A model generated the notes under the pieces. The model saw only the letters and a list, made by a program, of their open reading frames with translations. It ran no database searches and was not told where the DNA came from. Source: an uncultured Eubacteriales bacterium (GTDB taxonomy: Bacteria; Bacillota; Clostridia; Christensenellales; CAG-138). Taken from it: DNA of 62,820 bases. The position numbers were made by a program, and so were the translations under genes. The stretch covers positions 1 to 62,820 of the forward strand of contig CADAGD010000020.1 of NCBI GenBank assembly GCA_902787375.1, given 5' to 3'. Positions 1-62,820 of the stretch are shown in pieces (the first letter of the stretch is position 1; every line of letters starts with the position of its first letter).

Positions 1-176
1 GCTGCTTCGGCGTTCCGTTAAAATTGCAACACCGTTGCGATTTCTTAACACTACACGCTCGCGCGGCTCCCTTTGGTCGCAATATCAATACTATCAGAGC
101 TTGTTTGATTTAATCAGCGTTTACTCAAACAGACGATGATAAACTAACAATCAGCAACAATTGTGGGGATGTCAAT
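1..176. other. left-edge non-coding stretch
   Basis: I see no convincing gene here. Around positions 67-82 the text resembles a module of the hairpin-rich repeat near the tmRNA gene (a GCTCC-TTT-GGTCGC type sequence also lies at about 41156), so this may be a decayed repeat copy. Confidence 0.4.
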
Positions 177-455
177 TTAAAGCATGTGCTCGTCGATGTA
201 ATTCGTCTTATATAGCAGCTCCAGCCAATAACCGGTTTCACTTGCCTCTTTGAGGGCGATCTCAAGCCTGGAAATGAAATCTTTCCTTCCCTGCGCATAG
301 TTGGCTCCGTATATATTCGCGCCAATGGAAGTACCGGAACGTCCGATCTGATTGGAGATAACGGATTCGTGTTTGGACTTCAAGTCTTTTACAAGGTTGA
401 TTATCTGAACGGAAAAATCCATGGACAGTTCTGCAAGCTTATTCTCTTCTTTCAT
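177..455 (-). CDS. four-helix bundle protein, C-terminally short
   Basis: A 92-residue protein of the small four-helix bundle family, first known from rRNA intervening sequences; its function is unknown. The family signature is visible: an N-terminal helix, then SNQIGRSGTSIGANI, and a second conserved helix with DFISRLEIALKEASET. The start at 455 follows an AGAGGTG ribosome site. Members are usually about 115-120 residues. This one stops just after LLYKTNYIDEHML, so the last helix is missing. It is either a truncated remnant or a short variant. The repeat copy immediately upstream suggests local rearrangement. Confidence 0.75.
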   Translation of the reverse strand: MKEENKLAELSMDFSVQIINLVKDLKSKHESVISNQIGRSGTSIGANIYGANYAQGRKDFISRLEIALKEASETGYWLELLYKTNYIDEHML

Positions 456-507
456 AACAACACCTCTGGGAGATGCATAAAATGTAACATATAGTTGGCG
501 ACAAATC

Positions 508-651
508 AATGATGCCACCGCCTTTGGCGGCTGATGATGTTTCGGCTGACGCCGAAATGATGCAGATCGCTGCGCGATCAATGATGCGATGTTTGCCCTA
601 ATGTGCCCGCAGGCACACATCATTAGCGAAGCGGCATCATGCGCGAAGCAT
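508..651. repeat. hairpin-rich AATGATG repeat, copy A
   Basis: A modular non-coding repeat. Short perfect hairpins are joined by ATGATG/CATCAT spacers: CCGCC-TTT-GGCGG, CGGC-TGAC-GCCG, GATCGC-TGC-GCGATC and GTGCC-CGCA-GGCAC. Positions 553-650 are identical over 98 bp to 1702-1799. It fills the gap between the four-helix gene and the tandem acetyltransferase gene. Confidence 0.85.
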
Positions 652-720
652 ACCAAAGCATAGAAAGAACGCCTAAAAAACATTCCTGCGGGCAGCTCTG
701 CAAAAAGCTGTCCGTTCCGG

Positions 721-1575
721 CTACCGATCACCGAACCGTTTTGCAGCGAAAACGCTGCTGTATATCTCCAAAAAGCCGAGGGAATCATACAGGGTTCTGG
801 CCTTGTTGTTGCCGACCACGCACCAAAGAGTGGGCACGCCTTCGCCCTTCTCTATGATGCGGTTTACAAGAAACTGAACGAATGCGCGTCCAAATCCCTT
901 GCCCTGATGGGAGATCTTGACCGATACGAAATCCAGCTCGCTGCCGTCGATCATTGCGTGGCCGACGATCTCATCCCCGGACAAGTACACGTATCCGTCA
1001 TCCGCGTGTTCCGCCCAATACTTTCGTTCTTCCTCGTTTGGCTGAGCGATTACGGAATCCGGGAACCATCCCGTTCCCAGACGCATGACGTGAAATGCTT
1101 CAGCGTACATCGCAAATGCTTCGGGATAATCTTCGTCCCGGTAGTGCCGGATCGGCAGTTCCCGTTCGGGAAACTTGTCGCCCCGGTACTCCATCAGAGC
1201 GGACACATACTTTTTAACGTATCCGTGCTTCTCTGCAAGACGGATCGCTGCCGTACAGTCACTGCGGTACGTTGTCAAAATGCGGATCAAAGGGGATGCC
1301 TTTATCTGTTGTTCCATGGCCGTAACCGCCATGTTCCCATACCCTTTGTTCCGATAAGCCGGGAAAATATAAACATATAAGAAACCTTTGGGTTCATCCT
1401 CTATATATGAAAAGCCTATGACGGTATCGGCAAGACAGATCGCGTACAAACCTTCGCCATTTTCATAAACCACGTCAAAAAACCAAGGTGCATCCGAGTA
1501 ATCGATCTGGTCGATATACTTCACTGCAGCGTCTGATTTAACAATATCGATTTTCTTCGAAGTTGTATGTTCCAT
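721..1575 (-). CDS. tandem GNAT acetyltransferase
   Basis: A 284-residue cytoplasmic protein with two GNAT folds in tandem, predicted to move an acetyl group from acetyl-CoA to an unidentified acceptor. Acetyl-CoA binding motifs appear twice: RNKGYGNMA in the N-terminal half (about residues 75-85) and HQGKGFGRAF in the C-terminal half (about 225-235). Each is followed by the expected late helix, NKARTLYDSLGF in the second. The start at 1575 has AAGGAGATTAGT directly upstream; an upstream in-frame ATG lies inside that leader and is less likely. The substrate is unknown. Confidence 0.85.
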   Translation of the reverse strand: MEHTTSKKIDIVKSDAAVKYIDQIDYSDAPWFFDVVYENGEGLYAICLADTVIGFSYIEDEPKGFLYVYIFPAYRNKGYGNMAVTAMEQQIKASPLIRILTTYRSDCTAAIRLAEKHGYVKKYVSALMEYRGDKFPERELPIRHYRDEDYPEAFAMYAEAFHVMRLGTGWFPDSVIAQPNEEERKYWAEHADDGYVYLSGDEIVGHAMIDGSELDFVSVKISHQGKGFGRAFVQFLVNRIIEKGEGVPTLWCVVGNNKARTLYDSLGFLEIYSSVFAAKRFGDR

Positions 1576-1609
1576 ACTAATCTCCTTTTCCATACAGTTT
1601 GACGCAATG

Positions 1610-1638
1610 ATAGTATCATATTCACAGCGCAAATGCAA
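1610..1638 (-). promoter_or_regulatory. possible sigma-A promoter for the tandem GNAT gene
   Basis: Reading leftward, TTGCAT is followed after 17 nt by TACTAT, about 35 nt before the chosen start codon. Both hexamers are only partial matches to consensus. Confidence 0.4.
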
Positions 1639-1678
1639 GAAGAAACCTCCCTAGCCCCAGTGGACAACAGAGGTTATC

Positions 1679-1850
1679 AATGATGCTTCTCCGCTGCGCT
1701 CCGAAATGATGCAGATCGCTGCGCGATCAATGATGCGATGTTTGCCCTAATGTGCCCGCAGGCACACATCATTAGCGAAGCGGCATCATGCGCGAAGCAC
1801 GGCATCATGCGCGAAGCACACATCATTTGCCCGCAAGGGCAAACATCATT
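1679..1850. repeat. hairpin-rich AATGATG repeat, copy B
   Basis: Second copy of the modular repeat. It shares 98 identical bases with copy A, then carries a tandem duplication of a 19-bp CGGCATCATGCGCGAAGCA unit and a TTTGCCC-GCAA-GGGCAAA hairpin. It ends against the terminator of the tRNA unit. With that terminator it accounts for the whole 1576-1894 gene-free stretch. Confidence 0.85.
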
Positions 1851-1851
1851 C

Positions 1852-1892
1852 AAAAACGCCTCTTTTGTCCGGTAGACAAAAGAGGCGTTTTT
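1852..1892 (-). terminator. bidirectional-type terminator after the tRNA pair
   Basis: A perfect 18-bp stem with a 5-nt CGGTA loop, with A5 on one flank and T5 on the other. It lies immediately 3' of the leftward tRNA genes. Confidence 0.9.
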
Positions 1893-1894
1893 GA

Positions 1895-1971
1895 TGGTCG
1901 GAGCGGCGAGATTTGAACTCGCGACCTCCTGGTCCCGAACCAGGCGCGCTACCGAACTGCGCTACACCCCG
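1895..1971 (-). tRNA. tRNA-Pro (anticodon CGG)
   Basis: A 77-nt cloverleaf including an encoded CCA. Acceptor CGGGGTG pairs with CGCTCCG (one G-U and one U-G), the anticodon stem CCTGG/CCAGG encloses TTCGGGA, and the T loop is TTCAAAT. The anticodon CGG reads CCG proline codons. It is co-transcribed leftward, downstream of tRNA-Thr. Confidence 0.97.
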
Positions 1972-1990
1972 GAAAAAATATTCAAAAAAA

Positions 1991-2066
1991 TGGAGCCAAT
2001 GCAGGGATTCGAACCCTGGACCTGCGCATTACGAATGCGCTGCTCTACCAGCTGAGCTACATTGGC
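1991..2066 (-). tRNA. tRNA-Thr (anticodon CGT)
   Basis: A 76-nt cloverleaf with encoded CCA. Acceptor GCCAATG pairs with CATTGGC, the anticodon stem GCGCA/TGCGC encloses TTCGTAA, and the T arm CAGGG/CCCTG encloses TTCGAAT. The anticodon CGT reads ACG threonine codons. It is first in a two-tRNA unit. Confidence 0.97.
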
Positions 2067-2080
2067 TTGCACGGTTATTT

Positions 2081-2109
2081 ATTATAACAGATTAATTCGA
2101 GTTTGTCAC
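2081..2109 (-). promoter_or_regulatory. sigma-A promoter of the tRNA unit
   Basis: Reading leftward: GTGACA (-35), a 17-nt spacer, then a perfect TATAAT (-10) at 2081-2086, about 14 nt before the 5' end of tRNA-Thr. Confidence 0.85.
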
Positions 2110-2189
2110 TACCTTTTTTATCCAAAAGTGGGGTTTTCTCAAAATATATTACTCGCGGAAAATATACTTTATTATATGCGGAATCCTTC

Positions 2190-2218
2190 TTGTTTTTCCT
2201 TGCGCGGAAAGTTATAAT
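2190..2218 (+). promoter_or_regulatory. sigma-A promoter of nifJ
   Basis: TTGTTT at 2190-2195, a 17-nt spacer and TATAAT at 2213-2218, giving an untranslated leader of about 70 nt before nifJ. Confidence 0.65.
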
Positions 2219-2234
2219 TGTATTTGATAAATAA

Positions 2235-2262
2235 CCATAATGGCTCAAAATGGGCCTTATGG
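2235..2262 (+). promoter_or_regulatory. leader hairpin before nifJ
   Basis: CCATAA-(T)-GGC and GCC-TTATGG form a 9-bp stem with one bulged T and a 9-nt loop. It lies between the promoter and the AGGAGG ribosome site at 2282. It could be an operator or an RNA leader structure; no known regulator site was recognised. Confidence 0.45.
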
Positions 2263-2276
2263 AAAAACTCTTATAA

Positions 2277-5807
<3,531 letters not shown>

Positions 5808-5830
5808 TCTTGTAAAGGCTTAAAAAACGT

Positions 5831-5861
5831 CACCTCACGCGGATACCCTCCGCGTGAGGTG
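5831..5861 (+). terminator. hairpin between nifJ and the PhzF gene
   Basis: CACCTCACGCGGA and its complement form a perfect 13-bp stem with a 5-nt loop, 23 nt after the nifJ stop. The T-tract on the + strand is poor (ATTTCAT). The 3' arm holds GAGGTG, the only Shine-Dalgarno-like sequence before the next gene, so it may act as a weak terminator, a translational control hairpin, or both. Confidence 0.55.
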
Positions 5862-5875
5862 ATTTCATAAGTGAT

Positions 5876-6751
5876 ATGGACAATAAGAAAAGCTTTGACG
5901 CGGCTATAATGGAAGCGTTTACCGATCGTCCCCTGTCCGGCAACGCGGCGGGCGTTATATTCCTCGGCAGCAATGTTTTTCCGACGGACGTCGCCTGCAT
6001 AGGCATCGCATCGGAGCTTAAGCACTCCGAAACGGCTTTTATACGGCAGCTCTCTCCCGTGGAGTTTGAAATAAAATACTTCACCCCTGTTTGCGAGGCG
6101 GCACTCTGCGGCCACGCGACAATCGCCTCATTCTCGTTCCTGCGAGACAGCGGAGTTTGCGGCACTGGCGGCACGGGCGAAATGCTCGTCCATACAACCG
6201 CGGGCGATATTCGCGTGACCGTTGAAAAGGACTCCGTATGGCTCGACATGGCGCGTGCCGAAACATTGTTCGAGGTTGATAATAAAACCTGCCGCGAGCT
6301 TTATTCCGCATTCGAGCTTCCGTACAGAGCCGATGTGAACGGACTTGTTCCCAAAGCAGTATCGGTCGGACTGACCGACATAATGCTCCCCGTGAATGAT
6401 TTGGAGGAGCTGAGTGCTGCGAAGCAGAACGAATCGCTCGTATCGGAAATCAGCCGCAGACTTGATGTAACAGGCGTCCACATGTTCTGCATAGCCCATG
6501 ACGAATATGCCGCACATTGCCGCAATTTTGCTCCGCTTTACGGTATTCCCGAAGAATGCGCGACCGGAACCTCCAACGGCGCGCTGTTCCACTACCTTTC
6601 CGAATACGGCGTAACAGGCTCCTCCCCCGTCCGCTTCATTCAGGGAGAGAGCATGGGCAGACCGTCGATAATCAAAGCACGCCTTGACGGTTCAAAAGTC
6701 CGCGTGGGCGGCTCGGCGTATACACTCCTTTCAGGTCGAATACAGGTGTGA
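5876..6751 (+). CDS. PhzF-family isomerase
   Basis: A 291-residue PhzF/diaminopimelate-epimerase-fold protein; family members act as isomerases or epimerases on small molecules. The two-lobed fold is indicated by the pseudo-repeated glycine motifs: HSETAF with Glu52 at the usual catalytic position, CGHATIAS near residue 83, and ECATGTSNGAL near 225, which matches the family's DPATGSA-type element. The substrate is unknown. It lies just behind nifJ but is separated by a strong hairpin. The closest ribosome site, GAGGTG, is 14 nt from the ATG and buried in that hairpin. Confidence 0.88.
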   Translation: MDNKKSFDAAIMEAFTDRPLSGNAAGVIFLGSNVFPTDVACIGIASELKHSETAFIRQLSPVEFEIKYFTPVCEAALCGHATIASFSFLRDSGVCGTGGTGEMLVHTTAGDIRVTVEKDSVWLDMARAETLFEVDNKTCRELYSAFELPYRADVNGLVPKAVSVGLTDIMLPVNDLEELSAAKQNESLVSEISRRLDVTGVHMFCIAHDEYAAHCRNFAPLYGIPEECATGTSNGALFHYLSEYGVTGSSPVRFIQGESMGRPSIIKARLDGSKVRVGGSAYTLLSGRIQV

Positions 6752-6762
6752 TGTTTCCATTT

Positions 6763-7092
6763 TCAACCCGCCGCATAAGCTTTCCGCCTGCTCTCCTCAT
6801 CAAGCCTCCAAAGCATGGCATGGACAAACTCCAATGGCGTCGGCGGTACTGTCGAGTACGGAAATAGGCTCCTTATGCCGCCCTCATTCATATCCCATGC
6901 GTATCGTATCGCGTATCTCATGCAACGCTCAACCTGACGCATTTCGCGTTCGTTATCCGACAGCCTTATCGCCTCGCTCACATCACAGCCGCTCGACTCG
7001 GCTTTTCTCAATGCCTTGCTCAGATAATGAAACCCCTTGTGACGCGGTGAAAGACCCATCATAAACATTTCCTTTTCCACAGATACTCCCAT
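6763..7092 (-). CDS. stand-alone Spo0A C-terminal (DNA-binding) domain protein
   Basis: A 109-residue protein that aligns by eye with the Spo0A effector domain: MMGLSPRHKGFHYLSKAL corresponds to the GVPAHIKGYxYLREAI segment, VERCMRYAIRYAW to VERAIRHAIEVAW, and PPTPLEFVHAML to KPTNSEFIAMV. There is no receiver domain, so it lacks the phosphorylation switch of real Spo0A. It may bind 0A-box-like DNA constitutively or modulate Spo0A; the role is inferred. The start at 7092 has GAGGAGG upstream. It converges on the PhzF gene with an 11-nt gap. Confidence 0.85.
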   Translation of the reverse strand: MGVSVEKEMFMMGLSPRHKGFHYLSKALRKAESSGCDVSEAIRLSDNEREMRQVERCMRYAIRYAWDMNEGGIRSLFPYSTVPPTPLEFVHAMLWRLDEESRRKAYAAG

Positions 7093-7186
7093 ATTACCCT
7101 CCTCATTCGCGTTTTGTTGCCTTGTACTTCAGACAGACGGCAATGTAATCAGCTAAAAGCTTCCATTCTTGCCTATTATTATCATA

Positions 7187-7211
7187 TCACTTAAAGTGAA
7201 AACATTCGACT
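7187..7211 (-). promoter_or_regulatory. possible operator region of the Spo0A-C gene
   Basis: A 13-bp dyad TCACTT-A-AAGTGA (7187-7199) lies next to AGTCGAA (reading leftward, 7205-7211), a 6/7 match to the TGTCGAA 0A box. It sits about 100 nt upstream of the Spo0A-C start codon. Assignment is by pattern only. Confidence 0.35.
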
Positions 7212-7337
7212 TATTTCACCCTTAAAGCAATCTCAACCACAGGTTTAATCCTGTGTCAAAACGGATGCTGTACATCCGCTCAAAAAAGCTGTATTATATT
7301 GCCGTCAGCTGAACAAACAATGAAAGAGGAGAATAAC

Positions 7338-8360
7338 ATGGAACTCAGCAACAAACTTCATGCCCTCAGAACGTCAAAGGGCATAACTCAGGAAAAGCTC
7401 GCCGAGTGCATTGGCGTAACCGCTCAAGCGGTTTCAAAATGGGAGCGCGGTATTGCCCTGCCCGACATCAGCCTTCTGCCGGAACTCTCCGTCTATTTCG
7501 GAGTCAGCATCGACGATCTTTTCGGCTTGACCGAGGAAAAGGAATACGACCGCATACAGAACATGCTCTGGGATGAGCGGCTGCTTTCTGCGGATGAGAT
7601 ATACCGCACCGAGCGTTGGGTTGATGAGAAGGTAAGGGCGGGCTACCGTCCTGCCGACTGCATAAGGCTCAAAGCGGATATGTACAACCATCTCGCCCGC
7701 GCCTACAACGATATGGCGGCGGATGCCGCGATGGAGGCTTTGACGCTCGATCCCAACTGCAAGGATGCTCACGGCGAGCTGAACGAGGGACTTCGCGGGT
7801 TCATTCCCGATTGGAACGCACGCAATCATTACAAGCTCATATCCTTCTACAAGGATTTTGTGAAGAAGAACCCGGACGACTGGCGCGCCCATATGTGGCT
7901 GCTTGACAATCTGCTTGACGATATGCGCCTTGAAGAAGCCGAGGAGGCTCTGCGCGGGCTTGAAAAATGCGACAGCACGTTCCGCACGCCCCTCTACCGC
8001 GCCAAGCTGCTCTGGGCAAGGGGAAAATGCGACGAAGCGCGAGAGGTGTTCAAGCAGATGGAAACCGACTTTGCCGATGAGTGGATGGTGTTCTTTGAAA
8101 TATCCGAGCTTTGCGTGCTTGAGGGCGATTACGCTTCCGCCATCGAGTACATGAAGAAGGCACAGGCAAAGCAGGAAAAGCCCCGCTTTGCCGATACCTA
8201 TGAGGCTCTCGCTCAGCTCTATGAGATAGTCGGCGACTATCCCCACGCTGTTGAAATGCTCGAAGGGGAACTCCGCCTGTTCAAGGAGGATTGGGGCTTT
8301 GATAAGGGTGAAACCGCCGATTATGTAAGACGCGAAATAGCAAGGTTGAAAAATATGTAA
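7338..8360 (+). CDS. XRE-family regulator with TPR-like repeats
   Basis: A 340-residue transcriptional regulator. Residues 1-62 are a Cro/C1 helix-turn-helix (LRTSKGITQEKLAECIGVTAQAVSKWERG), then a short link (FGLTEEKEYDRI). A long all-alpha region of repeated helical pairs follows (WRAHMWLLDNLLDDM, RLEEAEEALRGLEKC and similar), reading as tetratricopeptide-like repeats to the end. This architecture is common in Firmicutes as a protein- or peptide-responsive repressor. The start at 7338 follows AAAGAGGAG; an upstream in-frame ATG has no ribosome site. Target genes are unknown. Confidence 0.88.
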   Translation: MELSNKLHALRTSKGITQEKLAECIGVTAQAVSKWERGIALPDISLLPELSVYFGVSIDDLFGLTEEKEYDRIQNMLWDERLLSADEIYRTERWVDEKVRAGYRPADCIRLKADMYNHLARAYNDMAADAAMEALTLDPNCKDAHGELNEGLRGFIPDWNARNHYKLISFYKDFVKKNPDDWRAHMWLLDNLLDDMRLEEAEEALRGLEKCDSTFRTPLYRAKLLWARGKCDEAREVFKQMETDFADEWMVFFEISELCVLEGDYASAIEYMKKAQAKQEKPRFADTYEALAQLYEIVGDYPHAVEMLEGELRLFKEDWGFDKGETADYVRREIARLKNM

Positions 8361-8374
8361 ACCCATATGCGGCG

Positions 8375-8410
8375 ACGGGGAAGCGTTGTGATGCGCTTCC
8401 CCGTTCTTCT
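8375..8410 (+). terminator. terminator after the XRE/TPR gene
   Basis: ACGGGGAAGCG pairs with CGCTTCCCCGT over 11 bp around an 8-nt loop, followed by TCTTCTGT. It lies 15 nt after the stop codon. Confidence 0.7.
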
Positions 8411-8518
8411 GTATCGCACATAATTCCGCAGACATTCTCAAAATGTCGATAGAAAATGGAGAACTTTTTTGCTCTATAATTCACAAAAAGTTCCCCATAA
8501 AAGTCAATTATTTTATAA

Positions 8519-8743
8519 TCATAAATTCATGCTCGGATCATCGGTTCTTCCAACTATGTAATCCAATGATACACCATACAGATCGGCAATGCGGATAAGT
8601 ATTTCCAACTTAGGCTCCCGCGTCATAAGCTCATAGTTTTGATAGGCTTTCTCAGTTATATCACAATACACAGCGACCTGCATCTGAGTAAAGCCTTTTT
8701 CCTTTCTGCACGTTTTCAGACGTTCGGCTAATATCTCCCGCAT
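8519..8743 (-). CDS. small XRE-family repressor
   Basis: A 74-residue protein that is essentially one Cro/C1 helix-turn-helix: RLKTCRKEKGFTQMQVAVYC, then DITEKAYQNYE as recognition helix, and an IADLYGVSLDYIVGRTD tail. The start at 8743 follows GGTGGTG. It is divergent from the SLOG gene, with a dyad operator candidate between them, so it probably represses that gene and itself. This gene pair is clearly more AT-rich than its neighbours, consistent with recent acquisition. Confidence 0.85.
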   Translation of the reverse strand: MREILAERLKTCRKEKGFTQMQVAVYCDITEKAYQNYELMTREPKLEILIRIADLYGVSLDYIVGRTDDPSMNL

Positions 8744-8765
8744 AAAACACCACCTACGTTTGTTC

Positions 8766-8794
8766 TTGACATAATAATTGTAGGCAATTATCAT
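8766..8794 (+). promoter_or_regulatory. promoter of the SLOG gene
   Basis: A perfect TTGACA at 8766-8771, a 17-nt spacer and TATCAT at 8789-8794, about 45 nt before the start codon. Confidence 0.8.
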
Positions 8795-8803
8795 TACTGA
8801 TAT

Positions 8804-8819
8804 ACCAACAATCGTTGGT
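8804..8819. promoter_or_regulatory. candidate operator dyad
   Basis: ACCAAC-AATC-GTTGGT is a perfect 6+6 inverted repeat, placed about where transcription from the 8766 promoter should start. It fits an XRE-type operator bound by the divergent 74-residue repressor. Confidence 0.6.
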
Positions 8820-8838
8820 TAATGAGAGGAGTAATGAA

Positions 8839-9258
8839 ATGATCGTAGCATTTTGTGGACATCGAGAAGTGCAGCAACCGGAAAATGTCAGAAAATGGTT
8901 GGTAAAGATCGTTGAGGACTTAGTGTTTGAAGGAGCTGATTGCTTTTTTATCGGTGGTTATGGTCAATTCGATGCCATGGCTGCTGGTGTCGTTCTAAAT
9001 CTAAAGCAAAAATATCCGCATATACGTTCCGTACTTGTGCTGCCATACTTGGATCGAAAATATGATGCAACCATGTATGATGAAACAATCTTTCCTCCAC
9101 TTGAAAATGTGCCAAGGCGGTATGCCATTCTAAGACGTAATGAATACATGGTAGATTGCGCCGACATAATAGTCGCGTATGTCAATTATAATATTGGAGG
9201 TGCAGCAAGAACCCTTCAATACGCAGAAAGGAAACACAAGAGAATCATCCGTTTCTGA
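8839..9258 (+). CDS. SLOG-superfamily (DUF1273-like) protein
   Basis: A 139-residue Rossmann-like protein of the SLOG group, which binds nucleotides or nucleotide-derived signals. Typical marks are the opening MIVAFCGHRE, the glycine turn FFIGGYGQFDAMA and the closing NIGGAARTLQYAERKHKRI. The ATG at 8839 follows GAGGAG; the earlier ATG at 8834 is out of frame. It forms a divergent unit with the small XRE repressor. It could be an orphan nucleotide sensor or part of a small defence or stress module, but no effector gene is beside it. Confidence 0.82.
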   Translation: MIVAFCGHREVQQPENVRKWLVKIVEDLVFEGADCFFIGGYGQFDAMAAGVVLNLKQKYPHIRSVLVLPYLDRKYDATMYDETIFPPLENVPRRYAILRRNEYMVDCADIIVAYVNYNIGGAARTLQYAERKHKRIIRF

Positions 9259-9287
9259 TGGTTTGGCTCTATCAATCGAACATAACA

Positions 9288-9317
9288 AAGGAGCAAAGCT
9301 TATTAGCCTCGCTCCTT
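9288..9317. terminator. weak hairpin between convergent genes
   Basis: AAGGAGC and GCTCCTT enclose an inner GCT-TATT-AGC stem. There is no clear T-tract on either strand. It separates the convergent SLOG and rubrerythrin genes. Confidence 0.35.
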
Positions 9318-9347
9318 AAAATCCCTTATTTCACTTAACTTTTCGGC

Positions 9348-9893
9348 TTATTTGAAGTACCTCTCAAGCAGGCCCTTCAAAGCCTTGCCGTGCCTTGCCT
9401 CGTCGCGTGCCATCTCATGGACTGTATCGTGGATGGCGTCAAGTCCGAGCTCCTTAGCGCGCTTGGCGAGGTCGGTCTTGCCGGCGGTCGCGCCGTTCTC
9501 GGCGTCAACACGCATTTCGAGGTTCTTCTTGGTGCTGTCGGTGACGACTTCGCCGAGCAGCTCCGCGAACTTGGCGGCATGCTCCGCCTCTTCAAAGGCT
9601 GCCTTCTCCCAGTAAAGACCGATTTCGGGATAGCCTTCACGGTGTGCGACCCTCGCCATGGCAAGGTACATACCAACCTCTGTGCATTCGCCATTGAAAT
9701 TGGCGCGCAGATCGTTTATTATATCCTCACGCGCACCCTGGGCGACGCCTACAAAATGCTCGGCAGCCCAGCTCATTTCCTCAGCCTGCTCGTTGAACTT
9801 GGAGCCGGGAACCTTGCACTGGGGACAGAACTCAGGGGGAGTGGGCCCAACATGAACATAACCGCATACGGGACATACCCATCTTTTATTCAT
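9348..9893 (-). CDS. rbr: reverse rubrerythrin (rubredoxin domain first)
   Basis: A 181-residue oxidative-stress protein that reduces hydrogen peroxide in the anaerobe's cytoplasm. Residues 1-36 form the rubredoxin centre (CPVCGY and CPQCKVPG). The rest is the ferritin-like di-iron domain, with ligand motifs [24 protein letters not shown] and [12 protein letters not shown]. This domain order is the reverse of classical rubrerythrin and matches clostridial reverse rubrerythrins. The start has GGAGG upstream. A consensus sigma-A promoter with an AT-rich dyad over its -10 suggests strong but repressible expression. Confidence 0.95.
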
Positions 9894-9945
9894 AGTAAAA
9901 AACCTCCGTTAAAATAAGTTTATGACCAAATCCGATCAATCATGA

Positions 9946-9978
9946 TGATATTATATCAGATATTTCATCCTGTGTCAA
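9946..9978 (-). promoter_or_regulatory. consensus promoter and dyad for rubrerythrin
   Basis: Reading leftward, a perfect TTGACA (9973-9978), a 17-nt spacer and a perfect TATAAT (9950-9955). A 13-bp dyad TGATAT-A-ATATCA (9946-9958) covers the -10, a position suited to a Fur/PerR-type or other redox repressor. The -35 overlaps the end of the upstream lipoprotein gene. Confidence 0.88.
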
Positions 9979-11060
9979 TGCTTGAAATAGAGCTTTCCCG
10001 GAGTGACGGTGATACTGCCGTGGGTGACTCCACCGGTGGCGGATACCATTGCCACGCTTTCCATGACGGTTATCTCCAGAGGCAGATAGGAACCCTTTGA
10101 GTCCTTGTTCAAATCCTTCTCTTTGGGGAGAGCTTTCACCTTGTACTTTATTGTGATTATGGAGCCGGACATCTGAACTCCGCCATATTCAAACGACGTT
10201 AAAAACAGCGCGACCACCGTATAGTGTTTTCCGGCTATGCCATAGGGAACATTGCCCGTCATGCCCTCATAATTTATGTTATACACGACACGCGGGACGT
10301 CCGACCACGGCTCATCATCATCCCATGTTTCGTTTATCTTCGCCACAAGGCTGCCGTCCCTCGCGTCATAGCAGGCAACGGGCTCTATGTATTCATCGGG
10401 ATACATCACAAGCCAATGCCCGGCATACAGGCAGCTTTTCTCATTAGACAAATCGAACGACCAGAGGAACGTGTCCCCGACCTTGAGATTTGAGCAATCG
10501 ACCTCACCGCCCGTGTACACGGCTTCAAAGTCGTTCGGCACATCGGGCTTGGGTACTGAGGGTTGGCTGCCCTGTGTTGGCGAGGTCGTATTGCCGGGAG
10601 CCGCTGTGGGCTTGGGCGTACCCGGCTTTTCGGTCGGCTTATTTGTCGGTTTATTCGTCGGCTTGTTCGTCGGTTCGCCCGGCTTTGGCGTAACCGCTGC
10701 CGCAGTCGGCGCAGGCGAAGCGCTTTCGGTTCCTGCCGCTGTATTGGTCGGCTTCGCGCTGTCTAAAGCCGCGGTATACGGAGTCGCCGTCGGCCCCTCG
10801 GTCACCTGCCCGTCCGGGGATTGGGTTATGACCGGAACATCGGTCGCGGAGTCTTCCGTCAGCCCTGCCTCCTCGTTCGCTTTTGAGCTGTTCTCAGGCG
10901 TCGCCGTCGGCCCCGCCGTCACGGATTCGTCGGCGGATTGGGTAACAACCGGCACATCCGTCCAGTTCACGGTTTCCTCATTGTTTCCTTCGGGCTTGAC
11001 GCACGAAACCGCGGACAACAAGACTGCCGAGCATAGCATCAATGAAAGTATTCGTTTCAT
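9975..11060 (-). CDS. lipoprotein with Thr/Pro linker and cohesin-like domain
   Basis: A 361-residue secreted lipoprotein; lipobox LSAVSC puts the lipidated Cys near residue 20. A long low-complexity stalk follows to about residue 175, with two VPVVTQS/VPVITQS blocks and a PTNK triplet repeat. The C-terminal 180 residues are a beta-rich domain with cohesin-like features (LKVGDTFLWSFDLS, then AGHWLVMYPDEYIEPV, and IITIKYKVKA). The cohesin match is by pattern and is weaker than for the protein at 27.6 kb. It is the last gene of the leftward surface operon and could receive the dockerin encoded at the operon's front. Confidence 0.7.
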   Translation of the reverse strand: MKRILSLMLCSAVLLSAVSCVKPEGNNEETVNWTDVPVVTQSADESVTAGPTATPENSSKANEEAGLTEDSATDVPVITQSPDGQVTEGPTATPYTAALDSAKPTNTAAGTESASPAPTAAAVTPKPGEPTNKPTNKPTNKPTEKPGTPKPTAAPGNTTSPTQGSQPSVPKPDVPNDFEAVYTGGEVDCSNLKVGDTFLWSFDLSNEKSCLYAGHWLVMYPDEYIEPVACYDARDGSLVAKINETWDDDEPWSDVPRVVYNINYEGMTGNVPYGIAGKHYTVVALFLTSFEYGGVQMSGSIITIKYKVKALPKEKDLNKDSKGSYLPLEITVMESVAMVSATGGVTHGSITVTPGKLYFKH

Positions 11061-11086
11061 ATTGTTAACCTCCTGTTACTACCTGT

Positions 11087-11698
11087 TTATCGCTGACCTT
11101 CGTCACCGTTCGGACTGTAATCACCGTCCGCAAGCCCCATAAGGTACTCCTTTTGGAGCATCGCGTAATGAAAGATACTGCGCCAGCCGTATCTTCCCGA
11201 AACCCTTGTGTAGCACGATTTTATAAAATGCGCTTCCCTTCGCATACCCACGGCTTCCAGCACCCTGACCGATTGGATGTTCTTATCATCGCAGCAGGCA
11301 TAGGCCCTGTGAAGCTCAAGTCCCAGAAAAGTGAATCTCAGAAGACCTCTTACCGCCTCCGACGCATACCCGTTATGCCAGAAACGCTTCGTGAGTATGT
11401 AGCCGACGGACGCCTGACGGCGATCGTCCTCAAGCGCAAGCTTTACCGTTCCCACAAATCCATCGTTTTCTTTCAGGCAAAGCGCAAGCACAAAGCTTTT
11501 GCGGGGACTCTCTATCATGTCGGCAATACCCCTTTTAACAAAGGCTTTCGTGTCATCCATGCTCATGGGCGACCACGGCATGAAGCCTGAATTGAATATG
11601 TCGGAGGCGTATTCAAACACGTTCTCGGCGTCACTCGGAACAAGCTCACGCGCATACAGGCGTGCTGTTTCAAAGACCACGTTTGAAGCAGAGTTCAT
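11087..11698 (-). CDS. GNAT acetyltransferase, RimJ/RimL type
   Basis: A 203-residue protein of the RimJ/RimL-like GNAT branch. Signs are the opening FETARLYARELVPSDAENV, the central VGYILTKRFWHNGYASEAV and the closing RVLEAVGMRREAHFIKSC. Members acetylate N-termini of proteins or small amines; the acceptor here is unknown. It starts 12 nt after the YdcF gene stop with a GGGAGG site, so the two are co-transcribed. Confidence 0.88.
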   Translation of the reverse strand: MNSASNVVFETARLYARELVPSDAENVFEYASDIFNSGFMPWSPMSMDDTKAFVKRGIADMIESPRKSFVLALCLKENDGFVGTVKLALEDDRRQASVGYILTKRFWHNGYASEAVRGLLRFTFLGLELHRAYACCDDKNIQSVRVLEAVGMRREAHFIKSCYTRVSGRYGWRSIFHYAMLQKEYLMGLADGDYSPNGDEGQR

Positions 11699-11710
11699 TC
11701 AAGCCTCCCG

Positions 11711-12505
11711 TCATATCCTGCCCATCAGGAAATACGATACTATCGCAACGGATTCCCTCATGTAGTCATTCAGCGCAAGGTACCAAACGCCCTTCGCGGG
11801 GATCCCTTCCGCCTCAATGCCCATCTTTGCCGCTACGCGCTCGGCACGGAAAACATGGAAGCCCGTCGTGACGAACACTATCGTCCCATCCTCCCCCATG
11901 CGCTCCTTAATGAGCTTCATGGAGAACGCAAAGTTTTCGGCGGTGCTTTCCGACTTCTCCTCCTTCATCACACGCTCGGAGGAAACGCCGTGCGCTATGA
12001 GATAATCGTACATTACCGAGGCTTCGGAGACTATCTCGTCATGTCCCTGACCTCCGCTGACGACGACCATTGTCTGAGGGTTGTCCTCCAGATACTCCAA
12101 CGCGGCGTCAAGTCTGTATTTAAGCGTCAGCGTGGGACTTGTTCCGCGGATGCCTCCGCCGAGGACTATAAGCACATCCGCGCCGTCCGCCGGAGCGGAG
12201 GAATTTATCAGTATGAGCGACGTCGTTATGGTGAATGTGAGTATGAACAGCCCATAGCAGGCAATGACCGCATATGCCAATGCCCTTGCCGCCCTCGAAC
12301 GCTTGCAGACAGCCATGAGCTTATTCATAAAGCAGCCCGCAAGTATCATAGGAACACCCAAAACAGCCGGGAGAAGCACTCCAAAATTGACGCCGCTGCG
12401 CGTCAGGACAAACATTGTATCTGCGACGAGCAGCAATCCGATAACAACGAGTATCGCTCGAATCACAGCTTGCTTTAAGACTTTTTTCAAATCATTATTC
12501 CTCAT
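11711..12505 (-). CDS. YdcF/SanA-family (DUF218) membrane protein
   Basis: A 264-residue protein with three N-terminal membrane segments (about residues 12-32, 42-60 and 75-100) followed by a DUF218 domain. Family marks are DVLIVLGGG, then VVVSGGQG, SEASVMYDYL, ESKSTAENF-type (here EEKSESTAENF) and VTTGFHVFRAERVA. DUF218 proteins are linked to cell-envelope integrity, but the reaction is not established. The start at 12505 was chosen for the basic MRNNDLKK leader; its ribosome site is weak, so the start is uncertain. It lies inside the surface operon. Confidence 0.82.
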   Translation of the reverse strand: MRNNDLKKVLKQAVIRAILVVIGLLLVADTMFVLTRSGVNFGVLLPAVLGVPMILAGCFMNKLMAVCKRSRAARALAYAVIACYGLFILTFTITTSLILINSSAPADGADVLIVLGGGIRGTSPTLTLKYRLDAALEYLEDNPQTMVVVSGGQGHDEIVSEASVMYDYLIAHGVSSERVMKEEKSESTAENFAFSMKLIKERMGEDGTIVFVTTGFHVFRAERVAAKMGIEAEGIPAKGVWYLALNDYMRESVAIVSYFLMGRI

Positions 12506-12579
12506 ATTCCATATGATACGACAAATCAGCGTGTTTGTCAAATGTTCCGTCTTGCTGACATAAAATCGTTCAAAGCACG

Positions 12580-12635
12580 TCACTCATTGTATTCATTGCC
12601 CACATCCGCGCCGAGGTCACAGGTGAAAAGAAACT
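12580..12635 (-). pseudogene. out-of-frame tail of the DUF4430 gene
   Basis: After the stop of the upstream DUF4430 ORF, the next reading frame encodes HIEFLFTCDLGADVGNEYNE and a UGA. This matches the last strand of DUF4430 domains; compare YTWIFTIYGWGMDYG in the neighbouring dockerin protein. The loop normally between VNGVFP and this strand is absent, so a deletion that is not a multiple of three most likely broke the gene. Confidence 0.65.
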
Positions 12636-13055
12636 CTATGTGGGGAAAACCCCGTTCACCCTGTACTCCCAACCGCTCATCGGCCCGCAATCGAACTCAT
12701 ACAGATTGTTTATGCCCTCGACATATGCCGTTCCGAACGCCGGCACAAACTCCGCCTCGATATGTATATTGCGCGCAAGCAGCTCCCTCAGCATTATATC
12801 GTAAACAGAATCCCCGTCCTCGAACCCGACCGTGACCTTGGGAAGTATTATCCCGTCTTCCGGGACAAGCTCGACTTTATCGGGGTTGAGCATATCCATG
12901 TTTTTGAGGATGCTCTTGCAATCTATGTACAGCGTGCAATGCAGGCTGTAATCGTCCCTGACCTCCGGCTTGGCGCATGAAACCATGAACGCCGCCATGA
13001 GCATCAGAATCACAAGCCGAACAATGCTTGCTGTCTTAAAACTACTTCTTCGCAT
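12636..13055 (-). CDS. DUF4430 (transcobalamin beta-domain-like) lipoprotein, truncated
   Basis: A 139-residue lipoprotein with signal peptide and lipobox MVSCAK (Cys about 27). It has a single DUF4430 domain, the fold that forms the C-terminal cobalamin-capping domain of animal transcobalamin and intrinsic factor. Diagnostic motifs are DGDSVYDIML, then NNLYEFDCGPMSGWEYRVNG. Translation stops at VFPT, but the missing final strand is present downstream in another frame. It overlaps the alpha/alpha-barrel gene by 14 nt, with GGAGAG before its ATG, so the two are translationally coupled. Ligand is not known. Confidence 0.78.
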   Translation of the reverse strand: MRRSSFKTASIVRLVILMLMAAFMVSCAKPEVRDDYSLHCTLYIDCKSILKNMDMLNPDKVELVPEDGIILPKVTVGFEDGDSVYDIMLRELLARNIHIEAEFVPAFGTAYVEGINNLYEFDCGPMSGWEYRVNGVFPT

Positions 13056-14490
13056 TTGCTCTCCTTACGATTACCGTGACCAATCCCGCTGACAGCATGA
13101 ATGCAGCCGCCGCTATTATGATGGTTTTGAGTGCGGAATCCGGCGCATGTCCGTTATTCCCGTCTTGCTCCGCCTTCTGCGAGGAAAGGACTCCATCGGT
13201 CTTTCCGGCATTTTCGTTGTTTTCGGTGCTTTCGGCTATTGCGTTGCTTTCGGTACTTGCCGCGCTTTCCGTTTCCGAAGGGGCTGTCTCCGTCAACGGC
13301 TCCGCGCTGTACGTCGGTTCCGCGCTCTCCGGCTGCTGAGTTTCATATGCCGTCGGTTCCGCGGACTTGAGAGCCTCGGTTGCCGCCGCCTTTTCCGTCG
13401 GCATTGGGGTTTCGTCGGTCTTAGGCTGCGCGGTCGGCTTCGGCGTCGCAGACGGCTTCGGCGTCGCGGTCGGCTTCGGAGTTGCGGTCGGCTTCGGCGT
13501 CGCGGTCGGCTTCGGAGTTGCGGTCGGCTTGGGCGTACTGCCTATAAAGCTGACGTCATTCATATCATACAAGTCCCTTCTGCCGTTTCTCATCCTGTCA
13601 TATGCGCAAAGGGCATATGCCGCCTGTTCGCTCGCCATTCTGTTGACCGAGCCTCCGCTCATATGTGCAAAGCCGCTCCCCATGTGGTACTCTATTAATG
13701 CCGCAAGGAGCGATTTACCGTTCTTTACAAAGCGGGAATCCCTGTCGGCGTCGATGCCGATCGTGGAAAGCGCGACAACGACCTGAGCGCAGCTTTCGCA
13801 TGTGGAATTGCCCGTGGTTGCAAAGCCTCCGTCGGGAAGCTGCATATCCGAAAGCTTTGAAACCGCCCTGCCTATCGCCTGTGACGCCTTTGAATACGGC
13901 GCGAGCGCGGTTATAACCGCCGCTGTCACATCGGGGTCAGCTTTATTTCCGAGCGACCAGCCGCCGCCATCAAGCTCTCTGGCTATGAGGAAATCCACAT
14001 ACGCATTCCTTGTACTGCCGTATCCGTATGCGGAATTGGAGCCAAGCGCAAGCAGCGCGTACGCGACGCCCGTGGTGCCCTGTCTTTTTACAAAGCTCTG
14101 CTCTGTCAGCGGCTCCAATATATTGTAACCCGCCACATTTCGCGCGTCCCTGCCAATCGAAGTCAGCGCAATGGCAAGGCGGGAGTTATCGGTCGCCTTA
14201 TTGGGGTTCATCTTTGGACTGCCAATGCTCCCGACATAAGCCTCTATGCTCTCGTAATAGGCTTTGCAGTACCCGCTCGTCGGGCTTACCCTTGACGCTC
14301 TTGCGAGTGTGAATACCGCCCATTCCCCTCCGACCGAGCCGAATGAGGGCGTTGCTTCCGCAACATAGCTCAATACGGCGGAGTATGGGCCTTGATAGTC
14401 CGTCGCGGCGTATGAGTAAAGCGGCGCCGCCGCCAATAAAACGATGGCAAGCAGCGCCGTTGTAATTCTTCTGAATGCGTTTTTTATCAT
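13042..14490 (-). CDS. surface alpha/alpha-barrel (prenyltransferase/transcobalamin-like) protein
   Basis: A 482-residue exported protein. A signal peptide ends near SYAATD (about 29). Residues 30-310 show repeated helical pairs with the glycine turns of alpha/alpha toroids (DGGGWSLGNKADPDVTAAVI, LPDGGFATTGNSTCESCAQV), as in terpene cyclase, prenyltransferase and intrinsic-factor alpha domains. A PKPTAT repeat stalk and a Glu/Ser/Thr-rich stretch follow, then a C-terminal membrane anchor (AAAAFMLSAGLVTVIV) and RRANAKK. No catalytic DxDD motif is seen, so ligand binding is more likely than catalysis. It overlaps the upstream dockerin gene by ATGA and the downstream DUF4430 gene by 14 nt. Confidence 0.82.
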   Translation of the reverse strand: MIKNAFRRITTALLAIVLLAAAPLYSYAATDYQGPYSAVLSYVAEATPSFGSVGGEWAVFTLARASRVSPTSGYCKAYYESIEAYVGSIGSPKMNPNKATDNSRLAIALTSIGRDARNVAGYNILEPLTEQSFVKRQGTTGVAYALLALGSNSAYGYGSTRNAYVDFLIARELDGGGWSLGNKADPDVTAAVITALAPYSKASQAIGRAVSKLSDMQLPDGGFATTGNSTCESCAQVVVALSTIGIDADRDSRFVKNGKSLLAALIEYHMGSGFAHMSGGSVNRMASEQAAYALCAYDRMRNGRRDLYDMNDVSFIGSTPKPTATPKPTATPKPTATPKPTATPKPSATPKPTAQPKTDETPMPTEKAAATEALKSAEPTAYETQQPESAEPTYSAEPLTETAPSETESAASTESNAIAESTENNENAGKTDGVLSSQKAEQDGNNGHAPDSALKTIIIAAAAFMLSAGLVTVIVRRANAKK

Positions 14491-15488
14491 GCTAATGTAT
14501 TGCGCAGAACGAGCAGCGCGTCGGTCATGTTAACGCTTCCGTCGCCGTTCACGTCGGCAAGCTCCATAGCCCTATCGCTCAGCTTTTCGATGCCCATGGC
14601 GGCACGCATGATGGAAAGAGCGTCGGAAATATCCAGCACGCCGTCCATATTGACGTCGCCGGACTCGTATTCGTTGGTATCCAGAACCTCAAGCAGCGCG
14701 GCAAGCGTGCTGTCTATCTCCTCCTGAGTGGCTTCGGGATCATAGAAAGCCATGATGAAATCAACTACTTCCTCATATTCGTTCTCAGTCAAAAGCTCCA
14801 TAAGCTCCTCGTCGGCGTCTATGAGAGCAATCATCCTTGAAGCCTCGGTTCTGTCAACACCCTCCATGGGGTTGTTGAACGCGGGGAAGCAGCCCCAGCC
14901 ATCGCTTATACCGTAATCCATGCCCCATCCGTATATGGTGAATATCCATGTATACACGCTGCCTATTGTGACTGTCACATCATCGGCAGTTGAGGGAATC
15001 GAAACATTATCCTCAAGCAGCATCCAGCCGGAGAGGGTGCAGTATTCAAACTCGGAGAGCATCTCGTCATCGACATATGTTCCTGTCCACTCGCCGAGAT
15101 TGTAGCCGAGGTTCTCCTCCGCCCATGCGGGATACGCCTCTATCTGCTCCATGAGATAATCGGGAACACAGGGTTCCTTCTCATAGCAGCCTATGCCGGA
15201 AAGATAATATCCGTACTCACCTGTACCCGAATTATAGCTCCAGCCGAGCATATCAAACGCCCTTGTCGTCATTTCCGCAAGCGATTCGCCCTCATGTACG
15301 GGAATGAGAACAGGGTCTATGATGTATGTCCAACCCATTGTCAGGGCGGATACGGCAAATGTTACATAGCCGTCATATCCTTCGGGAACTTCGGGATACT
15401 CAGGTGATACCGCCGCGAACGCAGGCAGGCACACACACAGCATGGCAGTCATAACAACTGCCGCAATGATACGCTTGAAAGTCTTCAT
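14487..15488 (-). CDS. secreted DUF4430-like protein with C-terminal type I dockerin
   Basis: A 333-residue exported protein (signal peptide ending near PAFAAV, about 26). Residues 40-210 look like an enlarged DUF4430 domain: a VHEGESLAEMTTRAFDMLG element, then EFEYCTLSGWMLL and VYTWIFTIYGWGMDYG. The last 60 residues are a dockerin with two calcium-binding repeats, GDVNMDGVLDISDALSIMRA and ADVNGDGSVNMTDALLVLR. It should dock onto a cohesin outside the cell. It is first in the coupled operon; the next gene starts inside its stop codon (ATGA). Confidence 0.88.
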   Translation of the reverse strand: MKTFKRIIAAVVMTAMLCVCLPAFAAVSPEYPEVPEGYDGYVTFAVSALTMGWTYIIDPVLIPVHEGESLAEMTTRAFDMLGWSYNSGTGEYGYYLSGIGCYEKEPCVPDYLMEQIEAYPAWAEENLGYNLGEWTGTYVDDEMLSEFEYCTLSGWMLLEDNVSIPSTADDVTVTIGSVYTWIFTIYGWGMDYGISDGWGCFPAFNNPMEGVDRTEASRMIALIDADEELMELLTENEYEEVVDFIMAFYDPEATQEEIDSTLAALLEVLDTNEYESGDVNMDGVLDISDALSIMRAAMGIEKLSDRAMELADVNGDGSVNMTDALLVLRNTLA

Positions 15489-15563
15489 GTTAAATAAAAC
15501 CTCCTGTTTTTATGTTTAAAATATACCACTTAACATGCGATTTGTCAACATATCCCGCCTTTT

Positions 15564-16226
15564 TTACGCCGACAGCACCTCCGCCGCGATATGGTTGTGT
15601 CCGATAAGAAGCACCGCCGCGAGCGCAAGTGCCATAATCAATATGGAAACCGCCGATACATACCATCTTCCCTTATCGTTAAAATGATAAAAGTCCTTCC
15701 AGCCTCCTCCGCCTTCGCCCCTGACCATGACCATATAATAGTAAAGCACGGAGTATATAAGCACCGGTACGGCGGCTATTATGATGACCTCCAAGCCGAG
15801 CTTTTCTCCCCTGTCAAAGCATACAAACGATACGAGCGCAAGCAGAGGGGATATGAGATGCAGATAGAGGCTGTTGCCCTCTATCATGAATTTCAAGCCC
15901 GTTGAGGGAACGAATATGAACATGACGACCGAAAATGTTACCATAACCGCAACGGTTCCCACATGATACAAAAGCGTCGCCCAATAGGGTATGCCCACGG
16001 ACGGGTCGATTGCCTTTCTTATACTGTAAACAAGCGTTATCGCGGCGGCTGTTGCCATCAGCATATTGGAATCAACGGTGAAATACTTGAAAGCATCCGT
16101 CTTTCTCACTTTCATGTTTCCCCTGCCTCCGACGGTAAAGAAGCCTATCAGCGATTTGACCATGAATAACACTATCAGCAGGTTGCTCAAAAGCGAACAG
16201 TAATTCATTATTAATCCCGTATTCAT
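15564..16226 (-). CDS. six-helix integral membrane protein (Pr6Pr-like)
   Basis: A 220-residue very hydrophobic protein with about six membrane segments, matching by eye the Pr6Pr/FAR-17a-like small membrane protein type (KYFTVDSNMLMATAAAITLVY after the first helix, then LLYHVGTVAVMVTF). No enzymatic motif can be assigned. The start at 16226 has AAAGGGGG upstream. A hairpin and a TATAAT sequence lie between it and the protease gene. Confidence 0.7.
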   Translation of the reverse strand: MNTGLIMNYCSLLSNLLIVLFMVKSLIGFFTVGGRGNMKVRKTDAFKYFTVDSNMLMATAAAITLVYSIRKAIDPSVGIPYWATLLYHVGTVAVMVTFSVVMFIFVPSTGLKFMIEGNSLYLHLISPLLALVSFVCFDRGEKLGLEVIIIAAVPVLIYSVLYYYMVMVRGEGGGGWKDFYHFNDKGRWYVSAVSILIMALALAAVLLIGHNHIAAEVLSA

Positions 16227-16253
16227 AAAAGAAACATACCCCCTTTATTATAA

Positions 16254-16296
16254 TTGCGGAGCCAGCATAACCCAAAAGTTAATGAAGGCTCCGCAA
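16254..16296 (-). terminator. hairpin after the clostripain-type gene
   Basis: TTGCGGAGCC and GGCTCCGCAA pair over 10 bp around a 23-nt loop. It is followed leftward by TATAAT rather than a T-tract, so it may be a weak terminator or a regulatory stem for the membrane-protein gene. Confidence 0.45.
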
Positions 16297-16319
16297 AAGC
16301 AATTATTCATTATTCAATA

Positions 16320-18971
16320 TCAAAACTGCTCAGCCTCTGTCCAGAACTCGTTGGCGAACATATCTGTCAGGCAGTATGTCACAAGGCACTTGGCGTCGCC
16401 TATTTCGACATTGGACACCTCGATATCGCCCTTGACTATGATGGGTTCGCCGAAGTAATAGCTGGCATTGTACTCCTTGTCGTAGGAATAGTAATCGCAC
16501 AGGAACTCCAGCTTATCGCCGTCCTTCAGCTCTACAAGGCCCCTTGCTATGGTATCGGTCTCATCATTTGTATAGATGTACCTTGCGCCGATAACATAGC
16601 CGTACTCGTTCTCCTCCTTTTCATCGTCGAAGGCGATCATTATATCGACGCGCTCGCCGTTAAGCATGGCTGGAACCCTGCCAATGTAGGCGTAATGCTC
16701 GCCGTCATGGGCTTCGCTTACCACATAGTACGGCACGACCTGACCGTCAAGCGCAAGCCATGTGCGGTCGTAATCTATCTTGAGATCGCCGTCCTTGTCA
16801 AACTCATACACGTTATCCATGCCGAGGTCAATATAGCCCTCGCCGTCGTCGAGGAACACGTTCAGACGCACGTTTTCAACAAGGCTCCACTTCGCACCGA
16901 GTGACAGCACCTTGCCGCCGTCCTTTTCGGTCAGGAGCATATCATTGGAATAGATGGCATTATCATCGTAATAGTCGAGATTCTGCAATACCCTGCCGCT
17001 GTCGAACCAATCGGAAGAGCCGCCGAGTATTGTCGAGAGCAGATCGCCGCCGCTTCCGCTTCCGCTGCCGCCAAGCAGGAGGGACAGCAGGTCGGACGCG
17101 GAGGAGCCGCTTCCGCCAAGCTCACCAAACAGGGAGCCTATCGGAGATGATGTGCCGCCCGTTGCTATCTGACCGCCTGCCGCAAGGCTCGCAAAGCTCC
17201 TCAGACAGGCAGAGTAGTCGGAATCCATGCCTATGGAGTTATAAAGCGATACGGCGGAGTTGACTCCGGAGAAGCTTGTGAACGGGAAGTATATCGACAT
17301 ACCATAGGAGTTTGTCATCGACCTTGAAGTACGGTTGTACTTTATGCAGCCCTTGAGCGCGTCAGCAAGGTTCTGAGCGTCCTGTGTTCCAATGCGGCTC
17401 GCAAGATGTATAAGATCAACATGGTTGATGCCGGAGGAGGCTCCAAACTCCCTTGCCCCGCTTCTGGCGTCAGCGACCACCTCATACTCGCTGCCGTCAA
17501 GCATATCTCCGATATTGGAGGCAAACTTGTTGAACGCTTCGGGAACCGTACCCGCGAACTCGGCAAGGTCAACTATTGAGAGCGTAGTGCTGTCGCCCGC
17601 GTTGTTCTTCTTGCAGACGTCGTTGAAGTCGTCGATTATGGTCTTGGCAAGCTCGACCGTCTTTATGGACGGGTTCTTGGAGAGCTTTGTGAGCCAGTTG
17701 GTATAGTACCAGCCGCAGCCGGGCTCGGTCTCCTCGGAGCCGATAAGATAATCGGCGTACTGCTCGGTAACTACCGCGGTTTCCATAGTAGCCATGAGGC
17801 AGGCGTCAAAGCCTATAAAATCGAACTTTACACCGCCGTTCTTCAACGCCTTGTTTATCTTATCAAGCGTCATGGAGCCGGAATGCTTCTGGTCGTAACC
17901 GTAGCCGGAAAGCGATCCTCCGCCATGATCCCAGAGTATCAGCATATTGCGGTTAGCGGGATATTTGCTGCTGCAATACCTTATAAACTCGGTAAGCGTG
18001 GCAGGATCGGTCATGGACTTGTTGCCGACGTCCTTCTCAAGGCACTCGATACCGCCGTTTCTGACCCTGTAAATCTGATTGGTGGTATTGGAGATGACCG
18101 AGTTCTTCCACTGCTTGGTGCCGCCCGTTTCGACGATTATGTTCAGATGCTCGTCGTTGAGCGTCGCGTGCAGCATCTCATTCAGGTCATTGGTCGCCAT
18201 GCCGTACTTGGACTCAAGGTCCGTACCGCAAAGGTAAACCATAACCGTTACCTCATCATTTCCGCCGCCCTTGATTGTGGTATACCTGCTCCTTGCGGCG
18301 TTGGAAACGGTGGTGTCAAGATTTGAGGTTGAGGTGCTCGCGCTTATGGCAACGGGCGCGGAAGCATCGGACAGCGAGAAATTATCATATCCCGTCGATA
18401 TGGTCTGCGAGAAGTTTTCAAGCCCTCCAAGTCCGCCGGAGCCGCCTTCTCCGAGTATATCGCTCAAGCCGGAGCAGTTCCCACCGAATGTTTTAAACAC
18501 GATTATAACCGCCAGAATCACGAGCGCGATCTTGATTATCTTTCCAAGCCCGCTGCCCGAACTGCCTGAGCTGCTTGAGGATGAATGCCCGCTGCTCTGG
18601 GAGCCTCCCAAAAGGCTTCCTATAAGATTGGGGGCTGAATTTGAGGAATTGTTGTTATTGCCGCCTGCCGCGTTCGACGCCATGCCGCTTATGACCGCGC
18701 CGATTATATCCGTGCCAAGCCCGCGATCATCCTGAGAGCCGTTATTGCCATGCGCGTTCTGCTGGCTCGAACCGTGCTGACTTCCGCCATGATGCGCTCC
18801 CTGCGGGTTTATCCCGCTCTGGTGCGCGTTATGCGTCTGCTCATGCCTACCGGCATAACCGTCCTGACGACCTACCGGGCCGTTCGTTTCAGCTCTGCCG
18901 GTTTTGCCGACATTTCCATTCCCTTGGGTGACACGCTTTTTTCTGCCACCCGAATTTGGTGTGTTATTCAT
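16320..18971 (-). CDS. membrane-anchored clostripain-family (C11) cysteine peptidase
   Basis: An 883-residue surface protein. Residues 1-140 are low-complexity (Asn, Gln, His, Gly, Ser rich). One membrane segment follows at about 143-162 (IIKIALVILAVIIVFKTF), so the bulk is outside. The C11 peptidase domain starts with VTVMVYLCGTDLES. It has the catalytic His in ILWDHGGGS (about 347) and the catalytic Cys in FIGFDACLMAT (about 390), as in clostripain and gingipain-fold enzymes. A Gly/Ser-rich insert lies at about 610-660, then a beta-rich C-terminal domain. It likely cleaves after basic residues if it behaves like clostripain. ATG has GGGAG upstream. Confidence 0.9.
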   Translation of the reverse strand: MNNTPNSGGRKKRVTQGNGNVGKTGRAETNGPVGRQDGYAGRHEQTHNAHQSGINPQGAHHGGSQHGSSQQNAHGNNGSQDDRGLGTDIIGAVISGMASNAAGGNNNNSSNSAPNLIGSLLGGSQSSGHSSSSSSGSSGSGLGKIIKIALVILAVIIVFKTFGGNCSGLSDILGEGGSGGLGGLENFSQTISTGYDNFSLSDASAPVAISASTSTSNLDTTVSNAARSRYTTIKGGGNDEVTVMVYLCGTDLESKYGMATNDLNEMLHATLNDEHLNIIVETGGTKQWKNSVISNTTNQIYRVRNGGIECLEKDVGNKSMTDPATLTEFIRYCSSKYPANRNMLILWDHGGGSLSGYGYDQKHSGSMTLDKINKALKNGGVKFDFIGFDACLMATMETAVVTEQYADYLIGSEETEPGCGWYYTNWLTKLSKNPSIKTVELAKTIIDDFNDVCKKNNAGDSTTLSIVDLAEFAGTVPEAFNKFASNIGDMLDGSEYEVVADARSGAREFGASSGINHVDLIHLASRIGTQDAQNLADALKGCIKYNRTSRSMTNSYGMSIYFPFTSFSGVNSAVSLYNSIGMDSDYSACLRSFASLAAGGQIATGGTSSPIGSLFGELGGSGSSASDLLSLLLGGSGSGSGGDLLSTILGGSSDWFDSGRVLQNLDYYDDNAIYSNDMLLTEKDGGKVLSLGAKWSLVENVRLNVFLDDGEGYIDLGMDNVYEFDKDGDLKIDYDRTWLALDGQVVPYYVVSEAHDGEHYAYIGRVPAMLNGERVDIMIAFDDEKEENEYGYVIGARYIYTNDETDTIARGLVELKDGDKLEFLCDYYSYDKEYNASYYFGEPIIVKGDIEVSNVEIGDAKCLVTYCLTDMFANEFWTEAEQF

Positions 18972-19005
18972 AGCATTTTTCTCCCATTTAGGATTTAGTG
19001 ATTTA

Positions 19006-19014
19006 ATTATAACA
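19006..19014 (-). promoter_or_regulatory. extended -10 promoter of the C11 peptidase gene
   Basis: Reading leftward, TGTTATAAT matches an extended -10 (TGnTATAAT), about 35 nt before the ATG. No good -35 is visible. Confidence 0.45.
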
Positions 19015-19073
19015 TATATCCGACAAAATTATAAGGGGGTATAAAAAATAATTCGAACACCTTAAAAGCCGCA

Positions 19074-19108
19074 AAACAGCCCTGAAGACACGGGCTTCGG
19101 GGCTGTTT
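19074..19108 (-). terminator. terminator of the cotJ operon
   Basis: AAACAGCCC pairs with GGGCTGTTT, continued after one mismatch by GAAG/CTTC around a 7-nt loop, then a short T run leftward. It lies about 95 nt after the cotJC stop. Confidence 0.75.
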
Positions 19109-19203
19109 CATGGTCTTTCGCGCTCCGCCGTTTCATGCGGGCAATCATACGTTATCTATGTAAATCATGCCTTTGTCAAAAACTATGACGTGGCATGAGG
19201 GTT

Positions 19204-19788
19204 TTATTTGCAGAGCTTATTCTGTCTGCCGTTCGGATAGATCTCCTTGAGTATGTTCATGCACTCGGAGAACCTCTGGAAATGCACTACCTCACGTTCG
19301 CGCAGGAACCTGAGCGGGGCGAGATACTGCTCACAGTCGGTCTGGTTCATTATATGTTCATACGCCGCCCTTGCCTTCTGCTCTGCCGCAAGGTCCTCAT
19401 AAATATCCGCAATCGGGTCGCCCGTTGACTGGATATAGCTTGCCATGAACGGAACGCCGTTCGGATCGGACGGATACACGCCATGACCGTGCAGGGTGTA
19501 ATATCCGAGAAGCCCCGCCGCCTCAAGCGCGGAGAGGGACGCTCCCTCTATGGTCTGATGGATCATGGTTCCGATCATCTCCCAATGGGCGATCTCCTCG
19601 GTTCCTATGTCGTTCAGCGTCGCGCGCAGACGATCATCCGGCATTGTAAATCTCTGTGTTAGATAGCGCACGCCTGCCGAAAGCTCGCTGTCAGGGCCTC
19701 CATACTGCGCCATAAGCGCCTTAGCGATCCTCAGATCGGGATTTGTGATGTTGATTGGAAACTCCAGCTTTTTCTGATAAATCCACAT
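19204..19788 (-). CDS. cotJC: CotJC, manganese-catalase-like spore coat protein
   Basis: A 194-residue di-manganese catalase-fold protein of the spore coat. Ligand-type segments are visible in the four-helix core: NDIGTEEIAHWEMIGTMIH, then EDLAAEQKARAAYEHIMNQ and REREVVHFQRFSECM. In sporulating Firmicutes it is made in the mother cell and built into the coat with CotJA and CotJB. The length is normal. The start has AAGGAGG upstream. It is third in the cotJABC operon. Confidence 0.95.
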   Translation of the reverse strand: MWIYQKKLEFPINITNPDLRIAKALMAQYGGPDSELSAGVRYLTQRFTMPDDRLRATLNDIGTEEIAHWEMIGTMIHQTIEGASLSALEAAGLLGYYTLHGHGVYPSDPNGVPFMASYIQSTGDPIADIYEDLAAEQKARAAYEHIMNQTDCEQYLAPLRFLREREVVHFQRFSECMNILKEIYPNGRQNKLCK

Positions 19789-19803
19789 GAATTTTAGTCC
19801 TCC

Positions 19804-20049
19804 TTATCTCTTTTCCCAAGGCCATTCGGAGCATACCCAACAGCCCGTATTTGTCGGTGAATGACCGAAGCCCTGTAGGGGACCGTACTCCGCCTCATAC
19901 TGTGCTATAAGCTCCGCAAGCAGAGTCGAATAGCTGTAATAGTCATTCCTCGCATCCTGATCGGCAGGATGGGTGTCAAGGTATAGGTTCAGCTCAACGC
20001 ATACAAACTGTACCTCGCTGATCCTGTTTTGAAGTTCACACTGACTCAT
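19804..20049 (-). CDS. cotJB: CotJB spore coat protein
   Basis: An 81-residue CotJB-family protein, recognised by the EVQFVCVELNLYLDTHPADQ core and the following DYYSYSTLLAELIAQYEAEYG; the C-terminus has a GHSPTNTGCWVCSEWPWE tail. It helps assemble CotJ proteins into the spore coat. The ATG at 20049 has AGGAGGTG upstream; an adjacent upstream TTG is less likely. The gap to cotJC is 15 nt. Confidence 0.93.
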   Translation of the reverse strand: MSQCELQNRISEVQFVCVELNLYLDTHPADQDARNDYYSYSTLLAELIAQYEAEYGPLQGFGHSPTNTGCWVCSEWPWEKR

Positions 20050-20060
20050 CAAGCCACCTC

Positions 20061-20285
20061 CTAATATTCGCTTATCAGTTCGGGAAACATGGTTCCCTTT
20101 TCAAGCGCAAGTCCGGGACACAACCCCGCTGAATAATTTTGATTCACGGCGATCATCCTCGGAAGCTTAACCGACGCCGTTTCATAGCCGCATACGGCAA
20201 GATCGACCGAAACCTCACCTGCCGATACCGTTGTAAAACCGTCGCTGTTGCTCAAGTCCACGCGACATGTATTGCATTCACACAT
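20061..20285 (-). CDS. cotJA: CotJA-like spore coat-associated protein
   Basis: A 74-residue protein at the CotJA position of the operon. The conserved end, GLALEKGTMFPELISEY, fits the CotJA pattern of GTxFPEL near the C-terminus, while the N-terminus (CECNTCRVDLSN) is not typical. The start at 20285 follows AAGGAGG. The stop lies 11 nt before cotJB. Two tandem Spo0A-type boxes lie 36-52 nt upstream. Confidence 0.82.
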   Translation of the reverse strand: MCECNTCRVDLSNSDGFTTVSAGEVSVDLAVCGYETASVKLPRMIAVNQNYSAGLCPGLALEKGTMFPELISEY

Positions 20286-20320
20286 TGTTTTTGACCTCCT
20301 TGATGGATTTATACATACTA

Positions 20321-20337
20321 TGTCGAAAGCTGTCGAT
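20321..20337. promoter_or_regulatory. tandem Spo0A (0A) boxes upstream of cotJ
   Basis: TGTCGAA (20321-20327, perfect) and TGTCGAT (20331-20337, 6/7) are direct repeats with a 10-bp period, the spacing at which two Spo0A DNA-binding domains can sit in tandem. They lie just upstream of cotJA. This suggests Spo0A control in addition to, or instead of, the mother-cell sigma factor usual for cotJ. Confidence 0.6.
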
Positions 20338-20512
20338 TGGTTCATAGCGGCGGTAAAACAGCAGCCTGAGTTTCCGGCATTGTCTGCTGCCGAGCGTGTG
20401 CTGATTATATATTAAAAAATCGTCAAAGTTTTGGGAACCTGTGTGCGGTATTAACCGTTTTATATTTGGATGTTAAGACGTCCCGAATGAATAAAAAAGG
20501 AGAAACATCAGA

Positions 20513-21529
20513 ATGAAAAGGATAATATCACTCGCAATGGCCGCCGCTCTTGCAGCCTCCCTTGCCGCCTGTACGGTCAAGCCCGTAACTCCCGCAGACG
20601 CAACCGACGAACCCACAACCGAGCCCACCGAAGCCGTGACCGACGAGCCTTCAACCGAACCCACCGAAGCCGTGACCGACGAGCCTTCAACGGAGCCCAC
20701 CGAAACCGTTACCGCGGAAAGACCCTCCTGCGAATACTCCGAGTACCCGATCGTTGACGGCTCCACGGCAAACATTCCCATGGCACTTGGACTTGTCAAG
20801 CTCGTCACGGGCTGCTCCGACGACGACGCCGAAAACACCATAAACTTCTCCACCACCGATTATTCCTATGAGGCGCTTGCGGAAAAGCGCTGCGATATGC
20901 TGCTCGTCTATGAGGCAAGCCGTCCCACCAAGGAAAAATACGATCCCGAAAACAGCTTTGACATGCACCCCATCGGTCTGGACGCGCTTGTTTTCATAAC
21001 CAATAAGGACAACCCCGTCGATTCCCTGACGACCGAGGAGATACGCGGCATATTCAGCGGCGAAATCACCAACTGGAGCGAGGTCGGAGGTCTTGACGCT
21101 CCTATAACCGCTTTCCAGCGTCCTGAGCTTTCGGGCTCGCAGACCCTCATGCTCGACCTCTGCATGTGCGATGTTCCCATGGCTCCCGTTGAGAAGATAA
21201 CCGTATCCGAGAGCATGGCTGACGTCATAGACGATATTGCGGCATATGACAACACATCCAACGCCATCGGCTATTCCGTCTACTATTATGCCAAGAATAT
21301 GTACACCTACCCCAATCTCAAATTCATAACCGTTGAGGGCATAACTCCATCCAACGAAACCATAAACTCCGGCGAGTATCCATTCATCAACCCCTTCTAT
21401 GCCATACTGCCCAAAACCGACGCGAATCCCATCGCCTCCGAAATGGTCGCATGGCTCGAATCCGCCGAGGGACAGTCCTTCGTATCCCAATGCGGTTACG
21501 TTCCCTGCATGAAGGGCATAGTCAAATAA
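20513..21529 (+). CDS. PstS-like substrate-binding lipoprotein
   Basis: A 338-residue lipoprotein (lipobox LAAC, Cys about 20) with an acidic Thr/Pro stalk carrying near-exact EPTEAVTDEPST repeats (about residues 30-62). A phosphate-binding-protein-like domain follows; recognisable segments are GLDALVFITNKDNPVDSLT, then EIRGIFSGEITNWSEVGG and PEGSGS-like (here RPELSGSQTLM). No PstCAB transporter genes are nearby, so it may sense or scavenge anions alone or serve a distant transporter. It is 13 nt from the next lipoprotein gene, so they are probably co-transcribed. Confidence 0.85.
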   Translation: MKRIISLAMAAALAASLAACTVKPVTPADATDEPTTEPTEAVTDEPSTEPTEAVTDEPSTEPTETVTAERPSCEYSEYPIVDGSTANIPMALGLVKLVTGCSDDDAENTINFSTTDYSYEALAEKRCDMLLVYEASRPTKEKYDPENSFDMHPIGLDALVFITNKDNPVDSLTTEEIRGIFSGEITNWSEVGGLDAPITAFQRPELSGSQTLMLDLCMCDVPMAPVEKITVSESMADVIDDIAAYDNTSNAIGYSVYYYAKNMYTYPNLKFITVEGITPSNETINSGEYPFINPFYAILPKTDANPIASEMVAWLESAEGQSFVSQCGYVPCMKGIVK

Positions 21530-21542
21530 AAGGAGCGAATCT

Positions 21543-22745
21543 ATGAAACGGATAGCTGTACTGCTGTTTGCGCTCACAATGCTCCTCACATCATGCGTTC
21601 CCTCACAATCCGTTCACGGCGACGAAACCGCCGCGACTTGTACGGAATCCCCAACGGACGCTCCCTCCGAGCTTCCGACCTCTGAGCCTTCCGAGCTTCC
21701 CTCCGCCGAGCCTTCCTTCGAGGTGAATGAATTTCCCGATTTTTCGGATCTCATCCCCAAGACCGGCAGGCTCGTGGACGGGCCCATATTCCCCGAACCC
21801 TACAAATACCTCGTCCTGTCCGGGGAAAGCGACATGCACTATGTCTATAACAATATGGGCGAGCTGCTGTATTCCTTTTCGGCGTTCGTTGACGAGGAAG
21901 GCGACCCTCCATGCAGCGGTCTTTTCACCGCCGACGGCATAAGCTGCTGGCACCGTCTGAAGGACAATACCGTTACCACTCCGTTCCGCGTTTTCCACGA
22001 TCTGGCTGTCACGGTCAAATGGTTCGAGGATGAGGACGGCTTCGACTCCCATGCGTGCATAACCCTCATACGCGATATGAATCTCGAAAACCCGCGTGAG
22101 TTTGCCAAGGATGAATTGAATCTCGGAAACATAGGCGGTTTGATGAAGTTCGGGGATAAATACCTTCTTGTCAAGAGGGATGATCTGTCAATATATTCGG
22201 ACGACGGTAAATGTGACGACACAATAACCGTTCTTGACAGCAATTTCAACAAAATCGGCAGCTTGGACTCCGAGTTGTTCCCCCAAATAGCAGGTGTTTG
22301 CGGCGATAAATACATAGTTTGCTACAAGTCCGTGGGAGAAAACTATTGGACTGATACCACTTACAGCATCTACTCGCTTACCGGAGAGCTTCTGATGGAC
22401 GACGTAACGGTTCTTTGCAACGATTCATTCTACCTTAACAGCGAGCTCGGTTCTGTGTTCGGATTCTTTGAAATAAAAGCCCTTACCGATAAGGACGGAA
22501 ATCACTTTGATGAAAATCTCAAGCGCATTGAAGGGCATTTCGACAATCGCGTATACTATGTTCCCGACCGCTTTTTCGGAACATACGAAGCCGACGGCTT
22601 CACCGTTTACGACCGTTATACCTACAAATACTCCGACGTCTACTCAGGTATAAAGGACAAGGACGGAAACTGGGTATTCCGCATATACTCTCCCGCCTTC
22701 GCTTCCGACAGCGACAACACCCGCTGGGGATTCTTTGACGATTAG
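21543..22745 (+). CDS. lipoprotein of unknown function, beta-rich
   Basis: A 400-residue lipoprotein with signal peptide and lipobox LLTSC (Cys about 19), then a Ser/Pro/Glu-rich stalk with PSELP repeats (about 37-58). The rest is beta-rich with YVYNNMGELLYSF, TVLDSNFNKIGSLDSE and YSLTGELLMDD units, resembling repeated four-stranded blades in a propeller-like or WG-repeat-like fold. I do not recognise the family. It follows the PstS-like gene closely, with an AAAGGAG site, and may be its surface partner. Confidence 0.65.
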   Translation: MKRIAVLLFALTMLLTSCVPSQSVHGDETAATCTESPTDAPSELPTSEPSELPSAEPSFEVNEFPDFSDLIPKTGRLVDGPIFPEPYKYLVLSGESDMHYVYNNMGELLYSFSAFVDEEGDPPCSGLFTADGISCWHRLKDNTVTTPFRVFHDLAVTVKWFEDEDGFDSHACITLIRDMNLENPREFAKDELNLGNIGGLMKFGDKYLLVKRDDLSIYSDDGKCDDTITVLDSNFNKIGSLDSELFPQIAGVCGDKYIVCYKSVGENYWTDTTYSIYSLTGELLMDDVTVLCNDSFYLNSELGSVFGFFEIKALTDKDGNHFDENLKRIEGHFDNRVYYVPDRFFGTYEADGFTVYDRYTYKYSDVYSGIKDKDGNWVFRIYSPAFASDSDNTRWGFFDD

Positions 22746-22830
22746 AGCGTTGAAGTTTTTGACATTAATTTACAATCGCTTTTTTCAAAAAATGAATTAA
22801 AAGCGAGCCATGACGCAAAATATCAATAAG

Positions 22831-22886
22831 CCGCGCTTAAAGTCCCGCTTTACCGTATTCCGGCAGGGCTTACGGCGCGGTTTATT
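22831..22886 (+). terminator. terminator after the lipoprotein pair
   Basis: An outer CCGCGC/GCGCGG stem encloses partly paired sequence, including a CCG-TATT-CGG inner hairpin, and is followed by TTTATTATTA. It ends the 20.5-22.7 kb transcript. Confidence 0.6.
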
Positions 22887-22910
22887 ATTAAGTATGAAAG
22901 GGTGATATTA

Positions 22911-23099
22911 ATGAGAAAAACGCTTCCTTACATCATGGCTCTGCTGCTCATCGCCGCAATGATCCTGAGCCTTGGATTTGCCGCAGGAGCCGACATCAAA
23001 AGCGACACGGCGTTTGAAGGCGCATCGTTCGTATTCGCGCCCGTTCGCCATCCGAGCGATGTCGGGATGTATGCCCGCACCTCGGTGATAAATCCATGA
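22911..23099 (+). CDS. small exported or membrane peptide, hypothetical
   Basis: A 62-residue ORF with one strong hydrophobic segment (YIMALLLIAAMILSLGFAAG, residues 8-27), ending in an Ala-Gly-Ala site that could be cut by signal peptidase, then a 33-residue tail. The ATG at 22911 follows AAAGGGTG. Its stop overlaps the ATG of the next small ORF (ATGA). No family recognised. Confidence 0.55.
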   Translation: MRKTLPYIMALLLIAAMILSLGFAAGADIKSDTAFEGASFVFAPVRHPSDVGMYARTSVINP

Positions 23100-23245
23100 A
23101 AACGGAAAAGGACGTATATATACTGCCTGATCTGGGCGGTATAATCGGCGGGCTTCCCCATCCTGCCGAAAAGGAAATACGGCGCAAGGAGCTGCCCGGA
23201 GCGGAAGAAAGCCACGAGCCCGTTGAGGCGCACTTGGATGTCTGA
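23096..23245 (+). CDS. small hydrophilic peptide coupled to the preceding ORF
   Basis: A 49-residue ORF starting in the ATGA overlap with the preceding exported peptide, which suggests translational coupling. It begins MKTEKDVYILPDLGGIIGG and is rich in Glu and Pro afterwards. Nothing similar is recognised. A good terminator follows about 40 nt later, consistent with a two-peptide transcript. Confidence 0.45.
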   Translation: MKTEKDVYILPDLGGIIGGLPHPAEKEIRRKELPGAEESHEPVEAHLDV

Positions 23246-23285
23246 CGCTATGAGCAACAATACCGTCGATTTTAAGCCATAACCG

Positions 23286-23328
23286 GCGTTCCGTAAAACA
23301 TCGGAGCGCTTTTTTATTCTTCTTTTAA
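23286..23328 (+). terminator. terminator of the small-ORF pair
   Basis: GCGTTCCG and CGGAGCGC form an 8-bp stem (one G-U) with loop TAAAACAT, followed by TTTTTTATTCTTCTTTT. Confidence 0.85.
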
Positions 23329-23444
23329 TGCGCATATGTAAAAAAAACCATCAAGCTCCTTATTGCATTGTGTTGACTTTTCATGTATAATGCACACGTT
23401 AAATCAATTCCAATAAGGAAACAGCATTTAAGGAGATGTATTAA

Positions 23445-25391
23445 ATGGACAGCAACACAGGGGTTGCAAGGGTATCGCGCGTATTATCACTCATACTGCT
23501 CGACATAGTATGCTGTATAGCCGCTTTTGCGCTTGCGACATGGTTCCTTCATATGGCGGTAGAGGGCGGATACGGCCTTCTTTTTAAAGCCTCTTCGGTT
23601 CCGAACGGGCCTCTTGAGGCATACTTTACCAACATTCAGGCGGGTGTATTCGTAGCCTTGTTCATTCTGTCGTTTGCCTGCTTCCGCCTTTACAGCAGCA
23701 TTTGGAGCGTATCGGGACTCAACGAGGGCATCATGGCGATCGCCGGCGTGGGCGTCGGAACCTGCCTGTGTCTCATAGTCAATTATTTGCTGTCACTCTT
23801 CCCTGAAACGTACCAGCTCGGCTTCCGGAATTCCGAGAGGACGGGCATACTGCTTGCCGGCATATTCATCTGCATGATGGTATTTGTCACGAGGTTCGGC
23901 TACAGGGGCGTCCGCAGAATACTGAACAGCATCGGGCGCAATAAGAACAAGGACAAGAAGGCTACCCTCATAATCGGCGCGGGCTATTTCGGCGCGTATG
24001 TTCAATCTCAGATCAACAACGGTCAGAGCGCGACCGACTGTTACCTTGTCGGATTTGTTGACGACAACAAATCCAAGCTCGGCATGAGGATAGGCGGCGT
24101 AAAGGTGCTTGGAACCTCCAAGGACATACCCGCAATAGTCAAGCAGAGGCATGTCGAGGAGATAATAATAGCCATACCGTCGCTCTCATCAAAGGACAGG
24201 GCGGAGCTTGTAACAACATGCCGCGATACAAAATGCCATGTGCGCATTGTATCCCCGCTCAACGAGCTTTCCGAAAAGCCCTCCATGAAGGATCTGAACG
24301 AGATAAACATTTCGGATATGCTTTTCAGACCGGAGGTAAATCTTGACGTCAGGAGCATTGAAGGCATCATAGAGCATAAATGCCTGCTCGTCACGGGCGG
24401 CGGCGGCTCCATAGGCTCCGAGATATGCCGTCAGGCGGCGGTGTTCTACCCTGCGACTATTGTCATATTCGACATATACGAGAACAACGCATATGAGCTT
24501 TACTGTGAACTTAAACAGAAGCGTCCGTGGCTCAATGTGGTTATCAGAATAGGCTCCGTAAGGGATAAGGACAGGGTCGATGCCGTAATGGAGGAGTTCC
24601 ATCCCGATATAGTCGTTCATACGGCAGCGCACAAGCATGTTCCGCTCATGGAGGACAGTCCCGCAGAAGCGGTCAAGAACAACGTCATAGGCACGATCAA
24701 TGTGCTTGAGTCCGCTGACAGTCACGGAGTAAAGCGTTTTGTGATGTTGTCAACGGATAAAGCGGTCAACCCCACGAACGTAATGGGCGCGACCAAGCGC
24801 ATAACCGAGCTTATAGTTCAGCAGTACGCGAGAAAGAGCATAATGCGCTGTATGACGGTTAGATTCGGCAACGTGCTCGGCTCTCACGGAAGTGTAATAC
24901 CCCTCTTTGAGAGGCAGATTAAGCAGGGCGGGCCCGTGCTTGTCACGGACAAGAACATCACAAGGTACTTCATGACGATACCGGAGGCCTCCCAGCTTGT
25001 GCTTCAGGCGGGCGCACTCGGTGAATCGGGAGCCATATATGTGCTTGACATGGGCGAACCCGTAAAGATTTATGAGCTTGCCGAGAAGGTGATACGCTTC
25101 CACGGCTATGAGCCCAATGTGGACATGCCCATTGAGATAATAGGTCTGCGTCCCGGTGAAAAGATGTACGAGGAGCTTCTGACCGACGACGAGCAGAACG
25201 CCATGGAAAAGACGGCGCACGGACGCATATTCAAGGCACTTCCCGAACCCGTTGACGCCGAGGCTTTCGACGACAAGCTTGCCGAGCTTTGCGAGCTTGC
25301 GAGGATGAACAGCAGCGCGGTTATCGACTGCATATCCGAGATCGTCCCGAACTTCGACCATAAGGAAAACCGCGTAAGCATGACAGCGTAA
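23445..25391 (+). CDS. CapD/WbpM-type membrane nucleotide-sugar 4,6-dehydratase
   Basis: A 648-residue polysaccharide-biosynthesis enzyme. Four N-terminal membrane helices (residues about 15-145) precede a first Rossmann region (LIIGAGYFGAYV) and a C-terminal short-chain dehydrogenase domain. That domain has the NAD motif VTGGGGSIGSEICRQ (about 312-326), AAHKHVPLMEDSP, and STDKAVNPTNVMGATKR in place of the usual YxxxK, as in UDP-GlcNAc 4,6-dehydratases of the PglF/WbpM/CapD type. It feeds amino or deoxy sugars into surface glycans. The start has AAGGAGATG upstream. No glycosyltransferases are adjacent. Confidence 0.93.
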   Translation: MDSNTGVARVSRVLSLILLDIVCCIAAFALATWFLHMAVEGGYGLLFKASSVPNGPLEAYFTNIQAGVFVALFILSFACFRLYSSIWSVSGLNEGIMAIAGVGVGTCLCLIVNYLLSLFPETYQLGFRNSERTGILLAGIFICMMVFVTRFGYRGVRRILNSIGRNKNKDKKATLIIGAGYFGAYVQSQINNGQSATDCYLVGFVDDNKSKLGMRIGGVKVLGTSKDIPAIVKQRHVEEIIIAIPSLSSKDRAELVTTCRDTKCHVRIVSPLNELSEKPSMKDLNEINISDMLFRPEVNLDVRSIEGIIEHKCLLVTGGGGSIGSEICRQAAVFYPATIVIFDIYENNAYELYCELKQKRPWLNVVIRIGSVRDKDRVDAVMEEFHPDIVVHTAAHKHVPLMEDSPAEAVKNNVIGTINVLESADSHGVKRFVMLSTDKAVNPTNVMGATKRITELIVQQYARKSIMRCMTVRFGNVLGSHGSVIPLFERQIKQGGPVLVTDKNITRYFMTIPEASQLVLQAGALGESGAIYVLDMGEPVKIYELAEKVIRFHGYEPNVDMPIEIIGLRPGEKMYEELLTDDEQNAMEKTAHGRIFKALPEPVDAEAFDDKLAELCELARMNSSAVIDCISEIVPNFDHKENRVSMTA

Positions 25392-25412
25392 AGCCTTTCG
25401 GACTTGAAACAA

Positions 25413-26345
25413 ATGAATTGTTTTCTTAAAAAAGCAAAAGGAACAGCTACTCGCGATCATAAGTCCCTTGATTCCAAGGGACGAGGTAAAGCGGTACTGT
25501 TCCTTTTCGCTGCGTTCTTTATCGCTTTCGCGCTGCTCGACGCCCACAGGTGCGGAAGCGACTTTATCGTAAAGAAGTACGCCATCGAAACCCCAAAGGC
25601 GTCTGCGCCCATAAGGATAGCTATGCTCTCCGACCTGCATGAGAGCGAATTCGGCGTCGGGAACGAGAGGCTTATTGAGGCGGTAAACGAAGCCAAGCCC
25701 GATATAATACTCTGTCCGGGAGATATAATAACCCGCACGGTATCCGACGACGAGCTGCATATAGGACTTGATCTGATGCGCGCTCTGGTTCAATACGCGC
25801 CCGTCTATATGTCCCTCGGCAACCATGAAAGGGACTATATAAGGGAACACGGCTCGGCGATACTCGACTCCTACGAAAGCACGGGAGTGCATATACTTGA
25901 CTGTGCTTATGAAAACATCCATGTATCCGATCAAGCCCTGCGCATAGGCGGCATAAGCGAAAACTGCTTCAGCTCATCCGATTCGGACAAAACCACCCTG
26001 ACGGAACGGAAGGCCTTCCTGTCCGAATTGAGCGGCACGGATGCCTTAACCATACTTTTATGTCACAGACCCACGGACTTTGTTTCCCAAAACGCCGAGG
26101 ACTATTCCGATTTGAATATCGACCTTGTTCTTTCGGGACATACCCACGGCGGGCTTTGGCAGATACCCTTCATCGGCGCGGTTTTTCTTCCGCAGGAGGG
26201 CTTTTTTCCAAGCTATGCCAAGGGACTTAAAAGCGTCGGAGGCTCCCGTATGATAATAGGCGCGGGGCTTGGAAGCGAACGCCTGCTTTTCAGAATAAAC
26301 AATCCCTGTGAGCTTGTGCTGATCGACATAGTGCCATGCGGTTGA
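25413..26345 (+). CDS. membrane-anchored metallophosphoesterase (YkuE-like)
   Basis: A 310-residue calcineurin-type phosphoesterase with one N-terminal membrane anchor (about residues 27-42, VLFLFAAFFIAFALLDA). All metal motifs are present: MLSDLHE, ILCPGDII, SLGNHERD and the paired histidines in LSGHTHGGLW. Related YkuE proteins act at the cell surface. The start is uncertain: ATG 25413 has no ribosome site, and a perfect GTCCCTTG hairpin (25463-25482) lies shortly after, so a start further in is possible. The end overlaps apbE by 10 nt. Confidence 0.87.
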   Translation: MNCFLKKAKGTATRDHKSLDSKGRGKAVLFLFAAFFIAFALLDAHRCGSDFIVKKYAIETPKASAPIRIAMLSDLHESEFGVGNERLIEAVNEAKPDIILCPGDIITRTVSDDELHIGLDLMRALVQYAPVYMSLGNHERDYIREHGSAILDSYESTGVHILDCAYENIHVSDQALRIGGISENCFSSSDSDKTTLTERKAFLSELSGTDALTILLCHRPTDFVSQNAEDYSDLNIDLVLSGHTHGGLWQIPFIGAVFLPQEGFFPSYAKGLKSVGGSRMIIGAGLGSERLLFRINNPCELVLIDIVPCG

Positions 26346-27415
26346 TTCCCGATGTATTGAAAATGAGTATTCGGCTTCATTTAAAGCGCGTTTGTATTTG
26401 CGTTTGCGTCGTTGCAATCATAATGCTTGCGGCTCTGAGCGGCTGTAAGCGTCTTCCTTCAAAAAGGACTTACGTCATATATGACTGCTTCGACACGGTC
26501 ATAATACTGACCGCGTATACCGATGATGAAAGAACCTTCAACGAAGCCTGCGAGCAGGTGCATGAAGGCTTTTTATACTACCATCGCCTGTTTGACATAT
26601 ACAATGAGTACGAGGGCATGAGCAACTTGGCTCTGCTCAACCGTAACGCAGGAGAGTTTGTTGATGTGGAACCGCCTGTCGCGGAGCTTTTAAAGCTCGG
26701 AAAGGAATACGCAAAGCTCACCGACGGCAGCGTGAATATAGCTATGGGAGCGGTATTGAAGCTGTGGCATGAATGCCGTGCCGAAGCCGAAAGCGGCGGT
26801 GATGCGCGTCTGCCTGACATGGAATCGTTAAGGGAGGCGTCGCTGCATTGCGATATTGACGATATAATGATTGAAGGCGAAGCCGTAAAGCTTGCCGACC
26901 CCAAAATGAGCGTTGACGTGGGAGCCATTGCCAAGGGCTTTGCCGTTGATAAGCTCGCGGACAGATTGAACGAATACGGATTCGCCTGGATGCTGAACTG
27001 CGGCGGAGCCGTTTATGCCGACGGAGCAAAGCCCGACGGCAGCGCATGGAGTGTGGGTATCGAAGACCCAAACGGCGACGGCGGCTTTATTGAAAGGCTT
27101 ACGCTGTCTCAGGGTGCGCTCTCGACAAGCGGTGCTTACCTGCGAAAATACATTGTTAACGGCAGGGAATACGGGCATATAATAGACCCCGAAACCCTGC
27201 TGCCCGCCAACCTCGGCTCCGACGATGGCTCCTTGGCTTCGGTATCCGTGCTTTGCAGGGAAAAAAACAGCGCGGCTCTTGCCGACGCCGTTTCCACCGC
27301 GTGCTACATATTGGGAGCGGAGCGCGGCAAATCGCTCGTTCAAAGCATCAAACAGACGGAGGCATTGTTCGTATTAAGCGACGGAGCTCCGATAAAGACC
27401 GACGGCTTTCATTAA
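26336..27415 (+). CDS. apbE: FAD:protein FMN transferase lipoprotein
   Basis: A 359-residue ApbE-family lipoprotein (lipobox LSGC, Cys about 37). It uses FAD and magnesium to attach FMN covalently to threonine in flavoproteins outside the membrane. Family motifs: DCFDTVIIL at the domain start, SVDVGAIAKGFAVDKLAD, LNCGGAVYADG, and GHIIDPET with the LADAVSTACYILG metal/FAD segment. It overlaps the phosphoesterase gene by 10 nt; a second ATG 27 nt in (MSIRLHLKR) could also be the start. No Rnf or Nqr target genes lie in this window. Confidence 0.93.
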   Translation: MRLIPDVLKMSIRLHLKRVCICVCVVAIIMLAALSGCKRLPSKRTYVIYDCFDTVIILTAYTDDERTFNEACEQVHEGFLYYHRLFDIYNEYEGMSNLALLNRNAGEFVDVEPPVAELLKLGKEYAKLTDGSVNIAMGAVLKLWHECRAEAESGGDARLPDMESLREASLHCDIDDIMIEGEAVKLADPKMSVDVGAIAKGFAVDKLADRLNEYGFAWMLNCGGAVYADGAKPDGSAWSVGIEDPNGDGGFIERLTLSQGALSTSGAYLRKYIVNGREYGHIIDPETLLPANLGSDDGSLASVSVLCREKNSAALADAVSTACYILGAERGKSLVQSIKQTEALFVLSDGAPIKTDGFH

Positions 27416-27426
27416 ACGTCGGCAAC

Positions 27427-27468
27427 CGGCAAAAGTCCGCATTTTACAAGCTTTTACCGCCGTTTTTT
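27427..27468 (+). terminator. terminator after apbE
   Basis: CGGCAAAAG and CTTTTACCG pair with one mismatch around a 15-nt loop, followed by CCGTTTTTT. Confidence 0.6.
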
Positions 27469-27521
27469 CAGATTTTATAATATATTACTGTAGTTTTAGC
27501 CCTCATGTCTTATTTTCCCTG

Positions 27522-27550
27522 TTGCAAATTCAAGCCGGTTGTGTTATATT
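27522..27550 (+). promoter_or_regulatory. promoter of the cohesin gene
   Basis: TTGCAA at 27522-27527, a 17-nt spacer and TATATT at 27545-27550, giving an untranslated leader of about 90 nt. Confidence 0.65.
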
Positions 27551-27645
27551 ATCATAGTAATTATGTACCCATGCCGGCTAAATACCGCTCAAGCGTCGTG
27601 CCGCATGGATATAAAGTTATTAATTCAGGAAGGAGTATTCCCCAA

Positions 27646-29448
27646 ATGAAGAAATTCTTCGCACTTATCATTGCTGTAGCAATGGTTCTCTCCCTTGTTG
27701 CGATCCCCGCGAGCGCATCGGAGGAGAGCGTAGTATTCACAGTAGGTTCTGTGAGTGACGTTAACCCCGGCGACGAGGTTGTAATCCCCATTTCCGTAAG
27801 CGGTCATTATGAAGCTCATACCGTTAAGATCAAGCTTTTCTTCGACCCCGAAAATGTGGAATATGTAGGCCTTGAGAAGAACACGGAGCTTAATCCCTAC
27901 TTCACCTATGAAGAGCTGTCCGCAAACGCCGATTTCCTCGGTATAGCCATCCTGGGTCTTACCGATCCCTTCTCCGTTGAGGGCGTTCTCTACAATGTAA
28001 CCTTGAAGGTTAAGGAGAGCTGCACAGAGGATCAGCCTGTTACTCTTGAGGTAGGCGACTTCTTCTATTCTCCCATCGGTCAGGGTCATACATCCATTCC
28101 CTTCTCCGTAAATCCCGATGGTATGATCAGCCTCCATGTTGATCCTACTCCTGAGCCCACTGCCGAGCCCACCGTTGAGCCCACCGAGGCTCCCGCTGAG
28201 CCTACCGAAGAGCCCACCGAGCCCACCGAAGAGCCTGCCGAGCCCACCGAAGAGCCCGCTGAGCCCACCGAAGAGCCTACTGAGCCCACCGAGGAGCCCG
28301 CTGAGCCCACCGAAGAACCCGTTGAGCCCACCGAGGAACCCGCTCCCCATGCCGTATTCACAATGGAGAGTGCTGAGAATGTTCTTCCCGGCAGCGAGAT
28401 AACCCTTGCCTTCTCGATCGAGGGCGAGTATGAGGCTTCCACCCTCTATGCACAGCTTAATTACGACGCATCCGTTCTCCAGGTCGTCGGTTTCACACAG
28501 GGCGATGTTCTTGACGCTCATGAGAATGCCATCATAGTTACCGATTATGAGACCATCCCCGGTTCCGTCCGTCTCGGCGTTATTATGCCCACCGGCACGA
28601 TGACAGAGAACGGCACACTCCTGAATGTAACATTCAAGGTATCCGAGGACTTCACAGAGCCCACCGATATAGTCATCAATATCAACGAGTTCAACTACGT
28701 TCCCGAAACAACCGAAATTCCCGTTGAGTTCGAAACCGTTGACGGTGTTGTATCCCCCTTCGTAAACGGCCCCGCCACAATAACCATGGGCAGCGCCTAT
28801 GAAGTACCCGGCGGCTCCGAGATTACCCTCCCCCTGACCGTCGAAGGCAACTACATGATCCATACACTCAACATCTTCGTTGATTACGACGTTGATGTTC
28901 TCACAATCGAGAATGTTGAGCTTGGCTCTCTGATCGCCCCCTCAAGGGACGGAAGCGATCCCGTTGTTGTTCTTGATTACGAAACCGTTCCCGGTTCCAT
29001 CCGTCTTGGCGTTATAATGCCCGATGAGGCTCTCACAGGCGAAGGCGAGCTTCTGAATGTTACATTCAAGGTAGCTGACGAGTTCAACGCTCCCACAGAC
29101 CTGCCTGTTACCGTAAACGAGTTCGGCTATATGCCCGTTGGTGCTATCAACCAGGAGCCCATTGACGTTGTTGTTGTCGATGGTATCGTAACTCCCGTTG
29201 AGGTTGTCGAGCCCACTGAGCCCGTTGTCGAGCCCACTGAGCCCGTTGTCGAGCCCACCGAGCCCGTTGTCGAGCCCACCGAGCCCGTTGTCGAGCCCAC
29301 TGAGCCTGTTGTCGAGCCCACCGTTGCTCCCACAAACGCTCCTACACCCAAGCCCCCTGTAACAGGTGCTATCAGCCTTGTAGGTCTTGGTATTGCGGCA
29401 ATAGCTGCCGGTGCCGGCATCGTTATCTTCCGCAAGAAAGAGGACTAA
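27646..29448 (+). CDS. surface scaffold with three cohesin domains
   Basis: A 600-residue exported protein. A signal peptide (to about residue 24, PASASEE) leads into three cohesin domains at about 25-160, 236-367 and 380-515. Each opens with a GSEITLPL-type strand and has a YDxxVL strand; domains two and three share GSVRLGVIMP-type strands and LLNVTFKV. A 70-residue stalk of EPTEEP repeats separates domains one and two, and an EPVVEPT stalk follows domain three. The end has PPVTG, a membrane segment and RKKED, resembling a degenerate LPxTG sorting signal. It should anchor dockerin proteins, two of which are encoded nearby. The start has GGAAGGAG upstream. Confidence 0.92.
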   Translation: MKKFFALIIAVAMVLSLVAIPASASEESVVFTVGSVSDVNPGDEVVIPISVSGHYEAHTVKIKLFFDPENVEYVGLEKNTELNPYFTYEELSANADFLGIAILGLTDPFSVEGVLYNVTLKVKESCTEDQPVTLEVGDFFYSPIGQGHTSIPFSVNPDGMISLHVDPTPEPTAEPTVEPTEAPAEPTEEPTEPTEEPAEPTEEPAEPTEEPTEPTEEPAEPTEEPVEPTEEPAPHAVFTMESAENVLPGSEITLAFSIEGEYEASTLYAQLNYDASVLQVVGFTQGDVLDAHENAIIVTDYETIPGSVRLGVIMPTGTMTENGTLLNVTFKVSEDFTEPTDIVININEFNYVPETTEIPVEFETVDGVVSPFVNGPATITMGSAYEVPGGSEITLPLTVEGNYMIHTLNIFVDYDVDVLTIENVELGSLIAPSRDGSDPVVVLDYETVPGSIRLGVIMPDEALTGEGELLNVTFKVADEFNAPTDLPVTVNEFGYMPVGAINQEPIDVVVVDGIVTPVEVVEPTEPVVEPTEPVVEPTEPVVEPTEPVVEPTEPVVEPTVAPTNAPTPKPPVTGAISLVGLGIAAIAAGAGIVIFRKKED

Positions 29449-29476
29449 TAAAAGCTAAAACCGAATAGGTAAAATG

Positions 29477-29506
29477 AACCTGCCGGCAAGTGATTGCCGG
29501 CAGGTT
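29477..29506 (+). terminator. terminator after the cohesin gene
   Basis: AACCTGCCGGCAA and its complement form a perfect 13-bp stem with loop GTGA, 28 nt after the stop. The following T-tract is short. Confidence 0.7.
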
Positions 29507-29639
29507 TGATATTAGCGATTTTCAGAAAATCACGCTGCGTTTGGTTTGGATACTCCCCTTACACTTTTTACTAAGATCGGCGAAGCCGAGATGTCAAAAA
29601 AGACGCCGTTGGAATTAACGTTTTAAACGTACCTTAGTA

Positions 29640-30227
29640 TTACCTCAGAGATACAGCGTAAAGCCCGTGACGGTTGCAGTAGAACAAAATCCTTCGCACC
29701 ATTCTCAGCTTGAAGCGTGCCTCGGCGCTTCCTTCAGGATACAGCTTTACAAGCTCGAATCCGTCATCCTTGACTGCGGCTATAAAGGATATGTAGTGCT
29801 TTTTGAGCATATCATGTGAAACCGTCACATAATACTCGTCCTCGACCTTCTCAATGCTTACCCGATGCCCGTCATCCGCAGGCTCGGCTTCAAGCGTGGG
29901 CAGCACTATACCACAGCAGCTTATCACCGCTTCGCCAATGCTCTGAATGACATTTCCACATATGGGACAGACATGGAGCTTCATCCGCCGCATATTAGCC
30001 ATCCTGTTCCTGTTGACCACATCCTCACCCGAAAACAGCTCTATGACCGAAACTCCCAAGGCGGCTGACAACGGCTCAATAAGCGATATGTCGGGATACC
30101 CCCTCGCCGTTTCCCACTTGGATATGGTCTTGTCGCTGACATTCAGCTTAGCCGCAAGCTGCTGCTGTGTCAGTCCCCTCGCCTCGCGCAGACGTTTGAT
30201 CATCGTTCCCGTAACATATTGATTCAT
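29640..30227 (-). CDS. XRE regulator fused to a desulfoferrodoxin/superoxide reductase-like domain
   Basis: A 195-residue two-domain protein. Residues 1-65 are a Cro/C1 helix-turn-helix (LREARGLTQQQLAAKLNVS, then KTISKWETARGYP). Residues 83-195 resemble desulfoferrodoxin: a CPIC...CC rubredoxin-like centre (C87, C90, C104, C105) and a superoxide reductase site with H121, H138, H144, C184 and H187. The HxxxxxH and CNxHG spacings are those of the active-site iron. It may sense superoxide or iron through this domain, or be an enzyme tethered to a regulator. The start at 30227 follows AAGGAGGAGG. Confidence 0.85.
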   Translation of the reverse strand: MNQYVTGTMIKRLREARGLTQQQLAAKLNVSDKTISKWETARGYPDISLIEPLSAALGVSVIELFSGEDVVNRNRMANMRRMKLHVCPICGNVIQSIGEAVISCCGIVLPTLEAEPADDGHRVSIEKVEDEYYVTVSHDMLKKHYISFIAAVKDDGFELVKLYPEGSAEARFKLRMVRRILFYCNRHGLYAVSLR

Positions 30228-30301
30228 ACTTTCCTCCTCCTTATGCCGCAATGATACAGCACCACATCAGCACCGTCAACCTGCGCAGCGTAGAGTATGA
30301 A

Positions 30302-30516
30302 TCAGTTGAGCATGGAATATGACATAAAGAAAACTCCCTCCGTCCTCTGCCACATATTAAGAGAGCTTGTACCAAGACCCGCGTCAATTATAAAACGCTC
30401 CGTCTTCTCTCTTGAAAACGGAGGTTCAATGTATCGCATTCATCGTCCGACATGAGCGTGTACATACCGTCCAAATCGCTCAATGCCGTTTTTCCAATCG
30501 CAATATCAATATCCAT
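30302..30516 (-). pseudogene. possible frameshifted gene remnant
   Basis: Leftward from an ATG at 30516, one frame reads MDIDIAIGKTALSDLDGMY and continues for about 40 residues to a stop. A second frame then stays open (EPPFSREKTERFIIDAG to MLN). Together they look like a decayed small gene, perhaps acetyltransferase-like. It fills most of the 300-nt gap between the XRE and Nudix genes. Weakly supported. Confidence 0.25.
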
Positions 30517-30528
30517 ATTTTAACTGAG

Positions 30529-31020
30529 TCACGAAAGTGCTTTAAGCATTCGGGGAATAAAGCCCTGTATCCTCTTTGTCAAAAGCTCATCACCGTTCAT
30601 GCCGATCAGAGCGTCCCTGCTTATCCACCTGTAATCGACGGTTTCGCCCTCTTGCAATGTGATATTATCCTTATCCCAATCCGTCACGCACAGAAATTCT
30701 ACATATATGGTGCTTGCGGTAACGACCCTTCCGACCTCCTTCAACTCAGGAGCGACTATGCCCGTTTCCTCTGCAAGCTCTCGCTTGGCACATTCGAGCG
30801 GTTCCTCACCGACAAGTGCCGAACCGCCTGCGGTTGCCTCCCACAGGCCTCCGTGCCGCTTTCGCGGATCCCTTTTCATCAGAAGGAATGTTCCGTCCAT
30901 GTGCTTGACAAGTATTTCACAAACCATATGGCGAAATCCCTTGGGTATCGGCTCGCCCCTGACAAGCGTCATACCCTCCACTCTTTCGCATTTCTCATTA
31001 TACGCATCCCACAATTCCAT
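30529..31020 (-). CDS. Nudix hydrolase
   Basis: A 163-residue Nudix-fold hydrolase, cleaving nucleoside diphosphates linked to another group. The complete Nudix box is present in GGSALVGEEPLECAKREL followed by AEETGI. The N-terminal MELWDAYNEKCE and GEPIPKGFRHMVCEILV segments resemble IDI/YfcD-like Nudix proteins. The start at 31020 was chosen for AAGGGA upstream and the canonical opening; an upstream in-frame ATG exists. It is first in a leftward group of small enzymes; the substrate is unknown. Confidence 0.87.
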   Translation of the reverse strand: MELWDAYNEKCERVEGMTLVRGEPIPKGFRHMVCEILVKHMDGTFLLMKRDPRKRHGGLWEATAGGSALVGEEPLECAKRELAEETGIVAPELKEVGRVVTASTIYVEFLCVTDWDKDNITLQEGETVDYRWISRDALIGMNGDELLTKRIQGFIPRMLKALS

Positions 31021-31112
31021 TTCCAATCCCTTCCGCATAGCTGCGCTTATACATTCAATGCGGGATAGCCGCTTCGGAACAAAGCCAAGCCTCCCCATGT
31101 CCGACGCCCTTC

Positions 31113-31742
31113 CTATGCCTTCCTTATCGGATGCCTTATGACGGTTTTGAGCCTATTGGGAGCCGTCCTTCGCGCATCGCTCATGTATATCTCGTGATGG
31201 TATCTATCCCCTATATCGAGCGTATAGCCCTTCTCTGCCATGAAGTTGTGCATCAGCTTCACCGTCGCAGGCTCGCTGTTGTATGAGCCTATATGCAGAC
31301 ATTGAACACACAAGCCTTCGTCATATGTGAAGAACTCCACATCCGAGAAGTCCGCCTTCTTCTTGGCGGAAGCCACCTTAGCAGCCCATTCAACATCCTG
31401 CTTTGTAACGAAGTCCGGCAGCCTTATGACGGATATCCACTCAAAGCTCTCCTTATTTTTGTAGTCAACTTCGGCTGCGCCCTCCTGCCACCAAAAACCC
31501 TCCAGCGGAGGAACGACGAAATCGAAGAAGCCTTCAATATTATGACCGCTTTTGCCGCTCATCCTAATGGTGTATACAACGCCGTAAAGCAGCCCTATCG
31601 CCCTCTTATACTCGCCATCCTCGGCATTCGGATCGCCCTTGCCGCGCACAGCCGCAAAATTCATCGGCGGAACAGTAACTATGTAGGGCTTGCTGCAAGG
31701 CATATAAAACTCCCTGTATTCCTTTTTAAAGTCAAATGCCAT
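31113..31742 (-). CDS. GyrI-like small-molecule-binding protein
   Basis: A 209-residue GyrI-like domain protein without a DNA-binding domain. Family signs: MPPMNFAAVRGKGDPN-type opening (here VPPMNFAAVRGKGDP), then VVPPLEGFWW and a closing YHHEIYMSDARRTAPNRLKTV. Such stand-alone proteins bind, and some hydrolyse, electrophilic small molecules. It sits between the HD and Nudix genes on the same strand, suggesting a small detoxification or housekeeping cluster; this role is inferred. Confidence 0.87.
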   Translation of the reverse strand: MAFDFKKEYREFYMPCSKPYIVTVPPMNFAAVRGKGDPNAEDGEYKRAIGLLYGVVYTIRMSGKSGHNIEGFFDFVVPPLEGFWWQEGAAEVDYKNKESFEWISVIRLPDFVTKQDVEWAAKVASAKKKADFSDVEFFTYDEGLCVQCLHIGSYNSEPATVKLMHNFMAEKGYTLDIGDRYHHEIYMSDARRTAPNRLKTVIRHPIRKA

Positions 31743-31778
31743 AGGTTGCTTCCTTTTTTGATCCTTTATGCCCTCGGC

Positions 31779-32432
31779 TCATTCCATGACGCTCATGCTG
31801 CAATTCAGTTGGGCAACGAGCTTATCGTAGAACGTGATGTAGAACAATATGCGCTCCCTCCATATCTCCTCCGCCGAGCGGGTTCCCATCTGTATAACCT
31901 TCATCTCATAGAGTCTGGCAAGCCTTTTAACGGATATCTCCAACTTCTCCCTTGTACTCTTCTGAATGAAGCCGTCATGGCAGAGTGTTTCGTGAATCCT
32001 GTAAGCGTCGAAACGATCTATGTTATCCGCGTCGCTTACGGAAACGGCAAATGGCGTCCTCTCTCCCGGAAAATCCGCTTTATCGTCAACATGTATGGCT
32101 ATGCCATAGCAGATTTCGTTTACGCGCTCCTCCGCCAGTCCCAGCTCCATAAGGAACGGACGCGCTATCTGCGCGGAACGCCTCCCATGCTCCTTCCAGC
32201 CGTCTTCGTCAAACTCCTCGCAATACGAGATGTCATGGAGCAAACAGGCTATTATCATCTCCGTTTCATCAAAGCCCTCCCTTATGGCTATCTGACGGCC
32301 TATGTTCGCCACACGGTATGTGTGTTCCAAACGATAAACCTTCTGCTCAGGATGAGCTGCGAAAAACTTACTCTCCTCGAACTTCTGCTTTAATAATGCC
32401 TCCGCAAGCCTTACCTGTTCCCTGTTTATCAT
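31779..32432 (-). CDS. HD-domain phosphohydrolase
   Basis: A 217-residue metal-dependent phosphohydrolase. Metal ligands are visible in RLEHTYRVANIGRQIA (His), the central HD pair in ACLLHDISYCEEF, and SDADNIDRFDAYRIHE (Asp). Substrates of such small HD proteins are usually nucleotides. The start has AAGGAGAG upstream. The 230-nt gap beyond it holds no gene I can support. Confidence 0.87.
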   Translation of the reverse strand: MINREQVRLAEALLKQKFEESKFFAAHPEQKVYRLEHTYRVANIGRQIAIREGFDETEMIIACLLHDISYCEEFDEDGWKEHGRRSAQIARPFLMELGLAEERVNEICYGIAIHVDDKADFPGERTPFAVSVSDADNIDRFDAYRIHETLCHDGFIQKSTREKLEISVKRLARLYEMKVIQMGTRSAEEIWRERILFYITFYDKLVAQLNCSMSVME

Positions 32433-32664
32433 ATTACACTCTCCTTACCATAGATTTTTACGCCATAGTCTATCACATTTTTATCAATAATTCAATACAT
32501 TTTTCAACATCACTTATATGTAATGTTTACTGTAAATCATGTGAATTTCCGTATCGGACAAAAAGCTTGCATTCGCACAGCAGTAAATATATTTTCACAC
32601 AGTGATGTATGCAATATCTCCAATAAACCCTAAGAAACACCTATGCTCAGACCGCAATCCTGCT

Positions 32665-33222
32665 TTATAAACGCCATTCCTTTTTCAGTATGGCATACTC
32701 CATTGTGTTTTCATAATGCGGAGTACCATCCGGCTCGTTTACAAAGGATATGAACTCCATATACATTCCCTCGCGGCGCATACCGAGCTTTTCGCAGAGG
32801 TGCTGACTTGGCAAATTATAATCCTCTGTATAGGCGTAAATGCGCCGCATACCCTTTTCATTGAACAGATAGTCGAAATACGCCCTTGCCGCCTCAAATG
32901 CGTAACCCCTGCCGGAATAATCGAGGTTCAGCATCCAGCATGGGCTGAATGTGTCCGCCGTGTTATCATCCTCCGAATGCTCATGTCCTTCGGGACATCC
33001 GAATATCTCGCCTATAATCTTTCCGCTCTCCTTCAGCTCTATGGCAAAATAGTATTCGGCGTCTTCGGCACGCTGTTTCATAGCCTCCTTCGCCTCATCG
33101 AGCGAATCAAGCTTCATCGAAGCAAAACAGTTCACCGCAGGCTCATGCAGGTATTCGTATACATCCGCCGCATCATCCTCCGTAAACGGACGGAGTCTGA
33201 GTCTTTCAGTTTCAATCATCAT
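32665..33222 (-). CDS. GNAT acetyltransferase, RimJ/RimL type
   Basis: A 185-residue GNAT-fold enzyme: opening IETERLRLRPFTEDDAADVY, central MLNLDYSGRGYAFEAARAYFDY with the acetyl-CoA loop, and HLCEKLGMRREG near the end. An acidic HEHSEDDNTADTF insert before the core is typical of one Firmicute subgroup. The acceptor is unknown. GAGAGG precedes two consecutive ATGs at 33222/33219. Confidence 0.88.
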   Translation of the reverse strand: MMIETERLRLRPFTEDDAADVYEYLHEPAVNCFASMKLDSLDEAKEAMKQRAEDAEYYFAIELKESGKIIGEIFGCPEGHEHSEDDNTADTFSPCWMLNLDYSGRGYAFEAARAYFDYLFNEKGMRRIYAYTEDYNLPSQHLCEKLGMRREGMYMEFISFVNEPDGTPHYENTMEYAILKKEWRL

Positions 33223-33315
33223 ATCATTTACCTCTCAATACTCATTTGTATGACTATAAGTCTAACACAAACCTGCCTGCAATTCAACGTGATAATCAAA
33301 AAGGCCGTCTATATG

Positions 33316-33344
33316 TTGACAGCATTAGCCGTATGTGCTAATAT
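33316..33344 (+). promoter_or_regulatory. promoter of the CotH-dockerin gene
   Basis: Perfect TTGACA at 33316-33321, a 17-nt spacer and TAATAT at 33339-33344, about 55 nt before the start. Confidence 0.8.
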
Positions 33345-33399
33345 ATAATAAGGAGGTTTTAAAAGCCTTTAAAAAACAGGAAAAATTCGGGGGTACAAT

Positions 33400-35202
33400 A
33401 TGAAACGATTTTTAGCTCTGTTGCTTGCCGCGCTGTTTTTTACGCTGCCTTTATCCGCTTTGGGAGAGGGGAACGCAGAGGCCGAATCCGGCGATATGAA
33501 GTCATCGGTTTATCGGCTTGAACCGCGGTATTCCGACGGCGTGGAGCTTCGGGAGAACTATGAAGGCTCCATGGAGATAATGGCACATGAAGATGGGGAT
33601 TATCTCGTCTTTGACGAAAGCAAGAGCCTTGTTGTAGAGGTTGTCCTATCGGACGGATGGTCGCTCTGTACGAGGTATTCAAGCTTCTTTACGGGGGACA
33701 GCCGCGCATATCTTTTGAACCCGGAATCAGGCGTGTACGAATACTTTTTCGATGCCGAAGCAGGCGGACGTGTCAAACTGTCCGTCTGGAATAGTGTGGC
33801 TATAAACGCCTCCTGCTCGGAGCTTCCCAAGCTCTATATAAACGCCGAGGCTTCGTTTGATGAAATCGGCAAGACGGAGTGGGTTGACGCAAGCTTTTCC
33901 CTCACTCTCGGCACCAAGGAATTCAAGAGCGGCGAATACGAGGGCAGCGGCGAGGTAAAGGGCAGGGGCAATACCTCATGGGGATATCCCAAGAAGCCCT
34001 ATTCCATCAAGCTTGACAGCAAGGCGTCCCTGCTCGACATCCCCAAGACAAAGAAATATGCCATCATACCGAGCTACACAGACGGTACTTTGATAAGGAA
34101 TTTTATCACATACAAGGTCTTTCAGGGGCTTGAGGGGATAGGCTATGTTCCCAAATGCGAACTGGTGGATGTTTATTTGAATGGCGAGTACAACGGCATT
34201 TACATACTTGTTGAGCGCATCGCCATCGAAAAGAGCAAGATAGATATTGACGAGGCTGATGCGGACAATCTTACCGGCGGCTATCTTATCGAGAAGGACG
34301 TAACCGGAAAGGTCGATTTCAACAGCGATCTGTGGTTCGATTGTCCCTACTGGGCGAATCAGACGCAGGATTATTTCGTCATGAAAGGCCCCGAACCCAA
34401 CGATCCGCAGCTTGTAAACGCCATGCTCGACTACCTTACAGGCTTCATGCAGAACGTCCACGACTGCATAATAGGCGAGAACGGCGAGGACTACACTCGA
34501 TATGTGGATGTCAGCTCATGGGTGGATTTCATAATCGTGCAGGAGATTTCCAAGAACATCGACGGCAATTTCAAAACGAGCTGTTACATGTATAAGGAAA
34601 AGGACGACGACCATCTCTATATGACCGCGCCATGGGATTTCGACTTCGCCTACGGAAGGGTATCCTGGAACAATCAAAGCGCGGAGCATAACGATGTGGA
34701 CGATTGCCCGGATGCCAATACGCCCGAAGGCTTTATGTGCGTGAACAGCTCTAATCCGTGGATGGATAAGCTCTATGATACCAAGCCGGAGTTCCGTCGT
34801 GCTCTGATGGAACGCTATACACAATACCGTCACACGCTCATTGACGAGCTTTTTGCCATGATCGAGGAGCAGGCGGCATACCTGAGCATTGTGCAGGAGC
34901 CCAATTATCAGCTCTGGAACAAGCCTTTCAATGTTGCCGTAACCAATCTCAAAAACTGGCTGACGAACAGAATCGCGTGGCTTGACGAGCAATGGCTTAT
35001 TGAGGAACCCTCCTATCAGCTTGGCGACGTCAATATGGACGGAATAATTGATTCCAATGACGCTCTCCTCCTGCTGCGCTTCTCGCTCGGACTTGCTGAC
35101 CTCGGCGATGGTATGGAGCTTGCCGACGTCAATGATGACGGCGAGGTTTCACTCGACGACGCGCTTATCGTGCTGCGTATCGCGCTGGGAATGAAGGATT
35201 GA
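33400..35202 (+). CDS. secreted CotH-kinase-family protein with C-terminal dockerin
   Basis: A 600-residue exported protein (signal peptide ending near PLSALGEG, about 22). Residues 25-155 form a beta-rich N-terminal region. Residues 160-520 are a CotH kinase domain (GRGNTSWGYPKKPYSIKLD, LVDVYLNGEYNGIYILVERI, TAPWDFDFAYG). The CotH family phosphorylates coat proteins in Bacillus and is also common on gut-bacterial surface proteins. The last 60 residues are a type I dockerin with calcium loops DVNMDGIIDSNDALLLLR and DVNDDGEVSLDDALIVLR. It should bind the cohesin scaffold at 27.6-29.4 kb. It has a strong promoter of its own. Confidence 0.93.
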   Translation: MKRFLALLLAALFFTLPLSALGEGNAEAESGDMKSSVYRLEPRYSDGVELRENYEGSMEIMAHEDGDYLVFDESKSLVVEVVLSDGWSLCTRYSSFFTGDSRAYLLNPESGVYEYFFDAEAGGRVKLSVWNSVAINASCSELPKLYINAEASFDEIGKTEWVDASFSLTLGTKEFKSGEYEGSGEVKGRGNTSWGYPKKPYSIKLDSKASLLDIPKTKKYAIIPSYTDGTLIRNFITYKVFQGLEGIGYVPKCELVDVYLNGEYNGIYILVERIAIEKSKIDIDEADADNLTGGYLIEKDVTGKVDFNSDLWFDCPYWANQTQDYFVMKGPEPNDPQLVNAMLDYLTGFMQNVHDCIIGENGEDYTRYVDVSSWVDFIIVQEISKNIDGNFKTSCYMYKEKDDDHLYMTAPWDFDFAYGRVSWNNQSAEHNDVDDCPDANTPEGFMCVNSSNPWMDKLYDTKPEFRRALMERYTQYRHTLIDELFAMIEEQAAYLSIVQEPNYQLWNKPFNVAVTNLKNWLTNRIAWLDEQWLIEEPSYQLGDVNMDGIIDSNDALLLLRFSLGLADLGDGMELADVNDDGEVSLDDALIVLRIALGMKD

Positions 35203-35240
35203 TATTTAATGGCAAATGCCTTGCTCCAAATGAATGTATT

Positions 35241-35453
35241 ATGTATAGACGTATTCGTGAACTGCGTGAGGACAACGATTTGCTGCAAAAGGACTTGGCA
35301 AAGTATCTGAATTGTACGCAGGTTGCTTATTCACGATATGAACTTGGGACAAGAGATATTCCCACAGAAGTCTTGATTGCTTTGGCAAAGCTTTACAATA
35401 CCACGACTGATTATATTTTAGGTTTGAGTAAGCAGAGGAATGTCATTAAATGA
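35241..35453 (+). CDS. small XRE-family regulator
   Basis: A 70-residue single helix-turn-helix protein (RIRELREDNDLLQKDLAKYL, then TQVAYSRYELG) with the common LAKLYNTTTDYILGLS tail. The ATG at 35241 lacks a clear ribosome site. It starts 38 nt after the CotH-dockerin stop and is followed directly by the left repeat of the candidate island. Confidence 0.8.
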   Translation: MYRRIRELREDNDLLQKDLAKYLNCTQVAYSRYELGTRDIPTEVLIALAKLYNTTTDYILGLSKQRNVIK

Positions 35454-35462
35454 AAGTGAAAT

Positions 35463-35544
35463 CTTTTGCCTCCTCAGATCTTAACCTTTACCGCAAAGCC
35501 CGAAGGCCAGAATTAAAAAGTTCGTCTGATTCTGCTTTGGTGGA
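35463..35544. repeat. 82-bp direct repeat, left copy
   Basis: About 85% identical to 40842-40922 in the same orientation, with long exact blocks TCCTCAGATCTT, ACCTTTACCGC and AAAAGTTCGTCTGATTC. It ends GCTTTGGTGGA, where TGGTGGA is the complement of the TCCACCA end expected of the tmRNA. It is a candidate attachment-site remnant. Confidence 0.7.
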
Positions 35545-35585
35545 ACAGCATCGTTCACCGCTGAACATGTGCCGCAATCAGCCTC

Positions 35586-35694
35586 TCAAACGATAGGTGC
35601 ACCTTTTCAAACGATAGGATGCACCCGTTTGCACCCGCTTGTGTACATTTCAAAAAGACTTGACTTTTGTGCCTTTTTGAGCGATAGATAGCAC
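35586..35694 (+). promoter_or_regulatory. iteron-like repeats and promoter before the second small XRE gene
   Basis: TCAAACGATAGGTGCACC (35586) and the near copy TCAAACGATAGGATGCACC (35607) are direct repeats 21 bp apart. A degenerate third copy (TGAGCGATAGATAGCAC, 35678-35694) overlaps the -10 of a promoter with TTGACT (35660-35665), a 17-nt spacer and GATAGA (35683-35688). Confidence 0.55.
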
Positions 35695-35715
35695 AACCGC
35701 AAGGAGGTGCTGTCA

Positions 35716-35943
35716 ATGGAGCCAGTGTGCAATAACGATCGTGAGGGACAGATCATAAGGGATTGCCGCATCGAGCTGGGACTGACCCAGGAGCAGGCGG
35801 CGATGGAGCTCGGCATAAGCCTGCAGCAGTATCAGCGATACGAATATGGGGAGCGCAGGTTCTCAAACTGCCCCATGCGGATAGGCCTCCGCATTTGTGC
35901 TGTGTTGGAGCTCGATCCTTTTGAAGTCGTCGGAGCGGAATGA
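35716..35943 (+). CDS. small XRE-family regulator beside iterons
   Basis: A 75-residue helix-turn-helix protein (IIRDCRIELGLTQEQAAMEL, then ISLQQYQRYEYGERRFSN) with an ICAVLELDPFEVVG tail. AAGGAGG lies 8 nt before the ATG at 35716. The repeats in front of it look like its own operator sites. It converges head-on with tcdA, with no spacing between the two genes. Confidence 0.85.
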   Translation: MEPVCNNDREGQIIRDCRIELGLTQEQAAMELGISLQQYQRYEYGERRFSNCPMRIGLRICAVLELDPFEVVGAE

Positions 35944-36711
35944 TTACAGATCCGCCTGCTTGTTTACCAGATCCTTTACCACCTCGCCGCAGATGATCAG
36001 CCCGGCGACGGATGGCACGAACGCCGTCGAGCCCGGGATATCCCTTCTTACCGTGCATTTTCTTGCAGTGCCGGGCGGGCATACGCAGTGCGTGCGGCAG
36101 CTTATCTCCATATCCTCGTCGGGGCGGATCGGCTGCTCCCTGGAATAGACGACCTTGAGACGCTTTATACCGCGCTTTTTCAGCTCCCGTCGCATTACGC
36201 GCGCTAAGGGGCAGATGGAGGTTTTGTAGATATCGGCCACCTCGAATGCGGTGGGATCGAGCTTGTTGCCCGCGCCCATGCAGCTTATGATGGGCGTGCC
36301 CGCGGCGTTCGCCCGCATGACGAGCTCTATCTTGCCCGTCACGGTATCTATCGCGTCGATGACGTAATCGAATACGGTAAAATCGAATTCATCGGCGGTC
36401 TCGGGCGTGAAGAAGGTCTTGTACGTGCGGACGACGCAGTCGGGGTTGATATCGTGTATGCGCTCCTCCGCGACGTCCACCTTGTATTTGCCTATGGTCT
36501 TTCTCGTCGCGTGGAGCTGACGGTTGAGGTTGGTCAGGCAGATACGGTCGTCGTCGATGAGATCGAGCGCGCCGACGCCGCTTCGCGCGAGCGCCTCCAC
36601 GGCATAGCCGCCCACGCCGCCGATACCGAATACCGCGACGCGGGAAGCCTTGAGCTTTTCTATTCCTTCTCTGCCTAAAAGCAGCTGTGTTCTTGAAAAT
36701 TGATCGAGCAT
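35944..36711 (-). CDS. tcdA: tRNA threonylcarbamoyladenosine dehydratase
   Basis: A 255-residue ThiF/MoeB/E1-like ATP-dependent enzyme that cyclises t6A to ct6A at position 37 of ANN-decoding tRNAs. Marks: the nucleotide-binding GIGGVGGYAVEALARSG, then DDDRICLTNLNRQLHA, YVIDAIDTVTGKIEL, CMGAGNKLDPT, and the C-terminal SFVP-type segment STAFVPSVAGLI. The start at 36711 follows CGGAG; it gives the usual MLDQFSRTQLLLG opening. It is last in a leftward run with the metal-handling genes. Confidence 0.93.
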   Translation of the reverse strand: MLDQFSRTQLLLGREGIEKLKASRVAVFGIGGVGGYAVEALARSGVGALDLIDDDRICLTNLNRQLHATRKTIGKYKVDVAEERIHDINPDCVVRTYKTFFTPETADEFDFTVFDYVIDAIDTVTGKIELVMRANAAGTPIISCMGAGNKLDPTAFEVADIYKTSICPLARVMRRELKKRGIKRLKVVYSREQPIRPDEDMEISCRTHCVCPPGTARKCTVRRDIPGSTAFVPSVAGLIICGEVVKDLVNKQADL

Positions 36712-36737
36712 ATGTAATTCTCCGATTTCTATTCTGC

Positions 36738-37241
36738 TTATTCCGTCGGCCCCTTCCACGAGGCGAAGCTGTCCCTCATGGCATCGAGCGAAACCACGGG
36801 AACGGTGATGCTGTCCTCGCCTATAACGGCGCCTTCTATGGGCCAGGGGAAGCAGCCGCTTGAGGAAAGGCCCACCTGCTCCGAGGTAAAGGCGTTGCCG
36901 CAGTTCTCACAGATAAGGACCTCGCCCCGCTGTACGAAATACGCCTTTGGAGAGGGAGAACAGCTCTTGCAGGTGTTGTATGAGATGTGCGCCTTGCCGC
37001 CCGGATCACGGATGGCGAGGAGCTGCACCGTCACGCCGTCCGCGTCGTAGTTATAGAACGAAGCGACGGTCGTTATATTCTCCAACGGGATAACGACGTT
37101 CCCATCCGCGTCCGCAGTGATGGACGAATACTCGTGCGCAAGCGCAGGCGTATCGTTCCTTTCCCCGCTTTGGACGCAGGCAGCGAGCGCCGCGCAAAGG
37201 CAGAACAGCATTATAATAACAAGTTTCTTTTTGACCCTCAT
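36738..37241 (-). CDS. DUF2318-type lipoprotein
   Basis: A 167-residue lipoprotein (lipobox LAAC, Cys about 22) with a DUF2318-like domain. It has two Cys pairs, CKSC and CENC, in the pattern YNTCKSCSPSPKAYFVQRGE and LICENCGNAF, followed by the family's GCFPWPI. The domain is associated with membrane iron or copper transport. It starts directly after the SafE gene stop, with GGAGG inside that gene's end, so the two act together in metal handling at the membrane. Confidence 0.82.
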   Translation of the reverse strand: MRVKKKLVIIMLFCLCAALAACVQSGERNDTPALAHEYSSITADADGNVVIPLENITTVASFYNYDADGVTVQLLAIRDPGGKAHISYNTCKSCSPSPKAYFVQRGEVLICENCGNAFTSEQVGLSSSGCFPWPIEGAVIGEDSITVPVVSLDAMRDSFASWKGPTE

Positions 37242-38564
37242 TTATGAGCCTCCTTTGGTAAAATATCCCGGATCGTCTATGACCTTTATCCTGTTCCTGA
37301 TCATGTTCATCCAGCAGGTGAAGGTATAATCGCCTGTTTCCGACGGTGTAAACTCTATCACGTTGTCGCCGGGGCTTATTTTTACGTCGAATCCGAAGTC
37401 TTGGCTTACTGTCTCGTTATTGCAGCCGGTTATCTTCCCCTTGTCGGCGTGAAGTATCACTCGCACGGGAACGCCCTTCTGCACGATAATATCGCCGAAG
37501 CTGTCGTAGTCGAGCTCCAGCTCCACCGTCTGCACGCCGTCCCCGAGCACGGCTGCGGTATAGCCCTCGTATTTCTGCGGCAGTATGCGCGTCACATCCA
37601 TGCCCAGCGCAAGCAGCCCGCGGCTCAGCATCGAAAAGGAGAGCACGAGTATCAGCACGGAGGCGACCTTGCCGATGATGGCCCTCGCTTTGCCGCGCGT
37701 CAGGTTTATGAGCGCGCCGGAGGCGAGCATCAGCGGCACTGTGCCGAGCGCGAACAGCAGCATTGCAAGAGCGCCCTTCAGGAAGCTCCCTGTGGAAAGC
37801 GCGTAAAGCTGCATTGCCTGCAGGGGCCCGCAGGGCATGAGGCCGTTAAGCAGACCCATAAGGAACGCGCCGAGCCTGCCGCGGCTCTTGATATTAAAGA
37901 GCTTTGGCAGGCGGATATCGACTATGCCGAGCATCGAAAGCGCCATGAAAAACATAAACATGGCGGCGATGAGTATTATGACGCCGCGAAGCGTTTGGCT
38001 TATGCTTAATACGCTCCCTATAAGCCCGACCAAGCCGCCGATCAGAGTGTACGACAGCACGCGGCCAAGGTTATAGAGGATCGGTCGGCGCAGACTGCGC
38101 GCGCCTGTTTTCTCGGACGAAGCGTATATGCCTATCGCTCCGCACATCAAAACGCAGTGAATGCTCGTCAGTAAGCCGGTCACGAAAAGCATGCCGTAGG
38201 AAACGCCGCTGTCCACCGCCGGGATCGCGTTGAAGATATTGTAACCGAACAGCTTGTTGATAAGGAAAGTGAGCAGGACTATCGCGGCGGTAATGCCGAG
38301 CACCTCGTACCATTTGATCGTCAGCCTGCTTCGTTTGGTGCTTATTTTGCTTTCGTCCGTTTCATAGCCCGCGTTTTTTATCGCGGTCACTATTCCTTCG
38401 GGATCGAGCGGGCTGACCGAAACGACCTCAGCGATATTTCCGCACATGGAAACGCCCGTCACGCCGCTAAGCCCTTCAAGGGCCAGCGCGACGGTATCGG
38501 CGCAATGCTCACAGTACATCCCTTCCACGCGGACGTACAGGCGGTTCTTATCATCGGTCTTCAT
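37242..38564 (-). CDS. HMA - SafE/DsbD-like - cupredoxin metal transporter
   Basis: A 440-residue three-part membrane protein. Residues 10-70 are a heavy-metal-associated domain with GMYCEHC. Residues 90-315 are a six-helix SafE/DsbD-type membrane domain with the paired cysteine motifs CVLMCGAIG and LMPCGPLQAMQL. Residues 340-435 are a cupredoxin-like domain (CNNE, then YTFTCWMNMIRNRI with Cys and Met ligands). This architecture belongs to copper export or tolerance proteins; the exact cation is inferred. The start has AAGGGAA upstream. It is paired with the DUF2318 lipoprotein. Confidence 0.88.
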   Translation of the reverse strand: MKTDDKNRLYVRVEGMYCEHCADTVALALEGLSGVTGVSMCGNIAEVVSVSPLDPEGIVTAIKNAGYETDESKISTKRSRLTIKWYEVLGITAAIVLLTFLINKLFGYNIFNAIPAVDSGVSYGMLFVTGLLTSIHCVLMCGAIGIYASSEKTGARSLRRPILYNLGRVLSYTLIGGLVGLIGSVLSISQTLRGVIILIAAMFMFFMALSMLGIVDIRLPKLFNIKSRGRLGAFLMGLLNGLMPCGPLQAMQLYALSTGSFLKGALAMLLFALGTVPLMLASGALINLTRGKARAIIGKVASVLILVLSFSMLSRGLLALGMDVTRILPQKYEGYTAAVLGDGVQTVELELDYDSFGDIIVQKGVPVRVILHADKGKITGCNNETVSQDFGFDVKISPGDNVIEFTPSETGDYTFTCWMNMIRNRIKVIDDPGYFTKGGS

Positions 38565-38589
38565 GCGTTTCCCTTTTCACAGTCAACTT

Positions 38590-39741
38590 TCAGTAATCCT
38601 CCAAGAAGCTGTGCCTTATCCCGTCCTTCTTATACTCGATCACTGTATCGAGGTTGACGTTCTCCATGCTCCTGAAGATATTGGCTTCGATATTTGGGTT
38701 GTCCTTTTTAAGCTCGGCTATAAGGTTTTTGATATCAAGCCGTTTAGAGGACGTCGTCCCGTCTGTGTGGCAGGTGGTGCAGGTGTCGGTAAAATGGCAG
38801 GCACACTGCAGAAAATGCAACTCGTTAAAGTCCCTCCACGCGCAGATATCCTTCTCCCGTATAAGATACATCGGCCTTATAAGCTCCATGCCCTCGAAGT
38901 TCGTGCTCCTGAGCTTCGGCATCATAGTCTGGATCTGTCCGCCGTGGAGCATACCCATCAGGATCGTTTCTATAACGTCGTCATAGTGATGCCCCAAAGC
39001 GATCTTATTGCACCCGAGCTCCTTCGCCTTGCTGTAAAGGTGTCCGCGTCTCATTCTGGCGCAGATATAGCACGGGCTTTTCTCTATTCCATCGACCGCG
39101 TTGAAAATATCGCTTTCAAATACGTTTATAGGGAGCCCCAACGCCTCCGCGTTGCGTTCGATCAGCGCTCTGTTTTCCCTGTTATAACCGGGATCCATCA
39201 CAAGGAACGTGAGCTCGAAGCCGACTTTTCTGTGCCGCTGTATCTCCTGAAAGAGCTTTGCCATCAACATGGAGTCCTTGCCGCCTGAAATGCATACGGC
39301 GATCCGGTCCCCTTCGCCTATGAGCTCGTAGGTCTTGCAGGCCTTCGCAAACGGAGAAAACAGGCGGGTATGAAACCTCGTGCGGATGCTTTCCTCCGCT
39401 CTGCGCTGTTTTTCCACCCTGTCGGCTTCCGAAAGAAACCCGGTGCTGATATAGCGGGCATATCCGCCTTCAAGGCTCAGGCATTCACGCTCCGAAAAAA
39501 AGGGAAGATCTTCAAGCTCTTTCGTTCTGCGGCCGATCTGGCAGTAGAATACGAGCGTTTTGTCCTTCGAAAGGCCGGATATCTTTTTCCCAAAATCCGA
39601 ATCCGATTCTTCGAGCGGGATATTGACCGCACCGGGGATCATGCCGTATTGAACAAGCCTCTCATCCCTGACATCGATCAGTTCATAGGATTCCCTTGGC
39701 ATTTTCAAAAGCTTTTCAACGGATATTTCTTTCATTGTCAT
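38590..39741 (-). CDS. rhodanese - TtcA-like PP-loop thiolation enzyme
   Basis: A 383-residue fusion. Residues 1-95 are a rhodanese domain with persulfide-type Cys in FYCQIGRRT. Residues 130-383 are an adenine-nucleotide alpha-hydrolase with the PP-loop CISGGKDSML and TtcA-like cysteines in CYICARMRRGHLY and CHFTDTCTTCHTDG, plus GHHYDDVIETILMGML. TtcA-type enzymes thiolate tRNA using a persulfide donor and an Fe-S cluster, so the fused rhodanese probably delivers sulfur. The start at 39741 follows AAAGG. It could be another PP-loop thiolase with a different RNA or small-molecule target. Confidence 0.88.
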   Translation of the reverse strand: MTMKEISVEKLLKMPRESYELIDVRDERLVQYGMIPGAVNIPLEESDSDFGKKISGLSKDKTLVFYCQIGRRTKELEDLPFFSERECLSLEGGYARYISTGFLSEADRVEKQRRAEESIRTRFHTRLFSPFAKACKTYELIGEGDRIAVCISGGKDSMLMAKLFQEIQRHRKVGFELTFLVMDPGYNRENRALIERNAEALGLPINVFESDIFNAVDGIEKSPCYICARMRRGHLYSKAKELGCNKIALGHHYDDVIETILMGMLHGGQIQTMMPKLRSTNFEGMELIRPMYLIREKDICAWRDFNELHFLQCACHFTDTCTTCHTDGTTSSKRLDIKNLIAELKKDNPNIEANIFRSMENVNLDTVIEYKKDGIRHSFLEDY

Positions 39742-39838
39742 ATGGAACCTTTCAGTGGCTTGCCGATACTGTAACATTTCGTCCGTACAGACGGATGGTT
39801 TTGGAAATCGCTTTCCGTAAGCACTCTCCCGAGAGCGA

Positions 39839-40054
39839 TTATCTTACGAACGGCGCTCTGTATTCGGCGTTGATCTCGCTTATCTCCTTAAGCCCGTCGA
39901 TGTAGGGCTGATAGATAGCCTCGATCCTGCCGCCGCCTCTGTTATCGCACCCCGATCAGAATTCGCAGTCGCTCCCGCAGCTGCCGTAAAGCGCCTTTCG
40001 GATTATCTCCTCTCGTTCTTCGCGTGTGGTGTCTTTAATTAGGATCGATCTCAT
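39839..40054 (-). CDS. 71-codon Cys-rich small protein with in-frame UGA (candidate selenoprotein or pseudogene)
   Basis: Leftward from ATG 40054 the frame reads MRSILIKDTTREEREEIIRK and on to C26, C30, then a UGA at codon 33 (39956-39958). It continues with SGCDNRGGG, IEAIYQPYIDGLKEISEIN and a UAA at 39839. Sequence on both sides of the UGA looks like one conserved small protein, and the UGA sits in a CxxUxxC arrangement where a cysteine would be expected. Either UGA is read as selenocysteine or a TGC/TGT codon has mutated. I see no convincing bacterial SECIS hairpin right after it. Other genes in the window end with TGA, so the code is not reassigned. Confidence 0.5.
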
Positions 40055-40138
40055 TATTCAAATATACGCCTTTCCGATTTTCCGCTTATTTCAAGTAAAG
40101 TCTATCATATTTCCGGCGCTTTTTCAATCAGGACTAAG

Positions 40139-40190
40139 AAAAAAAACGCTTCCGCCGCCCGCTGCGCGCGATACGGGAGCGGCTTTTTTC
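40139..40190. terminator. bidirectional terminator
   Basis: A long A-run, CGCTTCCG, an 18-nt GC-rich loop, CGGGAGCG, then GGCTTTTTTCTTTT. It can end leftward transcription of the acetyltransferase gene and any rightward read-through. Confidence 0.8.
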
Positions 40191-40279
40191 TTTTCTTCGA
40201 AAAATACTTTTATCATTTTCACCTCAAAAAATAGATTCAGCGGGATTTATGATAATTATTTTCCCTGCACGGCGTTCCG

Positions 40280-40738
40280 TCACACGAGCTCCAGAACGTA
40301 TTTATATGCGCTCTCGGGGGGCTCGCCAAAATACCCTTCTTCGATCCTGTTCAACCGATATCCGCAGTCCTCGAAGACCTTCTGCATGGCAAAGTTCGTT
40401 TCCCTTGTTTCTCCGCAGAATCGCTTCATGCCGAGCTTATTCATCTCCGCGGTTACGTGCTCGAGCAGTTTGTGCGCAAGCCCGCTGCCGCGGTGATCCG
40501 GCCTGACAGACAGATTCATTATCTTGACGTAGTCGTATTCGCCCTGCCAGTTATAAATGAAAACGTTCCCGACGAGCTCTTCGCCGTCGAGCAGTGCGTA
40601 ATAGACCGCGCGCGGATCCGAAAGGAGCTCTCGCCAATCCTCTTCCTTCCAAAAGTCCGTCGGAAAGCAGAGCTTGTTGAATTCGATAAGCTCCGCTTCG
40701 CTTTCGCTGCCAAGGATCCTGATTGTTATTTCGCTCAT
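40280..40738 (-). CDS. GNAT acetyltransferase (RimI-like)
   Basis: A 152-residue GNAT enzyme similar to RimI-type N-terminal acetyltransferases: FNKLCFPTDFWKEEDWREL near the start, NLSVRPDHRGSGLAHKLLEH (acetyl-CoA loop) in the middle, and FGEPPESAYKYVLEL at the end. The start at 40738 follows GAGGTC; an upstream in-frame ATG is less likely. Its acceptor is unknown. It is the gene nearest the right end of the candidate island. Confidence 0.87.
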   Translation of the reverse strand: MSEITIRILGSESEAELIEFNKLCFPTDFWKEEDWRELLSDPRAVYYALLDGEELVGNVFIYNWQGEYDYVKIMNLSVRPDHRGSGLAHKLLEHVTAEMNKLGMKRFCGETRETNFAMQKVFEDCGYRLNRIEEGYFGEPPESAYKYVLELV

Positions 40739-40841
40739 AATTGACCTCGCGATATTATATCGGGATAAGTTTACCATATCCGCGCCTGTGTTTCAACATC
40801 TCCAAAACAAAGAATGCCACCCACATCAGGAGGTGGCAAAA

Positions 40842-40922
40842 CTTTTGCGTCCTCAGATCTTCACCTTTACCGCGAACCCTGTGATCCAGAAGTAAAAGTT
40901 CGTCTGATTCCGCTTTGGTGGA
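40842..40922. repeat. 82-bp direct repeat, right copy
   Basis: Counterpart of 35463-35544. Here the repeat runs straight into GGCGAGGAGAGTC, so on the minus strand it reads GACTCTCCTCGCCTCCACCA, the 3' end expected of this genome's tmRNA. A GCCACC/GGTGGC hairpin lies just to its left (about 40816-40838). Confidence 0.75.
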
Positions 40923-41231
40923 GGCGAGGAGAGTCTCCTCTCGCTGCGGCTCGGTCAGGGCGTGGCTCTGACCATCCACCGGATGGTCATTCACTCCCGC
41001 GCCCAGTTCGTCTCTCCTCTCTTTTTCATGGGAAATGGATACGAAAAAGATGGATTTGCGTTTTTGACAGATGGATTCGAACCCGCGAAGGAATTGAATG
41101 ATGTCGGCGCTATGCGCCTAGTGATGTTTCTTCGCTGACGCTCTGAAATGATGTTGCTCCTTTCGGTCGCAATGATGCGATGTTTGCCCCTCATGTCCCG
41201 CAGGACACATCATTAGCAGGCGAGGAGAGTC
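40922..41231. other. 296-bp segment bounded by 14-bp direct repeats at the tmRNA 3' end
   Basis: AGGCGAGGAGAGTC occurs at 40922-40935 and again at 41218-41231. The second copy is the 3' end of the tmRNA gene; the first is joined to the matching CCA end. Between them lie a 9-bp TGACCATCC hairpin (40969-40989), a T-arm-like GGATTCGAACCC (41074-41085) and hairpin repeat copy C. No gene is supported in 40739-41215. It looks like an insertion into the tmRNA 3' end. Confidence 0.6.
41098..41215. repeat. hairpin-rich AATGATG repeat, copy C
   Basis: A diverged copy of the repeat at 508 and 1679: GGCGC-TAT-GCGCC, a CTCC-TTTC-GGTCGC module, and TGTCC-CGCA-GGACA hairpins separated by ATGATG. It ends with CATCATTAGC exactly at the tmRNA 3' end. 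Confidence 0.8.
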
Positions 41232-41565
41232 GAACTCCTGTCCGAAAACCTGTTTGCGTGAATTTCTACGAGTGTATTCGGTAGTTTAACATTCCCTCTG
41301 CCGAGCCCCTGCCGACAGGGTCACGGTTTCAGTAGTCTGTGAATCCCGCCGCAGTCCAGACAAGCTGCGGTTGGTTCCCCACATTAATGACGCCCGTATC
41401 TTATGTCGTGGGCAACACAAGGCGGACGATCGCGCCTTTAGGCAGCGATAGGCATGTAACTGTTATTGTCAGTTATTTTTAAAAATTTCCCGTTTTTAAC
41501 GAAGCACGGGGCTTCGACTCGCTTATCAGGCATCCATGATCCCCGTCGAAACCATTTACGCCCCC
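41216..41565 (-). ncRNA. ssrA: tmRNA
   Basis: Transfer-messenger RNA of about 350 nt that rescues stalled ribosomes with SmpB. The 5' end GGGGGCGTAAATGGTTTCGAC is typical. The tag frame at 41470-41438 reads DNNSYMPIAA then UAA, and the T arm is AGGAG-TTCGACT-CTCCT. The acceptor should pair GGGGGCG with CGCCTCC, but the contiguous sequence reads CGCCTGC and then enters repeat copy C without CCA. The G3-U70 alanine identity pair is kept, while position 71 is mismatched. The matching CGCCTCCACCA end lies 296 bp further on. smpB is the adjacent upstream gene. Confidence 0.95.
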
Positions 41566-41641
41566 ATTATTCATATCATACCACATTGCCCTGCCTTCGG
41601 CAATAGGATGACATTCCTTTTTAAGTATAAGCTTGATGGAA

Positions 41642-42112
41642 TCAATTATACCTTTCCTCTTTGCGACGCTGCTCTATCTGACGCTTGGCGTCACGCTCGG
41701 CTATATCGTGCCTCTTATCATAGAGCTTTTTGCCCTTCGCTACCGCAAGCTCCATCTTGACAAGCCCATCCCTTATGTAGAGATTCAACGGTATCAGGCT
41801 GTACCCCTCCGCCTCGGAGAGCGACTTGAGCTTTAGTATCTCCCTCTTATGCAAAAGGAGCTTCCTCTCCCTGAACGGGTCCCTGTTGAATATGTTTCCG
41901 TTCTCATACGGGGATATGTGCATACCTATAACGATGGCTTCACCGTTCTTTATTTTGACATAGGAATCCTTAATATTGACCTTCCCCGCCCTTATGGATT
42001 TGACCTCAGTCCCCACAAGCGCGATTCCCGCCTCGTATGTATCCTCTATGAAATAGTCATGCCTTGCCTTACGGTTCTCGGCAATCCTGCGTATGCCCTT
42101 CTTTACAGGCAT
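41642..42112 (-). CDS. smpB: SsrA-binding protein
   Basis: A 156-residue SmpB, the tmRNA partner in trans-translation. Recognised by [18 protein letters not shown], then [19 protein letters not shown], and the basic C-terminal tail [19 protein letters not shown]. It is full length. It lies directly upstream of ssrA on the same strand, the classical order, and downstream of secG. Confidence 0.98.
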
Positions 42113-42203
42113 TTAAGGCTCCCTCCTTAGAAAACGATAATCCATCAATAAAGCACAGCACCCTTTTGCCGAGCACTGTGCCAAGATTACCTTACGTTAC
42201 CCA

Positions 42204-42512
42204 TTAGATGAAATTGCGAATGACGTTGAGCATGGCACTTGCATCATCAGCAGGCGTTGTCCACTTCTTGAAAGCGGGCATGAGCAGCATGAGCAGAGCA
42301 AGCACGGCTACAATTATGCCGAATATAACTGTGAGCTTCTGGAGCTGCTTCTCGCGGCTTGCCTTCTTGCCCCTTGTGGAAAGAGCTGTCGTTTCGCCGC
42401 CGAACGCACCGCCAAGGCCTGCGCTCTTGGAATCCTGAGCCAACACTACTATTACCAGCAATACAGACGCTATAAGCAGAAGAATGTTGACGATGATTTC
42501 AAAAATATCCAT
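42204..42512 (-). CDS. secG: preprotein translocase subunit SecG
   Basis: A 102-residue membrane protein with two hydrophobic helices (about 5-25 and 62-83). Between them is the family loop VLAQDSKSAGLGGAFGGETT, then STRGKKASREKQLQKLT. It assists SecYE in protein export. The C-terminal 20 residues are longer than in many SecG proteins. It lies between gpmI and smpB, as in many Firmicutes (gpmI-secG-smpB-ssrA). Confidence 0.95.
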   Translation of the reverse strand: MDIFEIIVNILLLIASVLLVIVVLAQDSKSAGLGGAFGGETTALSTRGKKASREKQLQKLTVIFGIIVAVLALLMLLMPAFKKWTTPADDASAMLNVIRNFI

Positions 42513-42621
42513 AGTAAATTCCTTTCAAAATATCAACTGCATCAACCATTATACCACCTTACATTTAAATTTGCAAGGGTTAATCCGCTTTTTTCAACGA
42601 ATAAAATGTATATTATTCCTT

Positions 42622-44172
42622 TTATTCCCTGTTTCGACGCACTATCAGGCCGGAGCTTGTCATTGCTTCGGGCTTTGGAAGTCCCATCATGTCAAGGAGT
42701 GTGGGAGCGATATTCGATAGCTGTCCGCCGTCCCTCAGAGTGACGTCATTTGCGTCCTCACCTATGTAGATAAGAGGCACGGGGTTGACCGTATGCTTTG
42801 TCATGGGCTGTCCGTTTTCGACCATTGTTTCGCAGTTTCCATGATCGGCGGTTAAAAGGCAGGCTCCGCCCTCTTTGATTATTTCCTCAATTATGGTACC
42901 CACGCATTCATCGACCGTATGAACGGCTTTGATTATTGCTTCGGGTACTGCTGTATGCCCCACCATATCAGGGTTGGCAAAGTTCATAATCATAAGGTCA
43001 TATTCATGGCTCCTTATGACCTCGACAGCCTTCTGCGTCAGATCACGGGCGCGCATCTCCGGCGCGTCCTTGTAGCTTTCGACCTTCGGCGAATCGAGTA
43101 TGTACCAATCCTCACCGGGGCTTTTTTTGTCCGTTCCGCCGTTGAAGAAGAACGTGACATGGCGTTTCTTTTCGCTCTCGGCTATCCTTATCTGTTTTTT
43201 GCCCAACCTTGAGACATACTCGCCAAGCATATCCTCATAGTGAGCGGGCATGAACGCGATATGTGCGCGATCCACAAAATCGTCGCGGTAGCAGGTCATG
43301 CACACAAAGTACGTTTTCATGTACCCGCGTATGCGCTCGAAGCCCTCATAGTCCTCGAATATGAACGCCTCGGTCAGCTCCGTGGGACGGTCTGTGCGGA
43401 AGTTAAAGAATATGACGCTGTCATTCTCATTGACGGTCGCAACGGGCTTGCCGTCACGAACCATGACTATCGGCTCAATGAACTCATCGGTCTTGCCGTT
43501 TCGGTAGGATTCCTCGACGGCTTTAACGGCGTCCTCCGCCTTTTCGCCCACGCCGTCCACAATGGCGTCATAGGCGCGTTTGATGCGTTCGTAACGCTTA
43601 TCCCTGTCCATACCGTAATAGCGTCCCTGTATGGTAGCTATCTCTCCGACGCCTATCTCGCCGCATTTGGCGATTATCTCCTTTATGTAATTAACGCCTT
43701 CCATTATGGATGTATCGCGTCCGTCGGTAAGGCAATGTATGTATACCCTTTCGACGTCATTCATCCTTGCGAGCTTAAGGAGCGCATAGAGGTGCTTTAT
43801 CTCGGAGTGAACGCCGCCGTCGGAACACAATCCTATAATGTGCAGCGCAGAGCCATGCTCCTTGACATTTTCTATCGCTCCGACGAGCGCGGGGTTCTCA
43901 AAGAAATCCCCTTCCCTTATGGACTTGCTTATTCTGGGGCCGTCCATTACGGCGATTCGTCCCGCGCCGATATTCATATGCCCGACTTCGGAGTTGCCCA
44001 TCTGTCCGGGATCAAGTCCGACATATACATCGGACGCCTGTATAAGTGTGTGCGGATAGCTTTCCCAGAGTTTTCGGATATTCTTTACGCCGTCGATCAG
44101 TATGGCGTTATCCTCCTTCTCCTCACGGTAGCCAAAGCCGTCAAGTATCAAAAGTGCTGTGAGCTTTTTCAT
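42622..44172 (-). CDS. gpmI: 2,3-bisphosphoglycerate-independent phosphoglycerate mutase
   Basis: A 516-residue manganese-dependent iPGM interconverting 3- and 2-phosphoglycerate in glycolysis. Motifs: LLILDGFGYRE with the first metal Asp, GQMGNSEVGHMNIGAGR with the phospho-serine nucleophile (about residue 65), HCLTDGRDTS, NFRTDRPTEL, and NFANPDMVGHTA and TADHGNCE with further metal ligands. The start at 44172 follows AAGGA. It is downstream of the pgk-tpi fusion in a glycolytic cluster. Confidence 0.97.
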   Translation of the reverse strand: MKKLTALLILDGFGYREEKEDNAILIDGVKNIRKLWESYPHTLIQASDVYVGLDPGQMGNSEVGHMNIGAGRIAVMDGPRISKSIREGDFFENPALVGAIENVKEHGSALHIIGLCSDGGVHSEIKHLYALLKLARMNDVERVYIHCLTDGRDTSIMEGVNYIKEIIAKCGEIGVGEIATIQGRYYGMDRDKRYERIKRAYDAIVDGVGEKAEDAVKAVEESYRNGKTDEFIEPIVMVRDGKPVATVNENDSVIFFNFRTDRPTELTEAFIFEDYEGFERIRGYMKTYFVCMTCYRDDFVDRAHIAFMPAHYEDMLGEYVSRLGKKQIRIAESEKKRHVTFFFNGGTDKKSPGEDWYILDSPKVESYKDAPEMRARDLTQKAVEVIRSHEYDLMIMNFANPDMVGHTAVPEAIIKAVHTVDECVGTIIEEIIKEGGACLLTADHGNCETMVENGQPMTKHTVNPVPLIYIGEDANDVTLRDGGQLSNIAPTLLDMMGLPKPEAMTSSGLIVRRNRE

Positions 44173-44221
44173 AGTTTTTTCCTTAATCTGTACCAATCAG
44201 GCGGGATATTTTTTGTGCGGC

Positions 44222-44254
44222 GACGCCGCGAAGGGCTTTCGCCCTTGCGGCGTC
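44222..44254 (-). terminator. hairpin between the pgk-tpi fusion gene and gpmI
   Basis: GACGCCGC/GCGGCGTC plus AAGGGC/GCCCTT with one bulge and a TTTC loop, about 14 bp in all. There is no T-tract leftward, so it is likely an mRNA stabiliser or processing site rather than a full terminator. Confidence 0.5.
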
Positions 44255-44284
44255 ATCACGGTTCAATCAATGCTTATTATTCAA

Positions 44285-46219
44285 TCAATCAATTACGACG
44301 TGTGAAAAATCAACGGGTTTGAGGCTTGCACCGCCTATAAGACCGCCGTCGATATTCTCCATGGACTTGAGTCCGTGGGCGTTCTTGGCGTTCATGGAGC
44401 CGCCGTAGAGTATGCGGAGCTTGCGTGCCGCGCAGCAGCCGTACATCTCACAGTAGACGCTCCTGATGGCTCCGATGGTGCGGTCAGCCTCCTCATCGGA
44501 AGCGGTCTTGCCCGTGCCGATAGCCCAGATGGGCTCATAGGCGATTATGACGGGAGCGGCTTCCTCGGCGGAAAGTCCCTCAAACGCGGCTCTTACCTGA
44601 CCTGCGAGGAAGTCATCTGTGATGCCCGCTTCGCGCTGCTCAAGGGTTTCGCCGACGCAGACGATGGGGATGATTCCGTTGGCAAGGGCGGCCTTGATGC
44701 GGGAATTGACCGTGGCGTCGGTTTCACCGAAATACTGACGACGCTCGCTGTGACCTATTATGGCGTACTCAACGCCCAGCTCCTTGAGCATGGCGGCGGA
44801 AATCTCGCCTGTGAACGCGCCCTTATCCGCCCAATGGATGTTCTGCGCGCCGAGCTTGACGTTGGTTCCCTTTATGATGGGAGCGACAAAGGGTATGTCG
44901 ATGAAGGGCGGGCAGACGACGACATCCGCCTCGGCGTCCTTTACAAGGGGCACAAGCTCCTTCACGAGGTTTTCCGCCTCGGAGGGGGTCATGTTCATCT
45001 TCCAGTTGCCGGCTATGAATTTCTTGCGGCAGGGCTTGTCGTTGAGAGCGGCGACACCGGGCAGGGTCTTGCCCTCAAGGAATTCGAGGGACGCGCCGCC
45101 GCCTGTGGAGATATGATCCATTTTGGAGCCAAGACCGAACTTATTGACAGCGGAAGCGGAATCGCCGCCGCCGATTATAGTCGTGCCGGCGCAGTTGGCG
45201 CAAGCCTCGGCAACCGCCTTTGTGCCTTCCGCGAACGCATCCATCTCGAAAACACCGAGAGGCCCGTTCCAGACGACGGTCTTGGCTTCCGCGATTATGT
45301 CGGAATAGAGCTTTGCTGTCTTTTCGCCTATGTCAAGTCCCTCAAAGCCGTCGGGGATGCTGTCGAAGGCAACCGTCATACGCTCGGCGTCCTCGGAGAA
45401 CTCCTTCGCCACAACGCAGTCAACGGGCAGGCACATCCTGACGCCCTTCTGCTTCGCCGTTTCCATAAGCTCCTTGGCAAGCTCGATGCTGTTCTCATCG
45501 AGGAGCGAATTGCCGATGTTGAGTCCCATTGCCTTGAAGAATGTGTAGCTCATGGCTCCGCCAATGAGGAGGGTGTCGCATTTATTGAGCAGATTTGTGA
45601 TAACGCCTATCTTGTCGGCAACCTTCTTGCCGCCGAGTATGGCGACAAAGGGTCTGTCGGGATTCTCAAGCGCCTTGCCCATAAAGCCCAGCTCCTTCTC
45701 GATGAGGAAGCCGCATACGGCGGGCAGATAATGCGCAACGCCCTCCGTGGAGGCATGAGCGCGGTGAACCGTGCCGAAAGCGTCCGAAACATATATGTCG
45801 GCATATGAAGCGAGCTTTTTTGCAAATTCGGGATCGTTCTTCTCCTCCTCGGCATGGAAGCGGAGGTTCTCAAGCAGCACTATTTCGCCCTCGTTAAGCT
45901 CGGCGACCTTCTTCGCCGCATCCTCTCCTATAACGTCGGAAGCAAAAGCTACCTTGACATCGGGAAGCAGCTCGGCAAGCCTCTTGGCTACGGGAGCGAG
46001 ACTCATTTCGGGAACGAATTTGCCCTTGGGTCTGCCAAGATGTGAGCAGAGTATGACCTTCGCGCCGTTCTCGACGAGATACTTTATCGTGGGCAGAGCG
46101 CCGAGTATGCGGCTCTCGTCGTCAATACCGAGTTCCTTATTGAGCGGTACATTGAAGTCCACGCGGACAAGCACCTTCTTGCCCTTAACACAGATGTCCC
46201 TAACTGTAAGTTTGTTCAT
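44285..46219 (-). CDS. pgk-tpiA: phosphoglycerate kinase - triosephosphate isomerase fusion
   Basis: A 644-residue bifunctional glycolytic enzyme. Residues 1-395 are PGK ([21 protein letters not shown], the hinge and nucleotide motif [26 protein letters not shown]). Residues 396-644 are TIM ([24 protein letters not shown] with the catalytic His, [15 protein letters not shown] with the catalytic Glu, and [10 protein letters not shown]). PGK makes ATP from 1,3-bisphosphoglycerate; TIM interconverts the triose phosphates. The frame is open through the junction, so it is a true fusion, as known in Thermotoga. The start at 46219 follows GGAGGTC. Confidence 0.97.
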
Positions 46220-46276
46220 TTCATGACCTCCGAATTTATTTATTGTATTATGCCCCAACGGGCGGGTTTGCATTTG

Positions 46277-47566
46277 TTACATTTCTCTCAGGATGTCCCC
46301 CGGCATGACGGGCTCCGGACAGCTTATAATAAGCCTCTCCTTGGGATGGGGTGCTGACGGGACGCTTTCCCCGTCCTCATTCTTTATCCAAGTCACGTTA
46401 AAGCTCCTTGCGACGTCCGAAGGAGCGAGTATGTTGAGGGAGTCCCCAACCTTGAAGTTGTTCCGCTGCTCGACAAGCGCGGTTTTCGCGCATTCATCAT
46501 AGCTCAACACCGTCGCCATTATGCGGCTGTCCTGAGTATAGCCTCCGGTCTGATACTCCATAAGCTCATCGGGTCTTTCGCCGTAGAGTATGTTGAGGGA
46601 GCTTTTGTTACCGTATGTGCCTCCCCTGCATTTCTCGCTCTCGCGGAAGGCGAAGCCCGTCGTGTACGGTCTGTGGCTAAGGCGCATAAGCTCCTTCATA
46701 ACAAGCTCGACTGGCGCGCCGTCAAGAGCCATTCTGTATGCGTTCGTGGCGGTTGCGACATAGAGTATGGACTTCATGCGTCCCTCAATTTTTATGCAGG
46801 AAATGCCCGCCTCCTCTATCTGCTTGAGGTAGGGAGCCATGCACATATCGCGTGAATTGAGTATGAAGCTCCCCTTTCCGTCGTCCTCTATAGTGAAATA
46901 TTCGCCGTTCTTTCCATGCTCGCGCACCTCGGCGGAATACACGCGCCCATCCTTGACCTCATAGTTCCATCTGCACGGCTGGACGCACTCACCACGATTG
47001 GAATCCCTGCCGTCGATATAGTTCGAGAGCAGACAGCGTCCCGAATAGCTGACGCACATCGCGCCGTGAACGAACATCTCAAGCTCAAGCTCTTCGGGTA
47101 TTCTTGAGCGTATAAGCCGTATCTCGTCAAGCGTCAGCTCACGGGCAAGCACAATGCGGCTTATGCCCTGCTCGTACCAGAACCTTGCGGCTTCCGAATT
47201 CAATGTGTTCGCCTGTGTGGACAGGTGGAGCGCAAGCTCCGGGGCAAGCCTTCGGCATATCCTGATAACGGCGGGGTCGTTGACAATAAGGGCGTCAGCC
47301 CCGCTTTCGCGGAGCAGAGCCACGGTATTTTTAAGCTCGTCAATATCATCATCCCTTATGAACGAATTGACCGTCACATAGACCTTGACATTGCGCTCAT
47401 GGGCGTATTCGATGGTTTCCGGCAGAGTATCGAGCGAAAAATTATCGGCAAGGTTCCTCAGTGAAAAGGATTGAAGTCCCATATAAACCGCGTCCGCGCC
47501 ATAGCGTATCGCTGTCTTGAAGCGTTCCATATTCCCCGCCGGGGCAAGAAGTTCCGGTTTGCTCAT
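46277..47566 (-). CDS. U32-family peptidase-like protein (TrhP/RlhA type)
   Basis: A 429-residue U32 protein. Characteristic segments: PELLAPAGNMERFKTAIRYG at the start, then FVHGAMCVSYSGRCLLSNYI (about 172-191), GECVQPCRWNY, and DMCMAPYLKQI with CIKIEGRMKS. Members once called collagenases are now known to hydroxylate RNA (tRNA ho5U34 or 23S C2501) using prephenate and Fe-S chemistry; the cysteines here fit that. It lies 2 nt from mltG, recalling the Bacillus mltG(yrrL)-yrrN-yrrO neighbourhood. A tRNA hydroxylation role is most likely. Confidence 0.92.
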   Translation of the reverse strand: MSKPELLAPAGNMERFKTAIRYGADAVYMGLQSFSLRNLADNFSLDTLPETIEYAHERNVKVYVTVNSFIRDDDIDELKNTVALLRESGADALIVNDPAVIRICRRLAPELALHLSTQANTLNSEAARFWYEQGISRIVLARELTLDEIRLIRSRIPEELELEMFVHGAMCVSYSGRCLLSNYIDGRDSNRGECVQPCRWNYEVKDGRVYSAEVREHGKNGEYFTIEDDGKGSFILNSRDMCMAPYLKQIEEAGISCIKIEGRMKSILYVATATNAYRMALDGAPVELVMKELMRLSHRPYTTGFAFRESEKCRGGTYGNKSSLNILYGERPDELMEYQTGGYTQDSRIMATVLSYDECAKTALVEQRNNFKVGDSLNILAPSDVARSFNVTWIKNEDGESVPSAPHPKERLIISCPEPVMPGDILREM

Positions 47567-47568
47567 AA

Positions 47569-48882
47569 TCAGTTACCCCAGTAAGGCTTGTACTTTTCAA
47601 CATTTGCGGCATGTTCTTCCGCCGTCTTTGCGAATACGAGCGCGCCTGACTTGGAATCCATAAGGCAGAAGAACAGGTATTCCTCCTCCATATAGCTTTC
47701 ATTCGGGAAGAGTGCCGCCTCTATAGCCGCCATTCCGGGATTGGATATGGGGCCTGCGGGAAGTCCGCTGTACTTGTATGTATTATACGGAGAATCGGTT
47801 TCCAGCTCAGTCTGAGTGAATTCCATGCTGTTGCTCTTGAGTATGTAACCCAGCGTAGCGTCGGAATGGAGCTGCATACCCCGCTGCAATCTGAGATTGA
47901 ATACTGCCGAAACCTTTGTGAAGTCGAAGGGCTTTGCCTCCTTCTCTATCATCGACGCCAGTATAACGACGTCATCCATCGTCAGGTTAAGCTCCTCCGC
48001 CCTCTCAACATACCTTCTTGTATAGATGGCATTGAAGCGATCGAGCATCTTTTCGATAACCTCCTCCTCGGTAGCGTTCTCAAAGACCTCATATGTATCC
48101 GGGAACAGATAGCCCTCAAGCATATATATGCGTCCGCTCCTGCCCTCATCAACTATCTGCTTTACAAACCAGTATTTGTCGGCAAACTTCTTGCCGTCGG
48201 TACAAAGCTCAAGGAAGCGTTCGGTGGATTTTAATACGCCCTGCTCGACAAGCTTTTTGGCTACCGCCTCGACCGTCATGCCCTCGGATATGGTGAACTT
48301 GACCGAACTTCTCGCGGGATTGCCCGAACAGATTATATCCGTTATTTGACCTATATCCATATTGCGCGAAAGCACATATGTACCCGCCTTCAGCCCGGAG
48401 GATTTTCCGAGGAAGTCAACGTACACCTTGAAAACCGCTTTATTGCTTATGAGTCCTTTCTCGCCTTCACCGCCTGCCTCATACAGTATCTTGGCGATGG
48501 CGGACGCGCCGCTGCCCTTGGGTATCTCGACCACTATGGGCGTGGGATCGTTGACATCGACCGGACGTAAGAACTTGTTTACCGCAAAATTCACCGCGAC
48601 GATGACCACGACCAGAGTTATCAGTGCTGCTATAAGCATGGCGACCAAGGGGCTGACCTTGTACCATGCCATGTTATCATTTACGATGCCGGTCTTTTTC
48701 TTCTTCGGCTTCGGGATGTCCGCGGATTTGACATTGACAAAGCTGCCCTCGTCGCCGCGTATCTCCCTCGGCTTGCTTATGACGGTATGCTTCATTGTTT
48801 CGGCAATGTCGCGCCCCTGTTCAATAAGACCTCCGCCGTTTTCATCTTCCGGCTTTTCAAACGGTTTGATATGAATGTTCAT
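47569..48882 (-). CDS. mltG: endolytic murein transglycosylase MltG
   Basis: A 437-residue membrane-anchored lytic transglycosylase that cuts nascent glycan strands during peptidoglycan synthesis. A long charged cytoplasmic N-terminus (to about 75) precedes one membrane helix (about 78-103). The YceG domain follows with MLEGYLFPDTYEV (about 255) and the catalytic Glu in ILASMIEKEA (about 310), then YNTYKYSGLPAGPISNPG. The start has AAAGGAA upstream. It is part of the tight rnj-ylbF-mltG-U32 series. Confidence 0.95.
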   Translation of the reverse strand: MNIHIKPFEKPEDENGGGLIEQGRDIAETMKHTVISKPREIRGDEGSFVNVKSADIPKPKKKKTGIVNDNMAWYKVSPLVAMLIAALITLVVVIVAVNFAVNKFLRPVDVNDPTPIVVEIPKGSGASAIAKILYEAGGEGEKGLISNKAVFKVYVDFLGKSSGLKAGTYVLSRNMDIGQITDIICSGNPARSSVKFTISEGMTVEAVAKKLVEQGVLKSTERFLELCTDGKKFADKYWFVKQIVDEGRSGRIYMLEGYLFPDTYEVFENATEEEVIEKMLDRFNAIYTRRYVERAEELNLTMDDVVILASMIEKEAKPFDFTKVSAVFNLRLQRGMQLHSDATLGYILKSNSMEFTQTELETDSPYNTYKYSGLPAGPISNPGMAAIEAALFPNESYMEEEYLFFCLMDSKSGALVFAKTAEEHAANVEKYKPYWGN

Positions 48883-48893
48883 TTTGATTCCTT

Positions 48894-49232
48894 TCAGTCA
48901 AGCATACTCAGATCAAGCTCGCAGGCTTCGGCGATTATCCTGTAAACATCCCCGACAAGTCGGCTCAGGCTGTATTCCGCCATCAGAAATTCCGAAGCCT
49001 CCCCGTCCATCTGCAAAAGCTCACCGAGCTTTCCGAGCTTTTGGATGCACTCCTCGTCCGTTTCGCCTGAAACCATTGCCGCCTGCGCCCTTAATTGCAG
49101 CTTTTTATACTCCTTGAGCAAAGTATCCGCCATCGACCCGGCTTCTATCCTTTCCTTGGCGGCGGCATATCTTTTGAACTCGCCGCTCTCCCTTATGAGG
49201 GCTGCAAGCTCATTCGCCTTATCGTAAACCAT
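48894..49232 (-). CDS. YlbF/YmcA-family protein
   Basis: A 112-residue all-helical protein of the YlbF/YmcA family, small proteins that, in Bacillus, form a complex modulating RNase Y and development. Evidence is the helical pattern VYDKANELAALIRESGEFKR, the central MADTLLKEYKKLQLRAQA, and EFLMAEYSLSRLVGDVYRII. It lies between rnj and mltG with gaps of 3 and 11 nt. Neighbourhood to an RNase gene fits a role in RNA turnover. Confidence 0.87.
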   Translation of the reverse strand: MVYDKANELAALIRESGEFKRYAAAKERIEAGSMADTLLKEYKKLQLRAQAAMVSGETDEECIQKLGKLGELLQMDGEASEFLMAEYSLSRLVGDVYRIIAEACELDLSMLD

Positions 49233-49235
49233 AAC

Positions 49236-50903
49236 TCAATCGACCTCTATGAATATCGGCATGAGCAGCGGAGCCCGCTTTGTCCTTCCGTAAAGACAGC
49301 TCTTAATGCTCGATTTTATCATATTCTTGATATTGCCCCACTCCGTCTTGTCGCATGATTCAAACATCAACGCCTGCTCACGGGCAATAGCCCTCGCCTC
49401 CTCAAGAAGCTCCTCCGAATCCTTGGCAAAGACGAATCCCTTCGATATAATCTCAGGCTCGCAGGCAAGCTTTCCCGTCTTCTTCTTAATGGCTATGACG
49501 ATAGCGAACATTCCGTCATGCGAGAGCAGCCTTCTTTCGCGCAGTACAGCCGAGCCTATATCTCCGACGCCCGCTCCATCGACCAGGATATTGCCGGATA
49601 CGACCGAGCCGTTGAGCTTTCCGCTCCTTCTTGACAGCTCCAGCACATTGCCGGTATCCATTACAAATATGTTCTGCTCCTTTATTCCGAGCGTTGACGC
49701 CAGACGCGCATGATGGTAGAGATGCCTCGCCTCGCCGTGTACGGGTATGAAGAATTTGGGCTTTATGACGCGCATCATAAGCTTCAGCTCCTCGCGCCTT
49801 GCGTGGCCCGAAACATGGACGTCGGCAAGCCTGTCATACACGACGTTCGCGCCGCGCAGGAAGAGCTGGTTTATGACCTTGCCCACCGCCTTTTCATTGC
49901 CGGGTATAGCGGATGCCGATATGACCACCGTATCGCCCTTGCCTATGTTGAGCTTATGGTTGGCGTTCGCCATGCGGAACAGCCCGCTCATGGATTCACC
50001 CTGTGAGCCTGTCGTGAAAACGCATACCTTGCTGTCCTCGAACCGTTTCAGCTTTTCGACCTCGACTATCGACTCTTCGGGTATATTGAGGTAGCCAAGC
50101 TCCACAGCGATGCGCATTATCATTACCATTGAACGCCCCTGGAAGCACAGCACGCGCCCATGTCTTATGGCGACGTCCGCTATCTGCTGTATTCTGTACA
50201 CGTTCGACGCGAATGACGCCACTATAACCCTGCCGTCGGCGGTATCAAAAACATTCTCGAACGTGCGTCCAAGCTCCATCTCGGAGGGCGTATAGCCCGG
50301 CAGCTCGGCGTTTGTGGAATCCATCATAAGCGCAAGCACGCCTCGGCTTCCGTAATACGCGAATCTCTCAATGTCGATGGGTTCATTGTCTATGGGGGTA
50401 TAATCGACCTTGAAATCCCCCGTGTGTATCACGACGCCGACGGGCGTTGTGATGGCTACAGCCAGCGCACCCGCTATCGAGTGGCTGACCTTTATGAACT
50501 CTATTTTGAAGCAGCCGAGCTGTATGGTATCGCCGGCTACAACGCATCTCAAATCCGCCTTCTTTATCTTATGCTCCTCAAGCTTATGCTCTATAAGCGC
50601 AAGCGTGAACTTTGAGCCGTAGAAAGGCACGTCAAACTTCTGCATGGCAAACGGAACCGCGCCTATGTGATCCTCGTGGCCATGGGTTATTACGAATCCG
50701 CGAACCCTGTCAAAATTATCCTCAAGATACGTCATGTCGGGTATGACCAAGTCAACACCCAGCATATCCTCATCGGGGAATGACAGTCCGCAGTCAACTA
50801 CTATTATATCATCTTCGTACTCCAGGACGGTCATGTTCTTGCCTATCTCGCCAAGACCGCCAAGGGGTATTATTCTAAGCTTTGGGCTTTTCTTTCTTGC
50901 CAA
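49236..50903 (-). CDS. rnj: ribonuclease J
   Basis: A 555-residue beta-CASP metallo-beta-lactamase-fold RNase, with 5'-3' exonuclease and endonuclease activity on mRNA and rRNA precursors. The metal site is seen in FVITHGHEDHIGAVPF (about 68-83), HTGDFKVDYTP and MDSTNAELPG. The beta-CASP part includes ASFASNVYRIQQI and VHVSGHARREELKLM with PVHGEARHLYHH. It starts with TTG at 50903 after AGAGGT; no ATG is placed better. The length is typical. Confidence 0.96.
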   Translation of the reverse strand: MARKKSPKLRIIPLGGLGEIGKNMTVLEYEDDIIVVDCGLSFPDEDMLGVDLVIPDMTYLEDNFDRVRGFVITHGHEDHIGAVPFAMQKFDVPFYGSKFTLALIEHKLEEHKIKKADLRCVVAGDTIQLGCFKIEFIKVSHSIAGALAVAITTPVGVVIHTGDFKVDYTPIDNEPIDIERFAYYGSRGVLALMMDSTNAELPGYTPSEMELGRTFENVFDTADGRVIVASFASNVYRIQQIADVAIRHGRVLCFQGRSMVMIMRIAVELGYLNIPEESIVEVEKLKRFEDSKVCVFTTGSQGESMSGLFRMANANHKLNIGKGDTVVISASAIPGNEKAVGKVINQLFLRGANVVYDRLADVHVSGHARREELKLMMRVIKPKFFIPVHGEARHLYHHARLASTLGIKEQNIFVMDTGNVLELSRRSGKLNGSVVSGNILVDGAGVGDIGSAVLRERRLLSHDGMFAIVIAIKKKTGKLACEPEIISKGFVFAKDSEELLEEARAIAREQALMFESCDKTEWGNIKNMIKSSIKSCLYGRTKRAPLLMPIFIEVD

Positions 50904-50971
50904 AATAATTACCTCTGTAAATCATTCATTATGCCTTTTGTTTTCAACCGACAAGCCGATAAAGCTTAAAC

Positions 50972-52894
50972 TCACGCCCCCGTAAGCTCCGAAAGCCTTT
51001 GGGCGGCGTTCTCCCATTCCTCATAGAGCTTTTCAAGCCTTGATTGAAGCTCGTCAGCCTTTTTTGACAGCTCTCCCGCTTTCACATAGTCCGAGGCATA
51101 CTCATTTGAAGAAAGCTTTTCATTGACATTTCCAAGCTCCGCCTCAGTATCTGCTATGCTCTTTTCAGCGCGCGAAACGGCTGTGCGCGCCTTTGTTATC
51201 TCGCTCTGGAGCTGTTTTTTCTCCTTATATTCCATGGCGTTCGCGGAAAGCTTTTTGCCATCGGCGTTTGAAGTCTCCGCTCTGCTTTCCTTGACCGCCT
51301 CAAGGTAATCGTCATAGCCGCCTATGTATTCACGCATACCGTCGGGGGTCATGTGCAGTATCCTGTCAGCAAGCCTGTTCACAAGGTATCGGTCATGGGT
51401 GACGACTATGACCGTGCCGTCGTACTCATCCAAGGCGTTCTCAAGCGCCTCACGCGAGGCTATATCCAGATGGTTCGTAGGCTCGTCGAGCAAAAGCAGG
51501 TTCGCCCTTGTGAGCATCAGCTTCAGAAGCTGCACCCTCGCCTTTTCACCGCCTGAGAGGAGCGATATCTTCTTTTCCACCTCGTCGCCCCTGAAAAGGA
51601 AGGCGGCAAGCGCGTTTCTTATATCCCTGTGGGATATTGTATTGAAATATTTGTCCCAGACCTCATCAAGCACGGTGTTGTCCGGGTTGAGCGACGCCAT
51701 TGTCTGCTCATAGTATGCCGCCTCGATGTGTGCGCCAAGACAGCACAGTCCCGACGTCGGGCGCATAACGCCCGCGATTATGTTAAGCAGCGTCGATTTG
51801 CCGCAGCCGTTATCGCCCAGCACGAACACCTTCTCGCCCTTTTTGACGAGCATATCAAGTCCGCTGAAAACCTTTTTCGCGCCAAAGCTCTTTGCGAGTC
51901 CTTTGGCTATTACGACGTCATTTCCTCCGCCTTCCTTGGCATGGAACGAGAACTTGATCGCGGCGGAATCCTTTTCAGGCTCGACCAGCGTTTCCTTTAT
52001 GCGGTCAGCCGCCTTCTGCTTGTGCGCGGCGGTAATAAAGTTATGCTCCTGTCCCCATCTGCGCTGCTGCTCGACCATGCCCTCTATGCGCTTTATCTCC
52101 TTCTTCGCTCTGAGATAGCGGCGCATCTCAAGCTCCCTCGCCGTGGAGCGAAGCTCCATATGCCTTGAATAGTTCCCCTTGGATTTAAAGAGCTTCTTGT
52201 CTTTAAGCTCCATTATCTTATTCGTTACCCTGTCAAGGAAGTACCGGTCATGGGATATGACAATGAAGGCTCCCCTGTAAGCCGAAAGGAAATCCTCAAG
52301 CCATTCTATAGCCTTTATATCAAGATGGTTCGTCGGCTCGTCAAGCAGGAGCAGATTCGCGCCCGAAAGCAGCAGCTTTGCAAGCTGAGCCTTATTTCGC
52401 TGTCCTCCCGAAAACAGGCTGACGTCTTTCAAAAGCTCATCCTCGCTAAAGCCCAGCCCCAGGAGCGTTGAGCGCGTCCGCGCCCTGAACGTCATGCCTC
52501 CGGCGTCCTCATATCGCTCACGCAGCCTGTGCTGACGGTCTATAAGCTTATCGTCGGGGCCGTTTTTCAAAAGCTCGTCGTTTATGCCGTCAAGCTCCTT
52601 CTCCATATCAATAAGCTCCGAGAACACGCTTTCAACATAATCGTAAAGAGTGGCGTCCTTTGCCATGACGGTCTGCGCCATGGTTCCTATTCGTGTATCG
52701 TGACCGAACGCGATCATGCCCTCGTCATAAGCCTCCCTGCCCTCTATTACAGAGAACAGCGTTGATTTGCCGCATCCGTTCACGCCTATAAGTCCCACAT
52801 GATCCCCCGGCTCTATCTCGAAGGATAAGCCGTCAAAGAGAACCCGTGTGACAAATGATTTTTTTAAGTTATTAACAGCCAATAAAGGCATCAT
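50972..52894 (-). CDS. ABC-F family ATPase
   Basis: A 640-residue cytoplasmic protein with two ABC ATPase domains and no membrane part. Walker A motifs are GVNGCGKST (about 37) and GDNGCGKSTL (about 355). Signature and Walker B elements are SLFSGGQRNKAQLAKLL plus LLLDEPTNHLDI, and SLLSGGEKARVQLLKL plus LLLDEPTNHLDI. A linker rich in charged helices lies between them, and a C-terminal coiled coil at about 540-630. Such proteins act on the ribosome; this layout resembles YdiF/Uup-type housekeeping members, though antibiotic resistance cannot be excluded. GAGGT precedes two consecutive ATGs. Confidence 0.93.
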   Translation of the reverse strand: MMPLLAVNNLKKSFVTRVLFDGLSFEIEPGDHVGLIGVNGCGKSTLFSVIEGREAYDEGMIAFGHDTRIGTMAQTVMAKDATLYDYVESVFSELIDMEKELDGINDELLKNGPDDKLIDRQHRLRERYEDAGGMTFRARTRSTLLGLGFSEDELLKDVSLFSGGQRNKAQLAKLLLSGANLLLLDEPTNHLDIKAIEWLEDFLSAYRGAFIVISHDRYFLDRVTNKIMELKDKKLFKSKGNYSRHMELRSTARELEMRRYLRAKKEIKRIEGMVEQQRRWGQEHNFITAAHKQKAADRIKETLVEPEKDSAAIKFSFHAKEGGGNDVVIAKGLAKSFGAKKVFSGLDMLVKKGEKVFVLGDNGCGKSTLLNIIAGVMRPTSGLCCLGAHIEAAYYEQTMASLNPDNTVLDEVWDKYFNTISHRDIRNALAAFLFRGDEVEKKISLLSGGEKARVQLLKLMLTRANLLLLDEPTNHLDIASREALENALDEYDGTVIVVTHDRYLVNRLADRILHMTPDGMREYIGGYDDYLEAVKESRAETSNADGKKLSANAMEYKEKKQLQSEITKARTAVSRAEKSIADTEAELGNVNEKLSSNEYASDYVKAGELSKKADELQSRLEKLYEEWENAAQRLSELTGA

Positions 52895-52900
52895 TCTACC

Positions 52901-53413
52901 TCAAATATCCACAGTTACAATATCAATGCCGCCCCGCCTTGCCATGCGCATTGTGGCGGCTGTGCCTGAGCTTTCCTCCCCGGAAAACCCGCAGATGATT
53001 CGCACGGAATGCTCAACAAGGAATCGGTTCCGCTCCATGTAGCAGGACGGCACATAGTCTCTGTAAAGCGAAACAACACGGTAGGCGTGCCTCGCGCAGC
53101 GGCGTTTGCGTTTGGTACTCCCAACGCCGTACGGAAAAACCGCCACAAGCTTCATCTCCTTGAGCTTATGGGACAGCTTCAGAACTATCTCGGCGGCATA
53201 TATATCCACCCCGTCCGCCATGCCGGAAAGGAAGTATCTCGCGCCCTCATTATACGCCCTTATTATCTGGGCCTCAAGTCTCTTTTTGAATCTCAGGCAA
53301 TCCTCGTCGTCCTCAAACTCCCCCCATGGGAGCTTATCGGTTCTGTGTCCCGTGAAGCTCACGCTCAGATTCCTGTCGATGTCATAGCCTTCCGTGCCGT
53401 ATTTAAAACCCAT
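52901..53413 (-). CDS. SLOG-family (DUF1273/YpsA-like) protein
   Basis: A 170-residue Rossmann-like protein: SVSFTGHRTDKLPWG at the start, then GARYFLSGMADGVDIYAAEI with the glycine and Asp motifs, VAVFPYGVGSTKR and a closing CGFSGEESSGTAATMRMARR. YpsA-type proteins bind nucleotide-like ligands and have been linked to cell division in Firmicutes. The start ATG shares a base with the stop of the ATPase gene (TAATG), so the two are translationally coupled. Confidence 0.88.
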   Translation of the reverse strand: MGFKYGTEGYDIDRNLSVSFTGHRTDKLPWGEFEDDEDCLRFKKRLEAQIIRAYNEGARYFLSGMADGVDIYAAEIVLKLSHKLKEMKLVAVFPYGVGSTKRKRRCARHAYRVVSLYRDYVPSCYMERNRFLVEHSVRIICGFSGEESSGTAATMRMARRGGIDIVTVDI

Positions 53414-54126
53414 TACAAGCCTTTCTCTGTATACCTGCCCCAATCCCTGTGCATATAGCGTTCTATCGGGTAGGCTTTGCCTATGTATTCGGGAGCTATC
53501 CCCCTCTCCCGCGCTTCATCTATAAACGCGGAGAGTATTTCGGGCGTTCCGACAGTACCTATAATGGGCAGTCCCGTCCTGCGGCTCACCTCTTTTGTCA
53601 CCTCAAGCCCGTCAAACAGATCGGCTGTTGAGGTTTCATGGGACAGATTGGTGTTATTGAGTATCCCGGTTATATTGAGCCTGCTCACGCCGGTTATCTT
53701 CCGTATCATCTCGATATTCTCCTCGACGCCGGAAGAAAGCGGACGGCGGCAGTTTATTACATACCAAACCTCGAAATTCTCAAGCTCCTTGAAATACCCG
53801 TAATACTGCCCCATTGCGATGGAGCCGACCGGATCGCCACCCACGTCGAATATGACGAGATCCGAATTGTCCGAAAACACCGAGAATATCTCAGGAGGTA
53901 TGCTCGGAACCTCAACACCTGAGCTTGTGAAATTGGGCGATATGAGCCTTATGCCCGCCGCGTCAAGCTCCGCCTTTCTCTCGGTTGAGCGGAAGTACGG
54001 GTTTATGACGTCGATATCGACGAGCGTCACCTTCTGACCTTCCGCCGCCGCCTCAAACGCCATGTTGAGCGCAAGCTCCGTCTTGCCGGAGCCGAAGTTT
54101 CCTATAATTACATAATACCTTTTCAT
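53413..54126 (-). CDS. MinD/ParA-like P-loop ATPase
   Basis: A 237-residue nucleotide-binding protein with Walker A GNFGSGKTELAL (residues 9-20), a switch region VTLVDIDVINPYFRSTERK, Walker B-like LVIFDVGGDPVGS, and a GVSRLNITGILNNTNLSHE specificity segment. It resembles MinD/CobQ-type ATPases, but its Walker A lacks the deviant lysine at the second position. Its job is unknown. It is coupled to the SLOG protein downstream (stop and start overlap), suggesting the two work as a pair. Confidence 0.82.
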   Translation of the reverse strand: MKRYYVIIGNFGSGKTELALNMAFEAAAEGQKVTLVDIDVINPYFRSTERKAELDAAGIRLISPNFTSSGVEVPSIPPEIFSVFSDNSDLVIFDVGGDPVGSIAMGQYYGYFKELENFEVWYVINCRRPLSSGVEENIEMIRKITGVSRLNITGILNNTNLSHETSTADLFDGLEVTKEVSRRTGLPIIGTVGTPEILSAFIDEARERGIAPEYIGKAYPIERYMHRDWGRYTEKGL

Positions 54127-54163
54127 TTATGCCTCTAATTCAATAATGCTTGCCTTTTGCACA

Positions 54164-55759
54164 TCATTCCGCTTTATAGATCGCCATTATGCGTTCGGCG
54201 GCACGCATACCGTCAACCGCCGCGCTGACTATTCCTCCTGCGTACCCGGCTCCCTCGCCCACGGGGTAGAGTCCCTTGAGCCTTGTAGCCTCGCCAAGCT
54301 CGTCGCGCTGTATCCTGACGGGTGCGCTTGTGCGGCTCTCTACCGCCGTAAGCACCGCCTCATCCATATCGAAGCCCTTGATCTGACGTCCGAACGCGCG
54401 TATGCCGTCCGCGACTCCGCGATAGATGGTTCCGGGGAGGCATTTTCTCAAATCCCTCGGAACCGCCATGGGACGGTATGTGGGCTTGACCGACGTGAAA
54501 GCCTGCGGAGCGTCGCCGTTCAGGAAATCGACCACTCTCTCCGCCGGCGCGGAATAATCCCCGCCGCCGAGCCTGAACGCCGCTCTCTCGATCTTCTCCT
54601 GAAACTCAAGTCCGCACAGAGGAGCGCCTCCCAAATCCTTGGGGTTGACCTGGACGATTATGCCCGAATTGGCGTTTTCGGCATCCCTCGCGGCATAGCT
54701 CATGCCGTTCGTGACGACCTCTCCCTCATTCGATGAGGAGGCGACGACGAATCCTCCCGGACACATGCAGAATGTGTAAACGCCCCTTGAGCCGCTTCTG
54801 CCGGTCAAGCGGTACTCCGCGGCTCCGAGCCTCGGATGCCCCGCGAACTTTCCGAACTGCGACCTGTTTATAAACGTTTGAGGATGCTCTATGCGGACGC
54901 CTACGGCAAACGGCTTTGCGACTATCTCGACGCCCTTGTCAAACAGCATCCGGTATGTGTCCCTCGCGGCTTGTCCGAGCGCAAGCACGACCGCGCAGCA
55001 CTGTATTTTTTCATTTTCGTTCACCGTGACGGCGGTTATCCTGCCATCCTCGGAATGAATATCGGTAAGCTTCGCGGAAAACCTGACCTCGCCGCCCGCT
55101 TCCTCGACAGCCCTTCTTATATTATAGACCACTTTGCGAAGCACATCCGTTCCGACATGGGGCTTGGCATCTATGAGTATCCTTTCGGATGCGCCGTATT
55201 TGACCAAAGCTTCCGACACGAGCGCGGCCCTGGCGTCCTTTATCCTTGTTGTGAGCTTGCCGTCGGAGAAGGTTCCCGCGCCGCCCTCACCGAACATTAT
55301 ATTGCTCTCGGTATCGAGCTTTGCCGACGTCCAGAATGTATCGACATCCCTTCTGCGTTCGTCAATGGGACGTCCCCTTTCTATGAGTATGACCTTGTAT
55401 CCCCTTACCGCAAGCGTGTGCGCGGCAAAAAGCCCGGCAGGGCCCGCGCCGACAACGACTATCGGAAGCGTCTGTGGAGTTTCCCCTGTTTCCCTCGCAA
55501 TAACGGGCGTTTCGGGAGCCTTTGCGACCGTCTTTGAGAACCTTGAACCATACTTATTATAATCCTTCTCGTCAACCTCGAATGTCGCCGAGTAGATAAA
55601 ACGTATGTCGTTTTTGTCCCTTGCGTCAAGTGAGCGTTTGACAATTCTCACATCACTTATCGCATCGGCTTGAAGCCTTGTGTCCGCCGCTATGAGCAGA
55701 CGTATTGTCGATTCGTCCGCGTTGAACGGCATACTGAGATTGGTTGCTATAAGCTTCAT
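54164..55759 (-). CDS. FAD-dependent oxidoreductase (COG2509-like)
   Basis: A 531-residue flavoprotein. An N-terminal 90-residue region precedes the dinucleotide fold VVVGAGPAGLFAAHTLAVRG (about 100-119) and the ERG motif. Later family marks are FGEGGAGTFSDGKLTTRIKD, GVRIEHPQTFINRSQFG, YTFCMCPGGFVVASSSNEG and a final GLYPVGEGAGYAGGIVSAA. COG2509-type proteins are widespread in Firmicutes, but their substrate is unknown. GGAGG precedes the ATG. It lies between cdaR and the ATPase gene on the same strand. Confidence 0.92.
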   Translation of the reverse strand: MKLIATNLSMPFNADESTIRLLIAADTRLQADAISDVRIVKRSLDARDKNDIRFIYSATFEVDEKDYNKYGSRFSKTVAKAPETPVIARETGETPQTLPIVVVGAGPAGLFAAHTLAVRGYKVILIERGRPIDERRRDVDTFWTSAKLDTESNIMFGEGGAGTFSDGKLTTRIKDARAALVSEALVKYGASERILIDAKPHVGTDVLRKVVYNIRRAVEEAGGEVRFSAKLTDIHSEDGRITAVTVNENEKIQCCAVVLALGQAARDTYRMLFDKGVEIVAKPFAVGVRIEHPQTFINRSQFGKFAGHPRLGAAEYRLTGRSGSRGVYTFCMCPGGFVVASSSNEGEVVTNGMSYAARDAENANSGIIVQVNPKDLGGAPLCGLEFQEKIERAAFRLGGGDYSAPAERVVDFLNGDAPQAFTSVKPTYRPMAVPRDLRKCLPGTIYRGVADGIRAFGRQIKGFDMDEAVLTAVESRTSAPVRIQRDELGEATRLKGLYPVGEGAGYAGGIVSAAVDGMRAAERIMAIYKAE

Positions 55760-55776
55760 ACTGCCTCCGTTTTGAA

Positions 55777-57177
55777 TTATTCCGTAGTCATTCTATAGCC
55801 TATTTTAACATGTACCACAGGCTCGCTGAACGTAATGGTCATATCGCCGAATGTTTCCACATTCAGCGGTTTGGATTCAATGTCTATATCATAATCGCCC
55901 ATGCCGCGCCCCGCCAGATTGACTATGACCATTATGTCGGAGGTTACGAAGCCCCCAACCAGCTTTGCCGGCCCGTAAACGGTTATATCAACACTCTTGA
56001 ACGAATACTCATAGCTGAACTCCGGGTTCTCGTTCACAAAGCTTATCGGCACATTGGTATAGTTGGCGCTTATGTACCTGTCGGATACCGTCACCGTCAA
56101 CTGAATGCTGTTTATGTCAACGTCGTCCAGTATGACCGCCTTTTCGGGTATTCCTCCGAGGGAAAGGGTATACTCATAATCCCCTGTTTCATTGATGCTC
56201 GCAACCGATATGGGAGCGGCCTCTATGGTTTCCAACGCGGCAAGCACATCCGGCTCCGCCGCGATGTCTATGGAGCTTACGCTCAATGTTTCGCCCTGTA
56301 TCTCATATATATCGGGTATCTGCTCCCTGTCAATCAGCTCATAGTTGATATTGACGTGCTTATGCGGCAGCACCTTCATCTGCACATTGACCGCGGGTAT
56401 GCTCCTCTTGAAAATCGAATTGCTCAGCACATTCCCGTCATTGTCGAGTATCTTGAGCGGTATGGAGCGGTTCACCGACGACGTCACTCCTGTGACGTCA
56501 ATATAGCAGACCGCGCTGGAAACATTTTCGATGTCCGTTCTCGCGCCCTCAAGGTCTATCGAGGTTGTGGGTATCGAGGGATCGTCGTGCCAGTACGCCT
56601 CAGGCATGGTTCCGACTATATCCCATTTGACAGGCACATTGCGGATTATGACGTCATCGACCGTGACGGTTATCTTGCTCGGCTCAACCGAAGTAACCCT
56701 GCCTATATTGCTCGTCGCCTTGACCTCCAGCTCATACGTTCCCGCCTCATGGACGTCCGTCAGGCTCACCGTAGCCGCTATATTGTTTTCGTCTATGCGC
56801 ATTACGTCGGTCAGGGGCGCCGATACGGTCACGTTCACCTTCTGGAGTATCTCCGATATGTTGCCGTAAATCGTGAGCTTTCTTGTATCAAGGTCGGCCA
56901 CCGCGCCCGATTCAAATGTGGGCGTGATATTTGTTACCGTTTTTTCCCTGTCGGGATTCTGATCCATCAGAACATATCCCCAAAGGAGCATGGCAAGGAA
57001 CAGGGACACAACGGCGTATATAACCTTTTTGACTATGCCGGTCTTATCGACCGCTTTTTTATCGTCTGAGCCGGCATTCAGATTGTTCTCCGCTCCTTCG
57101 GCGGATTTCGCCTGTGTATCGGGAGACTCCTTGGGGCTGTTCTTATCTTTTCTCTTTACTTTCGATATCTTCCACAT
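55777..57177 (-). CDS. cdaR: CdaR, YbbR-domain regulator of c-di-AMP synthase
   Basis: A 466-residue membrane-anchored protein. A lysine-rich cytoplasmic N-terminus (1-48) and one membrane helix (about 50-68) precede four YbbR-type beta domains outside the cell, each near 80-90 residues (for example TRKLTIYGNISEILQKVNV, PVKWDIVGTMPEAYW, YTNVPISFVNENPEFSYEYS). In Firmicutes CdaR binds and modulates the diadenylate cyclase CdaA. The gene overlaps cdaA by 35 nt. The usual third gene, glmM, is not here; an FAD oxidoreductase follows instead. Confidence 0.93.
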   Translation of the reverse strand: MWKISKVKRKDKNSPKESPDTQAKSAEGAENNLNAGSDDKKAVDKTGIVKKVIYAVVSLFLAMLLWGYVLMDQNPDREKTVTNITPTFESGAVADLDTRKLTIYGNISEILQKVNVTVSAPLTDVMRIDENNIAATVSLTDVHEAGTYELEVKATSNIGRVTSVEPSKITVTVDDVIIRNVPVKWDIVGTMPEAYWHDDPSIPTTSIDLEGARTDIENVSSAVCYIDVTGVTSSVNRSIPLKILDNDGNVLSNSIFKRSIPAVNVQMKVLPHKHVNINYELIDREQIPDIYEIQGETLSVSSIDIAAEPDVLAALETIEAAPISVASINETGDYEYTLSLGGIPEKAVILDDVDINSIQLTVTVSDRYISANYTNVPISFVNENPEFSYEYSFKSVDITVYGPAKLVGGFVTSDIMVIVNLAGRGMGDYDIDIESKPLNVETFGDMTITFSEPVVHVKIGYRMTTE

Positions 57178-58036
57178 CTATCACCGTCTCCTCCCCTGTC
57201 AAATTCTCATCAGCTCCGTCCTTCTTTGTATTGAATATAATGAAACCCTTGTCAGGCGACGGATTGAAATGCTCATTGAGAAGCTCCTCAAGCGCGTCGT
57301 GATCGACGTTCCTCGTGAGCCTGCCGTCCATTGCGTAGGATATTATGCCCGTTTCCTCGGAAACGACTATCGTTATGCTGTCGCTGACCGTCGATATTCC
57401 GAGGGACGCCCTGTGCCTTGTGCCAAGCTCCCTTGCTATGTCCGGGGCGTCAAAGAGCGGAAGCACGCAGGCAGCCGCGTATATGCGCTCGTTCCTTATT
57501 ATCATGGCTCCGTCATGGAGCGGCGTCTTAGGCTCAAATATGTTCTCTATCAGCGCGTCGCTTATCTCCGCGTCGATTATGGTTCCTGTATGCACGTAAT
57601 CACCGAGCTTCGTATTGCGTTCCAGCACTATCAACGCGCCGACCCTGCGCCTTGACATATTCTCTATGGCAAGACATAGCTGCTTGACTATCTCAAATGA
57701 CGGCGTCGTGCGCTGGGCTATGTTCAGTTTGAAACGGCCTATCCGCTCCAACGCGCGCCTTATCTCCGGCTGGAACAGCACAACTGCCACGACAATACCC
57801 GAAACAAGGAATGAATTGAGCAGATATTTTATCGTCATAAGATTGAGCAGGTTGCTTACAAGCAGCAGCAGTATAAGCACTCCGACTCCCTTCAGAACCT
57901 GTGACGCTCTTGTATTTGCGGTAAACTGAATAAGCTTGAAAAACACGAACGCGAGTATGAGTATCTCAAGCAAATCCTGTATTCTGAACTGCGAAAAGCC
58001 AATTCCCATGGCGTCAAGTACATCGGATATTGACAT
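57143..58036 (-). CDS. cdaA: CdaA, membrane diadenylate cyclase
   Basis: A 297-residue enzyme making c-di-AMP from two ATP. Three N-terminal membrane helices (about 20-38, 46-64 and 70-88) are followed by the DAC domain with DGAMIIRNERI (about 175) and the catalytic RHR-type motif LGTRHRASLGIS (about 207). A charged C-terminal tail (about 265-297) is longer than in Bacillus. c-di-AMP controls potassium and osmotic balance and cell-wall homeostasis. The start follows AAGGAAG. It is first gene of the leftward block and divergent from the PBP gene. Confidence 0.96.
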   Translation of the reverse strand: MSISDVLDAMGIGFSQFRIQDLLEILILAFVFFKLIQFTANTRASQVLKGVGVLILLLLVSNLLNLMTIKYLLNSFLVSGIVVAVVLFQPEIRRALERIGRFKLNIAQRTTPSFEIVKQLCLAIENMSRRRVGALIVLERNTKLGDYVHTGTIIDAEISDALIENIFEPKTPLHDGAMIIRNERIYAAACVLPLFDAPDIARELGTRHRASLGISTVSDSITIVVSEETGIISYAMDGRLTRNVDHDALEELLNEHFNPSPDKGFIIFNTKKDGADENLTGEETVIDVEDIESKEKR

Positions 58037-58182
58037 CTGTGTTCACTTCCTTCGGCTTAGTCTGCGGCTGTCAATGCCGTGAAAGCGGGCATGGGTCGCG
58101 CTGAAGAACAAATCAATTCCATACACAGCTCATAAGATGCGGCATCAAACGCTCGCAGAACCCACATTTTCACACATTGTTC

Positions 58183-58239
58183 GGGGTACAAAAAATTTCC
58201 CTTATTATAATACCATACATTCGGATAAATTTGTACCCC
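58183..58239. promoter_or_regulatory. inverted repeat in the cdaA-PBP divergent region
   Basis: GGGGTACAAA (58183-58192) and TTTGTACCCC (58230-58239) are perfect inverted 10-mers, 37 nt apart. Between them lies an AT-rich stretch with TATAAT on the minus strand (about 58205-58210), a possible cdaA promoter. It could be a regulator site for the divergent pair. The remaining 58037-58381 sequence holds no gene. Confidence 0.45.
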
Positions 58240-58319
58240 CCAATTATCTTTTTATTAAAAAAACCCACATTACTTTTCCGTATAAACCGTGCGTATGGGG
58301 CATAAAAAGCATTTTTCAT

Positions 58320-58348
58320 TTGCCATGCACCGTATTATGTGCTATAAT
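58320..58348 (+). promoter_or_regulatory. promoter of the class A PBP gene
   Basis: TTGCCA at 58320-58325, a 17-nt spacer and perfect TATAAT at 58343-58348, about 33 nt before the ATG. Confidence 0.8.
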
Positions 58349-58381
58349 CATCATGGATAATTCTGTGAAAGGCAAAATCAT

Positions 58382-61342
58382 ATGGATAAAGATAAATTTA
58401 TAAAAACAGATTCCGAAAGCACCGTCGCATTCAATGCTCCCGAAAGCGAAGAGCTGATATCGGTTGACACGAGCGGCAGGGTTATAAAACGCGAAAGGGC
58501 CTCCCGCAAGGAGCAGCGTTCCAATGAGGATCGCCGCGTTTTTCGCAGGCGCGACAAGCCGAGGCCCTTTGCTCTGAGCATAGTATTCAATGTGATGAAG
58601 CTCATGGCGGCTGTCGTATTGCTTGCCGCGATAGGAGTTTTCGGCTTGGTAGCCGGCGTTGCCAAGGCATATGTTGACACCACTCCGACGCTTGACGTAT
58701 CGAGGCTCACAATATCGGAGCGCACAAGCTACATATACGACAAGGACGGCAACTTCATAACGACGTTTGCCGGCATGGAATACCGCGACTGGGTCGATAT
58801 AACCGAGATACCCGACATGCTCAAGAACGCCCTCATATCCGTTGAGGACGTACGCTTCTACAAGCACGGGGGCATCGACTTCAAGAGGCTCTTTTCCGCG
58901 ATAGTCAACACGTTTCAGAATTCAAACACCCACGGCGGCTCCACGCTCACGCAGCAGCTCATAAAGAACAAGATACTCACCAATGAGCAGAGCTACAAGC
59001 GTAAGATACAGGAGGCGTATCTTGCCTATGAGCTTGAGAACGTCATGAGCAAGGACAAGATACTTGAGGCATACATGAACGATGTTTTCCTCGGTGAATC
59101 GAACTATGGCTTTGCCTCCGCCGCCAAGGACTATTTCGGCAAGGAGCTGAATCAGCTTACCATCAGGGAATGCGCAATGCTTGCCGGCATGGTTCAGAAG
59201 CCCTATTACACCAATCCGCGCGCGAACACCTACTCTCGCTTTAACGAGGACGGCACGAACAAGATGGACGTCACGAACAAGAGGACGGACACGGTGCTTG
59301 CCGCCATGTACAACGCCGGATACATAACGCACGAGCAGTACAAATCCGCCCTTGACGAGGAGGTTCGCATAATCGAAAAGAGCGAGAAAAAGCAGCTCTA
59401 CGATATGCCCTACTTCGTCGAGTACGGCGTATACGACGTCATAACCCATATGCTCCAGCAGCGCGGAATCGAGGACAACAAGGCGAATCGCTCCGCGCTC
59501 GAAAACGAGCTTCGCACGGGCGGCTATCACATATACCTGACGGTCGATCCCAAGATACAGAACACCGTTCAGGATACCATAACCAACTGGGCAAGCTATC
59601 CCGGACTTCAGAACCCGTCGGCGGGAGTACAGATAACCACCACATCCGACGGCACGACCCTTGAGGTGCTTCAGCCCCAGGCTTCCGCCGTCATAATCGA
59701 CCAGCACACCGGCGAGCTTCGCGCCGTAATAGGCGGCAGGCAGGCTCCCACCCTCAAAAAGCAGCTCAACCGCGCCTATCAGAGCTCAATGCCGGTCGGC
59801 TCCGCCATAAAGCCGCTGTCGGTCTACGGCCCCGCGCTCGACCTCGGTCTGTCCTGCAACTCGACGATACTCAACGCCGAATTCCCCATTGAAGGCTACG
59901 GCGGAGAGAAGGGCTATCCCTCGCTCGGCTCGACCAAGTGGATAGGCATGATGCCCATTCGACGCAGTATTGAAAAATCGCTCAACATAGTCGCCGCAAG
60001 AACGCTTTTTGACGTCGTAACCCCTCCCGTCGGAGCGGAATACCTCATAAAGCTCGGCGTCAATCCCTCAAGGATAAATGTTGACGGTCCCGGTCTTGCG
60101 CTCGGCACAACGGGCATAACCCCCATCGAGATGGCGTCCGCCTATGCCACAATCGCAAACGGCGGCGTTTACAACGAGCCGATAGCCTTCACGGTCGTGC
60201 TTGACAAGGACATGAAGGTCGTGCTTGACGCCAAGAAAATACAGAAGAGCTATCGTGTATTCGAGGAGTCGAGCGCGTTCATGCTCATAGACATGCTCAA
60301 GGACGTCGTAAAGACCGGTACCGGTACGAACGCGCAGATAGACGGCTTAACCGTCGCCGGAAAGACCGGTACGAACAACGATTACACCAGCGTCTACTTT
60401 GCCGGCTTCACGGGCTATTACACCGGTTCGCTCTGGATAGGTCACGATCTGTACGCGGAAAAGCTCGCCACGGGCTCCACCGGCGGAAACTCCGCCGCTC
60501 CGCTCTGGCAGTCATTCATGAAAAAGATACACGAGGGACTGAGCGACAAGCCTATACTGGACGTTTCACCCGCAGACATAGGCGTTACCAAGGTGACGCT
60601 CTGCGCCGTATCGGGCAAGCTTGCAACCGAGGCTTGTATGCACGATTCGTACAATCCTCCGATAACGGACTGGTGCGCCGTTGACAAAATACCCACCGAG
60701 GAATGCGATATGCACTTCCTTGCGGACGGCTGCACCTCCTCATATCAGATAGCCGGCCCTTACTGCCCGTCCTCGCTCAGATACAGCAAATGCCTGCTGC
60801 TCGTCCATCCCGATTCGGTATTTGCCAAGCTGAGGGATTATGAGAACGCCATTTCAAGCGGTGAGCTTACCGGCGACCAGTATTCGGGCTTCAACCCCGT
60901 CTACCGCAAGATATTCCCCAACGCCGTGCTTACAAGTCTTGGCGGCGAGGAGTATCTCGCCTACTGTCTGCGCGAGGGCAAGGTATGCCAGATACACGGT
61001 CACAGCAGCAGTCAGCCAAGCGATCTGCAAACGCTCATCTCAAAAGCCAACAGTCTGATTTCCGAGGTCACAAAATACCTTGAGAGTGTTCAGACGCTGC
61101 CCGCAACCGACAGGGCGAACCTTGAGTCGCTCATTGCGAGCCTCAAAGCCGCGGTCGCCGTGCAGAACAGCACCAACATCAGAACGGCGCACAATCAGCT
61201 CAAGACAAGCTATGAGTATCTGTCTTCGCTGTATCCCCTGCCCGTTTCGACGGTCACTCCCGAACCCTCGGAAGCCCCGGTCGATACGACGACGCCGGAT
61301 ATTACTCCCGAAGTCACAACGGCTCCGACGACAAATCCGTAA
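58382..61342 (+). CDS. class A penicillin-binding protein (PBP1A type)
   Basis: A 986-residue bifunctional peptidoglycan synthase. A basic cytoplasmic N-terminus leads to a membrane anchor (about 66-95). The glycosyltransferase domain follows (ALISVEDVRFYKHGGID with catalytic Glu about 153, GGSTLTQQLIKN, RKIQEAYLAYELE). The transpeptidase domain has SxxK in PVGSAIKP (about 471-478), SLN (about 533) and KTGT (about 660). A Cys-containing segment (680-870) and a Pro/Thr-rich tail end the protein. It polymerises and crosslinks cell wall and is a beta-lactam target. It is divergent from cdaA. Confidence 0.96.
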   Translation: MDKDKFIKTDSESTVAFNAPESEELISVDTSGRVIKRERASRKEQRSNEDRRVFRRRDKPRPFALSIVFNVMKLMAAVVLLAAIGVFGLVAGVAKAYVDTTPTLDVSRLTISERTSYIYDKDGNFITTFAGMEYRDWVDITEIPDMLKNALISVEDVRFYKHGGIDFKRLFSAIVNTFQNSNTHGGSTLTQQLIKNKILTNEQSYKRKIQEAYLAYELENVMSKDKILEAYMNDVFLGESNYGFASAAKDYFGKELNQLTIRECAMLAGMVQKPYYTNPRANTYSRFNEDGTNKMDVTNKRTDTVLAAMYNAGYITHEQYKSALDEEVRIIEKSEKKQLYDMPYFVEYGVYDVITHMLQQRGIEDNKANRSALENELRTGGYHIYLTVDPKIQNTVQDTITNWASYPGLQNPSAGVQITTTSDGTTLEVLQPQASAVIIDQHTGELRAVIGGRQAPTLKKQLNRAYQSSMPVGSAIKPLSVYGPALDLGLSCNSTILNAEFPIEGYGGEKGYPSLGSTKWIGMMPIRRSIEKSLNIVAARTLFDVVTPPVGAEYLIKLGVNPSRINVDGPGLALGTTGITPIEMASAYATIANGGVYNEPIAFTVVLDKDMKVVLDAKKIQKSYRVFEESSAFMLIDMLKDVVKTGTGTNAQIDGLTVAGKTGTNNDYTSVYFAGFTGYYTGSLWIGHDLYAEKLATGSTGGNSAAPLWQSFMKKIHEGLSDKPILDVSPADIGVTKVTLCAVSGKLATEACMHDSYNPPITDWCAVDKIPTEECDMHFLADGCTSSYQIAGPYCPSSLRYSKCLLLVHPDSVFAKLRDYENAISSGELTGDQYSGFNPVYRKIFPNAVLTSLGGEEYLAYCLREGKVCQIHGHSSSQPSDLQTLISKANSLISEVTKYLESVQTLPATDRANLESLIASLKAAVAVQNSTNIRTAHNQLKTSYEYLSSLYPLPVSTVTPEPSEAPVDTTTPDITPEVTTAPTTNP

Positions 61343-61344
61343 TT

Positions 61345-61385
61345 TGCAATGCGTAATTCGTAATTCGTAATGCGTAATTCGCAAT
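61345..61385. repeat. short tandem repeat TAATTCG/TAATGCG
   Basis: Just after the PBP stop, 7-bp units TAATTCG and TAATGCG alternate five or so times, flanked by GCAAT. It is a small degenerate tandem array in the gap before the cysteine desulfurase gene. Confidence 0.7.
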
Positions 61386-61475
61386 CACGAAACCGCAGCC
61401 GTTTACAAAATGGCAGGCTGATTCATATATTTGGTATAGGGGGTTTCCCCCATTCTACCGAATGGAGTTGATTTA

Positions 61476-62612
61476 ATGATTTATTTTGATAACAGCGCAA
61501 CGACCGTATGCCTTCCCAAGGCAGCGGAAACGGCGCGCGCATATATGCTGGAGAGCTACTTTAATCCTGCCGCCGCATACGCCCCGGCGGTACAGCTTGA
61601 GCGTGACATATCGTCCGCGAGAGCGGTCATAGCCGCGGAGCTTAGGGCTGAGCCGTCGGAGCTTATATTCACATCCTGCGGAACCGAATCCAACAACACC
61701 GCGATCTTCGGCTCCCTTAAAGCCATGCGCGGCAAGGGACGCGTCATAGTTTCAGCCGTCGAGCATCCCTCCGTTTACGAGGCGGCAATGGAGCTTCGTG
61801 AAGCGGGCTATGACGTGCGATTCGCTCCCGTTGACCGAACCGGCAAGGTGATACTCTCCGAGCTTGCCTCCCTGCTGACAGGCGATACCCGGCTTGTCAG
61901 CGTAATGCACGTCAACAACGAGAGCGGCGCGATAAACGACATCGACGACATATACGCTCTGCTGCGGCGCAATGCTCCCGATTGTCTTCTGCATGTTGAC
62001 GGGGTTCAGGCGTTTATGAAGGAGGCTCCCGTCAAATGCGATATGTATTCGGTCAGCGGGCATAAGCTGCACGCTCCCAAGGGCATAGGCGCGCTGCTCA
62101 TAAGAAAAGGCGTTCGCGTAAAGCCCTACCTCATCGGCGGCGGACAGGAATCGGGTATGCGCTCCGGCACATCCAACGCGCCATCGATAATGGCGTTTTC
62201 CGCTGCGGTATCCGACTATGCCGAGCATAGAGCCGAATACCGCGAAGCCATGCTGGCGGTAAAAAAGCGGCTTTTCTCCAATCTGTCACGCATTCGTGAC
62301 GTGCGTCTTAATGGCCCGGATATGGAGCATTCCGCCGCTCACATACTCAATATGAGCTTCATGGGCGTGAGGGGCGAGGTACTCCTGAATGCCCTTTCGG
62401 AAAAAGGGCTTTGCGTTTCAACAGGCTCCGCCTGCGCCGCTCACAAGCGCGGCAAGAACCGCATTCTGAACGCCATGGGCATAACGGGCGACAGGCAGGA
62501 CGGCGCGATAAGATTCAGCTTCTCCCACTTCAATACGGTTGAGGAGGCCGATATTGCCGCCCAGCTCATCGAGGAGCATGTAAACCTGCTTCGCAGATTC
62601 AGAAGGCGCTAA
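61476..62612 (+). CDS. cysteine desulfurase (NifS/IscS family)
   Basis: A 378-residue PLP enzyme releasing sulfur from cysteine as a protein persulfide, for Fe-S clusters and tRNA thiolation. Motifs: YFDNSATT at the start, FTSCGTESNNTAI, the PLP-binding HVDGVQAF and SVSGHKLHAPKGIGAL (Schiff-base Lys), and the persulfide Cys in VSTGSACAAHKRGKN near residue 320. GGAG lies 9 nt before the ATG. No iscU or thiI neighbour is present within the window, so the partner is not known. Confidence 0.95.
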   Translation: MIYFDNSATTVCLPKAAETARAYMLESYFNPAAAYAPAVQLERDISSARAVIAAELRAEPSELIFTSCGTESNNTAIFGSLKAMRGKGRVIVSAVEHPSVYEAAMELREAGYDVRFAPVDRTGKVILSELASLLTGDTRLVSVMHVNNESGAINDIDDIYALLRRNAPDCLLHVDGVQAFMKEAPVKCDMYSVSGHKLHAPKGIGALLIRKGVRVKPYLIGGGQESGMRSGTSNAPSIMAFSAAVSDYAEHRAEYREAMLAVKKRLFSNLSRIRDVRLNGPDMEHSAAHILNMSFMGVRGEVLLNALSEKGLCVSTGSACAAHKRGKNRILNAMGITGDRQDGAIRFSFSHFNTVEEADIAAQLIEEHVNLLRRFRRR

Positions 62613-62660
62613 AAAGCCGCCAGACCGCTGACAAACCCCAAATGCGCCGGAAATACCTGC

Positions 62661-62809
62661 CTTCCCCTGTGAGGGGAAGGGGGACCGCCGCCTCAGCGGT
62701 GGTGGATGAGGTGGAAAAAAACTCAATAAGCACTTAGTTTTTTTGATAACGCCATTGTTTCCACCTCATCAGTCAGACTTCGTCTGACAGCTTCCCCTCA
62801 AAGGGGAAG
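62661..62809. repeat. palindromic hairpin repeat at the right edge
   Basis: A large inverted structure. CTTCCCCT-GTG-AGGGGAAG (62661) and CTTCCCCT-CAA-AGGGGAAG (62791) mark the two ends, GATGAGGTGG (62705) pairs with CCACCTCATC (62761), and ACCGC/GCGGT and GTCAGAC-TTC-GTCTGAC hairpins lie inside. It has no coding capacity. It resembles a miniature inverted-repeat element or a REP-like unit and may run past the window edge. Confidence 0.8.
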
Positions 62810-62820
62810 CCAAGGAAAGC

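Follow-up and report, generated by a model that had tools for sequence, protein, structure and literature searches.

A putative split transcobalamin-like operon for corrinoid capture, with a dockerin and a lost riboswitch, in an uncultured Eubacteriales bacterium

The window considered here is the whole 62,820-nucleotide stretch of contig CADAGD010000020.1, in which reading of the open reading frames identified three overlapping genes on one strand, designated A, B, and C (Table 1). Four bases (ATGA, 14487-14490) are shared by genes A and B, and 14 by genes B and C. The signal peptides of A and B, the lipobox of C, and the C-terminal membrane helix of B were assigned by visual inspection and do not come from a prediction tool. 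We observed the A-B-C order in 8/10 congener loci, a recurrence that argues against a chance arrangement; the contigs of the other two loci (L036 and L040) stop inside B. Across 103 genomes of the family, A and B occur together in 25, A without B in one, and B without A in one. No transporter genes were found beside A, B, and C in the window. The first-pass annotation had described the locus as a translationally coupled operon that places two folds, joined in animal transcobalamin, on separate secreted proteins. The separation of the folds stands, as A, B, and C are distinct genes in the window, and the coupled operon is borne out by the frames, their overlaps, and the conserved order, but only in part, since C is broken by a frameshift.

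Table 1. Coordinates of the features discussed
Feature	Position	Strand	Details
Gene A, with a signal peptide (by eye), a DUF4430-like domain of the transcobalamin C-terminal/SLBB type, and a type I dockerin at the C-terminus	14487..15488	-	333 aa
DUF4430-like domain of A, residues 40-193	14910..15371	-	BLAST to A-type domain of L055 fusion; profile match to C-type DUF4430
Type I dockerin of A, residues 277-329	14502..14660	-	PF00404, E 2.4e-11 and 3.7e-12 in two scans
Gene B, with a signal peptide (by eye), an alpha/alpha toroid, a stalk rich in Thr and Pro, and a membrane helix (by eye) at the C-terminus	13042..14490	-	482 aa
Alpha/alpha toroid domain of B	13552..14394	-	Profile match, E 1.2e-130 (the profile includes the window copy); AlphaFold2 model
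Gene C: lipobox (by eye), DUF4430 domain shortened by frameshift	12636..13055	-	139 aa; PF14478, 30 bits; DNA alignment with six congeners
Out-of-frame remnant, end of the DUF4430 domain of C	12580..12635	-	Sequence; DNA alignment with congeners
75-base gap between upstream gene and A, without riboswitch; congeners have one here (aptamer match 169-206 bases)	15489..15563	-	Rfam; congener comparison
Promoter of sigma-A type (TTGACA, 17 nt, TATATT), immediately preceding the ribosome-binding site of A	15520..15548	-	11/12 consensus matches
Protein with three cohesin domains, candidate docking partner of A (pairing inferred)	27505..29448	+	PF00963, E 2.6e-25, three stretches; matches within 27733-29094

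The N-terminal domain of the window copy of A gave no match in the Pfam search, and its assignment as DUF4430-like comes from its relatives and from profile comparison. In a nine-sequence set, BLAST aligned it with the A-type domain of the L055 fusion protein (E 4e-20). A DUF4430 match at E values up to 0.1 was obtained for 17 of 24 aligned members of the domain (best, 1.2e-9), and at the stricter threshold of 0.01, applied to whole A proteins, for 8/18 (best, 8.4e-4), while the profiles of A and C were aligned by hhalign with a probability of 98.8 (E 1.1e-16). Profile searches of the PDB with A and with C returned no meaningful match, and the AlphaFold2 model of A, built from a two-sequence input, was poor (pLDDT, 49.4) and was set aside as evidence for the fold. 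A dockerin was present on all 18 A proteins scanned, out of 22 A loci. Together with the PF00404 match in the window copy, these profile relationships uphold the description of A as a DUF4430-like protein with a dockerin.

For B, the AlphaFold2 model of the toroid reached a mean pLDDT of 86.8 and a pTM of 0.89, the barrel profile matched squalene-hopene cyclase (E 8e-18), and Foldseek returned toroid proteins, human transcobalamin included. The membrane-anchored alpha/alpha barrel of the first-pass annotation, which had named the lack of a toroid as telling against its proposal, is upheld here as to its fold, with the anchor read by eye. Terpene cyclases top the structural matches and transcobalamin stands at rank 14 (E 4e-3); because its TM-scores are similar to those of prenyltransferases and complement domains, the fold of B by itself does not name the ligand. 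At the sequence level, the profiles of A, B, and C gave no match to transcobalamin or intrinsic factor, and no relative of the barrel was found in the viral contigs searched.

Gene C matches DUF4430 (PF14478) above the cut-off, over profile positions 1-52 of 72 only. In a DNA alignment, the window copy lacks 40 bases that are present in the C genes of six congeners, the frames of which run on through the rest of the domain; the remaining two congener loci with a contig reaching C (L034 and L035) likewise continue through it. The window frame ends at 12636, and 12580, where the first-pass annotation began the locus, is the stop codon of the other frame, so that the earlier reading of C had passed through a frameshift. 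A DUF4430 lipoprotein is therefore supported by the PF14478 match and the lipobox, but not as an intact protein. The 40-base gap may be a real mutation or an assembly error.

A further difference between the window operon and its relatives lies upstream of A. A cobalamin riboswitch precedes the operon on the same strand in 10/10 congener loci and likewise at all 11 loci with an A-B operon in the related genera g13 and g16, i.e., at 21/21 of the relatives' loci in three genera. In the window operon, on the other hand, no Rfam match was found at the gathering score and no riboswitch at E values up to 5; the RF00174 aptamer was not found. The promoter directly before the ribosome-binding site of A has an identical counterpart in the congeners, where it sits just upstream of the riboswitch. 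As an explanation for the absent riboswitch, relocation of the operon was rejected, since the congeners' operons are flanked by the same upstream genes. Nor are all barrel relatives under riboswitch control: in other families, a cobalamin riboswitch was found within about 4.5 kb upstream at only 11 of 29 barrel loci (about 1.5 kb for L113, and less than the full distance at some others, such as L124, where the contig starts), and some barrel relatives therefore need not be B12 proteins.

Nine of the 11 operons in g13 and g16 continue into homologues of the EcfT, EcfA, and EcfS proteins of the window genome; of the other two, L042 ends with its contig and, in the stretch examined, L052 shows EcfT alone. 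In Paenibacillus silvestris (L032), a riboswitch, a toroid protein with SLH domains, a DUF4430 protein, a CbiQ-like EcfT, and EcfA-S are found together. The ECF genes of the window genome are open and lie on contig C5, away from A-B-C, and no riboswitch was found at six ECF loci of its genus. Among solved structures, the S component is best matched by 6fnp chain A, with E values of 5.3e-13 (L043) and 2.6e-4 (window genome); this chain belongs to the cobalamin transporter ECF-CbrT (6FNP, as described in PMC5997447). Pfam places the L043 S component nearest to its model of the ECF riboflavin S component (E 1.1e-11), so that the case for B12 as the substrate depends on the riboswitches and the 6fnp match. 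A strong match to the S component (E <= 1e-30) was found in 26/26 genomes of the family with B and in 2/77 without it, and the two congeners that lack B also lack the S component. Within the part of the B12 synthesis pathway surveyed, CbiF, CbiD, CobB/CbiA, and CobT of the window genome scored over the cut-off and CobS below it. The riboswitches, the ECF linkage, and the co-occurrence with a CbrT-like S component all support the corrinoid ligand predicted in the first-pass annotation. Its suggestion that the gene pair be sought near B12 transport genes or cobalamin riboswitches holds for the relatives' loci but not for the window copy, which has neither beside it.

Two further observations bear on how A and B may be assembled. 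In L053, L054, and L055, A-type and barrel domains are fused in one chain, in both orders. The window genome yielded 11 cohesin matches, three of them within the window, and 33 dockerin matches, and cohesins were found in 13/13 genomes of the genus, so that a cohesin partner for A is possible on sequence grounds. The A protein of genome G032 has a dockerin, yet no cohesin match was found in that genome.

Taken together, we read the operon, with a probability of roughly three in four, as a split transcobalamin-like module for corrinoid capture at the cell surface, which in this genome has lost its riboswitch and carries a frameshifted C. The ligand would be held between the cavity of the membrane-anchored toroid of B and a beta lid formed by the DUF4430-like domain of A. 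By way of its dockerin, A would fasten the lid, and with it the complex, to surface proteins that bear cohesins. Lipoprotein C would be a second beta domain near the membrane and would probably assist in delivering the ligand to an ECF transporter that uses a CbrT-like S component; the genes of this transporter belong to the operon itself in a related genus and sit on a separate contig in the window genome. In the relatives, plentiful B12 would be expected to switch the operon off through the riboswitch; with the riboswitch gone and the promoter and ribosome-binding site kept, B12-independent, constitutive expression is predicted in the window genome. The more specific picture of a B12 clamp with exchangeable subunits, its lid held on a scaffold by cohesin-dockerin contacts and its toroid on a membrane stalk, which has escaped B12 control by a clean loss of the riboswitch, is put forward tentatively, at somewhat less than an even chance.

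The state of the window copy can be read differently, i.e., as a decaying remnant that has lost its role in corrinoid uptake even though the copies of its relatives still serve. Such decay is suggested by the broken C and the absent riboswitch, as all 10 congener loci retain the riboswitch and all eight congeners with a contig reaching C keep its frame. However, A and B are open and overlapping, with the promoter and ribosome-binding site in place, and neither is more diverged than the congeners are from each other (for A, the mean identity of the window copy is 0.614, within a range of 0.58 to 0.65 over 10 sequences; for B, 0.644, within 0.60 to 0.68 over 11). The ECF genes, at another place in this genome, also have open frames, and we consider decay unlikely. 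Similarly improbable, in our estimation, is that the dockerin of A has nothing to do with a scaffold and has another binding target or is no more than a stabilizing calcium-binding tail. The genome of G032, with a dockerin on A and no cohesin match, would fit this explanation, and the SLH domains that take the place of the dockerin in L032 indicate that anchoring can be achieved by other means; the presence of the dockerin on every A protein scanned and the numerous cohesin and dockerin matches in the window genome argue against it.

With regard to the ligand, the module might capture not B12 itself but a precursor or analogue of corrinoid type (cobinamide, for example) or some other small molecule. 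CbrT is reported to transport cobinamide too (PMC5997447), 18 of the 29 barrel loci from other families have no riboswitch nearby, and salvage of a precursor would fit a genome with B12-pathway enzymes. The cobalamin-class riboswitches at all of the relatives' A-B operon loci make a non-corrinoid ligand unlikely but are still compatible with an analogue, and overall we regard a ligand other than B12 as the less probable case, with odds well below even. By far the least probable reading makes B a secreted enzyme akin to terpene cyclases or prenyltransferases, with A and C as unrelated accessory proteins. Cyclases are indeed the best sequence and structure matches of B, and terpene-type cyclases have a DXDD motif; the corresponding position in B reads DPDV. 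This, the export and membrane anchor (both by eye), the riboswitch and ECF linkage in relatives, and the fusion to A-type domains led us to reject it.

The surface-capture reading has precedents. In 2007, Burroughs et al. predicted that bacterial proteins combining SLBB (transcobalamin C-terminal, DUF4430) domains with alpha/alpha toroids are B12 scavengers (PMC1796856). These share the two secreted folds with the window operon; with the relatives of the operon, they also share transporter genes resembling CbiO/CbiQ and a further SLBB protein. In the window, however, (i) the toroid is on one protein and the beta domain on another, the common one-polypeptide form being found in the relatives L053, L054, and L055; (ii) the beta protein bears a dockerin, a word absent from the main text of PMC1796856; (iii) the locus lacks the CbiO/CbiQ-type transporter operon that is general, though not strict, in the systems described; and (iv) the genome has some B12 synthesis enzymes, the key ones being usually, though not strictly, missing from the hosts described in that paper. 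Since toroid proteins with a transcobalamin C-terminal domain had already been proposed as B12 scavengers, the new elements here are confined to the division into separate proteins, the presence of a dockerin, and a regulation that seems to have escaped the riboswitch. In titles and abstracts of the open-licence literature (subscription journals and preprints being outside its scope), no B12 binder of this build, whether split or bearing a dockerin, was found. The S component of the linked transporter is a homologue of CbrT, which is described without an extracellular capture module in the account of ECF-CbrT (PMC5997447), whereas the relatives have a toroid/DUF4430 module ahead of the transporter genes.

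In comparison to animal transcobalamin, intrinsic factor, and haptocorrin, the same toroid and DUF4430-type beta domain would be expected around a corrinoid, and the B model resembles transcobalamin; the window proteins differ in having no significant sequence match to these carriers, two chains instead of one, a membrane stalk, and a dockerin, and in that binding is predicted only. Cohesin-dockerin contacts build cellulosomes. The type I dockerin of A and the cohesins of the genome recall this assembly, except that A carries a predicted vitamin-binding domain and not an enzyme. The fold of BtuG is not known to be related to those of the window proteins. In Bacteroides thetaiotaomicron, cobalamin-binding lipoproteins on the surface, BtuG among them, likewise place corrinoid capture ahead of a transporter, in a Gram-negative outer-membrane system, and one of four such operons is reported to have no riboswitch either (PMC12751083).

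To conclude, surface capture of corrinoids ahead of an ECF transporter appears to be little studied in Gram-positive bacteria, and the operon, if our reading is true, would represent a counterpart to the surface B12 binders of Bacteroides. The two-domain plan of the human B12 carriers would then exist in bacteria as separate subunits, which is relevant to the 2007 proposal that animals gained this plan from bacteria (PMC1796856), and cohesin-dockerin assembly would extend from polysaccharide enzymes to vitamin capture. The riboswitch-less operon offers a natural test case for the loss of B12 control.

The three overlapping same-strand frames described in the first-pass annotation, A, B and C, are present as claimed, with overlaps of 4 bases between A and B and 14 bases between B and C in the window sequence. 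Searched alone, the window sequence of B matched Pfam weakly (E 0.08) and the PDB at 2.6e-6, and the B family profile matched squalene-hopene cyclase (E 8e-18). An AlphaFold2 model of B, built from the window sequence and two relatives, was mostly helix (mean pLDDT 86.8, pTM 0.89); its top Foldseek match was drimenyl diphosphate synthase (E 3.6e-4), human transcobalamin ranked 14th, 16th and 20th (E from 4e-3 to 7e-3; TM-scores by query 0.57, 0.51 and 0.60), and prenyltransferases and complement domains scored about as transcobalamin does. Since the matches include all of these, B is a toroid, or barrel, for which transcobalamin is one among several lookalikes. The window copy of A did not match DUF4430 in Pfam. 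With a cut-off of E 0.1, 17 of the 24 sequences in the A-domain alignment did (best 1.2e-9); with a cut-off of 0.01, so did 8 of 18 full-length A proteins (best 8.4e-4). Aligning the A profile to the C profile gave E 1.1e-16, and in a BLAST among nine sequences the A-type domain of a fused relative, L055, hit window A at 4e-20 and window C at 8e-6. The structure model of A was poor.

Features of the window
Feature	Positions	Strand	Description
Gene A	14487-15488	minus	DUF4430-like domain, C-terminal type I dockerin
Gene B	13042-14490	minus	toroid, then Thr/Pro-rich stalk and membrane helix (stalk and helix by eye)
Gene C	12636-13055	minus	lipobox (by eye), incomplete DUF4430
Promoter of operon	15548-15520	minus	11/12 consensus matches; ribosome-binding site directly after
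Gap between upstream gene and A	15489-15563		75 bases; riboswitch missing, present in congeners
Three-cohesin protein	27505-29448		same window as A; cohesin matches
CotH-kinase protein	33400-35202		same window; carries a dockerin

The DUF4430 lipoprotein C, taken as intact in that annotation, is frameshifted. It is the sole DUF4430 match at E ≤ 0.001 genome-wide, A being too diverged for such a search, and the match ends at profile position 52 of 72. In a DNA alignment with six C genes from congeners (genomes of the same genus), 40 bases are absent from window C, shifting the frame, and all six read through the rest of the domain. Past the stop of window C, 17 of 17 relatives go on in the protein alignment, as do the C proteins of L034 and L035, which lie outside it; position 12580, where the operon had been taken to end, is a stop codon in the other frame of C. 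The gene is broken in the 84-contig assembly of the window genome, through either a mutation or an assembly error.

Of the 103 genomes of the family, 26 have the barrel (11 of the 13 in the genus, the window's own counted), 26 have A and 25 have both. Only G034 has A without B, as a weak match (E 6.7e-4) covering the region that A and C have in common; only G036 has B without A. The order A-B-C is kept in 8/10 congener loci, and in the other two (L036, L040) the contig stops inside B. Two operons of the related genus g13, L044 and L045, carry an extra protein of 247 and 256 aa, respectively, between B and C (6776-7519 and 6767-7537), secreted and membrane-anchored by eye. The same two domains are fused in both orders in relatives, with an A-type domain, barrel and then dockerin (by motif) on a single chain in L053 and L054, and barrel, A-type domain and dockerin motif in L055, which argues that A and B would act together; a C-type protein remains separate beside the fusions in L053 and L055.

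The suggestion that the ligand is a corrinoid has gained evidence from the cobalamin riboswitches of relatives, from linkage to ECF transporter genes and from a CbrT-like S component (EcfS, here S). All 10 congener loci (L031, L033-L041) and all 11 A-B operon loci of the related genera g13 and g16 (L042-L052) are preceded, on the same strand, by a cobalamin riboswitch (RF00174). Eight other loci were scanned: five (L032, L053, L054, L055 and L057) have one, separated in L055 from the barrel downstream by about 4.8 kb that includes other genes, and none was found in L056, L058 or L059. In a class-wide sample, the barrel was matched in 124 of 391 genomes; 29 loci were returned besides the window, and scanning the upstream DNA over at most about 4.5 kb (shorter where the contig ended, 1.5 kb for L113) found cobalamin riboswitches at 11 of them (6/20 plus 5/9), all upstream on the same strand. 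Because only these 11 have one, some barrel relatives need not be corrinoid binders. In L057 and L058 the barrel gene adjoins a large A-type (DUF4430-like) protein together with MoxR-like ATPase and transglutaminase-like frames (by reading), perhaps a different use of both domains.

Nine of the 11 g13/g16 operons continue into homologues of the window genome's EcfT (41-44% identity), double EcfA and EcfS; of the other two, L042 stops at a contig end and L052 has EcfT only in the stretch retrieved. In Paenibacillus silvestris (L032, 7336-13786) the riboswitch is followed in turn by a barrel with SLH domains, DUF4430, CbiQ-like EcfT and fused EcfA-S. Pfam CbiQ is matched by the EcfT of the window genome (E 1.9e-6) and of L032 (7.7e-9), and no Pfam model by that of L043. 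Among solved structures S is closest to 6fnp chain A (for L043 at E 5.3e-13, for the window genome at 2.6e-4), the entry for ECF-CbrT, for which transport of both cobalamin and cobinamide has been demonstrated (PMC5997447). Since S comes closest in Pfam to the model for the ECF riboflavin S component (for L043 at 1.1e-11), B12 as its putative substrate rests on the 6fnp match and the riboswitches. The window genome carries its ECF genes on contig C5, away from A-B-C, and in congeners, too, S and B are on different contigs; no riboswitch was found at six ECF loci of the genus (L142-L147 scanned, L148 left out). S was detected at E ≤ 1e-30 in 26/26 genomes with B versus 2/77 without (Fisher 2e-22), and at E ≤ 1e-3 in 26/26 versus 14/77 (1e-14), statistics that overstate independence because the 1e-30 cut was picked after viewing the list, the genomes are related and most g13 genomes have both in one operon. 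Within the genus, the two genomes without B are the two without S; S and B are inherited together.

No cobalamin riboswitch was found upstream of A in the window, and three are present elsewhere in the genome. That the operon has moved is ruled out by its upstream genes, since the same ones flank the congener operons (a 220-aa gene in 8/10 loci, a clostripain-like gene in 9/10). Of the eight congeners that have the 220-aa gene, seven gave a TTGACA-17-TATATT promoter at the riboswitch start by script, and L039 shows the promoter too when its sequence is read. The window keeps this promoter, with the ribosome-binding site immediately behind it. Most simply, a local deletion would have removed the riboswitch and spared the promoter and ribosome-binding site, so that expression is predicted to be no longer B12-responsive. 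Decay, possible with C broken, is not evident in A and B, since their divergence is no greater than in congeners.

Judged by gene content, the organism is probably not a plain B12 auxotroph, since contig C11 (L063) encodes CbiF, CbiD, CobB/CbiA and CobT over NCBIfam cut-offs; CobS-like and BtuC-like proteins there fall below them, and two of the genome's three cobalamin riboswitches, divergent from each other, lie on this contig. Salvage of corrinoids or precursors is still sensible for it.

The C-terminus of window A is a type I dockerin (E 2.4e-11), and dockerins were found in 18/18 A proteins scanned (L044, L047, L048 and L049 being outside the scan). At E ≤ 0.001 the window genome gave 33 matches to dockerin and 11 to cohesin, and dockerins in it are also on non-carbohydrate proteins. 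Cohesin matches occur in 13/13 genomes of the genus; the 95% complete genome G032 (L052) has none, though its A carries a dockerin. A is predicted to dock on a candidate cohesin scaffold.

Burroughs and others (2007), in the work that defined the SLBB superfamily, described bacterial proteins in which an alpha/alpha toroid is joined, before or after, to a transcobalamin-type SLBB domain, and whose operons also contain CbiO/CbiQ and another SLBB protein; B12 scavenging was put forward for them (PMC1796856). Compared with the systems described there, the window operon has a similar predicted way of working; it differs in having two chains instead of one, a dockerin on the beta chain and, here, neither a riboswitch nor a linked transporter. 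The first-pass observation of a split transcobalamin-like operon holds apart from the broken C, and its interpretation as a capture system for a corrinoid or other small ligand largely stands, now with evidence for a corrinoid. Its most striking parts, that the module is a split B12 clamp docked on a scaffold and that it has escaped control by the riboswitch, are predictions; the window operon would represent a natural loss of B12 control in which promoter and ribosome-binding site are retained.
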